Origin: Acidobacteriota bacterium
GTDB taxonomy: Bacteria; Acidobacteriota; Blastocatellia; RBC074
Assembly (NCBI GenBank): GCA_016196035.1
Contig: JACPYM010000086.1
Location: 1 to 64,000, forward strand
DNA: 64,000 nt
Direction: 5' to 3'
Shown piece after piece: positions 1-64,000 of the stretch. A program made the translations under genes and the position numbers. The notes below the pieces were generated by a model. It was not told the origin of the DNA. It saw only the letters and a list, made by a program, of their open reading frames with translations, and did no database searches. Position 1 is the stretch's first letter. The number at the start of each line of letters is the position of its first letter.

Positions 1-13
1 AAGCTGAAAATGA

Positions 14-50
14 GGGATGTAGGGCGGGATTTAATCCCGCCCTACATCCC
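14..50. repeat. Short perfect palindrome
   Basis: Two 17-nt arms (14-30 and 34-50) are perfect reverse complements around a 3-nt centre. The core is GTAGGGCGGGAT and its complement. There is no T tract, so this looks more like one of the window's interspersed palindromes than a terminator. The neighbouring 51-217 stretch holds no gene I can support. Confidence 0.8.
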
Positions 51-217
51 GGATGCGCTCTCAGCATCCATCACTTACAGCTTGATGGAGTACTAGCGCG
101 GCCAGCGCAGTTACGAGAGCGTGTAAAAACGGCAGTTGCTCCGCTGCTCCGCTGGGTCGTGCACCGCGCGGATGAACAGGGCGGCTTCATGCGCATGAGC
201 GGGGCGGTTGCAGAAAG

Positions 218-481
218 TCACTGCTTCGTTTTTCGCTTTGATGCTGCGACTGCCACCGCGCCAAAACCTACTAACAAGGAAATGACATACAGTCTGAGTG
301 TCAGATCCTCTGTTCCCAAAACGAGACAGAGGCTTGAAAAAACAAATAACACAGCAGTGATGTTTTTAATTTGTTTTAGCTCATTGCTTGTTGCTGCTTT
401 CAGGGTTATGGCGCTTACTACATAAAAGCTAGATGTAAGCGAAAAGTACTGGAGAAGCCAGCCCCAATTTTTCATGTTCAT
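218..481 (-). CDS. Small membrane protein downstream of the RHS gene
   Basis: An 87-residue protein of no family I recognise. It has two or three hydrophobic segments, around residues 18-30, 41-57 and 67-80, and a basic C-terminus (SKRKTKQ), which fits an inner-membrane protein. The ATG at 481 is preceded by AAAGGTCACT, a reasonable ribosome binding site, which favours this gene over the overlapping plus-strand frame. It lies 236 nt downstream of the RHS gene on the same strand. Immunity proteins for RHS toxins usually sit there, so an immunity role is possible. That is inference from position only. Confidence 0.5.
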   Translation of the reverse strand: MNMKNWGWLLQYFSLTSSFYVVSAITLKAATSNELKQIKNITAVLFVFSSLCLVLGTEDLTLRLYVISLLVGFGAVAVAASKRKTKQ

Positions 482-614
482 AGTGACCTTTTTTTTTTGC
501 TACAGCAATTTCAGCGGGATAACAAACGAACGCAACTCTCACGAACCTTGGGCAAGCGTATAAGCCACCTTCATATTCAACAGTATGCCAAAGTAATCGA
601 GGTAGCTCTACGAA

Positions 615-653
615 CTTCAGCTTACTTTGGCGTAGAACCTCAGTAAGCTGAAG
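615..653 (-). terminator. Hairpin downstream of the RHS gene
   Basis: Perfect 12-nt arms (615-626 and 642-653, CTTCAGCTTACT and its complement) enclose a 15-nt loop. It sits between the RHS stop and the small membrane gene on the same strand. No good T tract follows, so termination is only possible. It may instead be a small interspersed palindrome. Confidence 0.35.
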
Positions 654-717
654 TCTGAACAATCCAGATTGCCTATCGCGTAGAGAGCAATTATTTGCAT
701 CCAGTAGAAGGCGGTAA

Positions 718-2913
718 CTAATTTGCATTAGGTCTCTTACCCCTACTACATTCGTCAGAGGCATTAGCACATGCGGCAGCCGCAGCTATTGCAGCCAATG
801 GGTGGGTAGCAATTGCAACAAAGCACCCAGGAACAAAACCCGAGGCACACGCCCCAACTATTGCCACGTTGTTTAGAAGGAAGTAGCCTGCGGCAGCAAT
901 GCACGCGAGAGTTGCGGTCACGCAACTTAACCCAGTTGGATCGAAATTGTTTGCTGGGTCATTCATTGCATAGGCGTAACGGTTGAAGCTTTGCGGACGA
1001 TCTATCTGTGCTGCCCCCATTACATCAGGCTTCTGCCCGTTACAGGCTCTGCCTTTTGGATCAGCCTGCGCAAACCGGCCCCAGCCGCTCCCATACGTTC
1101 GCGCTTGCGCATAATCCAACCCAGTCGCCACGTCGCGTTCGTAGGTCGCAAACTTGCGCGTGTTCAAGTTCACATCACCCGACGCTGACCATTCACTGAT
1201 GATCTGTCCGAACGGATCGAACTGTGCAGTGTAAGCCACATTGCCCGCCGTATTGGTCAGCAGCCGGGCACTGCTCAAATGGTCAGTCGTTGACCAGTAA
1301 AACTGCCCATCTGTGCTTTGCAACGCCAGCAATTCACCTTTGTGGTAAATGCTCGCCCGCTTCACCCCCGCCGTGCTGTCCAATTCCAGCAGTGGCTGAG
1401 CAAGCACCGACGACCAGACGTAATAACTCAGGTTGCCGTTGTTACTCGCCTTATAACGCCGGTTCGCGCCGTCGTAGCCAGACACATTGGCGCTGCTGCC
1501 TGCCTGCACCAGCCGGTTCGCGCCGTCATAGCTATAGGTCGTCGCGCCGTTGGCGGTCATGTTCCCGGCGGCATCGTAGCCAAAGCTCGCCCCGCCCGCC
1601 GTGCTCAACCGGTTGGTGGGCGCGCCAGTGGGGCCGGTCTGATAGGTGAGCGATTGCTGGTTGTTCAGGTTGGTGATGTTGCCCCAGCGGTCATAACCGT
1701 ACTGGTTCACGTAACTGCCGTTGACGGTAACGCCGGTCAAGCGGTTGAAGCCGTCGTAAGTGAACTTGCGATGGTTCGCAAAGCTTGCGTTATCGGCCAG
1801 CTTGCGCACCTTGCCGTTGTTGATGCCGTTCTCGTAATAGTCGTAATACTGTTGCAACAACACGCTGCCGCTGCCGACCTGTTGCACTTGGTAATTCGCC
1901 AATTGCTGCCGCATCGGATTGTAATCGGCGGTCAGCCGTGTGCCGTTGCCATAATCCACCGTGCGCGGCATGCCCCAGGCGCGATAGCCAAAGGCCGTGG
2001 CTACGTTGGTGGTGTTATTCGGATCGTTGCCGAGCAGGTCGGTGCCGATGCCCGCCAACGCGCCAGCGTAGTTGTAGGCGTAGTTGACCGTCCGCGTAAA
2101 GGTTGACGGCGGCGGTTGCAAGACCGGCGCGGCAATGAAATTGGCATTCGTGACATTGGCCGTTACGGTTGGGTAACTGCGATTTACCGGTGAGAAGTAA
2201 TAACCGCTTTGCGATCCTGTCACCGTGAAACTGCCGCCGCTGGCCAGCCCGGTGAAGCTATATTGCCCGCTGCTGTTCGTCACTGTTTGCAAGCCCAGCG
2301 ACCCGCTCAGCGTCAACGTGAGGCCACCCAATCCGACACCCAGTGCAGTTGTCACTTGCCCGCCGATGCTCAGGCTGCCCGCCGGAGGCGTGTTCGGCAC
2401 GCCGCTCGACGGCACTGGAATATCGCTCTGCTGTCCCCACGCTTGCACCAACGACGAACCGTTGGAACTGCGCAGCGCATACCAAGTGCCGTCGCTGGGC
2501 CGCCACACGGCAATATCGGTTTTGCCATCGCCATCATAATCACCTGGCACGGGCAGGTCTGTGCCCACACCCCAGGCTTGCGTCTGCGTTGCGCCGTTCG
2601 AGCTTTTCAGAATGTACCAAGTGCCGGTGGCGCGCCGGAAGACGGCCAGATCGGTTTTGCCATCGCCGTCATAATCGCTCGGTATGGGTTGATCGCCCTG
2701 TGCGCCCCAGGCGGTGATTTGCGACTGGTTATCCGAAGAGCGTTTGATATACCAATTCCCCTCAGCGCCGCGCCAGACCGACAGATCGGTCTTACCATCG
2801 CCGTCGAAATCAGCCGGTTTAGCCAGTTGCAGCAACGCCGCCGCAGTGCGTGCGCTGGTATTGAAGAGCAGTGCGGTGGGCGCTGTTTGCAGCGCGTTGG
2901 CCTTGTGTCGCAC
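718..2913 (-). CDS. RHS/YD-repeat protein with N-terminal FG-GAP-like repeats
   Basis: 731 residues. Residues about 30-180 hold three FG-GAP/VCBS-like repeats (DFDGDGKTDLSVWR, DYDGDGKTDLAVFR, DYDGDGKTDIAVWR), each about 47 residues and likely calcium-binding. A carboxypeptidase-regulatory-like beta domain follows (about 185-270). YD repeats come next (YDGFNRLTGV, GYDAAGNMTA, YDGANRLV), then the RHS core (RTYGSGWGRFAQADP...NRYAYAMNDPANNFDPTG). The last roughly 75 residues after DPTG form a hydrophobic, alanine-rich tail, where RHS proteins carry their variable effector. The start is GTG, and an in-frame TAG lies only 15 nt upstream. No signal peptide is visible, so the 5' end is probably lost or the copy is an orphan fragment. 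Confidence 0.85.
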   Translation of the reverse strand: MRHKANALQTAPTALLFNTSARTAAALLQLAKPADFDGDGKTDLSVWRGAEGNWYIKRSSDNQSQITAWGAQGDQPIPSDYDGDGKTDLAVFRRATGTWYILKSSNGATQTQAWGVGTDLPVPGDYDGDGKTDIAVWRPSDGTWYALRSSNGSSLVQAWGQQSDIPVPSSGVPNTPPAGSLSIGGQVTTALGVGLGGLTLTLSGSLGLQTVTNSSGQYSFTGLASGGSFTVTGSQSGYYFSPVNRSYPTVTANVTNANFIAAPVLQPPPSTFTRTVNYAYNYAGALAGIGTDLLGNDPNNTTNVATAFGYRAWGMPRTVDYGNGTRLTADYNPMRQQLANYQVQQVGSGSVLLQQYYDYYENGINNGKVRKLADNASFANHRKFTYDGFNRLTGVTVNGSYVNQYGYDRWGNITNLNNQQSLTYQTGPTGAPTNRLSTAGGASFGYDAAGNMTANGATTYSYDGANRLVQAGSSANVSGYDGANRRYKASNNGNLSYYVWSSVLAQPLLELDSTAGVKRASIYHKGELLALQSTDGQFYWSTTDHLSSARLLTNTAGNVAYTAQFDPFGQIISEWSASGDVNLNTRKFATYERDVATGLDYAQARTYGSGWGRFAQADPKGRACNGQKPDVMGAAQIDRPQSFNRYAYAMNDPANNFDPTGLSCVTATLACIAAAGYFLLNNVAIVGACASGFVPGCFVAIATHPLAAIAAAAACANASDECSRGKRPNAN

Positions 2914-2959
2914 GCGCCCGCTTTGGCACTAAGAGTCGCATCGCGCGCTAGCTCTTGAG

Positions 2960-4123
2960 TTAACTAATCAATCGTTCGAGTTCATCCTCGAGATCGTCAT
3001 CCACAATTAACACATTGATCAGACCGAGTTTTACGGCCTCCAGTGCGAAAGGGGCTTTGTTCTTACCTGCGGCGAAGCACACCACGCCAGGCAGATTGTT
3101 TTGCTCGGCTCGTTGGGCGCAAGCCACCAGATGTTTTTGTTGGATGCCAGTCCAGCGGGCGTTGACTTGGCGTACCTTCTCTTTTGCCTTTTGATTGAGT
3201 TCCAAACGCGGGATTAGGACGCCGGCAATATCCCCAAGCACCAATTTTTCGAGCATGCGCAAGTTGAACTTTTTTTTGAGCCACTCGGCGCTGCGATAAC
3301 CCAATAAGCGTTGGGCGGGGCCCACGCTGGTCAAAATCATGTCGAGTTTCTCGACATATGGCTGGTGTTTTACCGGTTCGCCTGAAGGATGACCAAAGAT
3401 CAGTTCATAGTCATTGACACTTTCCAGCAGGCGCCAGACCACACTCATTTCTTGGGCATTGAAGTCCGTCGGAATAAAGGCGGGAACCATGCCCAGCGAA
3501 AGCGTCGCGCGATCATCGCCGGTATAGAATTTTTCCAGCAAGGCCGCGAGATTGGACGAGGAGAAATGATTCGGCTCTTGTCCGAGCGGTTCGCCACAAA
3601 GTGGAATGGCATTCGGAGCGGCATTGGAACGAGGTGGGGCGAGCGGAGGGCCCGCCAACATGGCAATCAGCACTCCCAAGGTTTCGCCCCAGGAAACCCC
3701 GCATAATTTGGCGCGCATGAGCAATTGCCTGACGAAAGGCGCGGCACGCTGGCTGAACTCTTGCAAACGCTTGGCCCAGGCTTCGTCCGTGGTTTCTTGA
3801 CTGCCGCTGGGAAATTCGCGTAACACCAATCCCTTTCTAGCACTGTGTTGACGCATCAATTCATTCAAACGTACTTCCAGTTTTTTACGCGAAGCGGCCA
3901 CGCGAATTTCTTGCAGCGTGGCCGGGGCGACTTTTTCGTGAACAAAGCGCACTTCTGCTTTCAGGTAACCCGTGGCGCGCGCCTTTGCCAGTAAGCGCGA
4001 AACCGTCGCCTGACTGAGCCCCAGATCACTGGCAATTTCGTTTTGCAACTTACCTTCGCCAGCCATGAAAGCAATGGTCAGCATGGTTAGCGTATCGGCG
4101 GTCTTTCCGGTTTGTCGCGTCAT
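2960..4123 (-). CDS. SorC/DeoR-type sugar-responsive transcriptional regulator
   Basis: 387 residues from the ATG at 4123. This start is chosen over an upstream TTG because AAGGAAAGG lies just before it. The N-terminal helix-turn-helix reads EIASDLGLSQATVSRLLAKA (about residues 30-50). The remainder is a SorC-type ligand-binding domain ending in VVCFAAGKNKAPFALEAVKLGLINVLIVDDD, the usual C-terminal signature of proteins that bind phosphorylated sugars. The gene is divergent from the HIT/GalT-like gene at 4465, and a palindrome at 4351-4378 lies between them. The simplest reading is a regulator of that gene and of itself. Confidence 0.85.
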   Translation of the reverse strand: MTRQTGKTADTLTMLTIAFMAGEGKLQNEIASDLGLSQATVSRLLAKARATGYLKAEVRFVHEKVAPATLQEIRVAASRKKLEVRLNELMRQHSARKGLVLREFPSGSQETTDEAWAKRLQEFSQRAAPFVRQLLMRAKLCGVSWGETLGVLIAMLAGPPLAPPRSNAAPNAIPLCGEPLGQEPNHFSSSNLAALLEKFYTGDDRATLSLGMVPAFIPTDFNAQEMSVVWRLLESVNDYELIFGHPSGEPVKHQPYVEKLDMILTSVGPAQRLLGYRSAEWLKKKFNLRMLEKLVLGDIAGVLIPRLELNQKAKEKVRQVNARWTGIQQKHLVACAQRAEQNNLPGVVCFAAGKNKAPFALEAVKLGLINVLIVDDDLEDELERLIS

Positions 4124-4142
4124 ACCTTTCCTTAAGCTCACC

Positions 4143-4297
4143 GGCAAAAATAAGCAGGGCTAGACAGGATTAACAAGATTGCTTACAGGATTAACAGGAT
4201 CGTATTGAAAGACCCGAGCAATACGGCTCCGCTTTGAATTCTGTCAATCCGCCCAACAATCCTGCAAATCCTGTCTAACTGCCTGCTTGTTTTTGCC
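4143..4297. repeat. Interspersed palindrome of the 'gacaggattaacaggat' type
   Basis: An imperfect inverted repeat has its left half at about 4143-4171 (GGCAAAAATAAGCAGG, then TAGACAGGATT) and its right half at about 4267-4296 (AATCCTGTCTAACTGCCTGC). Between them are further ACAGGATTAACAGGAT copies. Repeats with this wording occur in many bacterial genomes. It fills most of the SorC upstream region but leaves the operator candidate free. Confidence 0.7.
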
Positions 4298-4350
4298 CAC
4301 CTACTTGCCAGCCTAGGCGTAACGTCCGGGCCGGTTGAATTCAGAATCAA

Positions 4351-4378
4351 GCAAGAATGAAATTCTATTCACTCTTGC
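4351..4378. promoter_or_regulatory. Candidate SorC-type operator
   Basis: Arms GCAAGAATGAA (4351-4361) and TTCACTCTTGC (4368-4378) are reverse complements with one mismatch, separated by 6 nt. The site lies in the divergent gap between the SorC gene and the gene at 4465. An AT-rich stretch, TATATTTATTAG, follows at once and could be a -10 region. No experiment supports it. The assignment rests on position and symmetry. Confidence 0.5.
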
Positions 4379-4464
4379 AAGTATATTTATTAGATGCTAG
4401 AAAGCCAGCGCAGTCACGCCCGATTGCATCCATCAACTAACCCGTAAAATGAAAGGAAAAGACA

Positions 4465-5568
4465 ATGATTGCCAATTACGAAACCGTGAAAGCCGCGCTT
4501 GCCTCCCTCGTGCCCGCCCCTGTGCCGGACGCTAGTCTGCCATCCCTGCTCACGCTTGTGAAGTTTGCTGACCGGCTTAAGGTACAAATCGTGCAAGAAG
4601 AGTTAGGGGCAAAGCCGCTGACCATGGCCTTACTGGAACTCCATCAATTGCAGAAACTCATGGGGTTTGTTGGGGACGAATTCAAAAACGTCCGGCTTTC
4701 CAAAGCAGCTTCAGGAGATGGCACGGCGCACTTTAATGTGGGCATTTTCCCGGAACGCGGTTTACGCATGGCGGGTAAGGGCAAACCGCTGTCCTTTGGA
4801 GCCGCCCTGCCGGATACCTGCGGAAGCTTCCTATGCGCTGAAAATGTGCTCTGGCAGCAAGGCGGCAACCAGGTTTACTTTACCCGGCAGGTGAACGGCG
4901 AGGACTATAATTTTCTGGTCAATCCATTCCCGTTTGGGCTGCACCATAGCGTGGCGGCTTCGTCACAATGCCAGCCCCAATCGCCCAGAGGCACGTTGGA
5001 GATGATCGCAGCAGGTCTGGGCCGCCGCATCGCGGATGCTTTGGACTTGGCCGCCCAGGCCCGCGAATTCGTGGTGCTGTGGAATGGTGAAGGCGCCGCC
5101 GCGTCGCAGCGGCATCTGCATTTTCAACAACTCTGGAAGTGCAATGAGCCATACCCATTGCAAGCGGCGGCGCAACGCGCCAGTTTGGACAAGAGCGACC
5201 CGGCGGTGCTGTTGATTGACGAACCCTATTATCCCCTCACGTCCTTTAGATTACGCGGTGAAGGGTCCGCAGTAATTGCGGCGGGAGTGGAATTGGCGCT
5301 GCATTGGCGCACCTGCGTGGGCGAAAAAGCCACCGAGAACCTGATCGTCATTTGGGAGGCTGATGCGCCCTCGCTTTATTATGTGCCGCGACACGCGGAC
5401 GCGGCTTATGCTTCCGGGTTTCCCGGACAGGTTGGCGCCTTTGAATGCCTGGGAAATTTTATTTTCGCCAATGGCGAATTGTTTGATCGAGGCGGTGTTG
5501 ATTATGCCTTTTTGCGCCGGTTGTTGCGTGACGTAAGTATCGGACGTAGTTTCACCGCTCATTCCTGA
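4465..5568 (+). CDS. HIT-superfamily nucleotidyltransferase/phosphorylase-like protein (GalT/DUF4922-like)
   Basis: 367 residues. Motifs fit the GalT/Ap4A-phosphorylase/GDP-galactose-phosphorylase branch of the HIT superfamily: NPFPFGLHHSVAASSQCQPQ (about 152-171), then a histidine triad written HLHFQ (about 213-217). In GalT the equivalent motif is HPHxQ, with the middle His as nucleophile. The C-terminus does not match anything I recognise, and no substrate can be read off. The start has AAAGGAAAAG upstream. Divergence from a SorC regulator suggests sugar-phosphate or sugar-nucleotide metabolism. A terminator-like hairpin follows its stop. Confidence 0.65.
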   Translation: MIANYETVKAALASLVPAPVPDASLPSLLTLVKFADRLKVQIVQEELGAKPLTMALLELHQLQKLMGFVGDEFKNVRLSKAASGDGTAHFNVGIFPERGLRMAGKGKPLSFGAALPDTCGSFLCAENVLWQQGGNQVYFTRQVNGEDYNFLVNPFPFGLHHSVAASSQCQPQSPRGTLEMIAAGLGRRIADALDLAAQAREFVVLWNGEGAAASQRHLHFQQLWKCNEPYPLQAAAQRASLDKSDPAVLLIDEPYYPLTSFRLRGEGSAVIAAGVELALHWRTCVGEKATENLIVIWEADAPSLYYVPRHADAAYASGFPGQVGAFECLGNFIFANGELFDRGGVDYAFLRRLLRDVSIGRSFTAHS

Positions 5569-5586
5569 TGTTGGTTGTTTGTGGCA

Positions 5587-5626
5587 GCCCTGTCGGCGCT
5601 ATTGGTGTCGGCAGGGCGCTTTTCTT
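5587..5626 (+). terminator. Intrinsic terminator after the GalT-like gene
   Basis: Arms GCCCTGTCGGCG (5587-5598) and TGTCGGCAGGGC (5606-5617) pair over 12 positions, including three G-U pairs. They are followed by GCTTTTCTT. The hairpin starts 18 nt after the upstream stop codon. This argues for starting the HAD gene at 5676 rather than at the overlapping ATG at 5568. Confidence 0.5.
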
Positions 5627-5675
5627 GCGCCTTTTGCGGCGCAGACAGCCAAGACAAGCCAGCCTTGTGAGTTTG

Positions 5676-6389
5676 ATGGCAACTCCGAAATTGATTTTCT
5701 TTGACGCGGGCGGGACGCTGTTTGAGCCACGCGAAGCTGTCGGCGAAACCTATGCCCGCTTGGCACTGCGCTATGAACATCGCGCCGATGCTGCATCCCT
5801 GCAAGCGGGTTTTATCCGCTGCTTTCGCGCGCAACCGCCGCTGGCCTTTTCAGGCTTCGGGTCATCCATTGAGTTAGAGCGATTGGAATATGAATGGTGG
5901 CGGCGGCTGGTGTTTGAGGTCATGGCGGCGGACGATTTTCCGCGCTTTGAGGAATTCTTTGCCGCTGCCTTTGCGCATTATCGCGCCCCCGAAGCCTGGC
6001 GGTTGTTCGACGATGTTCGGCCAACCTTGCAAGCACTGAATGAACTCGGCGTGCGCTGCGCGGTGCTCTCCAACTTCGATTCACGGTTGCATGATTTGCT
6101 GCGGGGCTTCGCGTTGGCAGACCAGTTTGCCGGTGTGCATTTTTCAGCGCAGTTAGGCGTGGCAAAACCGGATGTGCGCATTTTCGAAGCTGCTTTGCAT
6201 TTTCATGGATTGCGTCCGGCAGAAGCTTGGCACGTGGGCGATTCGGTGCGGGAAGATTTTGAAGGGGCGCTGAACGCAGGCTTAGGGGCTTGGTTGATTG
6301 CGCGGCAGGCAACCGGCGCTGGAATCCGGCCAGCCCAATTAACGCGCTTAGACCAATTGATTGGACTGGTGCAACAAAGCCGCGCCTAA
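5676..6389 (+). CDS. HAD-superfamily hydrolase, subfamily IA
   Basis: 237 residues from the ATG at 5676 (MATPKLIFFDAGGTLFEP). Motif I is DAGGTL, motif II is VLSNFDS, the lysine motif is GVAKPDVRIFEAAL and motif III is HVGDSVREDFEGALNAG. The second Asp of the usual DxD is replaced by Gly, as in the REG-2/HDHD3-like group, so classic phosphatase activity is uncertain. The frame is open back to 5568, where a TGATG overlap with the previous gene would give 36 extra residues. That stretch is basic, unlike the family, and lies over a terminator-like hairpin, so I prefer the later start. Confidence 0.8.
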   Translation: MATPKLIFFDAGGTLFEPREAVGETYARLALRYEHRADAASLQAGFIRCFRAQPPLAFSGFGSSIELERLEYEWWRRLVFEVMAADDFPRFEEFFAAAFAHYRAPEAWRLFDDVRPTLQALNELGVRCAVLSNFDSRLHDLLRGFALADQFAGVHFSAQLGVAKPDVRIFEAALHFHGLRPAEAWHVGDSVREDFEGALNAGLGAWLIARQATGAGIRPAQLTRLDQLIGLVQQSRA

Positions 6390-6407
6390 AAGGTGCCTGC
6401 CTTTATT

Positions 6408-7964
6408 TCACGAAAGGCGCTCACTTTTCAGGGCCGAAACTGGCTCACTATCAGGTTGTGCTTTGTGCAGCCGCTGCCACACCTTGTGCAGCTTTGAGGC
6501 GATTACGCCGCTAAAACCCGCCGGATCAAACACGCCCATGGCCGAACTGATCATGCGCAACTGCACACGGGGCGGGTAAAGGGCGACATAATCCGGCTCG
6601 ACATACGAGGGGGCAAACTTGGCTTTGAAACGATGCAGCGCTTTGAAGTGATAGAAGGCGTCAAAGTGCTCGTAAATCAGTTTGAGCAGTCGCGCCAGTT
6701 GTTTGAATTGGCCGGTGAGTTCGTTCGGCTTGATGCCCGCTAGTGGCGAGGTTGCCAGCGTCGCCAGTTGCGCGCCTTCGGCAGCCAGATGTCGCAGGGC
6801 TTCGACCACCAACAATTCACTGATGCCGCGCGTAGCCGCCGGATGGCGGATCAGGTCTTCGAGATACCAGCCCCGCCGCGCAAAAATGGGCGAACAGGCC
6901 AGCAGCCCCGTCAGGCGCCCGTCGGCCTCGCGTGCCAGGAAGTACCGTTTGTGTTCGCTCAGTTTGAACGGATCCAATTCGAGCAACCAGCCCAGCGCGT
7001 CCACTTCGCGCGTGTTGATCCAGGCCTGGCAGAGTTCTTCAATTTCCGTGCGCGTGCTTTCGTCGCTTTGCGCGGGCACATATTGCTCGATGCGCACGCC
7101 GGCTTTGCGGGCCTGGTTGACGCCCGCGCGGACTTTTTTGGCGCGGTCGCCAGCGGGTTTCCACTCCGGCAATTTGAAATAGCCGGATTCACCCACGCAC
7201 AACAGCGCCATCCCGCAAGCGCGCGCCACCGCCGCATATTCCGCGCCGAGCGGCAGCATCAGACAATCCAGCTTGTTTTGCTCACACCAGGCTAGAAAAC
7301 GCGCGGTCACGCTGTGCCAATCTGCGTGCGGAGCCAAGGGCGCCGCCACGACGATGGCGACGTGCCCAACCTGGCGATACACCACCGCCGCTTCGGGATC
7401 GCTTGTCCACCAGACCTGCATACCGTCGTAAAGCGAAAGAAACGACTGATGCTCCCAGCCGTAACGTTGCACCAAATCCAACAGGCGTTGGTTGGCTGGC
7501 TTGGTTGCGGCTGGATTTTGTGTCGCGGCAAGCAGACGCGCGGCGCGTTGTTGGGTGCGCCAATCGCCTTGCAAGATCAGCGCGCAGCGCCCCGCCGCCA
7601 GCGCGTCTTCGACTTCTTTGAGGGCCAGGCGTTTTAAGCCGAGGCGTTTCAACCATGCGACCGTACCGCCCGCCGCCATGCCGCTGGCTGCCGCTTTGGC
7701 CGTTAGGGCCAGCTTATGGATGGCCGCCGCCCGCACCAAATGTCCCGCTAGCAACAGATGCCCCCCGCCCGGCAATAAAAACAGGGCGCCCGCACCGGCA
7801 GCAGCGCCCAACAGCAGCGGTTTCTTCCAAGCCATTTTGGCGGCGCTGGGCGTCGCCGCGCTGATCACGCTGAGGCGTTGCGCCTCGATACCGCCGGCGC
7901 GTAAATGCGCCAGCGCGGCTTCGGCTTGCGCCAGATTGTCATAAGTGCCAAGCAGTTTTGCCAT
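6408..7964 (-). CDS. DUF2156/phosphatidylglycerol lysyltransferase-like protein with N-terminal 17M-like domain
   Basis: 518 residues in three parts. Residues 1-50 (LLGTYDNLAQAEAALAHLRAGGIEAQRLSVIS) resemble the general-stress-protein 17M-like fold. Residues about 50-110 are glycine- and alanine-rich and hydrophobic, possibly membrane-associated. From about 155 the sequence matches the C-terminal GNAT-like domain of MprF/DUF2156 proteins (YGWEHQSFLSLYDGMQVWWTSD; GVNQARKAGVRIEQY; YFLAREADGRLTGLLACSPIF). Family members use aminoacyl-tRNA or act as acyltransferases on lipids. The substrate here is unknown. The usual multi-pass MprF flippase domain is absent. It is convergent with the HAD gene, 18 nt apart. 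Confidence 0.75.
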   Translation of the reverse strand: MAKLLGTYDNLAQAEAALAHLRAGGIEAQRLSVISAATPSAAKMAWKKPLLLGAAAGAGALFLLPGGGHLLLAGHLVRAAAIHKLALTAKAAASGMAAGGTVAWLKRLGLKRLALKEVEDALAAGRCALILQGDWRTQQRAARLLAATQNPAATKPANQRLLDLVQRYGWEHQSFLSLYDGMQVWWTSDPEAAVVYRQVGHVAIVVAAPLAPHADWHSVTARFLAWCEQNKLDCLMLPLGAEYAAVARACGMALLCVGESGYFKLPEWKPAGDRAKKVRAGVNQARKAGVRIEQYVPAQSDESTRTEIEELCQAWINTREVDALGWLLELDPFKLSEHKRYFLAREADGRLTGLLACSPIFARRGWYLEDLIRHPAATRGISELLVVEALRHLAAEGAQLATLATSPLAGIKPNELTGQFKQLARLLKLIYEHFDAFYHFKALHRFKAKFAPSYVEPDYVALYPPRVQLRMISSAMGVFDPAGFSGVIASKLHKVWQRLHKAQPDSEPVSALKSERLS

Positions 7965-8322
7965 ACAGGTCTTAATCGGTATTTTTGATAGTTTTGATCG
8001 TTGCCCCGCACCGTGCGCAAGGCAGCGCCAGATAACCTAAACGGCTATTCGTGGCGACCGAAATGTCCTCCAGATAAAACGCCGCAAGACCGGGCAGACA
8101 GTGCGCGGTTGCGGTTCACTTTTTGGTGGCCAGCTTGTCTACAACAAATAGTCGGTGTGGGGCCAGAACGCAAGGGCAGTTTGGCGTAGCCGGGAGGCAA
8201 GCGTTGCGGCATTTGAACATTGCGTTCATGATTGGCTTGTCGAAGGCGTTCGATAAGCAGCGTGTTGAGGCTGAGCGCTTCTTCTGCAACCTTCATCCGC
8301 GAAATTCAGCACAGGCAAAGTG
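7965..8322. other. Gap with no supported gene
   Basis: This 358-nt divergent gap separates the DUF2156 and MgtC genes. Short frames on both strands have no ribosome binding site or recognisable motif. I see no clear hairpin. Promoters for both neighbours must lie here, but I cannot place them. Confidence 0.5.
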
Positions 8323-8802
8323 ATGATACAGATTTCAAATCAAGAGATACTGTTGCGCTTGTTGTTGGCGTTCTTCTGTGGCGCCTTGATCGGTATTGAG
8401 CGGCAATCTCAGCACAAAATGGCCGGGCTGAAAACCAATTGCCTGGTGGCGTTGGGGGCCACCAATGTCACGCTCGTGGCCCTGCTGGGCTTCAGTAATC
8501 CGGCCCAGGTGGCGACGGGCGTGATCACCGGTATTGGGTTTCTCGGCGCAGGCGTCATCATTCATCAAGGGGCAAGTGTGCAAGGCATCAACTCCGCCGC
8601 AACCTTGTGGGTCACGGCAGGCATTGGCATGGCGCTGGGCATTGGCCGCTATACCCTGGCGCTGGCCGTGCTGGTCATTACCTTGATTGAGCAAGTGTTT
8701 TTGCGCGCCTTGGCGAATTGGTTGGATCGGCGTATGGCCAAGGCCAAAAGCGACTCGGGCAAGCAGGCAGATCCCCCAACGAGCCAGTCGCCGCTTGTGT
8801 GA
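8323..8802 (+). CDS. MgtC/SapB-family membrane protein
   Basis: 159 residues from the ATG at 8323; a GTG directly before it is also possible. The MgtC core is clear: LLLAFFCGALIGIERQ at the N-terminus, GLKTNCLVALGATNVT, and VITGIGFLGAGVIIHQG followed by GINSAATLWVTAGIGMALG. Four hydrophobic segments are predicted by eye. It lacks the extra C-terminal ACT-like domain of long MgtC proteins and ends in a short hydrophilic tail. Family members affect magnesium or envelope homeostasis and often F-ATPase. No riboswitch could be recognised upstream. Confidence 0.9.
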   Translation: MIQISNQEILLRLLLAFFCGALIGIERQSQHKMAGLKTNCLVALGATNVTLVALLGFSNPAQVATGVITGIGFLGAGVIIHQGASVQGINSAATLWVTAGIGMALGIGRYTLALAVLVITLIEQVFLRALANWLDRRMAKAKSDSGKQADPPTSQSPLV

Positions 8803-8919
8803 TAGGTCAGCAAGGTTAGTTTGATGCCGTAGGCAAACTCGGTTTGCAACTTTGCTTGACTGGCCCGATGATCGTGCCCACACTCGCACATTCCATAACC
8901 ATTTTGGGAGAGAAGAAAG

Positions 8920-11448
8920 ATGATGAGACACACCTTGCTCGTGTTGCTGCTCTGTACAGCCCCGTTGTGGGCGCAAAGCAAACCGGAGGACAAAACGCTG
9001 GCTGGCAAGACCGCCGGGATGCAGAAGATAGACGGTTACTTGCCGCTCTATTGGGACGCCGCGAACGGCAAGCTGTGGCTGGAGATTGCGCAGTTCAACA
9101 CGGAATTTCTCTATCAAGTCTCGCTGCCGGCGGGCATTGGTTCCAATCCCATCGGGCTGGATCGCGGGCAACTCGGCGGGACGTATGTCGTCGCGTTCGA
9201 GCGCGTCGGGCCGAAAGTGCTGATGATGCAACCGAATTATCGCTATCGCGCGCTCAGCAATGACGCCGCCGAACGGCGTGCCGTGGCCGATTCGTTTGCG
9301 CGTTCGGTGCTCTGGGGCTTCAAGGTCGAGGCCAGTGAGGGCAATCGCGTGTTGGTAGACGCGACGGCTTTCTTCCTGCGCGATGCCCACGGCGTGATCG
9401 AACGCTTGCGCGGCGCGCGCCAGGGGAGTTTCCGCTTTGATGAAACGCGCAGCACGTTTTATCTGCCGCGCACCAAAGGCTTCCCAAAAAATTCTGAGAT
9501 CGAAACGATCATCACCTTGGCGGCGGATGACCCCGGCGGATTGGTGCGTGGCGTTGCGCCGACCGCGCAAGCCGTGACCGTGCGCCAGCATCATTCGTTT
9601 GTCGAATTGCCGGATGCCAATTACCAGCCGCGCAATTATGACCCGCGTGTCAGCGCCATGCCGATGATGTTTTATGACTACGCCTCGCCCTTTGACACGC
9701 CGATTGAGCAGCGCTGGATTCGGCGGCATCGCTTGCAGAAAAAAGACCCGAACGCGGCGATGTCGGAGCCGGTGAAACCGATTGTGTATTACGTGGACAA
9801 CGGCGTGCCCGAGCCGATTCGCAGCGCGCTGGTGGAAGGTGCGTCGTGGTGGAATCAGGCGTTTGAGGCAGCCGGATTCAGGAATGCTTTCCAAGTCAAA
9901 GTGCTGCCAGAAGACGCCGACCCGATGGATGTGCGTTACAACATGATCAATTGGGTGCACCGTTCGACGCGCGGCTGGTCGTATGGCGCATCCGTTTCCG
10001 ATCCGCGCACGGGCGAGATCATCAAGGGCAACGTCTCGCTCGGTTCGCTGCGCATTCGGCAAGACGTGATGCTGGGTACGGGGATGATTCCGCCGCTGAT
10101 GGCTTCGACAGACGGAGGCGGGCTGGAAAATTATTGCGAAGCCGCCTATTCACCGGATGTGGATTATCTGGCGACCGCCACGACGGGCGATCCGGTGACC
10201 GATTCGACCGCAATGGCCTTGGCCCGCATCCGTCAACTGTCGGCGCACGAGGTCGGCCACACGTTGGGCTTCGCGCACAACTTCGCGGCCAGTTCTTACA
10301 ATCGCGGTTCGGTGATGGATTACCCCGCGCCCTGGGTCGAGATCAAAAACGGCAAGCTGGATTTGTCGAATGCCTACGCCGTGGGCATCGGCGCGTTCGA
10401 CAAGTATGCAGTCAATTTTGCCTACGCCCAATTTGCGGTGGGCGCGGATGAAAAGGGTGAGTTGGAAAAGATCATTCAGAAGGGAATTGCCAACGGGTTG
10501 CTTTTCATTGACGACGGCGACGCGCGCGGCGTGGGCACGGCGCATCCGCTGGCGAGCGTCTGGGACAATGGCGCGGATGCGATTGCGACCTTGCGGCACG
10601 AACTGGATGTGCGGCGCATCGGGCTGCGCGATTTTGGCTTAAACAGCATCGCCAACGGGCAGCCGCTCTCAGCGCTCGAAGCCAAATTGCTGCCGCTCTA
10701 TCTGCATCATCGTTATCAATTGATCGCGGCGGCGAAATCGCTGGGCGGCTTGTATTTCAGCTACGTCGTGAAAACAGCGCAGGGGCCGAGTCCGGCCAAA
10801 TTCCGCGAGGTCGTGTCCGCCGCGCGCCAGCGCGAAGCATTGAAGGCTTTGCTTGAGACGCTGAACGTTGAAGAGTTGACGATCCCGCAACGCATCCTTG
10901 CTTTGATTCCGCCCGTGGCGACGGGCTTTGAAGGCGGCACGGCAGAGTATTTCGGGCGGCGCACCGACCCGGCCTTTGATCCGCTGGGGGCCGCCGCGAT
11001 TGCCGCCGACCTCACCCTGGGCGCGTTGCTCGAACCCAGCCGCGCGGCACGCTTGCAGGCCTTTCACGCCGAGCACAGCGCCAATCCGGATTTCAAAGAA
11101 GTGGCCGATGCCATTGTCAGCGCGACCTGGAAAGCTCCGCGTCCGGCCCAGGCGCAGCAGGTGGCAATCGCAGAAACGGTGCAGTCGCAAGTGGTCACGC
11201 GGTTGATGGAATTGGCGGCGAATGGCGAGGCCTCTGCGCAAGTGCGCGCGGCGGCCAATCAGGTGTTGCGTGAATTGTCGGCCTGGCTCGGCACACCCGC
11301 CGCAATCAAACTCAATCCGGCGCACCGCAATACGGCGCTAGAAGACATCAAGCGGTTCTTGAATCGGCCCGACGCGACCTTCAAGGCGACGACACCGTTG
11401 CCGACTCCGCCGGGCGATCCGATTGGGGCGGCAGGACGTCAGCCGTAG
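8920..11448 (+). CDS. Secreted zinc metalloprotease, DUF5117/DUF4953 type
   Basis: 842 residues with a signal peptide ([20 protein letters not shown]). The middle region matches the DUF5117-type domain ([33 protein letters not shown]). The catalytic metzincin motif [12 protein letters not shown] starts at residue 443 and is followed by a Met-turn-like SVMDYPAPW, so zinc would be bound by H443, H447 and H453. Length and layout fit the family, which is common in Acidobacteriota and Bacteroidota. GGGAGAGAAG precedes the ATG. It is likely periplasmic or outer-membrane associated, with unknown substrate. It ends convergent with the kinase gene, across a palindromic element. Confidence 0.9.
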
Positions 11449-11502
11449 AAGGCATAGGTTCAAGGGTGAGAGAGTGCCTACAATTTGGGAAGCCAGCGCA
11501 AT

Positions 11503-11608
11503 CTGGGTACGCACCGCTTCCAGCGTGCGGTCTTGGCGACAGGCATATTCCTTCCGGTAGGGAGTTGTTTGCTGCCAAGTCTGCACGCTGGAAGCGGTGC
11601 GTACCCAG
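11503..11608. repeat. Palindromic element with 26-nt perfect arms
   Basis: Arms at 11503-11528 and 11583-11608 are perfect reverse complements; the outer part is CTGGGTACGCACCGCTTCC. The 54-nt loop region pairs further (CTTGGC with GCCAAG). It fills the gap between two convergent genes and may end transcription both ways. The outer arm matches the element at 57326-57607 almost exactly (GTACGCACCGC versus GTACGCATCGC), so this is a repeat family. Confidence 0.9.
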
Positions 11609-11618
11609 GGTTTCCTTC

Positions 11619-13631
11619 TCAGCGTCCGCGCGGCCACCAGCGCAGAATGATCGAACATTCGCCACGCCCGAAGATGCGCAGCACCGCCAAGCGCCAGCGA
11701 TTTTCCAAATTGGGTGATTCGACGATGCCAATGCGGTGGCGATAGCTGCGCGGGATTTCGATGCGCCCGGGGACGCCGGGCATTTCCAACCGTATGACGC
11801 GCTCGCCACTGACCGCGCCGCTCCAGGCGATCACTTTCGGCGAGAATTCGCGGCCAGCATGCGCCTCTTCCTCGACCGGGGCTGCACTCCCATTCACGCC
11901 TTCTTCCACATTGCCGGGCACGGAGTTTTCGGGCGCTGGCTCAAACGCGGCTGGCTCGCGCTGGCGGCGCGGACGCATCGCGTAGTCAGAGGCAGTGTTG
12001 GGCTTTTCCGGTGCCGAGATGCTTTCGGTGACATCCGGCGCGGCTGGCGCATGGATTGGTTCGGGCAGGTTGAACGCTGGCGTGACGGCGAATGTGGGCG
12101 ACGGAATCTTCGTTACGGCAGTTGGTTGCGCCACCTTTGGCCCCAGGGGGTTGGCGGATGGAGGCTTGGCGAGAGTCTTGACGCGGTTCCACAACTGGGG
12201 GAATGAAAAGGCCGCGTGGGCCTGCGCCATCTCCGCTTCCGGTGCGGACAGGGTTGGTTCGGTGACCACTGTGGGCGGCGTGGGCGTGGCGAATTCCCGG
12301 TCTATCAAGAGCGGCGTGGCGGTCGGCGTTGCCAGCGGGTAATTCAGCGCCAACTCTTCCAGCTTGGCAGGCAAGGTTTTGCCCCAGCGATCTTTGGCTA
12401 AAAACGCGGCAGTGGTGAGCAACACCAGCAACGCCGCCGCATACGCCAGTTTGCGGCGCGGCGTTTTTGTTGTGGCTGGATACGCTGAAAAGATGGGAGC
12501 CTCAATCTCATCTGTTTGGGTCTGCGCCAAAACCGGCGCGTGCATTTCATCAAGAGGCGACATCGCAACCATTGCCGGAGCTGGGCTAAGCAGCAAGGGC
12601 AAGTTGGCTGCGGTAGACTTCTCCGGGAAGGGCACGACGAGGCGTTGGGCGATGGCGCGTAATTCAGCGGCGAATTCTCCGATGTGTTCCTGCCGCTCGG
12701 CGGGATTTTTCGCCAGTGCGCGCAGGATGGCGGTTTCCAGACTGAGCGGCAAGTCCGGCGTTAATTCGCGCGGCGCTTGCGGCTGGGCTTGAATCTGTTT
12801 GAGCGCAATCTCAGTGGGCGTGCGGCCCGTGAAGGGACGCTCCCCGGTGACCATTTCGTAAAGCACAACACCCAGCGAATAGAGATCGGTGCGTTGATCG
12901 AGCGGTTGATTTTGACATTGTTCGGGTGAAGCGTAAGACACGGTTCCACTCAAAATCGAATGTTGCGTGAACGGCGGCGCGCCCGGCGGCTGGGGGAATT
13001 TGGCGATGCCGAAATCAATCAACTTGATCGTGGCTGGGCCGGCTGGCAGTTCCGGTTCGTCGCACAACATGACATTGCGCGGGTTGAGGTCGCGATGCAC
13101 GATGCCGCGCGAATGAATCTCGCGCAGCGCGTCGGCCAAGGCGATGGCGATTTGCAAGGCTTCGTTCAGCGGGAGTTTTTGGCGCGCAGCCAATTCGGCG
13201 CGCAAGGTGCGGCCTCGCAAATACTCCATCACGACATAGCGCAAATCGGCATTGAGCGTGCCCGTGTCGTAGAGGCGCACGATATGGCGATGCTGAATCT
13301 GGGTGAGCGCCTCGGCCTCACGCCGCATGCGTTCGAGCATTTCGGCCCAATAACGGCGCGCCTCTGCGGCGGCCAGCGCATAAGTCAATTCGCGTTTGGC
13401 CAATTGACTCGGATCACTGATTTTGACGACGACGATTTGGTCGGTCGGTAAATCAATGGCGGTGAAGACGGCGGAAAGGCCTCCTTGATCCAGGCGGCGG
13501 TAGATTTGATAGCGTTCGCCGATGACGCGATTGAGCAGTTGATCAAACACCGGGGCGTGTGGCTGCCCGCAACCCTGACAGAAGACGGCGAGTTCATGCA
13601 CCTCGCCAAAACAACGCGCGCAACGTGGCAT
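11619..13631 (-). CDS. Zinc-ribbon Ser/Thr protein kinase with one membrane segment
   Basis: 670 residues from the ATG at 13631, which has AAAGGAG upstream; the frame is open further back. Residues 1-22 form a zinc ribbon (CxxC at 4/7, CxxC at 18/21). The kinase domain (about 40-330) has a VVVKIS lysine at 70, HRDLNPRN at about 179-186, DFG at about 206 and an SPEQ motif. The glycine loop is QGGLSAVF and the catalytic loop has Asn for the usual Lys of HRDLK, so activity could be reduced. A transmembrane helix lies at about 396-413. A proline-rich stalk and a beta-rich extracytoplasmic tail follow. This is a typical sensor-kinase layout, with unknown signal. Confidence 0.85.
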   Translation of the reverse strand: MPRCARCFGEVHELAVFCQGCGQPHAPVFDQLLNRVIGERYQIYRRLDQGGLSAVFTAIDLPTDQIVVVKISDPSQLAKRELTYALAAAEARRYWAEMLERMRREAEALTQIQHRHIVRLYDTGTLNADLRYVVMEYLRGRTLRAELAARQKLPLNEALQIAIALADALREIHSRGIVHRDLNPRNVMLCDEPELPAGPATIKLIDFGIAKFPQPPGAPPFTQHSILSGTVSYASPEQCQNQPLDQRTDLYSLGVVLYEMVTGERPFTGRTPTEIALKQIQAQPQAPRELTPDLPLSLETAILRALAKNPAERQEHIGEFAAELRAIAQRLVVPFPEKSTAANLPLLLSPAPAMVAMSPLDEMHAPVLAQTQTDEIEAPIFSAYPATTKTPRRKLAYAAALLVLLTTAAFLAKDRWGKTLPAKLEELALNYPLATPTATPLLIDREFATPTPPTVVTEPTLSAPEAEMAQAHAAFSFPQLWNRVKTLAKPPSANPLGPKVAQPTAVTKIPSPTFAVTPAFNLPEPIHAPAAPDVTESISAPEKPNTASDYAMRPRRQREPAAFEPAPENSVPGNVEEGVNGSAAPVEEEAHAGREFSPKVIAWSGAVSGERVIRLEMPGVPGRIEIPRSYRHRIGIVESPNLENRWRLAVLRIFGRGECSIILRWWPRGR

Positions 13632-13774
13632 AGCCCGCTCCTTTGATAAGCCCAAGGTTTGGACCCAAGGTCGTGGATAGTGTTGAAAAGGGGGATTTCC
13701 AGAAAAGGGTGCGCGCAGTATAGGTGAAAGACCGCAGGCCGACAATCAGGAGCACGGAGATTCGCAATAATCCT

Positions 13775-14227
13775 TTACGCTTTTGGCCATAAGCTGCCGT
13801 CTACCGAAGCGCGGCCCCCGCCTTCCCAGAGTAAAGCCATACAACAGCAAAAGAGCGCCATCACATATTCGATGCCATCGGTTCCGTTATCGTGTAGAAA
13901 GAAGCCATAGCGCCAGTGCACAAAGTAAAGCGCCACAAACATCACGATGCTCAAGAGAACTGCGCCGATACGGGTCATAAACCCGAACAACACCATCGCA
14001 CCGCCAATCAATTCGGCAAAGGCTGCGCAAGAGAGCCAAAAACGCAAAGTGGGTGTGCCTGCCGGTAAGTTGATCTGCACGGGTGTGTTGATCCAGGCAT
14101 CGAACCCGCGCCCGCCAAAGGCGCCAAAAACTTTTTGTGAACCGTGCCCCAGGAAAATCAAACCCAACGCGAGGCGTATCGGCAACATTGCCAATGTTGA
14201 AGACGTGGTGAACAGGAAGCGCAGCAT
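13775..14227 (-). CDS. DoxX-family membrane protein
   Basis: 150 residues from the ATG at 14227 (MLRFLFTTSS), chosen because AAAGGATCACC precedes it and the upstream 32 residues are basic and not family-like. Family features are RLALGLIFLGHGSQKVFGAFGG, then FAELIGGAMVLFGFMTRIGAVLLS and a final helix with ALYFVHWRYGFF. About four transmembrane helices are expected. DoxX proteins have been tied to quinone- or thiol-linked redox functions, but the role here is unknown. Confidence 0.85.
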   Translation of the reverse strand: MLRFLFTTSSTLAMLPIRLALGLIFLGHGSQKVFGAFGGRGFDAWINTPVQINLPAGTPTLRFWLSCAAFAELIGGAMVLFGFMTRIGAVLLSIVMFVALYFVHWRYGFFLHDNGTDGIEYVMALFCCCMALLWEGGGRASVDGSLWPKA

Positions 14228-15028
14228 ACCGGTGATCCTTTGTGGGTGGAGGGTATTGAGCCAAGACCGACGGGTCATCGGAAAAGAAACTTTCCGCCTG
14301 CTTTTAGCGACCTGTCTTGTCATTGGAATGCGCGGAGTCTATGCAAGGGGTCAGCCAGCGTCAAGGTATCGAAAGGCCAAGCCCCGATAAATCGGCTTGT
14401 GATAACGATGCAGCCATTAACAGATGCAGGTTTTTGTAAGAAGCGCCTGCCAACTTCTTTCCATTATCTGGGCGAAGCGCGTCACGTTTACCAGACTGGA
14501 GCGAACCTCTTCTATCGCTGGCTAGGCTTCATGAAGGTGTCAAGAGTGCTTTGAGTGCTTGCAAAATCGGTCATGTCAGCCTATTTTGTGCGGGCTTGTC
14601 ACTGGGCAGCTAGCATTCAAATGTTATTTCGCACTAGGCTTCTCAATCTGAATCAAGTGCGGAAACTGCCGGGTGCAGCCTTGTGGACGGGAGTGGGCGG
14701 TCTGTTTTACGAAATAGAAATATAAGTTTTACTGACAGGATGCGCGTCCGGGCGCTCTCCGCTTTCATGCGGGTTGCTTCGACGAGCCTCTTCTCCCGCT
14801 CTGTTTGTGCCCCGGAATGCGTTCCGGGTTTGGCTTGAGCCTAACCCCTCACACCCCACTTAATTCAAAACACGGCAATGAATTTGGCACATCCGCGCGG
14901 GCGGTTGCCCAATGGCTGGTTGTGTGTCGCCAACTTGCTTGAGTTGTACACCGCACCAGATTTTCAATTGCTATCAGCATCGCTGGCTGGCTTGAAGTTC
15001 AGGGCAGCCTGTAGGAGGAACGAAATCA
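14228..15028. other. Long gap before the surface-protein island
   Basis: About 800 nt between divergent genes. One 104-codon plus-strand frame (14240-14554) has no recognisable content and overlaps the DoxX promoter region. A small hairpin, CCCGGAATGCGTTCCGGG, lies near 14812-14829. The start of the next gene is marked by AGGAGG at 15013-15018. I see no structured leader that I can name. Confidence 0.5.
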
Positions 15029-18000
15029 ATGAGGCCCGAAAAGATGCCCGAAAATGAAAGGACACATTTCAACTTGGGGAAATGTGTTACGGCATTGACC
15101 AAGTCTATGACCCCGCAAGCACGGCTTTGCGCCGTTTTGGTTTTGCTTGTGGCGGGAATCTCGTTAATCAGCATACGGGGGATGCGGGTGTTTGGTCAGG
15201 AAGGCCGGGGGCAGGAAAGAGCGGTGGCAGTGGCGGGGGTGATTAGCGGGACGGTTTTTCAGGATTACAACTACAACGGCAAGCGGGACACTGGTGCTAC
15301 GCTTACCAACAATGGCCAGGGCACCGTCGGCACAGCGGTGGATACCGGTGTGGCCGGGGTGACGGTGACGGCTTTTGATCCGAGCAACATTGCGGTCGGC
15401 ACGGCCACCAGCGGAGCAGACGGCTCCTATTCGCTGAATGCCCTGGGAAACGGGCCGTATCGCATCGAATTCACCAACCTACCGACGGGTTATTTCCCCG
15501 CGCCGGTGGGCGACAACACACAATCGAATGTGCGGTTTGTGTCCGGCGTCAGCGCTGGCAACATAGATTTTGGCGTGGTCGTGCCGTCCACGTATTGCCA
15601 GGACAATCCAACCCTGGTGACCAGTTGTTATGTCGGCGGCCCGCAAACCAGTGGCAACCCGGTGGTGGTCTCTTTTCCTTACTCGGCTGGTTCGACGCGC
15701 ATGAGTGGCGGGCCGCCCTTCAGCGATTTTGATGCGCCCGCGCACGCCAATCTGACGACGGATCGGCAAGTCGGCACGCTCTGGGGCGTGGCGTATGCAC
15801 GCGGAGCCAAGACGCTTTATTTCAGCTCCTTCATGAAAAAACACGCTGGCTTTGGCCCGTCTGGGCCGGGAGCGATCTATACGATTAACCCCGCCAACGG
15901 CAGTCCGAGCTTGTTCTTCAACGCAGGCGCTGCGGTGGGCGCCAATCCGCACGACTTGAACGATTTTGATCGCGACAACGGCAATGTGGCCTGGGATGCC
16001 GTCGGCAAAGTTGCCTTCGGCGGGGTGGCACTCAATGGCCCTGAAACGCGGCTCTATGCCATGAATCTGGCCGAGCGCGCGCTCTATGAATTCCCGACCG
16101 ATGTGCCGCCCACAGCCGTCAACATTCGCAAGCAGGCCGTGCCCGCGACTCTGCCCGGTTGTCCGAGCGCCGATGACGTGCGCCCGTTTGCCGTGCATTG
16201 GAACGAAGGCCGTTTGTATGTCGGGTTGACCTGTACAGCGGAAAGCACCGTGACCGGCGCCGCGCCTGATGGCGATGCCAGCAAATTGGCGGCGTATGTT
16301 TACACCGTTGATCCGGCGACGCTGGCCTTCAGCGCGCAGCCCGTCTTCCAGGCGGCGTTGAATTATCCGCGTGGTTGTGCCGACAGCGCGCAATTGGGGC
16401 AGGGCGCTTGTGTCCCGGCGGCCTGGCGGGCGTGGTCAAAAGTTTTTCGCACCATCGGCACCGACCAGCGCGGGATTTATCCGCAACCCTGGCTGACCGA
16501 CATTGCCTTTGATCGGGGCAACCTGATTCTGGGTTTGCGCGATCGTTCCGGCGATCAGTTCGGCAACTTCACGCTGGATGATCCCCGCAGCAGCACGCGC
16601 ATTTACGGTGTCTCGGCGGGCGATACCTTGCGGGCGAGCGGCAATCTGGCGAATGGCTGGACGCTCGAAAGCAATGGCCGCAGCGGCGGCAATGGCACTG
16701 GCCCGCAGAACAATGGGCAAGGGCCGGGCGGCGCTGAGTTCTACTTCCAGGATTTCTATGTGCCTTTCAACGATGAGAATGGCATCGGCGGCTTGCTGCA
16801 AGTGCCGGGCTTCCCGGATGTCGTGGTCAATTCGGCAGACCCGATTCCCATCTTTGACAACGAGACGCTCTTTGACGGCGGCACGCTCTGGCACAACAAC
16901 ACGAGCGGCGCGCGCAGCAAAACTTATCGCGTCTTTGACGGCACGACGGCGCTCGACATTTTCGGCAAGGCCAACGGCCTGGGCGATCTGGTGGCGCTGT
17001 GCGATCCCGCGCCGCTCGAAATCGGCAACCGTATCTGGCGCGACACCAATGGCAATGGCATACAGGATGCCGACGAAGCGGGCCTTGCGGGTGTCAAGGT
17101 TGAGTTGTACAAAAACGGCATCAAGGTTGGCGAGACGACGACCAGCGCCTCGGGCACGTATTACTTCAACAATGCGAACGTGCCGGGCGGCGTGCTGCCG
17201 CAGATGAATTACGAAATCCGGATTGATAAAACGCAGGCTGCCCTGGTGGGTCTGTCGTTGACCAAGCCGGATGCCGACAGCGGCGATATTCGTGATTCTG
17301 ATGCGACGATGGTTGGCAATAACGCCGTGATCAGCGTGACGACCGGAACCGCCGGTCAGAACAATCATGATTACGACGCTGGGTTCCTGGCGCAGCCGAC
17401 CATTGTTTGCCCGCCTAATCAAACGGTCTGTGCCACGGCGGGCGGCAACACGGCGACGGTGAACTATCCGGGGCCGACGGCGACCAACGCCAACAGTGTG
17501 AGTTGCAATCCGGCTGCTGGTTCGAGCTTCCCAGTTGGCACGACGACGGTGACTTGTACCGCGACCAATACGGCGGGCAGTGTGAGTTGCAGCTTTACCG
17601 TGACCGTCAATCCGCAACCCACGATCACTTGTGGCGCTGACATTACGGCAGTGGCCGCTAGTGCAGGCGGCACGGCGGTGACGTACCCTGCGCCGACCGC
17701 GAACAATGCGACGAGCGTAATGTGCAGTCCCGCTTCGGGGTCGAACTTCCCGGTGGGGATGACCACGGTCACGTGCAACGCGGCCAATGATTGCGGCACG
17801 GCGACGTGCAGCTTCAAGGTGACGGTTACCGCGCCACCGACGATTGTCTGTCCGCCGAATCAAACGGTTTGTGCGACCACCAGCGCAGGTTGCCAGACCT
17901 TTGCCGTGCCCGCGTTGACGCACGGCTTCACAACGAACGCGCAGTTGCCGCAGGGCGATCACTTCCTGCTGCCGCAACCGTTCAGCTTCACCGTGCCGCA

Positions 18001-19525
18001 AAGCACGCCAGGGTTGAATATCTTCCAGGTCAATCCGGCCAACTTCGGCGGCTCCATTTCGGGTGTCGGCGGATTTGATGGCACGGCGCCGCAAGGCGTT
18101 AGCTATGCGACGCCGAATGGCCGCTTCACGGCCTTGTCGTGCACTGACAGCATTTGGGATTTCAGCTTCGTGGTGGCGAGTACAGGTGCGACAGTGGGCG
18201 ACACGGTGACCTTCTTTACGCAAGGCGCGAGTGGTTCGCCTTCGTTTAACATCGTGACGCTGACCGTTGAAGCGGGTGGCGTGCGTGTCACTGCGCTCAA
18301 CGCGCTGGTCACGCTCAATCTGAATAGCCGGTTGGCGACGAGCGGCAAGCTTGCAGTGGGTGATCTGATTCCGTCCGCGGCGGCGGCGGGCAGCGCCGGT
18401 TCACGCACAGGCTTGTTGACGCTGTCCTATCTGATGCAAGCCGGTTCGCCGCTCGACGCCTGTTTGCAACTGGGCATGTCCATCAATCGCGGCGCGGGCG
18501 CGGGCGCGGTGGCGTTGCTCGTCACCGACGTAATCGTCCGGCGCAATGAAGTGGCGGGCGACCGGGCGCGCACGCAAACCGGTTTGCTCGGCGGGTTGAC
18601 GGGCGGCTATCCAACGGGCCTGGTTTGCCCGCTGGTCTGTCCGCCATGCCAGGTGCAGGGCAGTGGGGCGGTGGTCAATTATCCCGCGCCCACGACGACC
18701 AATGCGACGGGAGTAGTTTGTAATCCGCCGTCGGGTTCCAGCTTCCCGTTGGGCGTCACGACTGTGACTTGTACAGCGAGCAATGCGGCAGGCAATGCCT
18801 CATGTAGCTTCACCGTCACGGTCAAATCGCCGCCGACCATCACTTGCCCGGCGGACATCACGGCGACGGCGCCGGGTGCGACGGGGATGACGATCACCTA
18901 TCCCGCGCCGACCGCGACCAATGCGACCACGGTGACCTGCACACCGGCTTCCGGCACGAACTTCCCGGTCGGCATGACCACGGTGACCTGTACCGCGACC
19001 AACGATTGCGGCACGGTGACGTGCAGCTTCAAGGTGACGGTCAACCAACCGGTCAAGTGCGATACGCTCTGTTATCGCGCGCCGCAATGGTGGTTGCTGA
19101 ATCTGGATCGTATGCCGGGCGGCAACGTGCTGATCGCAGGTGTGAATGGCAATCAGTCCGTCAACACCAGCCAACGCCGCACGATTGAGTTGGCCTTGCG
19201 TGGCAATCCCTTCGGATTTGCTTTGACGCCACGCCAGGCCCTCAACCAGGAGTACGTGGCGGCCCAGTTGAACGTCATGAGCGCGGGCGGCAATGGCTCA
19301 GCGGTGGTGGCGAACTCGATGTGGACCAACCTGAGTTGTTACGGGATTGACATCCCGACCACGACACTCAGCAATGGAGCGGTGATTACATCGGGTTCGA
19401 TGGTCAAGGAACTGTATATGCAGATCACCTTGGCGATTCAGGAACGCCGCGAAGTTGATTTTCTGCCGTTGGCACGGTTGCTGGACTTGCTCAACGGCAA
19501 CGACCCACGCGGTTTTTGTAACTGA
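15029..19525 (+). CDS. Large secreted SdrD/HYR-domain protein with the two-part unknown module
   Basis: 1498 residues. A membrane/signal segment lies at about 31-52. An SdrD B-like domain starts near 69 (GVISGTVFQDYNYNGKRD). A roughly 450-residue domain shared with the protein at 23756 starts near 190. A second SdrD domain (IGNRIWRDTNGNGIQD) is at about 665. HYR repeats begin at about 790, 865, 937 and 1269 (TIVCPPNQTVC ... FPVGTTTVTCTATN). The third HYR is split by an inserted N-module (about 955-1206, ALTHGF ... GYPTGLVC). The C-module (about 1342-1498, KCDTLCYRAP ... LLDLLNGNDPRGFCN) closes the protein. AGGAGG lies 10 nt before the ATG. A terminator follows. No sortase or PEP-CTERM anchor is visible. 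The probable role is an adhesin or matrix protein, by domain type only. Confidence 0.85.
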   Translation: MRPEKMPENERTHFNLGKCVTALTKSMTPQARLCAVLVLLVAGISLISIRGMRVFGQEGRGQERAVAVAGVISGTVFQDYNYNGKRDTGATLTNNGQGTVGTAVDTGVAGVTVTAFDPSNIAVGTATSGADGSYSLNALGNGPYRIEFTNLPTGYFPAPVGDNTQSNVRFVSGVSAGNIDFGVVVPSTYCQDNPTLVTSCYVGGPQTSGNPVVVSFPYSAGSTRMSGGPPFSDFDAPAHANLTTDRQVGTLWGVAYARGAKTLYFSSFMKKHAGFGPSGPGAIYTINPANGSPSLFFNAGAAVGANPHDLNDFDRDNGNVAWDAVGKVAFGGVALNGPETRLYAMNLAERALYEFPTDVPPTAVNIRKQAVPATLPGCPSADDVRPFAVHWNEGRLYVGLTCTAESTVTGAAPDGDASKLAAYVYTVDPATLAFSAQPVFQAALNYPRGCADSAQLGQGACVPAAWRAWSKVFRTIGTDQRGIYPQPWLTDIAFDRGNLILGLRDRSGDQFGNFTLDDPRSSTRIYGVSAGDTLRASGNLANGWTLESNGRSGGNGTGPQNNGQGPGGAEFYFQDFYVPFNDENGIGGLLQVPGFPDVVVNSADPIPIFDNETLFDGGTLWHNNTSGARSKTYRVFDGTTALDIFGKANGLGDLVALCDPAPLEIGNRIWRDTNGNGIQDADEAGLAGVKVELYKNGIKVGETTTSASGTYYFNNANVPGGVLPQMNYEIRIDKTQAALVGLSLTKPDADSGDIRDSDATMVGNNAVISVTTGTAGQNNHDYDAGFLAQPTIVCPPNQTVCATAGGNTATVNYPGPTATNANSVSCNPAAGSSFPVGTTTVTCTATNTAGSVSCSFTVTVNPQPTITCGADITAVAASAGGTAVTYPAPTANNATSVMCSPASGSNFPVGMTTVTCNAANDCGTATCSFKVTVTAPPTIVCPPNQTVCATTSAGCQTFAVPALTHGFTTNAQLPQGDHFLLPQPFSFTVPQSTPGLNIFQVNPANFGGSISGVGGFDGTAPQGVSYATPNGRFTALSCTDSIWDFSFVVASTGATVGDTVTFFTQGASGSPSFNIVTLTVEAGGVRVTALNALVTLNLNSRLATSGKLAVGDLIPSAAAAGSAGSRTGLLTLSYLMQAGSPLDACLQLGMSINRGAGAGAVALLVTDVIVRRNEVAGDRARTQTGLLGGLTGGYPTGLVCPLVCPPCQVQGSGAVVNYPAPTTTNATGVVCNPPSGSSFPLGVTTVTCTASNAAGNASCSFTVTVKSPPTITCPADITATAPGATGMTITYPAPTATNATTVTCTPASGTNFPVGMTTVTCTATNDCGTVTCSFKVTVNQPVKCDTLCYRAPQWWLLNLDRMPGGNVLIAGVNGNQSVNTSQRRTIELALRGNPFGFALTPRQALNQEYVAAQLNVMSAGGNGSAVVANSMWTNLSCYGIDIPTTTLSNGAVITSGSMVKELYMQITLAIQERREVDFLPLARLLDLLNGNDPRGFCN

Positions 19526-19544
19526 TCCCGCTTGCGGCTGAATC

Positions 19545-19594
19545 AATAGCCATCTTGCTGGCGCTTGCAAAGCCAGCAAGATGGCTATTTTCGT
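19545..19594 (+). terminator. Intrinsic terminator of the SdrD/HYR gene
   Basis: Perfect 18-nt arms (19545-19562, AATAGCCATCTTGCTGGC; 19572-19589) with a 9-nt loop are followed by TTTCGTTTT. The hairpin begins 20 nt after the stop codon. Confidence 0.85.
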
Positions 19595-19616
19595 TTTCGG
19601 ATTTGATCCCATCAAG

Positions 19617-19716
19617 GCTTACGCAAAGATTGGCCACAGAGGCACGGAGACACGGAGACAGACAGAGAATTCCACCCCAAACTCTAAAAAACCTTGTGCC
19701 TGTGTGCCTGTGGCAA
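19617..19716. repeat. Degenerate 'ccacagaggcacggagacac' palindrome
   Basis: GCCACAGAGGCACGGAGACA at 19633-19652 pairs imperfectly with GTGCCTGTGTGCCTGTGGC near 19695-19714. It is preceded by TTACGCAAAGAT, as in the better-preserved copy at 32613-32745. The two copies belong to one interspersed repeat family. This copy has lost its outer right arm. Confidence 0.7.
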
Positions 19717-20410
19717 CCTCGCTCGGTCCTGTCCATTCCTGGATTCGCCATTTGTGCGCGACTACGTTCAATACTGCACGGAGCAACAACCGAACTTGAT
19801 CTATCCCTCAACTGTACGGTAGTGGCATAGGCATAGAACCTTCGTAGCCGGGACTTTGATGTGGAAACGGTAATTAGGTGATTTGCGGCCAGGGAAATGG
19901 CAGCTTGGTGTGTATTTCTAAGGCGTAAAGTCCCCTTTTAATAGGTCGCTATGCAAAATTGGCTACCGTGTCTGATTGAAGTAGTGGCGATAAGTAAATA
20001 AACTCAATCCTACGTAATTCCCTCCCAAATAGCAGATGTTTTAATGGCTCACAGGGCATCAGGATGCTTCTCTCACTTGGAGTCTCGTTGCTCATTCGGC
20101 AACAGCCGTACCTGCCGCTTGAACCAACTACTCTTGGTCTATTTGTCTGTCAAAGAGGAACAGATGAGGCATCGTTGATGGTGTAGATGGTTGGCGTCAC
20201 CGACTTTTCGTAACCGACTTTTATGGTGATTGGCACGAGCAGTTCCAGATTTGCGCGTTCGTCCACCCACGCGTGTGTGCGAGACATTCAGGCCAATTCG
20301 CACACATCCAAACGACGCGAGCTTTTTCAGGCACGCGCACATTTGTCAAAACGGTTGTTGTTGACTCGTCATCCACGGCAACAATGCGTCTTGATTTGAA
20401 GGAGAGTCCT
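19717..20410. other. Gap with no supported gene
   Basis: About 700 nt upstream of the second module gene. Short frames on both strands are not supported by motifs or ribosome binding sites. The region is AT-richer than the genes around it. GGAGAG at 20401-20406 marks the start of the next gene. Confidence 0.5.
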
Positions 20411-21838
20411 ATGTTGCCCGATCCCCGAAAAGATTCCGCGTTGCGCACATTGGCGCGCAGCGGATTTTTCCGCGCTACCATTTATTGTGCTGTGCTTGCT
20501 GCGGCCTTTGCCTTTCTCAGTTGGCCGCAACGCACCGCGCCGGTCGTCTCCGGCCAAGCCACTACGACTTGCCCCACGTTTACCGTGCCGGCGTTGACGC
20601 ACGGTTTCACGACGACCGCCCAATTGCCACAGGGCGACCACTTCCTGCTGGCGCAACCCTTTGCTTTCACGGTGCCGCTCAGTGCCCCCGGACTCAATAT
20701 TTTCCAGGTCAATCCGGCCAACTTCGGTGGCTCGGTCACGGGCGTGGGCGGATTTGACGGCACGGCCCCACAAGGGATTACTTATGCGACGCCGAATAGC
20801 CGTTTCACCGCGTTGTCTTGCACCGACAGCATCTGGGATTTCAGTTTCCTAGTGGCTAGTAGCGGCGCGACGGTGGGCGACACGGTGACCTTCTTTACGC
20901 AAGGCGCCAGTGGTTCGCCGTCGTTTAACATCGTGACGCTGACGGTGGAAGCCAACGGCGTGCGCGTGACGGGGCTGAATTCCGTCGTGGCGCTTTATTT
21001 GAATAACCGGCTGGCTCAAGGCGGGCAGTTGTCGGTGGGCGATTTCATTCCCTTCGTCGCGTCGGCGGGCAGCACCGGTTCGCGCACAGGGTTGCTGACG
21101 CTATCGTATCTGATGCAAGCCGGTTCGCCGCTCGACGCCTGTTTGCAACTGGGCGTTTCAATTAATCGCGGCGCAGGCACAGGCGCAGTTTCTGTGCTCG
21201 TCACCGACGTAATCGTCCGGCGCAATGAAGTGGCGGGCGACCGGGCGCGTACTCAAACCGGCCTGATCGCTGGCTTGAGCGGTGGTTATCCCACCGGGCT
21301 GGTTTGTCCGGTGGTCTGTCCGCAATGCCCGGTTCCGCCGGTCAAATGCGACACCTTCTGCTTCCGTTCGGCGGATTATTGGCTGCTGCATTTGAAGCTG
21401 GTGCAGTTGCGCCTGCCCAACGGCAAGGTTTGGATTAACGGCGTCAATTTCAATCAGGCCGTCAGCTTGAACAACCTTGATGCTATCAAAATCGCCTTGC
21501 AGTATTGCGGCGCCGACCTGTATGGCCAACTCAGCCCGCAGGAGCGTTTCAATCGCGAATGGCTTGCGGCTCAGTTGAATGAACTGTGGGCTGCCTGCGG
21601 CGGATCGCCCAGCTACTATAACGCGCAATGGTCGAGTCTGAGCTGTTACGGGTTCAGCTTCCAGCCCATACAGTTGAGCAATGGCGTGGTGATTTCGACC
21701 AATTCGATGGTCAAGGATTTGTTTATGCAAGCCTTCCTGGCTTCACAATCAAATCGTTTTGCGGACTTTGCTGCGTTAGCGGATCTGTTTGCGCTGTTTA
21801 ACGGCAACGATCCGCTCGGCGTATGCAACACGCCCTGA
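20411..21838 (+). CDS. Secreted protein made of the two-part unknown module
   Basis: 475 residues from the ATG at 20411 (GGAGAG 4 nt upstream; the frame is open to 20273 but that part is not signal-like). A signal/membrane segment lies at about 21-40 (ATIYCAVLAAAFAFLSW). The N-module runs from about 52 (VPALTHGFTTTAQLPQGDHF) to GYPTGLVCPVVCPQC near 305. The C-module runs from about 315 (KCDTFCFRSADYWLL) to the end (FALFNGNDPLGVCN). This is the module pair without other domains. It has about 80-85% DNA identity to the corresponding region of the gene at 15029, with long identical stretches. Conserved cysteines suggest disulfides outside the cytoplasm. Function unknown. Confidence 0.8.
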   Translation: MLPDPRKDSALRTLARSGFFRATIYCAVLAAAFAFLSWPQRTAPVVSGQATTTCPTFTVPALTHGFTTTAQLPQGDHFLLAQPFAFTVPLSAPGLNIFQVNPANFGGSVTGVGGFDGTAPQGITYATPNSRFTALSCTDSIWDFSFLVASSGATVGDTVTFFTQGASGSPSFNIVTLTVEANGVRVTGLNSVVALYLNNRLAQGGQLSVGDFIPFVASAGSTGSRTGLLTLSYLMQAGSPLDACLQLGVSINRGAGTGAVSVLVTDVIVRRNEVAGDRARTQTGLIAGLSGGYPTGLVCPVVCPQCPVPPVKCDTFCFRSADYWLLHLKLVQLRLPNGKVWINGVNFNQAVSLNNLDAIKIALQYCGADLYGQLSPQERFNREWLAAQLNELWAACGGSPSYYNAQWSSLSCYGFSFQPIQLSNGVVISTNSMVKDLFMQAFLASQSNRFADFAALADLFALFNGNDPLGVCNTP

Positions 21839-21863
21839 GCATAAAGTCGCCTAGCTTTCGCTT

Positions 21864-22008
21864 ACCCGCAGAGGCGGCGCGCAGCAAATGGTTCTTGCAC
21901 TTTCTTTTCACCAAGGCAAAGGCCGGATAGAGTGCCCCGATCCGCTTGAATGGTCTTGCAGAAGGGGAGTGAGAGGTACCTGGCTGCGGCGGCCTCTGCG
22001 GGTTTTTT
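21864..22008 (+). ncRNA. Candidate structured RNA or long-range terminator
   Basis: A closing stem pairs ACCCGCAGAGGC (21864-21875) with GCCTCTGCGGGT (21992-22003) and is followed by TTTTTT. Inside it GCAGC (21881-21885) pairs with GCTGC (21983-21987). The roughly 95-nt interior has local complementarity but no family I recognise. It is not a recognisable tmRNA, RNase P or SRP RNA. It lies between convergent genes and could simply end the gene at 20411. Confidence 0.35.
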
Positions 22009-22073
22009 CTCGTGAGGGTGTCGTGGGAGACTGCGTGGCAAGGATGGTTCCAACAATTGTCATAGCGCGGGGT

Positions 22074-22484
22074 TCAACGTTTGAGTAAACAGGCTTTTAA
22101 GCCAAACCAGCGCGAGAGGCGCTGCCGATTGCGCGCGACCAGCGCATACCCAATGACTTCACAGACCAATAACACCGGCACGGCGTAAATCAATAAGATC
22201 AACAAGCGCCAGGGCCAGCGTTGCCAGAGCAGGTAATTCACCGCGAAAGCCCCAGCATAGACCCGGCCTCGCCGCGTAATGACTTGGACTTTACGATCAC
22301 AAGCGTTATTGCTGATGCCGTAGCGTTGTAACTCTGCTTCGGCGATTGCCTGATATGGCTCAATCACGAATTGCCGGCGCTGATCTATCTGTTGCGCGAC
22401 CTCGGCTGAATACGAACAGATGCCGCAATCGCCATCAAACAGTATATAGTCCTGGCCAGGTTCAAGCCTACGCGGTTCTTTCAT
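22074..22484 (-). CDS. DCC-family thiol-disulfide oxidoreductase-like protein (DUF393)
   Basis: 136 residues from the ATG at 22484. The family signature DGDCGIC sits at residues 17-23, in YILFDGDCGICSYSAEV. The centre has the usual RRGRVYAGAFAVNYLLW, then a hydrophobic stretch WPWRLLILLIYAVPVLLVCEVIGY and a basic tail. The ATG overlaps the stop of the upstream DUF2071 gene as ATGA, so the two are probably translationally coupled. The longer frame upstream of 22484 is the shadow of that gene. Members are predicted redox proteins. No substrate is known to me. Confidence 0.85.
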   Translation of the reverse strand: MKEPRRLEPGQDYILFDGDCGICSYSAEVAQQIDQRRQFVIEPYQAIAEAELQRYGISNNACDRKVQVITRRGRVYAGAFAVNYLLWQRWPWRLLILLIYAVPVLLVCEVIGYALVARNRQRLSRWFGLKACLLKR

Positions 22485-23218
22485 AACCGAACTCCTCGCC
22501 GCACGACGATGGGTGAACCGGCGGCAACAAACGCGGAAAAGGGCTTGCCGCTGAGGGTGTCGACAAATTGCGGGCCATACACGCGCGCCACGTCGCATTC
22601 AAACAATGACGATTGCGCCTGCCAAACCAGCCACGGCGGATGTTCGACTTGGTATTCAACGCAACTACCGTCGCGTTGTGCGGCATAGCCCCAATAATGT
22701 TCCGTGATGAATTCCGCCTCGGAACCGCTGCTTGGCGGTTGCGGAGCGTCCGTAATGTTGACGCGCAACCGCTGCCAGGCGTGGCCTTCGCGCCAGCCAT
22801 ATTCGACGGCACTGTTCGGCACTAATAATGCGGCATCCTCTGGGCCGCGTTGCACCTTGTGCCGCATTGGGCGGGCGACATAGTTTTCGTTATAAACCAG
22901 GCGGGCCAGTGTGGCGATGGCGCGCCGAGGCACAATTTCTTTGATGAAAACCACGCCGCGTCGCCAACCATCGGGTGCTTTGCGCCGCACATAGAAGCGC
23001 AAATTGATTTCCTCGAAATTGCGATGAAAGGGTATCGGCAGACCCAGCAGCCGCGTATTTAAGAAAAGGAAGCCAACCATACTGATGTAACAGCGCTCTT
23101 GCCAGTAGTCCAACTCGGTGCCGCGTGGTAGGAAAGGGAATAGAAGGCGCGCGTCCACTTCATAGTTGAGCATCGCCAGGAAGCGCCATTCAGCCGTCAG
23201 AAAAGGTTTGGCTTGCAT
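22481..23218 (-). CDS. DUF2071 (YqjF-like) protein
   Basis: 245 residues. The N-terminus AEWRFLAMLNYEVDARLLFPFLPRGTELD and MVGFLFLNTRLLGLPIPFHRNFEEINLRFYV match the DUF2071/YqjF family, soluble proteins with an acetoacetate-decarboxylase-like fold. The function is not established. On its strand a TATAAT hexamer lies 8 nt before the ATG (plus-strand 23227-23232), so the transcript may have almost no leader. It is the first gene of a two-gene unit with the DCC gene. Confidence 0.85.
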   Translation of the reverse strand: MQAKPFLTAEWRFLAMLNYEVDARLLFPFLPRGTELDYWQERCYISMVGFLFLNTRLLGLPIPFHRNFEEINLRFYVRRKAPDGWRRGVVFIKEIVPRRAIATLARLVYNENYVARPMRHKVQRGPEDAALLVPNSAVEYGWREGHAWQRLRVNITDAPQPPSSGSEAEFITEHYWGYAAQRDGSCVEYQVEHPPWLVWQAQSSLFECDVARVYGPQFVDTLSGKPFSAFVAAGSPIVVRRGVRL

Positions 23219-23755
23219 AGGCGGCTATTATACGGTCGAAGTCCGGGAGCGGCCATCACGCGGTCACGAGAACAGCAAACCAAGCTGGATTGGACCCTAA
23301 TGAAAGAGCAAAGAATGATGTTTATAAAGCAAATTGTCAGCATCAACTCCTATGCCGAGCGGATTAAAAAAACTGGCCTGCGGGGATTTTTGCTTGATCT
23401 TTCGGGTTGCCCCCCGCAATATAGGGCCTCGCTTCCGTGCCCTAAAGATTTTGACCTCATAAAAATGGTGTTCGGATTGACGGAGTCGCAGTGGTCGAAA
23501 GCATGAACCCTTGCGCCACCGTCAGGAGAAGACTGCGAAATAGGCATTGCCTCACAGTGCTTGGGCCGCGCGAAGAAGATGCCTGAATTCATCTCTTCAG
23601 TTCCGTCACCGGCCAGAGCATCCCTTTCAGTGAAGTATCTTGCCCGTTGCTTTGCGAACAGACTGTCCCGGCAAAAGTTAAGACCCGGTTGCTGCTCATT
23701 GAAACTTCTCACACGTTGTTTGTCGGACAGCGATTGAAAAGGAAGTAGTGAAATT
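23219..23755. other. Gap; one doubtful small frame
   Basis: About 540 nt between divergent genes. A 68-codon plus-strand frame from 23300 to 23506 (MKEQRMMFIKQIVSINSYAERIKK...) has plausible composition but only a weak ribosome binding site and no family I know. I leave it uncalled. The rest holds nothing I can name. AAAGGAAG just before 23756 serves the giant gene. Confidence 0.4.
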
Positions 23756-26700
23756 ATGAAGCTGACACTCACACAACTACACACACACACGGCGAGCTTG
23801 GCTCGTCAGAACAAACGGACGCCTCGAATTTTCTTTTTTGCTTCTCTCGTGCTCTGCCTTTATATCGGCGCAGCATGGATGGGGATGCCTTTTGGACGTC
23901 CGGCCTTGGCTTCGCTTGCAGGGCACGCGGCCACCCTGGCAGGCGCGAACAATCAAGTCGGAAAAATCTTTGCCCGTACTGCGCAGCGTTTTGCTGCTGC
24001 GCCTGGGAAAGGTGTGTCTGCCTCCGTGCCTTTGGCTGGCGTGATCAGCGGCACGGTCTTCCGGGATTGGAATGGCAACGGGAAGCAGGATCCCGCGACG
24101 GCAGTGCGCATTCCCGAAGTGGGGATTGGCGGCATCACGGTGACAGCCTATAACACCAGCGGGAATGCGGTCGGCACGGCGACAGCGGCGGCGGATGGCA
24201 GTTATTCGCTGACCACGAATGACGCGAGTAATGGGCCGTATCGGGTGGAGTTCACCAATATCCCGGCAGGCTTGTCGTTTGGCCCAGCGGGCATGACCTC
24301 GGGCACGGCGGTGCAATTCGTTGCCACCGCACCCAGCGGCAGCGTCAGCCTGGGCCTCAATGATCCCAAAGACTATTGCCAGGACAATCCGTTCTTAGGC
24401 GTTCCCTGTTATGTGTCAGGTGATCCCACCAAAGCCGGAAATAATGCTGCTGGTCCTGCGGACGTGTTGGTTACATTCCCCTATGCTGCCGGTACGAGCG
24501 CTCCATATAACGGGGTGGATGTGCCACCGTTTGGCAATCAACCCTCCCCTTCGCATTTAGCCTCAGCCCAGCAAACGGGTGCGGATTGGGGCGTGGCCTA
24601 TCAACGTTCGACGCGCAAATTGTTTACGGCGGCGGTCGTTCGCCGCCATTCGGGCTTTGGGCCCTTGGGCATCGGCGGCATTTATACTGTCACCAATCCA
24701 GGCAGCGCGTCGCCCACTGTGGCGAACTTTGTGGATGTGAAGACCATCGGCATTGACGTGGGAACCCTTACCAATGCCACCCGCAACTTGCCGGCTGACC
24801 GGCTTGCAACCAGTGCCGACTCCGCTGCTTTTTCAGCGGTGGGCAAACAAGGCATTGGCGATCTGGAAATTTCTGAAGACGACAAGACGCTTTGGCTCAT
24901 CAACCTTAACGACCGGAAGCTCTATTCGATTTTCATCAATGATACGGCAGTCGTGCCGACAGCGGCGAACGTCAGTTCCTTTACCGTGCCTTCGCCGAAT
25001 TGCAATGGCGGCACCTTCCGCCCCTGGGCAGTGAAACCGTATAAAGGCAAAGTCTATGTGGGCGGCACGTGCACGGCGGAAACTTCGCAAACCCCCGCCG
25101 ATCTGAAAGCGGCGATTTATGAATTCACGCCCGGTGCCAATACCTTTGTCAGCAAGCTGGAATTTGGCTTGGGCTACACCAAAGGCATTACCTGGGTCTG
25201 GCCGGGCGTCGAAGATCGCAAGTTCTGGCGACCCTGGACGGATACGTTCGATACCTTGGTTGCGCCCGCGCAGGGTGTTGGTCACCAGTTTCTGGTTTAT
25301 CCGCAGCCGGTGCTGTCAGGCATTGAGTTTGATATTGATGGTTCAATGATCCTCGGCTTTATGGATCGCACCGGGATGCAGACCGGCTTCTTACAAGCCA
25401 ATTTGAGTGGTACCGGCTCATACGAAGGCATTTCAGGCGGTGACACGCTGCGGGCTTACAATAACAACGGCGCATTCGTGCTGGAAAACAACGGTGTCGT
25501 CGGCCCCAATACGGGCGGCACGAATAACGGACAAGGGCCAGGCGGCGGCGAATTTTACTATCAGGAAGACTTTATTCAGAACGGCCAACTGGTGCACCAG
25601 GAGACCTCGCTGGGCGCGCTGGGTCTATTACCCGGAGCGTTGCAAGTCGTGATTCCGGTCTTCGATCCGTTTACGGTTCAGTCGGGCGGTGTGCTGTTTA
25701 TGAACAACTTCAACGGCAAGGCTGACCGCCGTTATGAAGTGTTCCCCCAGCCCAGCCCGCCAAATCAAATCAATGGCCTGTTCGGCAAAGCTGCCGGTCT
25801 GGGCGATTTGGAAGTGTTATGCGACGCCGCGCCGATTGAATTGGGCAACCGCATCTGGAACGACCTCAACCGTAACGGCATTCAAGATGCGAACGAAGCG
25901 GGCCGCGCGGGCGTGACCGTGCAACTATTCAAAGGCGGCCAACTGGTCGGCACCACGACGACCAGCGCCACCGGCCAATACTTTTTCAATGCCGACAACG
26001 TCAGCGGCGGCGTCGTGCCGAACATGGCCTATGAAATCCGTGTCAACAAAGCGCAGCAGGCGCTCACCAGCACGGGGCTTTCGCCGGCCAACGCCGACAA
26101 CACCGCGAATGGCGACCAGCGCGATTCCGACGCCGTGATGAACGGCACGACGGCGGTGATTGCCGTGACCACGGGCGGCGCGGGCGCGAACGATCATAGC
26201 AATGACCTCGGCTTCTTTGACGAACGGGTTGACCTGTCCTTGACCAAGGCCGTCAGCGCTGGCCCGTATGCGCCCGGACAGAATCTCACTTACACCCTGT
26301 TGGTCAGCAATGCCACCGACTGCACCAAGGCGGGCGTTTTCGCGGGGCCGTGCTCGACGGCGACCAACGTGACCATTGCCGACGCCTTCCCGGCGCAACT
26401 GACCTTTGTCAGCGCAAACCCGGCAGCGGCCTACAATGCGGCAACGAATGTCTGGACGGTCGGCACCCTCGCCCCCGGCGCTTCGGCGACGATCCAGATC
26501 ACCGCGACTGTCAAAGCCGGCACCATCGGCAACATTCGCAACTTCGCCCAAGTGCAAACCCAGGATGGCCCGCTTGATATTGATTCGACGCCGGGCAATC
26601 GCAATCCCAGCAATCCGCCCGCCGAAGACGATGAAGCCGAAGTCACGATCAATATCGGCCCGGCTTCTTTAGGTGATCGTGTCTGGGTGGATAAGAACGG

Positions 26701-29700
26701 CAATGGTTGTCAGGATCAGGGAGAGGTCGGTTTGGCAGGCGTCACGGTAATGTTGCTGGATGGCAACGGCGCGACGCTCGACACCAAGACCACCGATGCC
26801 AACGGCAATTATCTGTTCAGCAATTTGGCAGCTGCCACATACAGCGTCAAATTCACCGCACCCAGCGGCTACGCCTTTACCAAACGTGCCGTGGCGGCTT
26901 GTGGCACTGACAAAGACAGCGATGCTGATGTGGCGACCGGGCGCACGCAAAACATCGCGCTCGGCGCGGGACAAAGCTTCCTCGACCTGGACGCGGGCGT
27001 TTACCAGCCAGCCTCGTTGGGAGATTGTGTCTGGAACGACATGAACCGCGACGGTCTTTATGACGCAAGCATGGAAGTCGGTGTCTCAGGCGTCAGCGTA
27101 AGGTTGTTTGATGAGAGCAACACGCAATTGGCGACAACGACGACCAATGCCAGCGGCAAGTACAGCTTTGCCAATCTGCCGCCGGGCAATTACTACGTGA
27201 TCTTTGGCAATCTGCCGCAAGGCTTCGTGTTCAGCCCCAAAGACCAGGGCAATAACGAAGCGCTTGATAGCGATGCTGATCCGGCGACGGGCAGAACCGC
27301 TGCCGTGATGTTGATGTCCGGGCAGAACTACCTTGATCTTGATGCAGGCATCTACCCGCGCATTGACCTTTCATTGACCAAGACGGTCAGCAGTGGCCCG
27401 TATATTTCCGGCCAGAACGTGACGTACACCTTAACGCTGGCGAACGCCGCCAATCTGGCGACAGCGACCAATGTGACGGTGCGCGATGTCTTACCGGCGG
27501 GTTTGATTTTTGTGAGCGCCAACGCTTCACAGGGAACATACGCCAGTGGAACCTGGACGGTTGGCTCTGTGCCTAGCCCCGGCAGCGTGACGTTGACAAT
27601 TCAGGCTCAGATCAGCGCGGCCAGCGGCAGCATCAACAACTGCGCGCAAGTCCAAACCGCGAAAGAACTCGATCTCGATTCGACCCCAGGCAATTTCAAC
27701 GCGGCGTTGGGCGCGCGTGAAGATGACGAAGCTTGCGTGAGTTTCGATATTCAAGCGGCCTCGCTGGGCGATTTCGTCTGGCTCGACCTGAACGCCAACG
27801 GCTGTCAGGACGCGGGCGAACCGGGTGTGCCGAATGTGACTGTCACGCTCTTCCGGGGTGACAACACGCAAGTCGGGCAGACGACGACGAATGCACAGGG
27901 CGGCTACTCCTTCAACAATCTGGCGCCCGGCGATTACTACGTGATTTTCGCGTTACCGGCTGGCTATACCTTCACCTCCAATAAAGTTGCAGCGTGTGGC
28001 GACACCAAAGACAGCGACGCCAATACAAGCACAGGACGGACGCAGACCATCACCTTGGCGGGGAGCCAGAATTTCCCCGACCTGGACGCGGGCGTTTTCC
28101 AAGGCGCGAGCGTGGGCAACTATGTTTTCAAGGATGCCAATTTGAATGGTGTGCAAGATGACGGCGCTGCCAACGGTGTGAACGGCGTAATCGTGCGTCT
28201 TTTCCAACCCGGCCCAGACAATCAGGCCGGCACGGCGGATGACGTGGCGGTCGCTACTAGCACCACAACCAACAACGGCGGCAATCCGGGGTTCTATCTG
28301 TTTACGGGGCTGACGCCGGGGCGCTACTTCGTGCAGTTCGACATTTCCGCCGTGCCCGATTGCGGCTTTATCAAACAAGGCCCCACCGGCACCAAAGACG
28401 CCACCGACAGCGATCCCGATCCCGCCAATGGCCGTACTGAAATCTTCACGCTGGCCAATGGCGAAAACGATCTGAGTTGGGATGCGGGCCTGTACCAACG
28501 GGCTTGCGTGTCCGGCTTCGTTTATGAGGACACCAATGACAATGGCCTCAAAGAAGCTGGCGAGGCTGGTATCAAGGACGTAACGGTAACGCTGACCGGG
28601 ACGGATCTATTTGGCAATATCGTCTCGCGCTCGACGTTGACGAGCGCCACCGGTGCCTATCAGTTCTGCAATTTGGTGCCCGGCACCTACAAACTCACCG
28701 AGACGCAACCGCCGATCTATGTAGACGGCAAGGACACGGCTGGTTCGTTGGGCGGTACGGTCACGAACGACATGATCGCCGACATTCCCGTTGGTTCCGG
28801 CGCGAACGGCATCAACTACAATTTCGGCGAACTGCTGTCCTTTGACTTAAGCTTGCGCAAAGAGCATACCGGCAACTTCCTGCCCAATACGCAGGATACC
28901 TACATGCTGACCGTCACCAACAAAGGACCCGGTGCTTCGCAAGGCACGATTACGGTGACCGACAATCTGCCGGGCGGCATGACCTACCAGTCTGTGACAG
29001 GGGCCGGGTGGAGTTGCAGCGGCGGCGTCGGCAGCAATCTTGTGACTTGTACGTATAGCAATACGTTGGCGGCGAATGCTTCGACCAGTTTCACCTTGCG
29101 CGTGCGCATCTCGCAAAACGTGCAGTGCGCGGTGGTCAACGTCGCCACGTTGTCGGCTGTCGGCGATACCAATTCAGCCAACAATATCGCCCGCGATACC
29201 ACGCTCATTGATAATTGCACGATGACGATGCAAATGGATCCGGGCAATCCGGCGTTGGATCCGGGTTCGATCCTGATCTTCCCGGTCTACACTTCCGATG
29301 CGTCAAACCCGAATCGTGAAAACACGCAGATTTGCCTGACGAACACGAATCAAAAGAAACCCATCTCAGTGCATCTTTTCTTTGTGGATGGTACGTCTTG
29401 CGCCGTGTCGGATAGCTTTGTTTGTCTGACGCAAAATCAGACCGCGTGCTTCTTGACCTCGGATATTGATCCGGGGACGATGGGGTACATTGTTGCGGTA
29501 GCGACCGACGATCAGGGCTGCCCGACCAACTTCAATTGGTTGATCGGCGACGAATACGTCAAATTCGCTTCTGGACATTATGGCAACTTGAGGGCCGAGT
29601 CGTTCCCGGCGTTGAGCAACCCAGTTTGCGATCCGAACTCAGGGATTGCTACTTTGCCCTTAGACGGGATTACTTATCGGGCCCCAGGCCGCACGCTGGC

Positions 29701-30133
29701 AGCCTCTTCGATTCTAAGCCGTGTGGATGACAACTCCACGTTGGTCGTCATTGATCGAGTCGGCGGCAATCTGGCGACCACGGCGGCGACGCTGAGCAGC
29801 ATCTTCGGGGTGCTATATGACGATGCTGAATCGCCCTTTAGCTTCAGTATCAATTCGCCGAATTGTCAGCTCAAGCAGGTCTTAACTGACAGCTTCCCGC
29901 GTACCACACCGCGCTTCACCCAAGTGATTCCGGCGGGCCGCACGGGTTGGATCAAGTTTGCCGCACGGCCCGACCTCGCCAATGATGCCAACATCGGTAT
30001 CATCGGCGCAGTCTTCAACTTCAATCCGAACGCCACGGCCGTCAGCGGGGCGTTTACCGGTGGACGTGCGTTACATAAATTAACGCTCGGCAGGGATGTG
30101 TTCACCATTCCGGTGTTTCCGCCCAGTTGTTAA
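23756..30133 (+). CDS. Giant secreted SdrD-B/DUF11 repeat protein
   Basis: 2125 residues. A signal/membrane segment lies at about 25-42 (IFFFASLVLCLYIGAAW). The first SdrD-like domain is at about 95. The roughly 470-residue domain shared with the protein at 15029 starts near 205 (YCQDNPFLGVPCYVSG). Further SdrD B domains start near 695, 970, 1086, 1336, 1452 and 1582 (pattern LGDxVWxDxNxNGxQDxGE). DUF11 domains start near 823, 1200 and 1694 (DLSLTKxVSxGPYxxGQNxTYTL). A unique C-terminal region covers about 1822-2125. SdrD repeats in other bacteria bind calcium and form rod-like stalks. No LPxTG or other anchor is seen, so attachment is unexplained. A strong terminator follows. Confidence 0.9.
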   Translation: MKLTLTQLHTHTASLARQNKRTPRIFFFASLVLCLYIGAAWMGMPFGRPALASLAGHAATLAGANNQVGKIFARTAQRFAAAPGKGVSASVPLAGVISGTVFRDWNGNGKQDPATAVRIPEVGIGGITVTAYNTSGNAVGTATAAADGSYSLTTNDASNGPYRVEFTNIPAGLSFGPAGMTSGTAVQFVATAPSGSVSLGLNDPKDYCQDNPFLGVPCYVSGDPTKAGNNAAGPADVLVTFPYAAGTSAPYNGVDVPPFGNQPSPSHLASAQQTGADWGVAYQRSTRKLFTAAVVRRHSGFGPLGIGGIYTVTNPGSASPTVANFVDVKTIGIDVGTLTNATRNLPADRLATSADSAAFSAVGKQGIGDLEISEDDKTLWLINLNDRKLYSIFINDTAVVPTAANVSSFTVPSPNCNGGTFRPWAVKPYKGKVYVGGTCTAETSQTPADLKAAIYEFTPGANTFVSKLEFGLGYTKGITWVWPGVEDRKFWRPWTDTFDTLVAPAQGVGHQFLVYPQPVLSGIEFDIDGSMILGFMDRTGMQTGFLQANLSGTGSYEGISGGDTLRAYNNNGAFVLENNGVVGPNTGGTNNGQGPGGGEFYYQEDFIQNGQLVHQETSLGALGLLPGALQVVIPVFDPFTVQSGGVLFMNNFNGKADRRYEVFPQPSPPNQINGLFGKAAGLGDLEVLCDAAPIELGNRIWNDLNRNGIQDANEAGRAGVTVQLFKGGQLVGTTTTSATGQYFFNADNVSGGVVPNMAYEIRVNKAQQALTSTGLSPANADNTANGDQRDSDAVMNGTTAVIAVTTGGAGANDHSNDLGFFDERVDLSLTKAVSAGPYAPGQNLTYTLLVSNATDCTKAGVFAGPCSTATNVTIADAFPAQLTFVSANPAAAYNAATNVWTVGTLAPGASATIQITATVKAGTIGNIRNFAQVQTQDGPLDIDSTPGNRNPSNPPAEDDEAEVTINIGPASLGDRVWVDKNGNGCQDQGEVGLAGVTVMLLDGNGATLDTKTTDANGNYLFSNLAAATYSVKFTAPSGYAFTKRAVAACGTDKDSDADVATGRTQNIALGAGQSFLDLDAGVYQPASLGDCVWNDMNRDGLYDASMEVGVSGVSVRLFDESNTQLATTTTNASGKYSFANLPPGNYYVIFGNLPQGFVFSPKDQGNNEALDSDADPATGRTAAVMLMSGQNYLDLDAGIYPRIDLSLTKTVSSGPYISGQNVTYTLTLANAANLATATNVTVRDVLPAGLIFVSANASQGTYASGTWTVGSVPSPGSVTLTIQAQISAASGSINNCAQVQTAKELDLDSTPGNFNAALGAREDDEACVSFDIQAASLGDFVWLDLNANGCQDAGEPGVPNVTVTLFRGDNTQVGQTTTNAQGGYSFNNLAPGDYYVIFALPAGYTFTSNKVAACGDTKDSDANTSTGRTQTITLAGSQNFPDLDAGVFQGASVGNYVFKDANLNGVQDDGAANGVNGVIVRLFQPGPDNQAGTADDVAVATSTTTNNGGNPGFYLFTGLTPGRYFVQFDISAVPDCGFIKQGPTGTKDATDSDPDPANGRTEIFTLANGENDLSWDAGLYQRACVSGFVYEDTNDNGLKEAGEAGIKDVTVTLTGTDLFGNIVSRSTLTSATGAYQFCNLVPGTYKLTETQPPIYVDGKDTAGSLGGTVTNDMIADIPVGSGANGINYNFGELLSFDLSLRKEHTGNFLPNTQDTYMLTVTNKGPGASQGTITVTDNLPGGMTYQSVTGAGWSCSGGVGSNLVTCTYSNTLAANASTSFTLRVRISQNVQCAVVNVATLSAVGDTNSANNIARDTTLIDNCTMTMQMDPGNPALDPGSILIFPVYTSDASNPNRENTQICLTNTNQKKPISVHLFFVDGTSCAVSDSFVCLTQNQTACFLTSDIDPGTMGYIVAVATDDQGCPTNFNWLIGDEYVKFASGHYGNLRAESFPALSNPVCDPNSGIATLPLDGITYRAPGRTLAASSILSRVDDNSTLVVIDRVGGNLATTAATLSSIFGVLYDDAESPFSFSINSPNCQLKQVLTDSFPRTTPRFTQVIPAGRTGWIKFAARPDLANDANIGIIGAVFNFNPNATAVSGAFTGGRALHKLTLGRDVFTIPVFPPSC

Positions 30134-30189
30134 GCGGGCAAGTGCACGAAGCATTCGTGCGATTCACTGACTAACGAACAAAATAGTCG

Positions 30190-30226
30190 GCCCGCCAGCA
30201 ACCTATAGGTTGCTGGCGGGCTTTTC
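30190..30226 (+). terminator. Intrinsic terminator of the giant gene
   Basis: Perfect 14-nt arms (30190-30203, GCCCGCCAGCAACC; 30208-30221) with a TATA loop are followed by TTTTCCTTTTT. It sits about 55 nt after the stop codon. Confidence 0.9.
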
Positions 30227-30381
30227 CTTTTTGTTGGTGTCTCGGCTGGTGAACCGGTGGGTTGATCGCCGTGCCCACGCCAAACTGGCGGCTTGTCGAA
30301 GAGTAGGGCAATCTGCCTGTCGCGAGCGTGAATCGGCCCTTAGAGCGGTTTGCAATTGCGTTTCGGGAGTCAGTTGACGCT

Positions 30382-30477
30382 GGGACAGTACCGCGCGCGT
30401 GAGCAAGCGGCAGGTTGGCAGTTCAACCAGTGGTGCAAGCTTGACGCGCCGCTTGCTCACGCGCGCGGTACTGTCCC
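30382..30477. repeat. Palindromic element with 29-nt perfect arms
   Basis: Arms 30382-30410 and 30449-30477 are perfect reverse complements (outer part GGGACAGTACCGCGCGCGTG) around a 38-nt centre. It lies between the giant gene and the convergent module gene. It shares the wording 'GTACCG...GAGC' with other palindromes of the window. There is no T tract. Confidence 0.9.
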
Positions 30478-30663
30478 GCTACGCGGTTTTTCAGTACCTC
30501 GAAATAAAAACCGATCTAGTCGCACTCGCGTGCGAGCTGCAATAAGCGTAGGAGGTTTAGTGATGGATTGGTTGTGAGGATGGTGGATATAGGCTGTCTC
30601 GGCTGTCGTCTGCCACAAAAGCAAAGTCTTCCAAGGTACTGCGCTTGACGCCAGGGCTGAAGG

Positions 30664-30707
30664 GGCGCAAAAAACAATAGGCTGGCGTCGTGTGTACAAC
30701 GCCAGCC
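30664..30707 (-). terminator. Intrinsic terminator of the third module gene
   Basis: Arms 30680-30688 (GGCTGGCGT) and 30699-30707 are complementary. Read on the minus strand, the hairpin is followed by TATTGTTTTTTG. It begins about 50 nt after the stop of the gene at 30757-32100. Confidence 0.75.
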
Positions 30708-30756
30708 GGTCAATAATGAGGAGGCTATGGGCTAGTGATCTGCTTTCACTCGATAA

Positions 30757-32100
30757 TCAGTTGCACGCGCCGGTATTGTTGTTGCCGTTCAGCAAGTCAA
30801 ACAGGCGCGCCAGGGCTTGCATGTCTTCGGGGCGGTTCAGCGGGATCAGTTGGCGCGTTTGCGCAAAAACATCTCCCAACCGCGTCGCGGTGTTGACGAT
30901 GAAGCCATTGCTGAGTTGGAACGGCTCGAATTCCACGCCATAACAAGAGAGCGGAGATTTCAATGCTTCCTGCACGTTATGCGAAGCCTCGCCGCCGGCA
31001 TTCAAGAGATTCAACTGGGCGGCCACAAATTCGCGGTTCAGATATTGAATGGGCACCTGCGGTTTCAATACGCGCAACGCTGTGGCGGGCGGCATACTGC
31101 GCGCCGCGACTGGACGATTGAAATTGACGCCGCCAATCAGCACCGTCCCGTATGGAATGTCTGAGGGATGTGCGCAATAGACCAGGTAATAATACTCAGC
31201 AGACCGGAAGCAAATGGTTTTGCAGCCCTCGTCGGCAGGGCATTCCACCGCGCAAGGCAGCCCGCTGGGATAGCCGCCCGTCAATTGACCCAGCAAACCT
31301 GTGCCCGGGTTATTCTCGTCCCCAGCAACGCGATTGCGATTGACGACGATGTCGGTCACGACCACCGAGGTCGTACCTGCGCCCAAGGCCCGCGTGATCT
31401 CGATTCCCAGTTGAAAGCAGCCGTGCAAAGGTGAATCGAAATCCATCGGGAAAGAGAAGGTCAGCAAGCCGGTGCGTTTGCCGCGTGGGCCAGCCTCGTC
31501 TACGAAAGGAATCAGCGTCCCCTGCTTGGTATCCGGCCCCATTGCGAAACGGTTGTCCACAAAAAGCTTCAATTGCGGATGAATGCTGCTTAGCCGGAAG
31601 CCGTCAGCCTCGCGGGTGAAGCGCAGCAATTCCTGGACGCCTGTGCCGTCACCGTTTTGCACGTATACACGCACGACGTCGCCCGCCGTACCATCGCTGG
31701 CGGAAAGAATCAGATTGCCGTCCCAAATGGATTCAGCGCAGGTCAACGCGCGCACCGTTGCGCCCGGTTGCGTCGCCGAAAAGCCGCGCGCAGGCACATT
31801 CGCCAGTGCCCCCATCGTCTGCGCCTCAGCGCCAAAGCTGGCGGCATTGACGGCAAAGGCCGTGGTGCCGTCGGCGGGGCGATTGAGACTCAAGCTAAGC
31901 GGTTTGGGCAATAGGAATAGATCGCCGTCGGGCAAACCCGGAGCTTTGGCAAAACCGTGAACGACCGCTGAAAGATCGAGTTGCAGACTCGCTTCGGCAG
32001 CCTGCGCTGTTCTGAGGCCGTGTTGACCGCTTAGGCATAACACGCACAGCATCAGGCAACAGAACGAAACGGCAAGTCGGAAATTTTTTAGATACTGCAT
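30757..32100 (-). CDS. Secreted protein, third member of the two-part module family
   Basis: 447 residues with a clear signal peptide (FRLAVSFCCLMLCVLCLSG ... AQA). The N-module (about 45-290) keeps the family landmarks: HGFAKAPGLPDGDLFLLPKP, ALTCAESIWD, GKRTGLLTFSFPM, VTDIVVNRNRVAGD and LTGGYPSGLPC. The C-module (about 295-447) keeps KTICFRSAEYY, VLIGGVNFNRPV, NREFVAAQLN, LSCYGVEFEPFQLSNG and LFDLLNGNNNTGACN. It is clearly more diverged than the other two and is on the opposite strand. GAGGAAG precedes the ATG. I know no named domain for either module. Confidence 0.8.
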   Translation of the reverse strand: MQYLKNFRLAVSFCCLMLCVLCLSGQHGLRTAQAAEASLQLDLSAVVHGFAKAPGLPDGDLFLLPKPLSLSLNRPADGTTAFAVNAASFGAEAQTMGALANVPARGFSATQPGATVRALTCAESIWDGNLILSASDGTAGDVVRVYVQNGDGTGVQELLRFTREADGFRLSSIHPQLKLFVDNRFAMGPDTKQGTLIPFVDEAGPRGKRTGLLTFSFPMDFDSPLHGCFQLGIEITRALGAGTTSVVVTDIVVNRNRVAGDENNPGTGLLGQLTGGYPSGLPCAVECPADEGCKTICFRSAEYYYLVYCAHPSDIPYGTVLIGGVNFNRPVAARSMPPATALRVLKPQVPIQYLNREFVAAQLNLLNAGGEASHNVQEALKSPLSCYGVEFEPFQLSNGFIVNTATRLGDVFAQTRQLIPLNRPEDMQALARLFDLLNGNNNTGACN

Positions 32101-33424
32101 GACAACTTCCTCAAACGCTTGTCTGGGGATTTACTCCAGCAAGCAAAAGCGCCCACACCAAACACCGTGCTGACAAGTCCGGCGAGCAGCCGTGGGAATT
32201 GGCACCAAAAAGAGAATCGAGTTGGAAAGAACCTAGCAGGAGTGTGTAGCAGCCGCTTCAGCTTGAGCGGACAATTCCAGGTGTGTGTCAGTTTGTGTCC
32301 CAGTTTTCAATTGCCGGAGCCATTTCGAGCTTGCCCCTTGGCCAGCACTGATCGGGTTTGTCAGGTATCCATCAAGCAGTTATGGCAAACCCAATGCCAA
32401 CGGGGAATCCGGGTCAGAGACCCGGATGCAAAAACAGGAACGTTGCTGAAAAGAACGGATAGTCTGTCTGGTCGCACCAGATAGCGTCTCAGCGCACGCG
32501 GCAGGCACGTTGCGGGTCTTGACGCTGTTTCAGTTCGCGCTGCACACGCTGTCTACGATTGAAGATAGCGGTAGGAGATAAATGTCGTCGAAAGGGGACA
32601 AGGTATGAAAAGCAGGACTTACGCAAAGATTTGCCACAGAGGCACAGAGACACTGAGGCAGACAAAGAACTATGCCAACACAGTAAAAATGCTCTGTGTC
32701 TCTGTGCCTCTGTGGCTAACCAGTTTGTGTCTTGCGTAAGTCCTGAAAAGAAGATGAAACACCGCCGTGCCGCGAGGGGCGAAGCTAAATCCGGTTGTTC
32801 CGCCTGAATAATCAAGGAGTAATTCATTGCCAAATCCCTTTCGCAAGGGAATGAGTCCAGAGCAGAGCGCGGTTAGATTCGGCTTGGGGTGCAGGCCTGC
32901 CGAAGCGGCCAGACAAGCGGTTAGATTGGATAGCGAACGAAAATCTTGCGGGGGTCACAACGAGACTTTATTACCAGCTCAATTGGCGCATAGCTGGATC
33001 AACATCAGGGGATGTCGCTCTAAAGTGCACAGGCGAGCGAAACATTACACCCGTGTGCCAGAACCAGCGAAAAATCCAGCTTGAGTTTGCCCGCCCAAGC
33101 CTCGTAAAATGCCCGCGTTCGTTCCGAACGCTGATGAATTCCCCAAAATTCAGCCCTGACAGCGGTCTTTACTTTCAAGTACTTTGGACAACTGGCAAAA
33201 CTCCCCCGCCATTGCCGGCCCCCGACTCGTTACGTGCCTCATTCGATCTTCTCTATTCCCCTTTGATAACAGGTTGTGTCGTTCGCCTAGCCAAGCGCGT
33301 GTAGCGCTCGCTTTCGCTTGTCCGTGCACGCAGTGCTCACAATCGAGCGCATGCTTGAACTCCGTGTTCTTGTGGCAATGGCATTCGCACGCAAGTCCGG
33401 CAAGGACGTTGGGTCATACCTACA
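32101..33424. other. 1.3-kb intergenic region
   Basis: Apart from the palindrome at 32613-32745 I see no gene, RNA or terminator here. Short frames of 80-120 codons on both strands lack ribosome binding sites and motifs. Both flanking genes read outward, so their promoters should be in this region. The size is large for this window and could hide decayed sequence. Confidence 0.5.
32613..32745. repeat. Palindromic element of the 'ccacagaggcacagagacac' type
   Basis: The outer arms CAGGACTTACGCAA (32613-32626) and its complement (32732-32745) are perfect over 14 nt. The inner arms GCCACAGAGGCACAGAGACA (32633-32652) and 32697-32716 are perfect over 20 nt. The two nested stems have a 44-nt centre. 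A worn copy is at 19617-19716. Confidence 0.9.
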
Positions 33425-36400
33425 ATGATGAAAGCAATAATGTCGTGGCAGCACGTTGGATGTTGGTTCTGTATTGGGTTGGTTGCGGCGGTGTTTTTCA
33501 ACCCGCTGGTATTGCGCCCGACGCAAGCGGCGCTCAATCAATCAACCGTTAGGCAAGTCGAACGCGCCAAACAGGCATACGGTCAATTGCCGATGACCTT
33601 TGAACGTAACGAAGGCCAGAGTGACAAGACGGTGAAATACCTCGCGCGCGGGCACGGCTATCAGGTTTTCCTGACAGAAGACAAGGCGACGCTCCGGCTG
33701 GCACAGGCGAACGGTGACGCCGCCGCCTTGCGGTTCAGCTTTGGCAGCGGCACGGGCACCCCCGTTGGACTCAACGAATTGCCCACCAAGAGCAATTACA
33801 TCCTTGGCAATGACCCGCAGGCATGGCGCGCCAACATTTCCAACTTCGCGCGGGTCGAATATCGCGCCCTACAGCCGGGCGTGGACTTGGCGTTTTATGG
33901 CACCCAACGCGCGCTCGAATATGATTTCATCGTTGCGCCCGGCGCTGACCCCGCCGAACTCACCATCACCATCGAAGGCGCCGACAAACTGGAACTCGCC
34001 ACCAACGGCGACTTGCTCTTGCGCGTTGGCGATGCCGTCGTCACGCAACGCGCGCCCGTCTCGCGCCAACGCCAGCGCCAAGTCCACAGCCGCTACTTGC
34101 TCAAAGGCGGCAATCAAATTGGCTTTGCCGTCGAAGGCTATGACCGCGCGCAATCGCTGGTGATTGATCCGGTGATTGATTATTCGACCTTTCTCGGTGG
34201 CATCGGCTCCGACGAAGGCTTTGCCATCGCTGTGGACAATGCCGGTAACGCCTACCTCACCGGCACAACCTATTCGAATAACTTCAACACCTTCGCGCCG
34301 CTGCAAACGCTGAATCGCGGCGGCAAGTACGACGCCTTTGTCACCAAGCTCAACGCGGCGGGCAATGCCATCGTCTATTCAACCTACCTCGGCGGTTCCG
34401 CCGAAGACAGCGGGCAGGGCATCGCGGTGGATTCGCTCGGCAACGCCTACATCGCTGGCATCACCAATTCGCCCGATTTCACCACGCGCAATGCCTTTCA
34501 ACCCGCGCTCAACGGCCAGGCCAACGATGCCTTCATCACCAAACTCAACAGTGATGGGACAGCGATCATCTATTCGTCGTATCTGGGCGGCAGCAACATT
34601 GATCAGGCCTTCGCCATCGCGCTGGACGCGGGCAACAATGCCTATCTCGCAGGCTCGACAGCCTCCACCGATTTCAACACGCGCAGCCCGCTGCAACCCG
34701 CCAATCGTGGCGGCGCGGATGCCTTCATCGCCAAGGTCAACGCCAGCGGTAGCGCGTTGGTCTATTCGACTTATCTGGGTGGCAGTGGGCTGGATGAAGC
34801 GCGCGGCGTCGCAGTGGATGCCGCCGGCAATGCCTATCTCACCGGCTCGACAGCCTCCAACGATTTCAACGTGCTGAATGCGATTCAAGCCAACAATCGC
34901 GGCCAGCAGGACGCCTTTGTCGCCAAGCTCAACGTCAACGGCTCTGCGCTGATCTATTCCACCTATTTGGGCGGGGCCGAACTGGATGCCGCTTATGACG
35001 TAGCGGTGGATGTCAACGGCAATGCTTATGTCACCGGCAACACTTTCTCGACGGACTTCCGCACGGTTGATCCGTTCCAAGCCAACAATCGCGGCAGCAG
35101 CGATGCCTTCATCAGCAAGTTCAATGACAACGGTTCGGTGCTGCTGTTCTCGACTTATCTGGGCGGCACCCAAGGCGATTTCGGACGCGCCATCGGGTTG
35201 GGCGTGAACAACGAAATCCTGGTCGCGGGCCGCACCTCTTCGACCGATTTCAACAACGTCAATGCCGTGCAAGACAGCAATCGCGGCAACCTCGACGCCT
35301 TTGTCAGCAAGTTCAACGCGCAAGGCTCGGCGCTGCTCTATTCGACCTATCTCGGCGGCGCACAGGATGATTTTGCGTTTGGCCTGGCCGTGGATAACGC
35401 GGGCAACGCATACATCACGGGCGATACGCGCTCGACCGATTTCAACACGCGCAACCCGGTGCAAGCAGCCAATCGCGGCGGCCTCGATGCCTTTGTCTCA
35501 AAGCTCAATGCCAGCGGCACCGACTTGGCGTATTCCACTTATCTCGGTGGTTCGGGCGAAGACCTGGGCTTGAGCGTAGCCATTGATACGGCGGGGAACG
35601 CCTATGTCACGGGCTATACCAGCTCAAACGATTACATCACGCGCAATCCCTTGCAGGCGACCAGTCGCGGCGGTCTCGAAGTTTTCGTCACCAAGATTCT
35701 GGCCGACAGCAACGACATCGCGTTCAATACCTACTTTGGCGGCAACGGTTCCGACACCGGCAACGCCATCGCGGTGGATGGCGGCGGCAATGCCTATATC
35801 ACGGGCGCGACGACCTCGACGAATCTGCCGACACGCAATCCGTGGCAACCCGCATTTGGTGGAGGCGGCCTTGACGCTTTCGTCGCCAAGTTCAACGCCT
35901 CCGGCTCCAATCTGATTTATTCAACCTATCTGGGCGGCAGCTTTGGCGATCAGGCGCGCGGCATCGCGGTGGATGCGGCGGGCAATGCCTACATCACGGG
36001 CAGCACGTTCTCTGACAACTTCCCCACGCAAGGCCCGCTGCAAGCCACACATCGTGGGTTGGGCGATGCCTTCATCACCAAGCTCAACGCCGCCGGTTCG
36101 GCCTTGCTGTATTCGACCTATCTCGGCGGCGCCGCCACCGACGAAGCCAATGCCATCGCCATTGACGCCACGGGCGCGGCCTACATCGCAGGCGATACTT
36201 TCTCCAGCGACTTCAACACGCGCAATGCGCTGCAAGCCAGCACGCGCGGCCAGCAGGATGCTTTCATCGCCAAACTCACACCCGACGGCGCGCAACTGGC
36301 GTATTCGACCTATCTGGGCGGACGCCGCAACGACCTCGCCAACGGCATTGCGGTGGATGCGGGCGGCAATGCTTACATCACTGGCTCGACCACCTCGCCC

Positions 36401-38683
36401 GATTTCAATACCGCCAATCCGCTCCAGAACGCCTATGGCGGCGGCGATTTTGATGCTTTCGTTGCCAAGCTGAACGCGCAAGGTTCGGCGCTCGCCTATT
36501 CGACGTATCTGGGCGGCGCGCTCAGCGACAACGGCAATGCCATCGCCGTGGATGCGAGCGGCAATGCCTACATCACGGGGGTGACGAGTTCCACCAACTT
36601 CCCGCGCGCGAATTCGCTGCAAGCCGACAATCGCGGCGGCAACGATGCCTTTATCACCAAGCTCAACGCCGCAGGTACCGCGCTGCTCTATTCGACCTAT
36701 CTCGGCGGCCTCAACGATGATCGCGGCGCGGGGATTACCGTAGACAGCGTCGGCACGGCATACATCACCGGCGCGACGGCCTCGCCCAACTTCAACATTC
36801 AAGTACCGCTGTTCGCCTACGGCGGCGGTACCGATGTTTTCGTCGCGAAAATTCTTTCCGAACCGACCATCTCCTTTGCGCCGCCATCGTTGGAATTGCA
36901 GCCCGGCGGAATGGGCACGTTGACGATCAATCTCAGCGCGCCGCAAAACAGCCCGACGTTTCTGACGCTCAGTTCGTCGAATGTCACCGTCGCCACCGCG
37001 ACCGCGACCGTCACGATTGCGGCCAACTCACTGGCGGTCGCCGTTCCCGTCACGGCGGTTGCGACAGGCACAACCATCCTCACCGCCGCCTTGCCGCAAC
37101 AACTCGGCGGCGCGACGGCCACGGCCAGCATCACCGTCGCCACCGCGCCTGCGCCCGGTTTTGAAGGCGATGTCGCCCCGCGCCCCAACGGCAACAACGG
37201 TCAACTCACCGTCGCCGATTGGGTGCAAACGGGCCGCTTCGCCGCAGGCTTCGACACGCCCGCGCTCGGCAGCGAATTCCAACGCGCCGATTGCGCGCCC
37301 CGCGATACGCGCGGCAATGGCGCAATGACCATTTCGGATTGGGTGCAGGCGGGACGCTACGCTGCCGGCCTTGATCCGGTTGTGGCGGCTGGCGGGCCAA
37401 CTGCGCCAAACGCACAATTGCTCCGGTACGGAACGGGGAGCGTGAGCGACCTGAGCATTGGCCTTCGAGACGCTGAAGGGAAGCCAAGCCGCCTGAGCAG
37501 CGAGGCTCAGATCGCTCACGCTCCCCGTTCCGTACCCCTCCAGCAAGCTCGCGCCATTCGCGTCGCCAGCGCCAATCTCATTCGCGGCCAGAACGGCACG
37601 GTGACCATCGAACTGGACGCCCAAGGCAATGAGAATGGCCTTGGCTTCAGCCTCAACTTCGATCCGGCGCAACTCATGTATGTTTCGGCCACCAATGGCC
37701 CGGATGCAGTTGGTGCCAGCATCAATATCAATTCCGCCCAGGCGGCTACCGGCCGTATAGGCTTTGCACTCGCACTGCCTGCGGGCCAAGCGTTGACCGC
37801 AGGCACGCGCCGCCTCTTCACGATTACCTTCACAGCGTCGAATAGCGCGGCTAGTAATAGCGCCCAAATCGGTTTTGCCGATCAGCCGGTTACCCGTGAA
37901 GTGGTCAACCCCAACGCCGAAACCCTGACGGCCACCTTCACGCCCGGCACGGTCAATTTGGCGCGCGCACTCGCCAATGTTTCCGCCGCCAGCTTCATCG
38001 CTACCGAGTTGGCTGCCGAAAGCATCGTCGCTTCCTTCGGCACCAACTTGGCGACAGGGATTGAAGCCGCCACCACCTTGCCATTGCCGACGACCTTGCG
38101 CGGCACGACTGTGCGCGTGCGCGACAGCGCGGGCGTCGAGCGCCTCGCCCCGCTCTTTTTCGTCGCGCCCGACCAGATCAACTACCTGTTGCCCGCCGGC
38201 TTGGCTTCCGGCGCGGCAACGGTGACCGTCACCAGTGGCGACAACAATCTTTCGCTCGCCACCATCAATATCGCCGCCGTCGCACCGGGTCTGTTCACGG
38301 CCAATGCCAACGGTCAGGGCGTCCCCGCCGGCTTTGCCATTCGCCAGCGCGCCGATGGTTCGCAAAGCCTGGTCAATATCGCCGTGTCCAACAACGCGGG
38401 GCAACAAGTGCCGCTGCCGCTTGATCTCGGCCCCGATTCGGATCAGTTGTTTCTGGTGCTCTTTGGCACCGGCATGCGCGGACGCACGGCGACATCCGCC
38501 GTCACCGCAACCATTGGTGGCGTCTCTGCCGAAGTTCTATTCGCAGGTGCCCAAGGCGATCTGGCCGGGCTGGATCAAATCAATCTGCGGATTCCGCGCG
38601 CATTGGCCGGACGTGGAGAAATAGACGTGCAGTTACGCGTGGACGGCAAACTGGCGAATGCCGTGCGCATTGCGATCAAGTGA
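33425..38683 (+). CDS. Secreted SBBP beta-propeller-repeat protein with dockerin-like, cohesin-like and TIGR03437 domains
   Basis: 1752 residues. The signal peptide is about 1-35. An N-terminal domain usual before SBBP repeats (I believe DUF7948) covers about 50-245 (MTFERNEGQSDKTVKYLARG). Fourteen SBBP repeats of about 53 residues follow (about 253-1140), each opening with YSTYLGG and holding VDxxGNAYITGxT. An Ig-like domain comes next (about 1143-1240). Two EF-hand/dockerin-like repeats follow (DVAPRPNGNNGQLTVADW; DTRGNGAMTISDW, about 1246-1320). A palindrome-coded linker covers about 1334-1371. A cohesin-like domain is at about 1376-1510. TIGR03437 runs from about 1520 to the end, typical of Acidobacteriota. 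The role is probably cell-surface binding or assembly, by inference. Confidence 0.9.
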   Translation: MMKAIMSWQHVGCWFCIGLVAAVFFNPLVLRPTQAALNQSTVRQVERAKQAYGQLPMTFERNEGQSDKTVKYLARGHGYQVFLTEDKATLRLAQANGDAAALRFSFGSGTGTPVGLNELPTKSNYILGNDPQAWRANISNFARVEYRALQPGVDLAFYGTQRALEYDFIVAPGADPAELTITIEGADKLELATNGDLLLRVGDAVVTQRAPVSRQRQRQVHSRYLLKGGNQIGFAVEGYDRAQSLVIDPVIDYSTFLGGIGSDEGFAIAVDNAGNAYLTGTTYSNNFNTFAPLQTLNRGGKYDAFVTKLNAAGNAIVYSTYLGGSAEDSGQGIAVDSLGNAYIAGITNSPDFTTRNAFQPALNGQANDAFITKLNSDGTAIIYSSYLGGSNIDQAFAIALDAGNNAYLAGSTASTDFNTRSPLQPANRGGADAFIAKVNASGSALVYSTYLGGSGLDEARGVAVDAAGNAYLTGSTASNDFNVLNAIQANNRGQQDAFVAKLNVNGSALIYSTYLGGAELDAAYDVAVDVNGNAYVTGNTFSTDFRTVDPFQANNRGSSDAFISKFNDNGSVLLFSTYLGGTQGDFGRAIGLGVNNEILVAGRTSSTDFNNVNAVQDSNRGNLDAFVSKFNAQGSALLYSTYLGGAQDDFAFGLAVDNAGNAYITGDTRSTDFNTRNPVQAANRGGLDAFVSKLNASGTDLAYSTYLGGSGEDLGLSVAIDTAGNAYVTGYTSSNDYITRNPLQATSRGGLEVFVTKILADSNDIAFNTYFGGNGSDTGNAIAVDGGGNAYITGATTSTNLPTRNPWQPAFGGGGLDAFVAKFNASGSNLIYSTYLGGSFGDQARGIAVDAAGNAYITGSTFSDNFPTQGPLQATHRGLGDAFITKLNAAGSALLYSTYLGGAATDEANAIAIDATGAAYIAGDTFSSDFNTRNALQASTRGQQDAFIAKLTPDGAQLAYSTYLGGRRNDLANGIAVDAGGNAYITGSTTSPDFNTANPLQNAYGGGDFDAFVAKLNAQGSALAYSTYLGGALSDNGNAIAVDASGNAYITGVTSSTNFPRANSLQADNRGGNDAFITKLNAAGTALLYSTYLGGLNDDRGAGITVDSVGTAYITGATASPNFNIQVPLFAYGGGTDVFVAKILSEPTISFAPPSLELQPGGMGTLTINLSAPQNSPTFLTLSSSNVTVATATATVTIAANSLAVAVPVTAVATGTTILTAALPQQLGGATATASITVATAPAPGFEGDVAPRPNGNNGQLTVADWVQTGRFAAGFDTPALGSEFQRADCAPRDTRGNGAMTISDWVQAGRYAAGLDPVVAAGGPTAPNAQLLRYGTGSVSDLSIGLRDAEGKPSRLSSEAQIAHAPRSVPLQQARAIRVASANLIRGQNGTVTIELDAQGNENGLGFSLNFDPAQLMYVSATNGPDAVGASININSAQAATGRIGFALALPAGQALTAGTRRLFTITFTASNSAASNSAQIGFADQPVTREVVNPNAETLTATFTPGTVNLARALANVSAASFIATELAAESIVASFGTNLATGIEAATTLPLPTTLRGTTVRVRDSAGVERLAPLFFVAPDQINYLLPAGLASGAATVTVTSGDNNLSLATINIAAVAPGLFTANANGQGVPAGFAIRQRADGSQSLVNIAVSNNAGQQVPLPLDLGPDSDQLFLVLFGTGMRGRTATSAVTATIGGVSAEVLFAGAQGDLAGLDQINLRIPRALAGRGEIDVQLRVDGKLANAVRIAIK
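37425..37536. repeat. Palindromic element inside the SBBP coding sequence
   Basis: Arms 37425-37455 and 37506-37536 (31 nt, 30 of 31 matching; outer part GGTACGGAACGGGGAGCGTG) surround a 50-nt centre. The reading frame passes through without a stop, translated as RYGTGSVSDLS ... AHAPRSVP. It lies between the dockerin-like and cohesin-like domains. Confidence 0.9.
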
Positions 38684-38700
38684 GCCACTTGGGAGCACTA

Positions 38701-38838
38701 CCTGGGAGCGCGGGCATCCCTGCCCGCAATTAAAAGAAGCCGCGCAGCCTCCTTCTCTCCTCATCGCATTTCGCGAAGATGGAATAAGGAAGCTGCGCGG
38801 CTTTTCTTATAGCAGGCAGGGATGCCCGCGCTCCCAGG
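38701..38838. repeat. Palindromic element between convergent genes
   Basis: Perfect 24-nt outer arms (38701-38724, CCTGGGAGCGCGGGCATCCC...; 38815-38838) contain a second stem (AAGAAGCCGCGCAGC near 38734-38748 with GCTGCGCGGCTTTTCTT at 38792-38808). The right arm ends one base before the stop codon of the minus-strand gene. It may serve as a two-way terminator. Confidence 0.9.
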
Positions 38839-41800
38839 TTATTTCTGCCCGCTCGACAGGCGTTTGTAATACTCGCCTACCAGCTTGCGATACCGCTCTG
38901 GCGCTTCGCCTTCGTCGGCGAGACGCAGGTTGTTGCGGCCCAGCTTGGCTTGCAGGCGTTTGCTCAGTTCGGATTCGATGTTGCGCAGCGGATCAACGAC
39001 CTGAGTCTTGAGCAACCCGGCGGTCATCTCGTCGTCGCGCAGCAGCGCTTCGTTTGCCTGTTTCAAACCATCAATCGCCTGATCGAGGCCGCGCGCCAGA
39101 TCGCGGTCTTTGCCGACGCTGTTGCGCAGCGCTTCGGCATCGCGCATGTATTCGCGCAGTTCCGAAGCCAGTTGGCGCGTATCTTCACCGCGTTGACCGC
39201 TACGCGGTGGGCCGCCACCGCCAGGGTTCATGGGGTTTTGCTGATTCGGATTGCCAGCTTGCCGATTGCCGCTATTGGGGCCGCCTTGCGAGCCTTGTTG
39301 CCCCTGCTGCCCCTGTTGCCCGCGCTGGCTCCCCTGTCCTTGTTGCCCTTGTCCTTGTTGTCCTTGCTGTCCTTGCTGTCCCCCTTGGCCTTGTTGGCCT
39401 TGCTGACCTTGTTGGCCTTGCTGACCTTGCCCTTGCTGACCTTGCTGACCTTGCTGTCCTTGTTGACCCTGCTGACCTTGTTGGCCCTGCTGACCTTGCT
39501 GGCGTCCGGTTTGGCCTTGTTGATTGCGAGCGATTTGCTGACCTTGCTGGCCTTGACCTTGTTGTTGACCAGGGCGTTGGCCTTGCTGGCCGCGCTGTTG
39601 GGCGTTTTGCTGGCCTTGTTGCTGGCCTTGCTTATTGCCTTGTTGCCCTTGCTGGCGACCTTGCTGGTTGCCTTGTTGGCCCTGTTGCTGCCCTTGTTGT
39701 TGGCCCGACTGGTTACCTGGCTGCCCTTGTTGCTGCCCTTGTTGCTGCCCTTGTTGTTGTCCTTGCTGGTTGCCCTGTTGCCCTTGTTGTTGGCCTTGTT
39801 GATTGCCTTGCTGGCCTTGTTGTTGGCCCTGCTGATTGCGGGCCTGCTGGTTGCGGTTGCCCGCGCGGTCGGCCAGTTTGCGGCTCAGTGAGCCGACGTT
39901 ATCGGCCAGTTTGCGGGTATTTTCAAGAGCGTCTTCGGTCTTATCGCCGCCGCCGCGCTTGCCCGCGTTCTTTTCGGCGTCGGTCAGGTTCTGGGCGAGT
40001 TCGTCCAGATTCTGCTGGATGATCTTGTCGCCATTGCTGGCGGCGTCAATGAAGTTGTTGTCGAGCAGTTGCTTGGTTGCGCGAATGCGATCCTGCACGC
40101 GGTTGTCGCGCAAGCCTCTGGATGCCTGGCGCAATTTGTCGGCTGCGGCTTGTTGTTCCTGGCCCAGTCCGCGTGCGGATTGGTCAATGTCTTTTTCGAG
40201 GTTGTTGATCTCGTTAGCGAGCGCTTCTTTGCGTTCGCCAACGCGCTGTTTGGATTCGCCGGAAGCCGGTTGGCCGCTGCGATTGCGTTGGGCCATCTCG
40301 GCGGTGTCTTGGGCGATTTCCTGCTGGCGCGCGGCGGCATTAGCGGCGCGTTGCTGCAAATCTTTGAGCGACTTGCCGCCTTGCGAGCCTTTCAGTTTGT
40401 CGAGTTGACGTTTGGCCTCTTCGATCTTTTCGAGCGCGCGCATGCCCTGGGCGACCGATTCCATCGGGTTGCCGGTGTTGGCTTGCGCTTTCTGCATCTC
40501 GTCAGCAGCCTGATTGAGCTTTTGGCTCAACTGCTGCAACTCGGGCTGACGGCGTTCGCGCGAGAGCTTTTCGAGTTCGCGCGCCAGTTTGCGCGCTTCG
40601 TCAATCATCTCTTGTTGCTGACGACCACCGCCGCCACCGCCGCCTTGCTGTTGATTGCGCGCGCCTTGTTGGGCGCGTTGGCGTTGCTGTTCGAGTTCCT
40701 TTTGCTGACGGCGCGCCAGTTCTTCGAGTTTGCGTTTGGTTTCGTCGTCCGCTTGTTGGGCCTGCTGTTGCTGTTCGCGCTTGACCGTCTCGTACTGGTT
40801 CTTCATCTTGTCCATCTCAAGCTCGAACAAGTCGGCCAGTTCTTCGGCGCTGCGCTGTTGGCCCTGCCCCTGGCTCTGCTGGCCCTGCGAGATTTGCATC
40901 TCGCGGAAGAGCGCGTCCGCGCGCAGCAGTTGTTGCAGCGCTTTTTCTTCGTTGGGCTTGGCCTCTTTGGCCTTGCGATTCTTCAGCTCGGGAATCGCAA
41001 CTTCCATCTCTTTACCGGCTTGCGCCAGATATTCGACCAGCTTTGAGAACTGCTCGTTCTGGGCCAACTGCGGCCCCATGCGGCGTTTGATACGGTCAAT
41101 CAGTTGATTGGTGTCGTCGCGCAACTTTTCCTGACCGAGCGAAATGGTGCTGTAGTTATCCGCCTTTTCTTTTTCATCGTAATTCACCTCTTCGCGCATT
41201 ACGCGGAAGGTCGCGGCCAGCAGTTCTTTTTGGCGTTTGCTCAGCGCGTTTTGATCTTCGCCTTGGCCCTGACCTTGGCCGCCCGCCTGTTGCGACTGTT
41301 TGAAGTCTTTCTCGAACGGTTTGATCTCAATGAAATAAATGTCGCTGGTCGTCTCGTTTTTGGCGTCGCGCGCTTTGGCGTAATACGAAATGAAATCGCC
41401 CGGTTGCAGGCCGTATTCTTCGAGGAAGAAGGTGTAGGCGCCGGACAGAGACTTGGCGGCGTCACGTTGCAATTTCTGCAAATCCACTTTCTTTTCTGCG
41501 CCGCCGTTGACGCTGATGAACATTTCGAGCGAAGTCACGCCGTAATCGTCTTCGGCTTTGGCGAGCGCGATGATCTCTTCGACACTGGTCGCGCGGGCAT
41601 CGCGGCCCGGTTTCTCAAAGCTGACCGTCGGCGGCTGATCTTCCAGCACGACGATATCGTATTCGTTGGAGCCGTTGTAAACGTCGCCATAGCTGCTGAC
41701 CAATTCGATGTGATAGCTACTTTCTTTGCTGACCATCACGTTTCCCGCGAACACCGGCGCGCCATCCAGCATGTTTTCCTGCGTCATCTCGATCTTCGCG

Positions 41801-42840
41801 CCGTCTTTCAAGACGATGCGCGCGGCCTTGGCGTTCAGCGTCAAACGCGCCATAACGCGCACGTTCGTTCCGGCCAGTGCCGCGATGTCACCGGTGTCTT
41901 CGATAGTCTTCGACGGCAGGCCCGTGTAGGCAGGGAAGTCGTAGCGCAGGTCAATGCGTTTGACGAAAGGCAGATCGGCGACGGTGAACTTGTATATCTG
42001 CGAACGGCAGCCCTGCGCTTCGACGAAGTATTCGGTGTCTGCCTGAATGTTGAAGATGAAATGCTGGAAGTCGGTTTTCTCTTTGGCTGGCTCCATCTGC
42101 TGGCCGATCCACTGGTCATCAGCCGCACCCGCTTTGCGCAAGAAAATCGTCGCCTGCTCAGGCGCGAAATTGATCGTGGTCGCGATGATCTTTTGATCGG
42201 AACCTTTGGGCACGCGCACCGTGCCGGGCTTGACGGTGATGTTCAACGCATTGGCTGCCGCGGCTTCACTGGTTGGGGTGACCAGTTGCGCGAATCCCTG
42301 CTTGATCTCTTTCGGCCCGAACAGCAAGGCGGCGATAAACAACGCCACACTCGCCGCCGCCGCGCCGCTGTATTGCCAGAAACGTTTGCGCGGCACGATG
42401 GCGTCAAGATCAACGTCGCTGGCCTTGCGCTCGGCATCGTCCACCAATCGGTCGTAGATCGCGGGCGTGGTCAGCGCTTGTTGTTCAACCGTGCCAAATT
42501 CGACCGCACTCACCAATCGGTCATCCATGCCGGGTTGTTTCTCTTCAATCAACCGGGCGAGTTGCGTATCGCTCACTTTGCGCCGCAAGGGCCGCACCAG
42601 TGACAGGTAAATGGTTGTCAACACGCCTACCAAGGCTGCGAGCCGCAGCGAAATCAACATGCCGGTGTTGTAGCGGTATTTGTAACCCGCCCAACCCGTC
42701 AACAACAGCAACCCTGCCGCGACGGCCAGCGTGATTGCCAGGCCGCGCAACCAAAACAACGTTGTCCGGCGACGGCGCACGGCGTTGATGATCTCTTGCA
42801 GTTGATTGCTCATGCTGCCCTTGCTATTGGATAAGTTCAT
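38839..42840 (-). CDS. DUF4175-like membrane protein with long coiled-coil and Q/G-rich region
   Basis: 1333 residues. Two transmembrane helices lie at about 27-55 and 61-85, and a third at about 149-170. Beta-rich extracytoplasmic repeats (about 185-520) follow. A long helical, Q/E/K/R-rich region (about 540-980) is next. An extreme glutamine/glycine tract (about 990-1180) follows, and a charged helical end (EDTRQLASELREYMRDAEALRN) closes the protein. The layout fits DUF4175-type proteins that accompany MoxR/vWA clusters. GAGAGG precedes the ATG at 42840. It is the last gene of the cluster. The long plus-strand frames over it are shadows. Confidence 0.75.
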   Translation of the reverse strand: MNLSNSKGSMSNQLQEIINAVRRRRTTLFWLRGLAITLAVAAGLLLLTGWAGYKYRYNTGMLISLRLAALVGVLTTIYLSLVRPLRRKVSDTQLARLIEEKQPGMDDRLVSAVEFGTVEQQALTTPAIYDRLVDDAERKASDVDLDAIVPRKRFWQYSGAAAASVALFIAALLFGPKEIKQGFAQLVTPTSEAAAANALNITVKPGTVRVPKGSDQKIIATTINFAPEQATIFLRKAGAADDQWIGQQMEPAKEKTDFQHFIFNIQADTEYFVEAQGCRSQIYKFTVADLPFVKRIDLRYDFPAYTGLPSKTIEDTGDIAALAGTNVRVMARLTLNAKAARIVLKDGAKIEMTQENMLDGAPVFAGNVMVSKESSYHIELVSSYGDVYNGSNEYDIVVLEDQPPTVSFEKPGRDARATSVEEIIALAKAEDDYGVTSLEMFISVNGGAEKKVDLQKLQRDAAKSLSGAYTFFLEEYGLQPGDFISYYAKARDAKNETTSDIYFIEIKPFEKDFKQSQQAGGQGQGQGEDQNALSKRQKELLAATFRVMREEVNYDEKEKADNYSTISLGQEKLRDDTNQLIDRIKRRMGPQLAQNEQFSKLVEYLAQAGKEMEVAIPELKNRKAKEAKPNEEKALQQLLRADALFREMQISQGQQSQGQGQQRSAEELADLFELEMDKMKNQYETVKREQQQQAQQADDETKRKLEELARRQQKELEQQRQRAQQGARNQQQGGGGGGGRQQQEMIDEARKLARELEKLSRERRQPELQQLSQKLNQAADEMQKAQANTGNPMESVAQGMRALEKIEEAKRQLDKLKGSQGGKSLKDLQQRAANAAARQQEIAQDTAEMAQRNRSGQPASGESKQRVGERKEALANEINNLEKDIDQSARGLGQEQQAAADKLRQASRGLRDNRVQDRIRATKQLLDNNFIDAASNGDKIIQQNLDELAQNLTDAEKNAGKRGGGDKTEDALENTRKLADNVGSLSRKLADRAGNRNQQARNQQGQQQGQQGNQQGQQQGQQGNQQGQQQGQQQGQQQGQPGNQSGQQQGQQQGQQGNQQGRQQGQQGNKQGQQQGQQNAQQRGQQGQRPGQQQGQGQQGQQIARNQQGQTGRQQGQQGQQGQQGQQGQQGQQGQQGQGQQGQQGQQGQQGQGGQQGQQGQQGQGQQGQGSQRGQQGQQGQQGSQGGPNSGNRQAGNPNQQNPMNPGGGGPPRSGQRGEDTRQLASELREYMRDAEALRNSVGKDRDLARGLDQAIDGLKQANEALLRDDEMTAGLLKTQVVDPLRNIESELSKRLQAKLGRNNLRLADEGEAPERYRKLVGEYYKRLSSGQK
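39290..39860 (-). repeat. Q/G-coding tandem low-complexity tract
   Basis: About 570 nt of irregular tandem units that code (minus strand) for runs such as GQQGQQ, GQQQGQQ and GNQQGQQ, about 190 residues in all. Unit lengths of 9-15 nt keep the frame. The DNA is prone to slippage, so length may vary between strains. Confidence 0.9.
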
Positions 42841-42908
42841 GTTGACCTCTCAGAACTGGTGGACCAGCTTAATTGAACTAGCGTATTGCTACGCGACCAT
42901 GTTTCTAT

Positions 42909-43175
42909 TCAAGCAACCTTTGCAGTGAAATGAAAAACGGGAACTTGGATCGTACGTGTTTGCGTTGCTTGCTTGGCATTGGTCGTCAGCGTTGCGATTT
43001 GGCGTCCGACCTCTGCATTGACAACTTTCTCGCCACATTGCTGGCAAACCCCGGTGGGGACATCTTCAATGACGATCAATTCACCTTTAATCCAAAAGTC
43101 ATGATTGATTTGTCGCTCTCGCATTTGCTCGCCGCAAACGTGACAATGACCGTAATCATAAACACTCTTATTCAT
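42909..43175 (-). CDS. YgiT-type zinc-finger protein
   Basis: 88 residues with two CxxC pairs (CHVCGEQM at 11-14; CQQCGEKV at 44-47) spaced as in the zinc-binding N-terminal domain of MqsA/YgiT proteins (IEDVPTGVCQQCGEKV). The MqsA C-terminal DNA-binding domain is absent. The ATG overlaps the stop of the DUF4258 gene (ATGA, 43172-43175), so the pair is co-translated. Such pairs are often annotated as toxin-antitoxin-like modules, with this protein as the antitoxin. That function is inferred from the family. Confidence 0.85.
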   Translation of the reverse strand: MNKSVYDYGHCHVCGEQMRERQINHDFWIKGELIVIEDVPTGVCQQCGEKVVNAEVGRQIATLTTNAKQATQTRTIQVPVFHFTAKVA

Positions 43176-43462
43176 ATACTTCCCAAGTCGTAATCAATAG
43201 CAGTTTCCCCTGTCGCTTTTATCCGGCAGATAACGGCAAGCTCCCGACCGTCAATTGCTTGGCCGCTAATCTCATAGCGTTCTCCTCGCGGGTCATCGGT
43301 GAATACGGCATTGATACGGCCACTCAAAACTGCCATTTCAACGTCGGCAAAATCAAACCCATCGTTCGCCATTTCTTCAAAAAAATGCGGTATGGCAAAT
43401 TCGTATTCTTGAGCCCGCATTTTCTCGCGAATTAGCCAAAGAAGTTGGGCGTGCTTTGCCAT
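43172..43462 (-). CDS. DUF4258 protein, putative toxin-like partner
   Basis: 96 residues from the ATG at 43462, chosen over a TTG at 43471. The sequence YEFAIPHFFEEMANDGFDFADVEMAVLSGRI ... DDPRGERYEISGQAIDGRELAVICRI matches DUF4258, small proteins found next to YgiT zinc fingers. The ATG lies one base after the BatA-like stop (TGA A ATG). The pair therefore sits in the middle of the MoxR/vWA cluster rather than in its own unit. RNase activity of the RelE/MqsR kind is possible but not shown by the sequence. Confidence 0.8.
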   Translation of the reverse strand: MAKHAQLLWLIREKMRAQEYEFAIPHFFEEMANDGFDFADVEMAVLSGRINAVFTDDPRGERYEISGQAIDGRELAVICRIKATGETAIDYDLGSI

Positions 43463-43463
43463 T

Positions 43464-45500
43464 TCATCCAATCACTCGCGCCGTTTTCGTGCGCCGTGAC
43501 AACACGGCTTCGGCGACAAACAACAACAGCGCACCGATCAGCAACAGCCACCACACACGCTGCTTTCCTTCAATCTCTTCCTTGCTCAGCTTCTCATTGG
43601 CCGCATTGGCCGCTACGTCTTTCACATCCGCGCCCGTAACGGCAGCCACGAATTCATCCAGATTGAGCCGCGTCAAATCGGATTCCTTACTGTCCAAATT
43701 GACCGCCGTGAAATCATTGGTTTCGGGATAACGCAGCCGGTAAAAGCCGTTCTCGCTCGCCTGCACCAGCAATTCGCCGCCGGTGGTCAGATTGCGTTCG
43801 GTCAACCGCGCGCCGCCGGGCGTGTCTACAGCAGGCGGTGCGCCGTTTTTGGCGGCGTGCGCGGTGAAGGTTTGGCCCAGTGGATACCAGCCGCGCTCTT
43901 CGCGTTCGCCCAGATAACGCGCCATCTGGCGCACCAGCGGTAAATAGAGCGGCGAGAGCGGCAAGTCATTCCAGCCGGAGTCAAAGGTCGTGGTCAGCAG
44001 CAAGACTTTGCCCGTGCCGTAGCTGCGTTCGATCAGCGCCGGGCTGCCGTCTTCAAACCGCGCCAGCACGGTCGCGGCTTCTTTGGGCGTGGCGCGCCAG
44101 TAATTGAACACGCGCGCCGAAGCCAGGCGCCCGCTTTGGCGGAAGACTTCAAAGACCGGATGATCGGTTTTGACATCGCTGAGCGAGACGTATTCGCCGC
44201 GCAGATTGATCTGTTGATCGAGCTGCGCGGGCAGCAATGGTTGCAGCGCTGAATTCAACGAGCCCGCTTCGGTATGCGGCCCGGCGGAGATGACGAGACC
44301 GCCGCCCGCTTCAACAAATTTGAGCAATGACTGGGCCAGCGCCGCATTGATCGCCGCATCGTTGAGCAGGATCACTTTTGATTCGTTGAGTTCGCCCGGA
44401 TTGGTCGAGCCAGCGCTTTTGACCGTGAGCGCGAAAGGCAGGTTCTCGCCCGTCGTCAGCGCGTTGCGCAGAAAGAAACTTTCGCTGCGTCCGCGCGAGG
44501 CGGTTTCGATGACCAAGGCTTTCAGTTGCTCGGCGCGGCGCAAGGTGAAGAAGAAGCGATTGTCCACCGGGAACGTATCGCCTTCGATTTGGATGACGCC
44601 GCGATTGATGCCTTCGTTGAGATTGAAACCGGTGAATTCGACCGTCGCGCTGTCGTGGGCGGCGATCTTTAATTCGCGCTTTTCGACGACGTGCTCATTC
44701 AGATTGAGTTCGACACGCACGCTCTCTTTGGCTTCATCGCTGTAATTGGCGACGCGCGCGCTCAGCTTGTCGCTGTACTTGGCCTGATAAATCAGCGGCT
44801 GTGCGGCGACATCAGTGACGGCCAGATTTGGCGCATTCTGTTCGCCCACATCAATCGGGACGAGCTTGATGTCTTTGCCGACGCGGAATGCGGCATCGGC
44901 TTTGTTGTGTCCATTCGCCTGGAAATCGGAAATCAGCAACACCCGTTTGTTGGCGGTGTTGGCTTCTTTGAACAGCGTCTCGGCCCCGCGCAAGGCTTGG
45001 GTGTAATCGGTGCCGCCGAGTCCCGCTTGCGTGGCATCCACCAGCGCATCGAGTTTGGCGGTGTCGTTGGTGAAGCGGCTCAGCACTTCGTAACTGTTGC
45101 CGAAGCCGACGAGCGCAAAACGCTCATTGCCGCGCGCTTCATCAATCAACGCTTTGGCGCGCGTCTTGGCCTGCTCGAAATGTTTGCCGTAACGCATGCT
45201 AAATGACGTATCGAGCAGGATGACATTGGTGCGCTGCCCGCGTTCGCCTTCCGCCGAGCCAGTGCCGAAGTAGGGACGCATGAAGGCCAGCGCCAGCAGC
45301 AAAAACGCCAACGTGCGCAGCAACAGCAACAGCAGGTTATGCAGTGTGCGCCGCCGGATGGTGCGTTGCGGCACTTGGCGCACGAACATCAATGAAGGGA
45401 ACTCGACTTTTTGCGAGCGAGTGCGGCGCACCAGATGCACGATGATCGGCGCGGCGACGGCGGCGAGTCCGAATAGGAATAATGGGTTAAGCAGAGCCAT
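43464..45500 (-). CDS. BatA-like membrane protein with vWA domain
   Basis: 678 residues. The N-terminal BatA/aerotolerance domain is clear (MALLNPLFLFGLAAVAAPIIVHLVRR, then a second helix LLLLLLRTLAFLLLALAFMRPYF). A von Willebrand A domain follows, with MIDAS motif DTSFS at about residue 95-100. A later region resembles the glutamine-amidotransferase-like fold of such proteins (GGGLVISAGPHTEAG). A C-terminal helix (VWWLLLIGALLLFVAEAVL) anchors it. vWA-BatA proteins work with MoxR ATPases. The gene starts 8 nt after DUF58. Confidence 0.85.
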   Translation of the reverse strand: MALLNPLFLFGLAAVAAPIIVHLVRRTRSQKVEFPSLMFVRQVPQRTIRRRTLHNLLLLLLRTLAFLLLALAFMRPYFGTGSAEGERGQRTNVILLDTSFSMRYGKHFEQAKTRAKALIDEARGNERFALVGFGNSYEVLSRFTNDTAKLDALVDATQAGLGGTDYTQALRGAETLFKEANTANKRVLLISDFQANGHNKADAAFRVGKDIKLVPIDVGEQNAPNLAVTDVAAQPLIYQAKYSDKLSARVANYSDEAKESVRVELNLNEHVVEKRELKIAAHDSATVEFTGFNLNEGINRGVIQIEGDTFPVDNRFFFTLRRAEQLKALVIETASRGRSESFFLRNALTTGENLPFALTVKSAGSTNPGELNESKVILLNDAAINAALAQSLLKFVEAGGGLVISAGPHTEAGSLNSALQPLLPAQLDQQINLRGEYVSLSDVKTDHPVFEVFRQSGRLASARVFNYWRATPKEAATVLARFEDGSPALIERSYGTGKVLLLTTTFDSGWNDLPLSPLYLPLVRQMARYLGEREERGWYPLGQTFTAHAAKNGAPPAVDTPGGARLTERNLTTGGELLVQASENGFYRLRYPETNDFTAVNLDSKESDLTRLNLDEFVAAVTGADVKDVAANAANEKLSKEEIEGKQRVWWLLLIGALLLFVAEAVLSRRTKTARVIG

Positions 45501-45508
45501 CTTGTTAT

Positions 45509-46477
45509 TTACATTCGCGCCCGCTTCGCCAAAAACGAAAACAACGCAAAATCGAGCGGCTTATCCGTCGTCAACAATTCATAATCAATCTTGTTCGCCG
45601 CGCAGCCTTCTTTTAGCCGCGTGACGTGGGCGTTGATCGTTTGGCGATAACCTTCGGCCAGCACATCGGGCAGCACGTGCAATTGCTCTTCGGTTTCGGC
45701 GTCTTCCAGCAAGACCGGGTCGGTGAAATCAAAATCCAGTTCGTTCTTGTCGAGGATTTGGAAAACGATTACGTCGTTACCCTTGAACCGCAGATGCTGC
45801 AAGGCGCTGATGACGGCTTCGGCGTCGTCGTATAGGTCAGACAGCACAACGATGATGCCGCGCCGGGTGATGCGTTCGGCGACTTCGTGCAACACGCCCG
45901 CCAGCTTGGTTTCGTTGCCCGGTTCGAGTTGCTCCATCCGCCCGAAGATCGTCCGCATGTGACCGGTGCGGGCGTGCGCGGGCACGTGTGTGCGCACGGT
46001 TTCATCAAAGGCAATCAGCCCGACCGCGTCTTGCTGCCGGTTGATCAGATAAGCCAGCGACGAACCCAGGAATTGCGCGTATTGCAGCTTGCTGACCGGC
46101 CCGGTTGCATACCGCATCGAAGCCGACGCATCCATGATGATGTGGCATTGCGAATTCGTGTCAGCGCGGTACTTTTTGATGTAGTAACGGTCGGTACGCC
46201 CCAATAGCTTCCAATCCAGATAGCGCAAATCATCGCCGGGCAAGTATTGGCGATACTCGGCGAATTCGGTCGAAAAGCCGGTGAAGGGCGAACGATGCAG
46301 GCCGGAGATAAAGCCCTCGACGACGGTGCGCGCCAGCAATTCCAGCGAATTGATGCTGGCCAAGACCTCCGGTGTTAGAAATCTGGGGCCGGAGGTCGCG
46401 AAAGAAGCCGGTTGCTGCGCGACAGCCTGGGGCGTCTTGCCACTTAGTACGCTCTCCTTATTTCGTTTCCACCACAT
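45509..46477 (-). CDS. DUF58 protein
   Basis: 322 residues. The DUF58 signature is exact (GLHRSPFTGFSTEFAEYRQYLPGDDLRYLDWKLLGRTDRYYIKKY), followed by a vWA-like part with DASAS near residue 115 (HIIMDASASMRYATG). It is soluble, without the N-terminal membrane helices some members have. DUF58 genes regularly follow MoxR. The gap to MoxR here is 9 nt. The family's molecular role is not established; a link to MoxR-driven assembly is inferred. Confidence 0.9.
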   Translation of the reverse strand: MWWKRNKESVLSGKTPQAVAQQPASFATSGPRFLTPEVLASINSLELLARTVVEGFISGLHRSPFTGFSTEFAEYRQYLPGDDLRYLDWKLLGRTDRYYIKKYRADTNSQCHIIMDASASMRYATGPVSKLQYAQFLGSSLAYLINRQQDAVGLIAFDETVRTHVPAHARTGHMRTIFGRMEQLEPGNETKLAGVLHEVAERITRRGIIVVLSDLYDDAEAVISALQHLRFKGNDVIVFQILDKNELDFDFTDPVLLEDAETEEQLHVLPDVLAEGYRQTINAHVTRLKEGCAANKIDYELLTTDKPLDFALFSFLAKRARM

Positions 46478-46486
46478 AGCGTTAGC

Positions 46487-47506
46487 CTACAGACCAGATT
46501 TCGGTTCTGGCACATGTTCGATTAGCTTTTTGATGACGGCGTCGGAATCAATCTTCTCCGACTCCGCCTGAAAGTTCGTCAGCAAGCGATGCCGCAACAC
46601 CGGCCCCGCAATCGCCCGCACGTCTTCGCATGACACGTTGTAACGCCCGTTCAGGATCGCGCGCGCCTTGCTCGCCAGGATCAGGAACTGCGACGCGCGC
46701 GGCCCGCCACCCCAGGTCAGCCAGCGATTGATGAAATCGGGCGCTTTGGGCGTGTTGGGGCGGCTGTGCGTGACCAGGTTGACGGCGTAGCGCGTGACGT
46801 GGTCAGCCGCCGGGATTTTGCGTACCAGCCGTTGAAAGGCCAGGATTTCGTCCGCACTCATCAGCCGCTCAAAGCGCACGTCCTGCGGCGACGTGGTCAG
46901 CTTGACGACCGCGACTTCGTCTTCTTCGGTCAGATAGCCGATGCGCACATTGAACATAAAACGGTCGAGTTGCGCTTCGGGCAACGGGTACGTGCCTTCC
47001 ATCTCGATAGGGTTTTGCGTGGCGAGCACAAAAAACGGCTTGGGCAGTTCGTAGGTCGTACCTTGCACTGTAACGCTGCCTTCTTGCATGGCTTCCAAGA
47101 GCGCGGCCTGCGTCTTGGGCGGCGTGCGGTTGATTTCGTCGGCCAGGATGATGTTTGCGAAGACCGGGCCGCGAATAAATTGCATGGTGCGATGGCCGGT
47201 CGCGCGGTTCTCTTCGATGATCTCGGTGCCGGTGATGTCGGCGGGCATCAGGTCGGGTGTGAATTGGATGCGCTTAAACGAAAGATCAAGCACATTCGCC
47301 AGCGTGCGGATCAGCAGTGTTTTTGCCAAACCCGGCACGCCGGTGATGATCGTGTGTCCGCCGACGAAGAGCGACATCAGCACCTGTTCGATAACTTCAT
47401 CCTGTCCGATGATCGCCTTGCGGACTTCATTCATGATGCGGTCGCGGGCGTGGGACAGTTTGTTCAATAACTCCTCGTCGCGGATCGCCTGTGTGTCAAC
47501 AGCCAT
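46487..47506 (-). CDS. MoxR-family AAA+ ATPase
   Basis: 339 residues. Walker A is GVPGLAKT (56-63), Walker B is ANIILADEINR (about 117-127), and the sensor region ATQNPIEMEGTYPLPEAQLDRFMF is typical of MoxR/RavA. MoxR ATPases act as chaperones that mature or activate protein complexes, usually with vWA partners, several of which are encoded next to it. A palindromic element (47543-47624) lies just upstream, between it and DUF4159, in the only wide gap of the cluster. Confidence 0.95.
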   Translation of the reverse strand: MAVDTQAIRDEELLNKLSHARDRIMNEVRKAIIGQDEVIEQVLMSLFVGGHTIITGVPGLAKTLLIRTLANVLDLSFKRIQFTPDLMPADITGTEIIEENRATGHRTMQFIRGPVFANIILADEINRTPPKTQAALLEAMQEGSVTVQGTTYELPKPFFVLATQNPIEMEGTYPLPEAQLDRFMFNVRIGYLTEEDEVAVVKLTTSPQDVRFERLMSADEILAFQRLVRKIPAADHVTRYAVNLVTHSRPNTPKAPDFINRWLTWGGGPRASQFLILASKARAILNGRYNVSCEDVRAIAGPVLRHRLLTNFQAESEKIDSDAVIKKLIEHVPEPKSGL

Positions 47507-47542
47507 TCAGTTGTGGGTTCCTTTCGTCTCGAATGTATTGAT

Positions 47543-47624
47543 GCAGTACCGGGAGCGGTAGCGACTGGGTACTGCCAGTGTCGAACATTGCGCAGAACCC
47601 GGTCGCTACCGCTCCCGGTACTGC
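47543..47624. repeat. Palindromic element inside the MoxR/vWA cluster
   Basis: Arms 47543-47570 and 47597-47624 match over 27 of 28 positions (GCAGTACCGGGAGCGGTAGC...) around a 26-nt centre. It occupies the 128-nt gap between the DUF4159 and MoxR genes. As RNA it would form a very stable hairpin and could split the operon's expression. Confidence 0.9.
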
Positions 47625-47634
47625 ACCGTGCATC

Positions 47635-48498
47635 TCAATGCGTCAGCGCATACACGATGTAATTCACGCCGAATTTATAGGCTTCGTTGGTTTCTTCGAT
47701 GGGGCGGAAGGGGTTGTCCGAAAACTGCCAGAAGTCGCTCACATCGTAGTTGTAATCAATGACCATCATCAACCGCCCGGTCTCGTCTTCCAAGCCCCAA
47801 AATTCGGGGTTCAAGGTTTCGCGCGAGCCGTAACCACCGCCATAAATCGGCGCGACTTCCAGCGTCTTAATTGAGAAGAAGCAATTAAAGACCGGATGCG
47901 ACAGGTCGAGCTTTTTCAACTCATATTCGGGAAACGCGCGTTTGACCTGCGCTTGTAAATTGGCGAACTGGCCCGGGCTGCGAAAGTCGTCCACCATGAC
48001 AAAACCGCCGCGCAGCAGATATTCGCGTAACCCGGCAATTTCTTTGTCGCCTAAATTCATGAATCCGACTTCGCAAAGATAGACAAACGGATACTTGAAC
48101 AACTGCGGATCGTCGAAGGAAAAGATCGGCTCGTTGGTATCCAGTGTGCAATCGGTCTTGGAGGTCTCAGCGATGATTTTCATCAGGTGCCGCCCCGCCG
48201 CTGGGTAATCATGCGACCAGGGCGGGCCGCCATCACCAAGTTGCAGGTTATAACCATACATAGATGCGTACTGGCTGGTGTCGAAACGGACGCGCGCAAA
48301 GGTGAAACGCCCGGACAAATCCTTTTGCAGCTTCGGCAGGTTGTTCTCAAATTCGGGCGGAGCGTCTACCCCTTGTTTGTTGTGACGCCCGCCGCCGCCG
48401 CCGCGTTGCGGGCGTTGGGCGAGCGCCAATCCCGCCACCAGACATAGGCTGAAAACGAGCCAGAGCACTTTGCGATGATTCAATGACAGCTTCGTCAT
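47635..48498 (-). CDS. DUF4159 protein, secreted
   Basis: 287 residues with a signal peptide (VLWLVFSLCLVAGLALAQ). The DUF4159 core follows: FTFARVRFDTSQYASMYGYN, HLMKIIAETSKTDC, YPFVYLCEVGFMNLGDKEIAGLREYLLRGGFVMVDDF. The fold is thought to be glutamine-amidotransferase-like. DUF4159 genes often travel with MoxR/DUF58 clusters, as here. AGAGGAAG precedes the ATG, 22 nt after the protease gene. Precise role unknown. Confidence 0.85.
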   Translation of the reverse strand: MTKLSLNHRKVLWLVFSLCLVAGLALAQRPQRGGGGGRHNKQGVDAPPEFENNLPKLQKDLSGRFTFARVRFDTSQYASMYGYNLQLGDGGPPWSHDYPAAGRHLMKIIAETSKTDCTLDTNEPIFSFDDPQLFKYPFVYLCEVGFMNLGDKEIAGLREYLLRGGFVMVDDFRSPGQFANLQAQVKRAFPEYELKKLDLSHPVFNCFFSIKTLEVAPIYGGGYGSRETLNPEFWGLEDETGRLMMVIDYNYDVSDFWQFSDNPFRPIEETNEAYKFGVNYIVYALTH

Positions 48499-48520
48499 AC
48501 GACTTCCTCTTTCGCCAGCC

Positions 48521-51448
<2,928 letters not shown>

Positions 51449-51459
51449 CTTGCTCCAGC

Positions 51460-52566
51460 TCAGTTCGTTTTCTGCTTGGCGCGAATGCCTTGTCCGATGC
51501 GGGCCAGTTCGACCAACGATTTTTCCAGCTCGTTGTAATAATCGTCTTCGTTTAATTGCGCCTTGCGCGCCTTAATGCGTTCGATGTCGCCTTCCAGCCG
51601 CATTCTATCTTCGAATAATTTTGCCAGCACGGGGTCGCCGCCGGATTGTTGCTGGGGCAGGGAATCAAAATACGTCACGCGCGCCAGTCCGCCATCGCCC
51701 GCTTCGGCCTGTTGATGGCCAGCGCCATCGCCGTTGTCGTCAAGCAAAGCATGTTCCGTCGCCAGATTGCCTTTGCCCTCAAACTGCTTGGCGACCAGCT
51801 TAGTGGCGTAATCGAAGGCCTCCATGACAGAGACGCGCCCGCTTTTGTCGGCGTCGGCTTCAGGGTTCCCCAGAGCGTTGATGAAAAACTCCGGAAAGCG
51901 CGTCGCATTCTGTTCCATCCCGCTGCGCGTGGCCGTGATGACGATGCGATGGCCGCCCGTCAGGCTGCCGGAAAGCGGTTTGATAAACTCGCCGCTGGCG
52001 CTGGCCATGTTCACGACGACGACATTGCGCGCGGGCAGCGCATTGATCAGTTGCGCATATTCGTTGGTGCCTAAATCAGGGCCAACCAGATTGAACTTGG
52101 CGATTTTGCTGTTCGGGTCATAGGTGCCGTGTCCGATGAAAAAGACGAAGAGTTGCTGTTCGGGTTTCAATGTATTGCGCAACATCACAAAGGTCTGACG
52201 CACGACTTCGGCGCTGGCGCGCAACTCTTTGGCCGCTTCCACTGGCTTTTCGGTCAGAATGAAGGTGTGCTCTTCGGCAAAGCCCAACTTGTCCAGCAAG
52301 GCCGCGCGCAGCTTGGTTGTCCATTCGGCAAATTTTTTGCTGTACTGCTCTTCGCCACTGATGCCGCTGATGACGACCGCGTACTTGTTTTGATCGGGGG
52401 GCAACCGTGGCGCGGGTTTGGTTTCGGCGGGCATTTGCGCGGGGTTTTGCACTGGCACGCGCGCGCCGGGGTCTTGGGCGCAAGCCAGCGTGGCGAATGA
52501 ACAGAGCCAGAAGGTTGTGGAAAGTAAGCAGCGCATTGAGCGGATAGAGCGTGTTAATGGTTTCAT
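51460..52566 (-). CDS. Caspase/C13-like protein with Ser in the nucleophile position
   Basis: 368 residues with a signal peptide (LLSTTFWLCSFATLACA). The fold resembles legumain/caspase-type peptidases: KYAVVISGISGEEQYSKKF (about 61-79), LFVFFIGHGT with His at 146, and NVVVVNMASASGEFI (about 181-195) where C13 enzymes have xACxSG. The aligned cysteine position is Ser189. An EF-hand-like loop DADKSGRVS is at 238-246, and a coiled-coil tail runs from about 315. It may be a non-catalytic or altered peptidase, exported and encoded directly before the TPR protease (11 nt). Confidence 0.7.
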   Translation of the reverse strand: MKPLTRSIRSMRCLLSTTFWLCSFATLACAQDPGARVPVQNPAQMPAETKPAPRLPPDQNKYAVVISGISGEEQYSKKFAEWTTKLRAALLDKLGFAEEHTFILTEKPVEAAKELRASAEVVRQTFVMLRNTLKPEQQLFVFFIGHGTYDPNSKIAKFNLVGPDLGTNEYAQLINALPARNVVVVNMASASGEFIKPLSGSLTGGHRIVITATRSGMEQNATRFPEFFINALGNPEADADKSGRVSVMEAFDYATKLVAKQFEGKGNLATEHALLDDNGDGAGHQQAEAGDGGLARVTYFDSLPQQQSGGDPVLAKLFEDRMRLEGDIERIKARKAQLNEDDYYNELEKSLVELARIGQGIRAKQKTN

Positions 52567-52573
52567 TCGTCAA

Positions 52574-53248
52574 CTAATTGCTACGGGTTTTGAGCCACGT
52601 TTCAAAGGCTTCCAGTGCGTAGTCTTGTCCGGCGGTCTTACTCTGTTCCAGGAACGCCGCGAGTTCGGTTGCTTGCACCCGTGGAAAAGTCGGGCTACTG
52701 ACGCGTTGCTGATATTGCCCCGCAACCAGTTCGTAGATTTCCAAAGCCGGGTCGTCGTAACGCCAAAACTCCGGCACGCCGAAGCGCGCGTAAGTCGTAA
52801 TTTTGCTGTGCGAGTGACTGGTTAGATCAACCTCAATCACCAAATCCGGCGGCGGATCAACGCCCAGCTCGATTCGTTCTTTGCCGATTACCCTGGTCAC
52901 GTCGCGCAAGTAGTAGCAGGAATCCGGCTCGGCGCTCAGACCCAGGTCCGGGCGTTTGAAAGTTGTCGAGCCAGCCGCGAGCGCCCGCAGTCCGTGGGCT
53001 TTGGCGAGGATACGCACCATTGCGGTCAGTGTCTCTTTATCGGTTTCGTGGCGATGGAGCGGCGCCATAACTTCCAAATCCCCTTCCGTGTAGGCTGTGC
53101 GTAACCCACGGTTATTGCCGAGTTCATCCAGCAAGGCTTCGTAAGCTTCCCAACTGACGTGCTGAAACATCTGACGCTGCCCAGGCTCAAGCTGGTGAAT
53201 CCGGGTGAGCATTTCCATGACAGGGGCCGTCGCTGCTGCTGTCTTCAT
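52574..53248 (-). CDS. Uma2-family (DUF820) putative nuclease-fold protein
   Basis: 224 residues. The restriction-endonuclease-like signature is present: RTAYTEGDLEVMAPLHRHE, then PDLGLSAEPDSCYYL, then PDLVIEVDLTSHSHSKITTYARFGVPEFWRYD, with the D...ExD...K pattern of the PD-(D/E)XK fold. GGAGG precedes the ATG. Uma2 genes are highly mobile and abundant in some phyla, with unknown function. It sits between the vWA gene (18 nt) and the C13-like gene (7 nt), apparently co-transcribed, but is probably an unrelated passenger. Confidence 0.85.
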   Translation of the reverse strand: MKTAAATAPVMEMLTRIHQLEPGQRQMFQHVSWEAYEALLDELGNNRGLRTAYTEGDLEVMAPLHRHETDKETLTAMVRILAKAHGLRALAAGSTTFKRPDLGLSAEPDSCYYLRDVTRVIGKERIELGVDPPPDLVIEVDLTSHSHSKITTYARFGVPEFWRYDDPALEIYELVAGQYQQRVSSPTFPRVQATELAAFLEQSKTAGQDYALEAFETWLKTRSN

Positions 53249-53266
53249 CGTTCCTCCTTCGTTTCT

Positions 53267-55552
53267 TTACGCCAGTCCTTTACGCTTGCGCAGAAACCAT
53301 TCGCCACTCGCCAACCCAATCAACAGCAAAAAGTTGATCGGCATATCCCACAAATCTTTGCTCAAGCGTTCCGAATTCTTGCCCTCCAGTTGGGTGATCT
53401 CTTCGAGCAGTTCGTTGGCGCGGGCGAGCGGGTAATACTTGCCGCCGGTTTCCGCCGCGATGCGTTTGAGCAGTTCGACGTTTTGCGCCGCGTCGTTGAA
53501 TTCGCGCGTGCGGTCGGTGACCAGAAAACTGGATTCCGCCACGCCCAAAGTTGCGCCACCGCGTTTGGCCGTGAGTTCCAGTTTGTAAACGCCTTTCTCA
53601 TCGGGCGTGAACTCGCTGCGGTATTCGCTGGCTTGCTCGGTAAAGTTGATTTTCAAGGGCACGTCAACGCTCGCGCCGGAGGGTTTGGTGATGTGCGCGT
53701 TGACGACGGCGTCTTTCACCGTTTCCCATTTCTTGTCGTTGATCTCGCCGCGCAAATTGACGACATCGCCCTGCGCATAGACATCGCGTTCGGCGGCCAC
53801 CTCGAATTGATTCGGTGTGGTGCTAACGACATAACGCAGCAGTTGCCGCCAGAAAGTTTCGTGCGCGTTGCTTTGCGAAGGCATTTCCATGCGCCAGCGC
53901 CAGGTGTCGTTGGCCGTGAAGGCCAGTGTGCGCCCGCGCCCATAGCGCTCTTCGGCCAGCAACGGAATTGCGCGGGTTTTATCCTGCGTGCTGCGCGCTT
54001 CCAGAATCAGCGTGGCGCCGGGTTTGAGGGTGGTCAGCATTTCGAGGACGGTAATCGCGGGCAGTTCATCCCAGGCCTTCGCGCTCAAATTGCGATCTTC
54101 GGCCAGCCGCGTGACGGCGTGCGTGCGGCCACGCGGCGTGAGCGCGGCTTTGAAATTGGAAACGGCCTCGACTTCCGGCTCTTCGGGGCGGTCGTTCAAT
54201 ACCAACGGCAGCAAATCAGCAATCGGTGTGTTGGCGTATTTGCCCGCATCAAACGAATGCCGTCCACCCAGGGCGAGGAAGCCGCCGCCACGCCGCGCCA
54301 CAAATTGCTCGATCCATTTCAATTGGTCGTAGGTGAAAAAATTGGCCTCGAGAGTGCCGAGCACCAGACCCTGATAGCTGAACAACTCTTCATCGCTCAG
54401 CGGAAAACCCTTTTCCAATTCCGTCCCGCTCTCGACGCCCTGGCGATAAAACTTGCCATCGGCGGAGCGCAGGGAAGAGACGAGCACCAGATTCTTCTCG
54501 TTTTTCGCAAACGCCTTGCGCATGAAGCCATATTCCCAACGCGGCTCGCCTTCGATGTGCAAAATCTTGGGGTGATCGTTGGTGACTTGGATCAGGGCTT
54601 CTTGCGTGTTGTTTTCGAGCGTTGTTTCGGCGTCGAGCGGTTTGACTTCAAACATATAGCGATGCGTGCCGGGCGAGGTCGGCGTGTATTCGACCGTGAC
54701 CGTTTGCGCTTCATTGGCCTTGATGTCGAAGTTTTCGGTCTTGACGGCCTTGCCATCTTCGCTGACGGCCAGCGCGACTTTCGTCGGGCCGTAACCGCTC
54801 AAGCGGATCAGGGCTTCGGCAATCACCGCCGAACCGGCCAACACGCGGCGTGGTGCGGTGACGCGCACCAATTCAGCATCTTTGAAGCGTTCTGTGCTGC
54901 CGACGCCCACGGTGAACACGGGCAGGTTGCGGGCTTTCAAATCGCGCAGTTGCGCCGCCAAATCGCGCGGCGTATTCGCCCCGCCATCCGTCAACAGCAC
55001 CAAGGCCGACAGCGGTGTACCGGTCGCATCCTTGACGACTTCCTGCATCGCGTTGGCGAGGTCGGTCGCCGTGCCTTCGGCTTTGAGTTCGTCGAGACTC
55101 TTGAGTTTGGTGGCCGTCGTGGCAAAGCTGTATTGGCTGACTTTGAATTTATCGTCGAGACCTTTCGAGAATTTGCTGTCAGGTTTGAGCAGGTCTTTGG
55201 CTGCGTCTAAACGAGTGCGGCCATTTTCATCCTTCAAAGTCATGCTGCGCGAATCATCCGCTAGCACGGCCACGGCGGTGCTTTTTGGAATCACGGATGG
55301 TATGACGACCACGGGCCGCATCAGGATGATCGCCAGCAAGGCCACCAACGCTGTGCGCAAGGCGATCAACGCGGTGCGGTTCAGCGCGCTGATGCGGTAA
55401 CTGGGGCGCACATAGACGAAGTAAATCAACGCACCCAAGGCCAAAGCCAAGAGCAGCAACACCCACCAGGCGGGACGATTGGCAAACCCGAGTTGGCCTT
55501 TGGCAAACGTAGACCAACGGTATTTGAAGAAGAGTTGTAAGAGCGTATCCAT
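53267..55552 (-). CDS. vWA/glutamine-amidotransferase-like membrane protein, first gene of the cluster
   Basis: 761 residues. Two N-terminal helices (WWVLLLLALALGALIYFVY; ALRTALVALLAIILMRPVVV) precede a vWA domain with a MIDAS-like DDSRS (AVAVLADDSRSMTL). A CARDB/Ig-like region follows, then an amidotransferase-like domain (ILHIEGEPRWEYGFMRKAF; RRGGGFLALGGRHSFDAG). The last helix is NFLLLIGLASGEWFLRKRKG. This is the usual large vWA partner of MoxR/DUF58 systems. Its start faces a divergent gene at 55736, so the cluster promoter should lie in 55553-55735. Confidence 0.85.
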   Translation of the reverse strand: MDTLLQLFFKYRWSTFAKGQLGFANRPAWWVLLLLALALGALIYFVYVRPSYRISALNRTALIALRTALVALLAIILMRPVVVIPSVIPKSTAVAVLADDSRSMTLKDENGRTRLDAAKDLLKPDSKFSKGLDDKFKVSQYSFATTATKLKSLDELKAEGTATDLANAMQEVVKDATGTPLSALVLLTDGGANTPRDLAAQLRDLKARNLPVFTVGVGSTERFKDAELVRVTAPRRVLAGSAVIAEALIRLSGYGPTKVALAVSEDGKAVKTENFDIKANEAQTVTVEYTPTSPGTHRYMFEVKPLDAETTLENNTQEALIQVTNDHPKILHIEGEPRWEYGFMRKAFAKNEKNLVLVSSLRSADGKFYRQGVESGTELEKGFPLSDEELFSYQGLVLGTLEANFFTYDQLKWIEQFVARRGGGFLALGGRHSFDAGKYANTPIADLLPLVLNDRPEEPEVEAVSNFKAALTPRGRTHAVTRLAEDRNLSAKAWDELPAITVLEMLTTLKPGATLILEARSTQDKTRAIPLLAEERYGRGRTLAFTANDTWRWRMEMPSQSNAHETFWRQLLRYVVSTTPNQFEVAAERDVYAQGDVVNLRGEINDKKWETVKDAVVNAHITKPSGASVDVPLKINFTEQASEYRSEFTPDEKGVYKLELTAKRGGATLGVAESSFLVTDRTREFNDAAQNVELLKRIAAETGGKYYPLARANELLEEITQLEGKNSERLSKDLWDMPINFLLLIGLASGEWFLRKRKGLA

Positions 55553-55735
55553 AACTTAAAGCTGCTCCAGATCATTTTGCGGGCCATCCTGTGTTTCTTC
55601 TAGCGGGTGAGTCAGTGGCATTATAAACAACCGGGACAGGATGTAAAAAAGCATTGCGCGCAACTGAAGACGTGTTGCAAGCTGCGCCAGTTTCGCAACT
55701 TACACATTCAACAGATTTTGAGAGAGAACCAAGCA

Positions 55736-56323
55736 ATGAGGACTGCTGCCAGCACTAAAGATGCCTTGCCGTTTCCGCGCTGGTTTCGGTTAACCGGCCT
55801 TGTGCCCTTGGTTTTTTTCCTGGTGCGCTTGGTGGATTACGTCAAATGGGATACGCCTTCGCACCTCTGGTGGAGTTGTCACGTGGCAAATCTGACACTG
55901 GCGATTGGTATGCTGGCGGGGAATTCGTTGCTGATGCGGCTGGCGTCCTTGTGGTTGATCTTGGGCTTGCCGCCCTGGGTCTTGGATATGTGGGCGACGC
56001 GCCTTGTCTGGCCCGTCTCGTTGCTCACGCATTTGGGCGGCGCGCTGTTTGCGCTGTGGGTGATTGCCAAGGTGCGGATGGCGCGGGGCGTGTGGTGGTG
56101 GGCGTTGCTTTGGTTTCTGGCCTTGCAAGGAGTGTCGCGCTTTGTCACGCCGCCAGCAACAAACGTGAATGCTGCCTTTCACGGCTACGGCGCGTCGCAA
56201 TATTGGTTCAACGGCTACTGGCAATACTGGCTGGCGAATACGGCGGGGGCGGCGCTGTTGTTGTGGTTGTTGGAATGGGGGCTGGCGCGGCTGTTCCCAG
56301 TGGTGAATGCGGCCAACGAGTAA
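55736..56323 (+). CDS. Multi-pass membrane protein of unknown function
   Basis: 195 residues from the ATG at 55736 (MRTAASTKDALPFPRWF), with GAGAGAG upstream; the frame is open to 55607 but that part is hydrophilic and not needed. Tryptophan-rich hydrophobic segments suggest six helices (LVPLVFFLVRLVDY; LWWSCHVANLTLAIGML; LLMRLASLWLILGLPPWV; LLTHLGGALFALWVI; VWWWALLWFLALQGV; LANTAGAALLLWLLEW). It resembles uncharacterised integral membrane proteins; I cannot name a family. It is divergent from the MoxR/vWA cluster. Confidence 0.65.
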   Translation: MRTAASTKDALPFPRWFRLTGLVPLVFFLVRLVDYVKWDTPSHLWWSCHVANLTLAIGMLAGNSLLMRLASLWLILGLPPWVLDMWATRLVWPVSLLTHLGGALFALWVIAKVRMARGVWWWALLWFLALQGVSRFVTPPATNVNAAFHGYGASQYWFNGYWQYWLANTAGAALLLWLLEWGLARLFPVVNAANE

Positions 56324-56471
56324 CCAGATTTACCTCTCGGAAGCCGCAAGGATTTCAATACGCTGGTTGCCAGCGCAATGCTTCGGCCAATTCGCGCTGG
56401 TTGTGTTGTGCGGTGTCAGATGCCGTGCGGCATTAAGTCATTGCACGGGCAGGCATACAATCGCTTCCATT

Positions 56472-56856
56472 ATGAACACACAGGTCGTACTCAATTTACC
56501 GGAAGACACATACCGGCGCGGCACAATTCGCGGCTTACGCCCGGCGTGATCTGACTGAGGTGATTGCCGCAACTCTTACTACAGCGTTGCCTTCGTTGGA
56601 GGCCATCAATCAACTCAACGGCATTGCCAAATTACCGGATCGGGAAGTGCTGGCGTTGACGAAACTGCGTATGGAACCGCAGGCGGATCGCCGTTTGAGC
56701 GCCTTGCTCGACCGGCAACAAGCCGGGGAACTGAATGACTGCGAGAGCGCAGAATTGGCGGCGCTGATGCGCATTTACGAAATCAGCCTGCTGAGCCAGT
56801 CGCAAGCCTTGGCCGAAGCCGTTGAACGCAAGTTGATCCCACCTTTGGAGCCATGA
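56472..56856 (+). pseudogene. Frameshifted gene for the HNH partner protein
   Basis: The ATG at 56472 opens MNTQVVLNLPEDTYRR and the frame then runs out at 56549. Dropping one G at 56520/56521 continues as AQFAAYARRDLTEVIAATL into the open frame that ends at 56856 (AEAVERKLIPPLEP), giving about 127 residues. The N-terminus looks like a ribbon-helix-helix-type start. The end overlaps the HNH start as ATGA. A sequencing error is the alternative to a true mutation. Confidence 0.7.
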
Positions 56857-57278
56857 GCAGCAAAATCCCGCAGGACGTCAAAGCGCGCGTTTGTGCTTCA
56901 GCCCAACATCGTTGCGGTTACTGCCTGGCCCAGCAACGTTACACACTGCTCGTCCTGGAAATCGAACATATCATTGCCAAAGCCAAAGGCGGCACGGAGG
57001 CTGAAGGGAATCTCTGGCTGGCCTGTCGTTTGTGCAATAACGCCAAAGGCATCTAAACGCACGCCCACGATCCGCTCACCAATAGGCGCGTCAAACTGTT
57101 TAACCCACGCACACAGCGTTGGAGCCGTCATTTCAACTGGAGCGAAGATGGAGTTGAGATCATTGGCCGGACGGCAAGCGGACGCGCCACCGTCGTAGCG
57201 TTGACCCTCAATAACGAAATCGCCTTGGTGGTGCGGCGGAACTGGGTGCGAGCCGGCTGGCATCCACCCGCAATGTAA
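56853..57278 (+). pseudogene. HNH endonuclease gene with an in-frame stop
   Basis: MSSKIPQDVKARVCASAQHRCGYCLAQ ... LEIEHIIAKAKGGTEAEGNLWLACRLCNNAKGI is a standard HNH nuclease (CxxC zinc knuckles, EHIIAKAKGG). TAA at codon 68 (57054-57056) stops it. The same frame then continues for 73 codons as family-like sequence (THAHDPLTNRRVKLFNPRTQ; HFNWSEDGVEIIGRTASGRA) to TAA at 57276-57278. The catalytic part is intact, so a short product is conceivable, but the gene looks inactivated by a point mutation. Confidence 0.75.
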
Positions 57279-57286
57279 TTTCCGCC

Positions 57287-57317
57287 TCACTCTTCCAGCA
57301 GCTTCCCCGCGAACAGC
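57287..57317. repeat. 31-bp direct repeat of the kinase gene's 3' end
   Basis: Positions 57287-57317 and 57611-57641 are identical over 31 bp (TCACTCTTCCAGCAGCTTCC...). The second copy is the stop codon and last codons of the kinase gene. The two copies flank the palindrome and its inserted MITE. Confidence 0.9.
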
Positions 57318-57325
57318 GGCTGTCT

Positions 57326-57607
57326 CTGGGTACGCATCGCTTCCAGCGTGCGGTCTCGGCAGCAGACAGATGGATGCTGAAAGCGAACCCTCCGGCATCC
57401 ATCTGTCTGCTGCTGAGACCGCACGCTGGAAGCGATGCGTGGCTTTGCACAAACCGTCCTGAAAAAGGCGGGCGATTTGTGCAAATGAAATTTCTGCACA
57501 AACCGCTGACTCGTATCACAATGCAAAACAAAAGGGCAAAGCCAACCGATTTGTGCAATTCCAATTCGATTTATGCCGGTTTGTGCAAAGCCGCGATGCG
57601 TACCCAG
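57326..57607. repeat. Palindromic element, interrupted by a MITE
   Basis: Inner arms 57333-57377 and 57395-57439 match over 44 of 45 positions with a 17-nt centre. The outermost right end (GCGATGCGTACCCAG) is displaced to 57593-57607 by the 152-bp insertion, and it complements CTGGGTACGCATCGC at 57326-57340. Without the insertion the element would be about 121 bp. It is related to the element at 11503-11608. Confidence 0.9.
57441..57592. mobile_element. 152-bp MITE-like element with 15-bp terminal inverted repeats
   Basis: The ends GGCTTTGCACAAACC (57441-57455) and GGTTTGTGCAAAGCC (57578-57592) are perfect inverted repeats. They are flanked by a 9-bp direct repeat, GCGATGCGT (57432-57440 and 57593-57601). 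The motif TTTGTGCA occurs five times in all, counting both orientations, two of them in the ends. There is no coding capacity and no transposase in the window, so it is non-autonomous. The empty site is confirmed by the other arm of the palindrome it sits in. Confidence 0.88.
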
Positions 57608-57610
57608 GGT

Positions 57611-60562
57611 TCACTCTTCCAGCAGCTTCCCCGCGAACAGCTTCTGCCCGCCCAGCGACGTGTGGAACGCATAAATCGTCAGCGCCAGAATTGCGCCAAC
57701 AACTACCATCGCTGAGCTTGTGTACCACGCGGAGAAATGCAGTGTGATGGGGAAAGACAGTAGGCCGCTGATAACCAGATAACAAGCAAAAGCAACATAA
57801 CCAAAGCGCAGCATAATGCTGACCATCAGGAGGTAGCTTAATCCAGCCAAAAGTGCGGACCTCAACGGGCTGTCTGAATTCGAAGATCCCAACCAGCAAC
57901 CAAACGCGACAAAAATTGCCGCAGCCAACCATTCTCGGCGTGTGATGATGCGCAACAAAAACAGGAATAACAGAATGAACAATGCCAACAGCAGCATTGA
58001 ACTCAGGTTGTTCATAAAACTTGAGGCAAGCAGGAAGCGTAAACCTGACCAGGAAGAACGCTCGGAATTTTCAGGTATGACTGCCTGCCGAAGATTGGCG
58101 AGCCGTTCAAGCAGCCAGAGTGTCTGCGTCACAATGCCGAAAAGAATGCCAATGAGCAGATCGCGGCTCACCAATGGATCACGCAGGCTACCGCTCAATA
58201 ACCGGCTCCACGAAACCAGCACCACCGGCCAATGCCGCCGCACGTAAGGTTCCAGCGCGATATAAAGCAACCAACTCAGGCTCGCCCAGAGGAGCGAACG
58301 GCTAACCCCCTGAAAGAAGAACCCATACAATTCACCTAAATGGGGCGCATGACTTGCAGCAAAAAGCCAGGTAAGCAACTGGACGGAGAAAATAAAAGCC
58401 GCCAGCCGGAACGCCCCGCGACGATCCCCGCGCCCCTGACGAACATTGTAGCGAACGAGCAGCAAGGCTCCGAATAGGACGAGTAGCAAGATGACGGGAA
58501 CAACGATATTGCTGATGTGTGTTTGAGGCGTCTGAATCCCTTGGGGTTTAGTCCAGGGCCAGATCAGATGAAAATAAACCGGTTTGCCACGATAAGCAGC
58601 AGCTTCTATGCGTAGCGGAATTTCCGGTTGAGCCGGATGAACTCCTGCCCAGGCGGCTCGCACATCACAAGCCGCCAGAGGCGTCCATTCCGGCTCGGTT
58701 GACGCAAAAGTTGTTGCATCAAGCCCAGCGGCAGCGAACAACGGCTTCCAATCAGGCGGCGGCGCTATGGCATGAGTTTGATCCAGTTGTGGCGGCACAG
58801 CTTCGAATCGGCTCAAGCGTCCTTGCAGATCCAGCCAAACGCTCACCATGCCCGGAAAGTCCCGCGGCGGATCGTAAGCAGTAATCCACCCGTCATCCCA
58901 CGATTGAAGGTACTGCGGACTTTGACGATACCAATAGACGATTACTGACCGCCCTTTTGTGACTTGATCTAATTGCTTTTCCGCCGGGATATTCCGATTA
59001 ACGTATGACAAATAATCGAAGTCCTGACCGAACCCAAAAGCGCTATCAGCCGGGCGCTCTGTATATCCAACCTGTCGCGTCAAATCACGTGCTTTGTGCG
59101 TTAGGTCATCAGGTGAATTTTGGCGCGAAAGCGAGAGCGTGGGAGACGCTTTATCACGCAAAAAAGCATTGACGACTAAGCCAACGATGATCGCCAGCAT
59201 ACACGCCACCGCATACATTGGCTTCATCCCCATCTTTGATCCCGCCGCCGCGACCATCTCCGGCGATGGCGTTTCGCCCAACGCCAGCGCCGCCGCCAGC
59301 GGATCACCACCCGGCAACGCATCAGCAACTTGGTTGGCCGACGCCAACCGTTTCGACGGGTCTTTCTCCAAACACCGCAAGATCACGCGCTCGACCAGCG
59401 GATCAATGTCCTTCACCCAGGACGACGGATTGGTCGGCGCACTGCTCTCGTGCATCTTCTGCAATTCAGCCAGCGAACCCGCTTCAAACACGCGCTTGCC
59501 CGTGAAGATTTCGTAGAGCACCAGGCCCAGCGCGTAGATGTCGCTCTTCGTCGTCACCTCTTTGCCCGCGAACTGTTCGGGCGACATATAGGCAGGCGTG
59601 CCCGCCATCACTTCGCTGCCTTTGATCTGTTCGGCGAATCCGGCCAGGCCGAAGTCGGTGATGCGGACGCGGCCTTTGCCATCCAGCATCACGTTCGCCG
59701 GTTTTAAATCGCGGTGCAGCACGCCCGCTTCGTGCGCGGCGGCAAGTCCGGCGCAGAGTTGATTCGCAATCTCGACGGCTTTGTCCGAGGGCAAGCGACC
59801 GATGCGGCGCAGCAACGACGACAGGTCTTCGCCATCCACATATTCCATTGAGAGAAAATGTAGATTGCCCGAAGAAGTCGTCACGTCGCCGATGTCGTGG
59901 ACGCGGCAGACGTTCGGATGCGTGACGCGGTGCGCCATCGAGACTTCGCTGTGAAAGCGCGCGAGCATCGTTTTGTCGTTTGAAAGCTTTTCGGTCAGGA
60001 ACTTGAGCGCGACCGGGTGGCCGAGTTTCAGATCGTCGGCGCGATAGACTTCGCCCATCCCGCCGCGTCCGAGCAAGCCGATGATGCGGTAGCGTTTGTT
60101 GAGCGTCGTGCCGGGTGTGAAGCGGGTCTTCTCGCTCGGCTCATTCGCCAGCAATCCGGCAGCCTGTTGAATCGCGCCGCCGATCAAATCGCCCGCCGCT
60201 GCCTGGTAAACCAGCAGCGATTCGACTTCGTGGCGCAGCCCGGCGTCGGCGCCGCAGGCTTTAGCCAGAAAGGCGGCACGTGCGGCTGGTTCAAGTTCCA
60301 ACGCCGATTGAAAGACTTGCTCAACCTGCTGCCAGCGGTCAGGCGACAATGGCATTTGCGAATTCAGCACGAGGTCAACTGCTGGAGCATGCGCCAAGCG
60401 CCGCGTGGCGTCTTCGTGAAACGAAAGCAGTGCTTCCGCGCCCAGACGCAATGGCAAATCATCGGCGCAGGATTGCTGCAACACAGCCGAGCGTGTAGCG
60501 GCATCGGCGGCGATGGCGGAGTTGACGAGGTCTTTGATCTGCTGCCAACGTTCTGGAGTCAT
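57611..60562 (-). CDS. Ser/Thr protein kinase with C-terminal multi-pass membrane domain
   Basis: 983 residues from the ATG at 60562, with AGGAGG 7 nt upstream. Two copies of a roughly 50-residue helical unit come first (about 2-50, TPERWQQIKDLVNSAI; about 73-125, SPDRWQQVEQVFQSAL). The kinase domain (about 158-430) has GRGGMGEV, K187, HRDLKPAN (283-290), DFG (303-305) and GTPAYMSPEQ, all canonical. A membrane helix near 460 leads to an extracytoplasmic part. At least six hydrophobic segments form the C-terminal third. It follows the ECF sigma gene, a common acidobacterial and planctomycete arrangement, so they probably share a signal path. Confidence 0.88.
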   Translation of the reverse strand: MTPERWQQIKDLVNSAIAADAATRSAVLQQSCADDLPLRLGAEALLSFHEDATRRLAHAPAVDLVLNSQMPLSPDRWQQVEQVFQSALELEPAARAAFLAKACGADAGLRHEVESLLVYQAAAGDLIGGAIQQAAGLLANEPSEKTRFTPGTTLNKRYRIIGLLGRGGMGEVYRADDLKLGHPVALKFLTEKLSNDKTMLARFHSEVSMAHRVTHPNVCRVHDIGDVTTSSGNLHFLSMEYVDGEDLSSLLRRIGRLPSDKAVEIANQLCAGLAAAHEAGVLHRDLKPANVMLDGKGRVRITDFGLAGFAEQIKGSEVMAGTPAYMSPEQFAGKEVTTKSDIYALGLVLYEIFTGKRVFEAGSLAELQKMHESSAPTNPSSWVKDIDPLVERVILRCLEKDPSKRLASANQVADALPGGDPLAAALALGETPSPEMVAAAGSKMGMKPMYAVACMLAIIVGLVVNAFLRDKASPTLSLSRQNSPDDLTHKARDLTRQVGYTERPADSAFGFGQDFDYLSYVNRNIPAEKQLDQVTKGRSVIVYWYRQSPQYLQSWDDGWITAYDPPRDFPGMVSVWLDLQGRLSRFEAVPPQLDQTHAIAPPPDWKPLFAAAGLDATTFASTEPEWTPLAACDVRAAWAGVHPAQPEIPLRIEAAAYRGKPVYFHLIWPWTKPQGIQTPQTHISNIVVPVILLLVLFGALLLVRYNVRQGRGDRRGAFRLAAFIFSVQLLTWLFAASHAPHLGELYGFFFQGVSRSLLWASLSWLLYIALEPYVRRHWPVVLVSWSRLLSGSLRDPLVSRDLLIGILFGIVTQTLWLLERLANLRQAVIPENSERSSWSGLRFLLASSFMNNLSSMLLLALFILLFLFLLRIITRREWLAAAIFVAFGCWLGSSNSDSPLRSALLAGLSYLLMVSIMLRFGYVAFACYLVISGLLSFPITLHFSAWYTSSAMVVVGAILALTIYAFHTSLGGQKLFAGKLLEE

Positions 60563-60607
60563 AGTGGTTCCTCCTGGATTAAAGTAAAACTGCCTACCGC
60601 CCACTGC

Positions 60608-61177
60608 CTACCGCCTCTGTATCTGCCGCCCCAGCCACGCCTCCGCCATCCGCATATCGCGCCGCAGCGTGGCGACGGAAAGGCCGGTGACTTCGGCAAT
60701 CTCGTCCATGCTCAAGCCGCCAAAGTAGCGCAATTCGATGATGCGGCTTTTGCGTTCGTCGAGTTTTGCTAAGTCACGCAAGGCGTCGTCAAGCGCGATA
60801 ACGTTGGGTGCGGGCACGGCGATGGCTTCAGCCAAAGGCAAAGCCGCCGCGCCCGCGCCGCGTTTGGCTGCCGCGTGGGCGCGCGCGTGGTCTACCAGAA
60901 TCTGGCGCATGAGGCGCGCGGCGATGCCTATGAAATGCGCGCGGCTCTGCCAGTCCACTTGTGCCACTTGCTGTTGATTGATCAGTTGCAAGTAGGCTTC
61001 GTTGACCAGCGCGGTGGCTTGCAAGGTGTGATCGGCGCGCTCGCGGCCCACATAGCGCGCAGCCAGACGGCGCAATTCGTCATAAACCAGCGGCGTGAGC
61101 TGTTCCAAAGCTCCGGCCGCGCCATTGCGCCAGGCCAGCAGCAGTTGTGTTACGTCGTGCGTCGAGGCAGGTGTCAT
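60608..61177 (-). CDS. ECF-type RNA polymerase sigma factor (TIGR02999-like)
   Basis: 189 residues from the ATG at 61177, chosen because AGGAGAGAGG lies directly upstream; the frame is open 47 codons further. Region 2 contains YDELRRLAARYVGRERADHTLQATALVNEAYLQL and WQSRAHFIGIAARLMRQILVDHARAHAAAKRG. Region 4 reads LDERKSRIIELRYFGGLSMDEIAEVTGLSVATLRRDMRMAEAWL. This matches the TIGR02999/Sigma70_ECF group, typically paired with Ser/Thr kinases instead of anti-sigma factors. The kinase gene starts 45 nt downstream. Confidence 0.9.
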   Translation of the reverse strand: MTPASTHDVTQLLLAWRNGAAGALEQLTPLVYDELRRLAARYVGRERADHTLQATALVNEAYLQLINQQQVAQVDWQSRAHFIGIAARLMRQILVDHARAHAAAKRGAGAAALPLAEAIAVPAPNVIALDDALRDLAKLDERKSRIIELRYFGGLSMDEIAEVTGLSVATLRRDMRMAEAWLGRQIQRR

Positions 61178-61460
61178 CCTCTCTCCTAGCGGGTCTTCCG
61201 GCAGGCTTTCAGTTGACGAATGAAGCGCCGGAGAGTTTTGCCATTTCGCGCGCACCGCGTCAATCAATTGACTGACACACGTTTGGGTTTGTTGTAAGCG
61301 GCCTGTCAGCAGCGGCATAACACGTTCTCATTCAACCAATGCGGATTTCAGAGCGGCAATCGCTCACGCCGGAAAGAAAAAAAAGCGCGGGCGGTTGAAT
61401 CAGCTTCAACCCCCGCGCCTGGTGTATTCGTTGGCAGTAATGACTGGTTTGGTGAAAGTC

Positions 61461-62711
61461 TCAGCCGCCGTAGCGTTTGAACAACAGCGCCGCATTCGTG
61501 CCGCCAAAGCCGAAGCTGTTGGACAGCGCGTATTCCAGCTTGGTCTGCCGCGCCACATTGGGCACGCAATCCAAATCGCAATCGGGATCGGGCGTTTCGT
61601 AATTGATCGTCGGTGGAATGATTTGATGGTAAACCGACAACGCCGTGATGCCCGCTTCCAAGCCGCCCGCGCCGCCCAGCAGGTGGCCGGTCATGGACTT
61701 GGTCGAACTGATCGCCAGCTTGTAAGCGTGCTCGCCAAAGGCGGCCTTGATGGCGTCAGTTTCGTTCTTGTCGCCGAGTGGCGTCGAGGTGCCGTGGACG
61801 TTGATGTAATCCACCTGATTCATTTCGATGCTGCCGTCCTTGATGGTGCGCAGCATGACGCGGCGCGGGCCATCTACGTTGGGCGCGGTCATGTGGTAGG
61901 CGTCGCCGGTCATGCCGTAACCGACGATCTCGGCATAAATCTTCGCGCCACGCGCCTGGGCGTGTTCCAGTTCTTCGAGCATGAGAATGCCCGCGCCTTC
62001 GCCGATGACGAAACCATCGCGGTCTTTGTCAAACGGACGCGAGGCGCGCGCGGGGTCGTCATTGCGTGTCGAGAGCGCCTGCAAACGGGCAAAGCCGCCC
62101 ACCGACATAGGCGTGATGGCGCCTTCGCTGCCGCCGCAGATCATCGCCAGGGCGTCGCCGCGTTGAATGATTTTGAAACTGTCGCCAATGGCGTGTGCGC
62201 CCGTGCTGCACGCCGTCGCCGTCGCCGAATTCGGCCCCTTCGCACCCGTCATAATCGAGACATGGCCGGAAGCCAGGTTCACAATCGAAGCCGGAATGAA
62301 GAAGGGCGAAATGCGGCTCGGCCCACCTTCCATCATCTTGGTGTGTTCGCGCTCGAAGACGCCAAAGCCGCCGATGCCGCTGCCGATGTAAACGCCGACT
62401 TCCTCGGCCAGGTCGCCCGCGATTTGCAAGCCCGAATCACGCAACGCTTCCATGGCCCCGGCCACCGCGTAGTAGATGAAGTTATCCATCTTCTTCAGTT
62501 CTTTTTTCTCGATGAACTTGGCGGGGTCGAAGCCTTTGGCTTCGGCGGCGAATTTGACCGTGTGCTGGCTGGTGTCGAACTTCGTGATGTAATCCACGCC
62601 GCTGCGCCCGGCCAGCAGGCCCGCCCAAGTTTCTTCAGTTGTGTTACCGAGCGGGCTGACCATACCGATGCCGGTGACGACCACGCGCCGCTTGGGAATG
62701 AAGTTGCTCAC
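61461..62711 (-). CDS. fabF: Beta-ketoacyl-ACP synthase II
   Basis: 416 residues from the GTG at 62711, which has AAGGAG 5 nt upstream; another GTG lies two codons before it. Catalytic residues are clear: Cys168 in TATACSTGAHAIG, His in VHGTSTPLGD and His in SMTGHLLGGAGG. It condenses malonyl-ACP with acyl-ACP in the cytoplasm during fatty acid elongation. Length and motifs are standard for FabF. It follows acpP on the same strand in the normal fab order. A repeat-rich 140-nt gap separates them. Confidence 0.95.
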   Translation of the reverse strand: MSNFIPKRRVVVTGIGMVSPLGNTTEETWAGLLAGRSGVDYITKFDTSQHTVKFAAEAKGFDPAKFIEKKELKKMDNFIYYAVAGAMEALRDSGLQIAGDLAEEVGVYIGSGIGGFGVFEREHTKMMEGGPSRISPFFIPASIVNLASGHVSIMTGAKGPNSATATACSTGAHAIGDSFKIIQRGDALAMICGGSEGAITPMSVGGFARLQALSTRNDDPARASRPFDKDRDGFVIGEGAGILMLEELEHAQARGAKIYAEIVGYGMTGDAYHMTAPNVDGPRRVMLRTIKDGSIEMNQVDYINVHGTSTPLGDKNETDAIKAAFGEHAYKLAISSTKSMTGHLLGGAGGLEAGITALSVYHQIIPPTINYETPDPDCDLDCVPNVARQTKLEYALSNSFGFGGTNAALLFKRYGG

Positions 62712-62725
62712 AAGCACTCCTTGAA

Positions 62726-62834
62726 ATCAAAAGGCAAAAACCAAAAATCAAAAAGGCTGGGCCCGCATTATGGGCGGCCCGCTGGAACTGGCGAATATTT
62801 GCCCGTTGATTTTTGCCTTTTGCCTTTTGCCTTG
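62726..62834. repeat. Imperfect palindrome between acpP and fabF
   Basis: AAAAGGCAAAAACCAAAAATC (about 62729-62749) pairs imperfectly with GATTTTTGCCTTTTGCCTTT near 62810-62829. The GC-rich centre GGGCCCGCATTATGGGCGGCCC adds a small stem. Repeats with this wording are widely interspersed in bacteria of this kind. It may weaken read-through from acpP to fabF. Confidence 0.6.
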
Positions 62835-62850
62835 CTCACGCGGTGCGCGC

Positions 62851-63090
62851 CTATTTCTTGTGCGCTTCGATGTAATCAAAGGCATCGCGCACGCTTTGAA
62901 TCTTTTCGGCTTCCTCGTCGGGAATCTCGATGCCGAATTCTTCTTCAAACCGCATTACGAGTTCAACCGTATCGAGCGAATCGGCGCCGAGATCGTCTAT
63001 GAAGCGGGCGTTGTCGGTGACCTCTTCCCGGTCTACACCGAGTTCTTCGGCAATAATGTCTTTAACCTTATCCGCAATTGAATCTGCCAT
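62851..63090 (-). CDS. acpP: Acyl carrier protein
   Basis: 79 residues from the ATG at 63090, with GGAGGAACTC directly upstream; a start four codons earlier is less likely. The phosphopantetheine serine is Ser38 in [15 protein letters not shown]. The protein is strongly acidic, as usual. It carries growing acyl chains for FabG and FabF, whose genes flank it. Confidence 0.97.
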
Positions 63091-63204
63091 GAGTTCCTCC
63101 ACTGAGAAGTCTAGTTATTGATTTAGTTTGCTTAGTGCGCCACGCCCTTTGCTTTGGTCTTGCTGAAACGGGAACCGCTGCCAAACGCGCGTGCCGCCCT
63201 GTAT

Positions 63205-63948
63205 TCACATATACATTCCGCCATTGACGTTGATCACCTGACCGGTGATATAGCCTGCCTCATCGGAGGCCAGGAACGCAACCGCATGTGCGACGTCCAG
63301 GTCAGTCCCCGGACGTTTGAGTGGAATCTGTTCGAGCAGCGCCGTGCGTGCCGCTTCATTGAGCACCGCTGTCATCGGCGTTTCGATAAAGCCAGGCGCG
63401 ACCGCATTGACCGTGATGTTGCGCGAGGCATATTCGCGCGCCACGGCTTTGGTGAAACCGATCAAGCCGGCTTTGGCCGAAATGTAATTGACCTGGCCGG
63501 CGTTACCGGCTTGGGCGACCACCGAGGTCAGATTGATGATGCGGCCCTTGCGCGCCTTGGTCATCATCGGCAGCACTTGTTGCGTGGCCAGAAAAACGCC
63601 CGTCAGATTGGTTTGAATGACCGTCTCCCAATCTTCGCGTTTCATACGCAGCAGCAAGCCGTCGCGCGTAATCGCCGCGTTGTTGACCAGAATGTTAATC
63701 GGGCCTAGCTCTTTCGCCACCCGCTCAATCGCGGCTTTGATTTCTTCAGCATTGCCAAGATCGCCGCGTACAGCCAGCGCCCGGCGACCTTTCGCGCGAA
63801 TCTCCTCGGCGACGGCTTCGCATTTATCGAGCGAGCGCGCCAGCACCGCGACATCCGCGCCGCAGTCGGCCAGCACGAGTGCCGTAGCGCGGCCAATGCC
63901 TTGCGAGCCGCCGGTGACGAGAGCAATTTGTCCGTTGAGATTGAGCAT
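63205..63948 (-). CDS. fabG: 3-oxoacyl-ACP reductase
   Basis: 247 residues. The NADP-binding motif is TGGSQGIG (12-19), NNAA is at 89-92, and the catalytic set is Asn115, Ser142, Tyr155 and Lys159 (YISAK). It reduces 3-oxoacyl-ACP in each elongation round. The C-terminus GYITGQVINVNGGMYM is typical. No strong ribosome binding site is visible. The start is followed upstream by only 52 nt of window, so any fabD/fabH partner would be outside. Confidence 0.96.
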   Translation of the reverse strand: MLNLNGQIALVTGGSQGIGRATALVLADCGADVAVLARSLDKCEAVAEEIRAKGRRALAVRGDLGNAEEIKAAIERVAKELGPINILVNNAAITRDGLLLRMKREDWETVIQTNLTGVFLATQQVLPMMTKARKGRIINLTSVVAQAGNAGQVNYISAKAGLIGFTKAVAREYASRNITVNAVAPGFIETPMTAVLNEAARTALLEQIPLKRPGTDLDVAHAVAFLASDEAGYITGQVINVNGGMYM

Positions 63949-64000
63949 CGTGAATTTGAGTTGCGAGATTCTTGGTTATGCACGCCCCTACTGTCAACGC

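Follow-up and report, generated by a model that had tools for sequence, protein, structure and literature searches.

The locus analyzed here raises the question of what brings a small mobile element to one exact position within a palindromic repeat. In the window (the whole 64,000-nucleotide stretch of contig C86), an earlier note had described a MITE nested inside a palindrome. On rechecking the sequence, all of the coordinates within 57432-57601 held, and the perfect inverted ends were present, at a length of 16 bp rather than the 15 bp originally given. GCGATGCGT indeed stands on both flanks, and exactly five TTTGTGCA motifs were counted, as described; the terminal repeats contain two of the five (Table 1). 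Removal of the 152 bp plus one 9-mer raises the complementarity of the palindrome arms from 22/52 to 51/52, as would be anticipated if the proposed empty site is correct. The element is a true MITE: it is short, contains no transposase gene, has perfect ends, and occurs elsewhere in the genome in copies with 9-bp duplications. A search for such copies had been recommended, and since those found have intact ends and different 9-bp duplications, the window element is not a product of chance. The other full copies are 160 to 174 bp long, and the window copy lacks AAATTGAG beside its right end. A 9-bp duplication around inverted ends indicates insertion by a DDE transposase with a 9-bp stagger, as for IS903-type elements.

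Table 1. Features of the MITE, its target duplication, and the host palindrome in the window
Feature	Position	Strand	Remarks
Kinase-gene 3'-end copy across the palindrome	57287..57322	.	36 bp, 94% to 57611-57646
Host palindromic repeat	57326..57440	.	Left arm, loop, and most of right arm
Target duplication, left copy	57432..57440	.	GCGATGCGT; within the palindrome's right arm
MITE, subfamily A1	57441..57592	.	152 bp; no gene
Left terminal inverted repeat	57441..57456	+	GGCTTTGCACAAACCG
TTTGTGCA motif 1	57446..57453	-	Inside left terminal repeat
TTTGTGCA motif 2	57476..57483	+	Candidate transposase-binding site; similar motifs in C107 IS end
TTTGTGCA motif 3	57495..57502	-	
TTTGTGCA motif 4	57550..57557	+	
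Right terminal inverted repeat	57577..57592	-	Identical to left on reverse strand
TTTGTGCA motif 5	57580..57587	+	Inside right terminal repeat
Target duplication, right copy	57593..57601	.	GCGATGCGT
Outer end of palindrome's right arm	57602..57610	.	ACCCAGGGT; severed by the insertion
3' end of 997-aa kinase gene	57611..57646	-	Other repeat copy; gene 57611-60604 (-)

The MITE had also been dated as younger than the palindrome, and the orthologous locus agrees. In a genome of the same genus (G001), the orthologous kinase gene (55% at the amino acid level) is followed by a diverged palindrome, with neither the MITE nor a second copy of the 9 bp. The G001 palindrome is bracketed by the same repeated gene tail as in the window, so the palindrome and the gene-tail repeat are both older than the MITE. 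This gene tail forms a 36-bp direct repeat (94%) around the window palindrome, a copy of the kinase 3' end that is also seen at the same-genus ortholog (L168); no flanking direct repeats were found at 37 other palindromes. A paralogous kinase (44% at the amino acid level; L171, C51) also has a palindrome directly past its stop codon, and palindromic repeats may act at transcript 3' ends. Elsewhere in the window, a short open reading frame with an HNH-like motif (CGYC...IEHI...CRLCN) lies at 56853-57056 (stop codon, 57054-57056), and similar-looking coding sequence seems to continue past this stop to about 57278.

The restored 121-nt window palindrome folds into a very stable hairpin (-73.8 kcal/mol; z = -19). 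In the genome (9.59 Mb in 139 contigs), 287 half-arms of the repeat were recognizable, compared with 0 for the control pattern; this represents ~150 copies, with cores of 96 to 118 bp. Among 97 relatives, the repeat is restricted to the taxonomic family of the host, bar one stray match with two mismatches. A target duplication of the ~120-bp palindrome itself was sought in 37 copies, and none was seen beyond chance. An Rfam scan of the palindrome returned only microRNA hairpin matches, far under their thresholds.

Subfamily A has seven copies in the genome. The inserted MITEs of group A1 (the window copy, C55, and C53) are 91 to 96% alike; group A2 (C40/C89, C113/C4, C18, which has lost one end, and C2) has about 72% identity to A1. 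Related ends are also found on a 987-bp element (C104; L081:999-1985) that carries a RibD-type gene (RibD_C domain) and no transposase. The nesting is not accidental: six of the seven MITEs (C86, C55, C53, C18, C40/C89, and C113/C4) and also the C104 element occupy one and the same 9-bp site in the palindromic repeat, at GGGT/ACGCANCGC/TTCC. The sole exception is C2, which lies outside the repeat; its target, GGT/ACGGCGCGG, has GGTACGNNNCG in common with the palindrome site. Both palindrome arms serve as insertion sites, the six MITEs are split 3:3 between the two orientations, and the duplications vary with the local arm sequence (GCGATGCGT, GCGGTGCGT, ACGCACCGC, and ACGCAGCGC). Contig ends interrupt two of these seven insertions (C40/C89 and C113/C4), with overlaps that lie inside the MITE, and the pairing of their ends rests on the 9-bp duplications rather than on unique overlap (ACGCACCGC with ACGCACCGC for C40/C89; ACGCAGCGT with ACGCAGCGC, a one-base mismatch, for C113/C4); whichever pairing is used, all four ends lie in palindromes. 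Because the repeat covers only ~0.2% of the genome, the probability by area that six of seven copies would lie in palindromes is about 3e-16, and the shared register is a further improbability. The host palindromes are no closer to one another (mean similarity, 0.78) than to other copies (0.775), and yet the A1 MITEs are 91 to 96% alike, which indicates that the insertions were independent. A search for MITE A in 57 relatives gave a single weak, chance-like match, and a search for palindrome-MITE junctions in nine relatives gave no more than the control pattern.

A sister element in the same genome, MITE B, behaves differently. It shares its first 13 bases, GGCTTTGCACAAA, with MITE A and is also present in seven copies (138 bp, with one copy of 199 bp), none of which is in a palindrome. 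Exact duplications flank five of them (ATTCCACGG, CAGCTTCGC, CATTGAGGG, CGCCCGCAA, and GGTGAGCGG), and two have none. The difference in palindrome location between A and B is significant by Fisher's exact test (P = 0.005; P = 0.0014 with the cargo element added to A). MITEs A and B thus share 13-bp ends and a genome, yet only A is site-specific, and the pair constitutes a natural experiment on DDE target choice.

The earlier note had also called for a full-length element with the same ends. The genome contains an intact 4,341-bp transposon (C10:127464-131804; L121:3465-7805) that has ends of the same type, perfect over 18 bp (GGCTTTGCACCAAAAGTC), and is flanked by 9-bp duplications that differ at one base (GCAAAAGCC/GCAAAGGCC); its match to what would be the parent of subfamily A itself is partial. 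The transposon encodes a 421-aa transposase with SWIM and DDE_Tnp_1 domains, a small putative DNA-binding protein, and a third product, an 816-aa Mrr-type nuclease/N6_N4 methylase fusion, and it is possibly a mobile restriction system. We found no intact transposase with ends clearly matching subfamily A. The closest is a broken insertion sequence (IS) remnant (C107:29319), the left 66 bp of which match MITE A at 80%; its frameshifted and truncated transposase is 79% identical to that of C10, the sequence to its left does not represent a palindrome site, and an IS200-like open reading frame follows it (judged by reading its translation).

SWIM-DDE relatives were found in Blastocatellia, other acidobacteria, Eremiobacterota, planctomycetes, a myxobacterial MAG, and archaeal MAGs, and those for which both ends were located have GGCTTTGC ends and exact 9-bp duplications. 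Transposons of the family measure 3.4 to 5.1 kb, cargo included; the cargo of the relatives comprises P63C proteins, a PemK/MazF-like gene, an IrrE-like protein, and DUF1828/DUF1829. The parents of the MITE are likely to be such cargo-bearing transposons with GGCTTTGC ends and a SWIM-finger DDE transposase. One-gene elements that have family ends and no transposase are represented by C104 (RibD_C) and by C77 of the acidobacterial genome MAG9 (L227; DUF3800). Family members also adjoin one another with one 9-bp duplication between them, as MITE-IS-MITE in MAG9 and in a planctomycete (L224, L155, and L223), as if new copies had re-used an old target. A literature search, confined to open-access papers and hence weak evidence of absence, found nothing on SWIM-finger IS5-like bacterial transposons.

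We consider it probable that the MITE derives from this SWIM/DDE family and that its target is chosen by sequence, over 12 to 21 bp, by one transposase lineage. The MITE is best explained as a nonautonomous derivative of a DDE family whose inverted repeats start with GGCTTTGC, whose target duplications measure 9 bp, and whose transposase (PF01609) has a SWIM zinc finger at its N terminus. Acting in trans, the transposase would bind the MITE ends, probably via the repeated TTTGTGCA motifs, and would insert the element through cuts staggered by 9 bp. The lineage serving subfamily A and the 987-bp cargo element would pick roughly CTGGGTACGCANCGCTTCCAG, in either orientation; with two such targets in each copy, the palindromic repeat provides about 290 of them in the genome. 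Within 764 kb that were sampled, ACGCANCGC was counted 13 times inside palindromes and 69 times elsewhere, whereas the 12-mer GGTACGCANCGC was counted 12 times inside and 3 times elsewhere. The 9-mer is thus about five times commoner outside palindromes and the 12-mer four times commoner inside, so that target choice must involve more than the 9-mer: if only the duplicated 9 bp were read, insertions would not be restricted to palindromes, and with a 12-bp target they would be. A local dyad centered on the duplication (CTGG-N3-CG-N3-CG-N3-CCAG) scored joint highest of 17 arm windows, and no excess of dyad symmetry was seen at other family sites; the dyad is only a hint of recognition by a dimer. 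IS903 prefers a dyad-symmetric 21-bp target.

Alternatively, the transposase might recognize structure: once a hairpin or cruciform is extruded, insertion would take place close to its stem base. The repeat does form a very stable hairpin, the insertion site is always near the stem base, and ISs that insert into REP hairpins are on record (PMC1525189). Hairpin recognition does not readily accommodate the C2 copy, which lies outside the repeat and yet shares GGTACGNNNCG, nor MITE B, which has the same ends and ignores hairpins, nor a register that is exact to the base even though the repeat cores vary in length. Taken together, the 9-mer and 12-mer counts, the site used by C2, and the fact that MITE B ignores hairpins favor sequence recognition; the data separate the two readings only in part, and we regard the structural one as unlikely. 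Far less credible is that insertion was random and that purifying selection spared only copies in noncoding repeats. Some palindromes do lie just outside genes, for example, directly past kinase stop codons, but selection would leave unexplained both the use of the same 9-bp register every time and the survival of MITE B elsewhere. It is equally improbable that a single MITE insertion was followed by copying of a palindrome-MITE composite around the genome: this would account for the one position shared by all of the palindrome insertions but not for the use of both arms and both orientations, for host palindromes that have diverged from each other as much as from empty copies, or for duplications that track the local arm sequence. 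Insertion into a dispensable hairpin repeat also allows a mobile element to increase in number with no damage to its host. Accessory genes, among them restriction-type and toxin-antitoxin-type genes, travel on the related transposons, so the sites at which this cargo inserts may be governed by the same rule.

Observations in MAG9 (G098) suggest that register-fixed target choice is not limited to the genome of the window. There, at five loci with six outer junctions in all, the junction is separated from GAGTCCGATAAC by exactly 8 bp plus the 9-bp duplication, and the elements concerned are MITEs, full transposons, and the DUF3800 cargo element, with duplicated 9-mers that differ. A matching second 9-mer was not seen at C26 right, C62, or C77. 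At outer junctions, a constant 17 bp separates GAGTCCGATAAC from the transposon end, and in some cases the motif forms an inverted pair (L223-L227 and L276-L278). We also considered GAGTCCGATAAC as an abundant independent repeat of MAG9 and rejected this, as 0.8 Mb contained only imperfect matches at near the control count. Tentatively, each lineage of the widespread SWIM-finger family may have come to use a different register-exact target in the course of evolution (in the present genome the palindrome arms, and in MAG9 the GAGTCCGATAAC spacing), a possibility that we rate below an even chance; if true, this would be a naturally retargeted, site-specific DDE transposon family.

The nearest characterized ISs are IS903-like IS5 elements. 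The IS903 subgroup shares with the present family the terminal GGCTTTG and the 9-bp target duplication (ends and duplication were checked in a Klebsiella IS903-like element: GGCTTTGTTGAATAAATC and ATACAGACG), and the DDE_Tnp_1 catalytic domains are 24 to 27% identical. Unlike IS903, the present family has ends that continue GC(A/C)C, a 421-aa transposase with a SWIM finger (versus about 307 aa), and a size of 3.4 to 5.1 kb with cargo (versus ~1 kb and transposase only). Against the NCBIfam IS5 model the transposase scored 111 bits, under the cutoff of 140, and we therefore call the family a relative of IS5 rather than a member. Its elements are distant relatives of the IS903 group.

Among ISs at fixed REP positions are IS3, IS110, and IS4 elements, while IS5 members are merely nearby (type 2) (PMC1525189). 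The type 1 REP-associated ISs (ISPsy8, ISPa11, ISPpu9/10, ISRm19, and ISRm22) resemble the present elements in using one fixed position in a palindromic repeat (PMC1525189). They differ in that they are autonomous, whereas the elements inserted here are MITEs and one cargo element, all of an IS903-like lineage; in that one A copy is elsewhere; and in that a REP is 20 to 40 bp long, compared with about 120 bp for the host repeat. Register-fixed choice beside a conserved motif, of the kind shown by the MAG9 relatives, is known from the IS1202 family, in which ISAjo2 enters dif or pdif sites at a distance of 5 bp from the XerC site (PMC10132070); the transposase family is a different one. MITEAba12-type bacterial MITEs (PMC6382973) are likewise short, gene-less, and IS derived, and by their description belong to a family other than that of the present MITE. 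Insertion into palindromic repeats is therefore already known for IS3, IS110, and IS4 elements, and what is new here is that the inserted elements belong to an IS903-like lineage and comprise MITEs and a cargo element.
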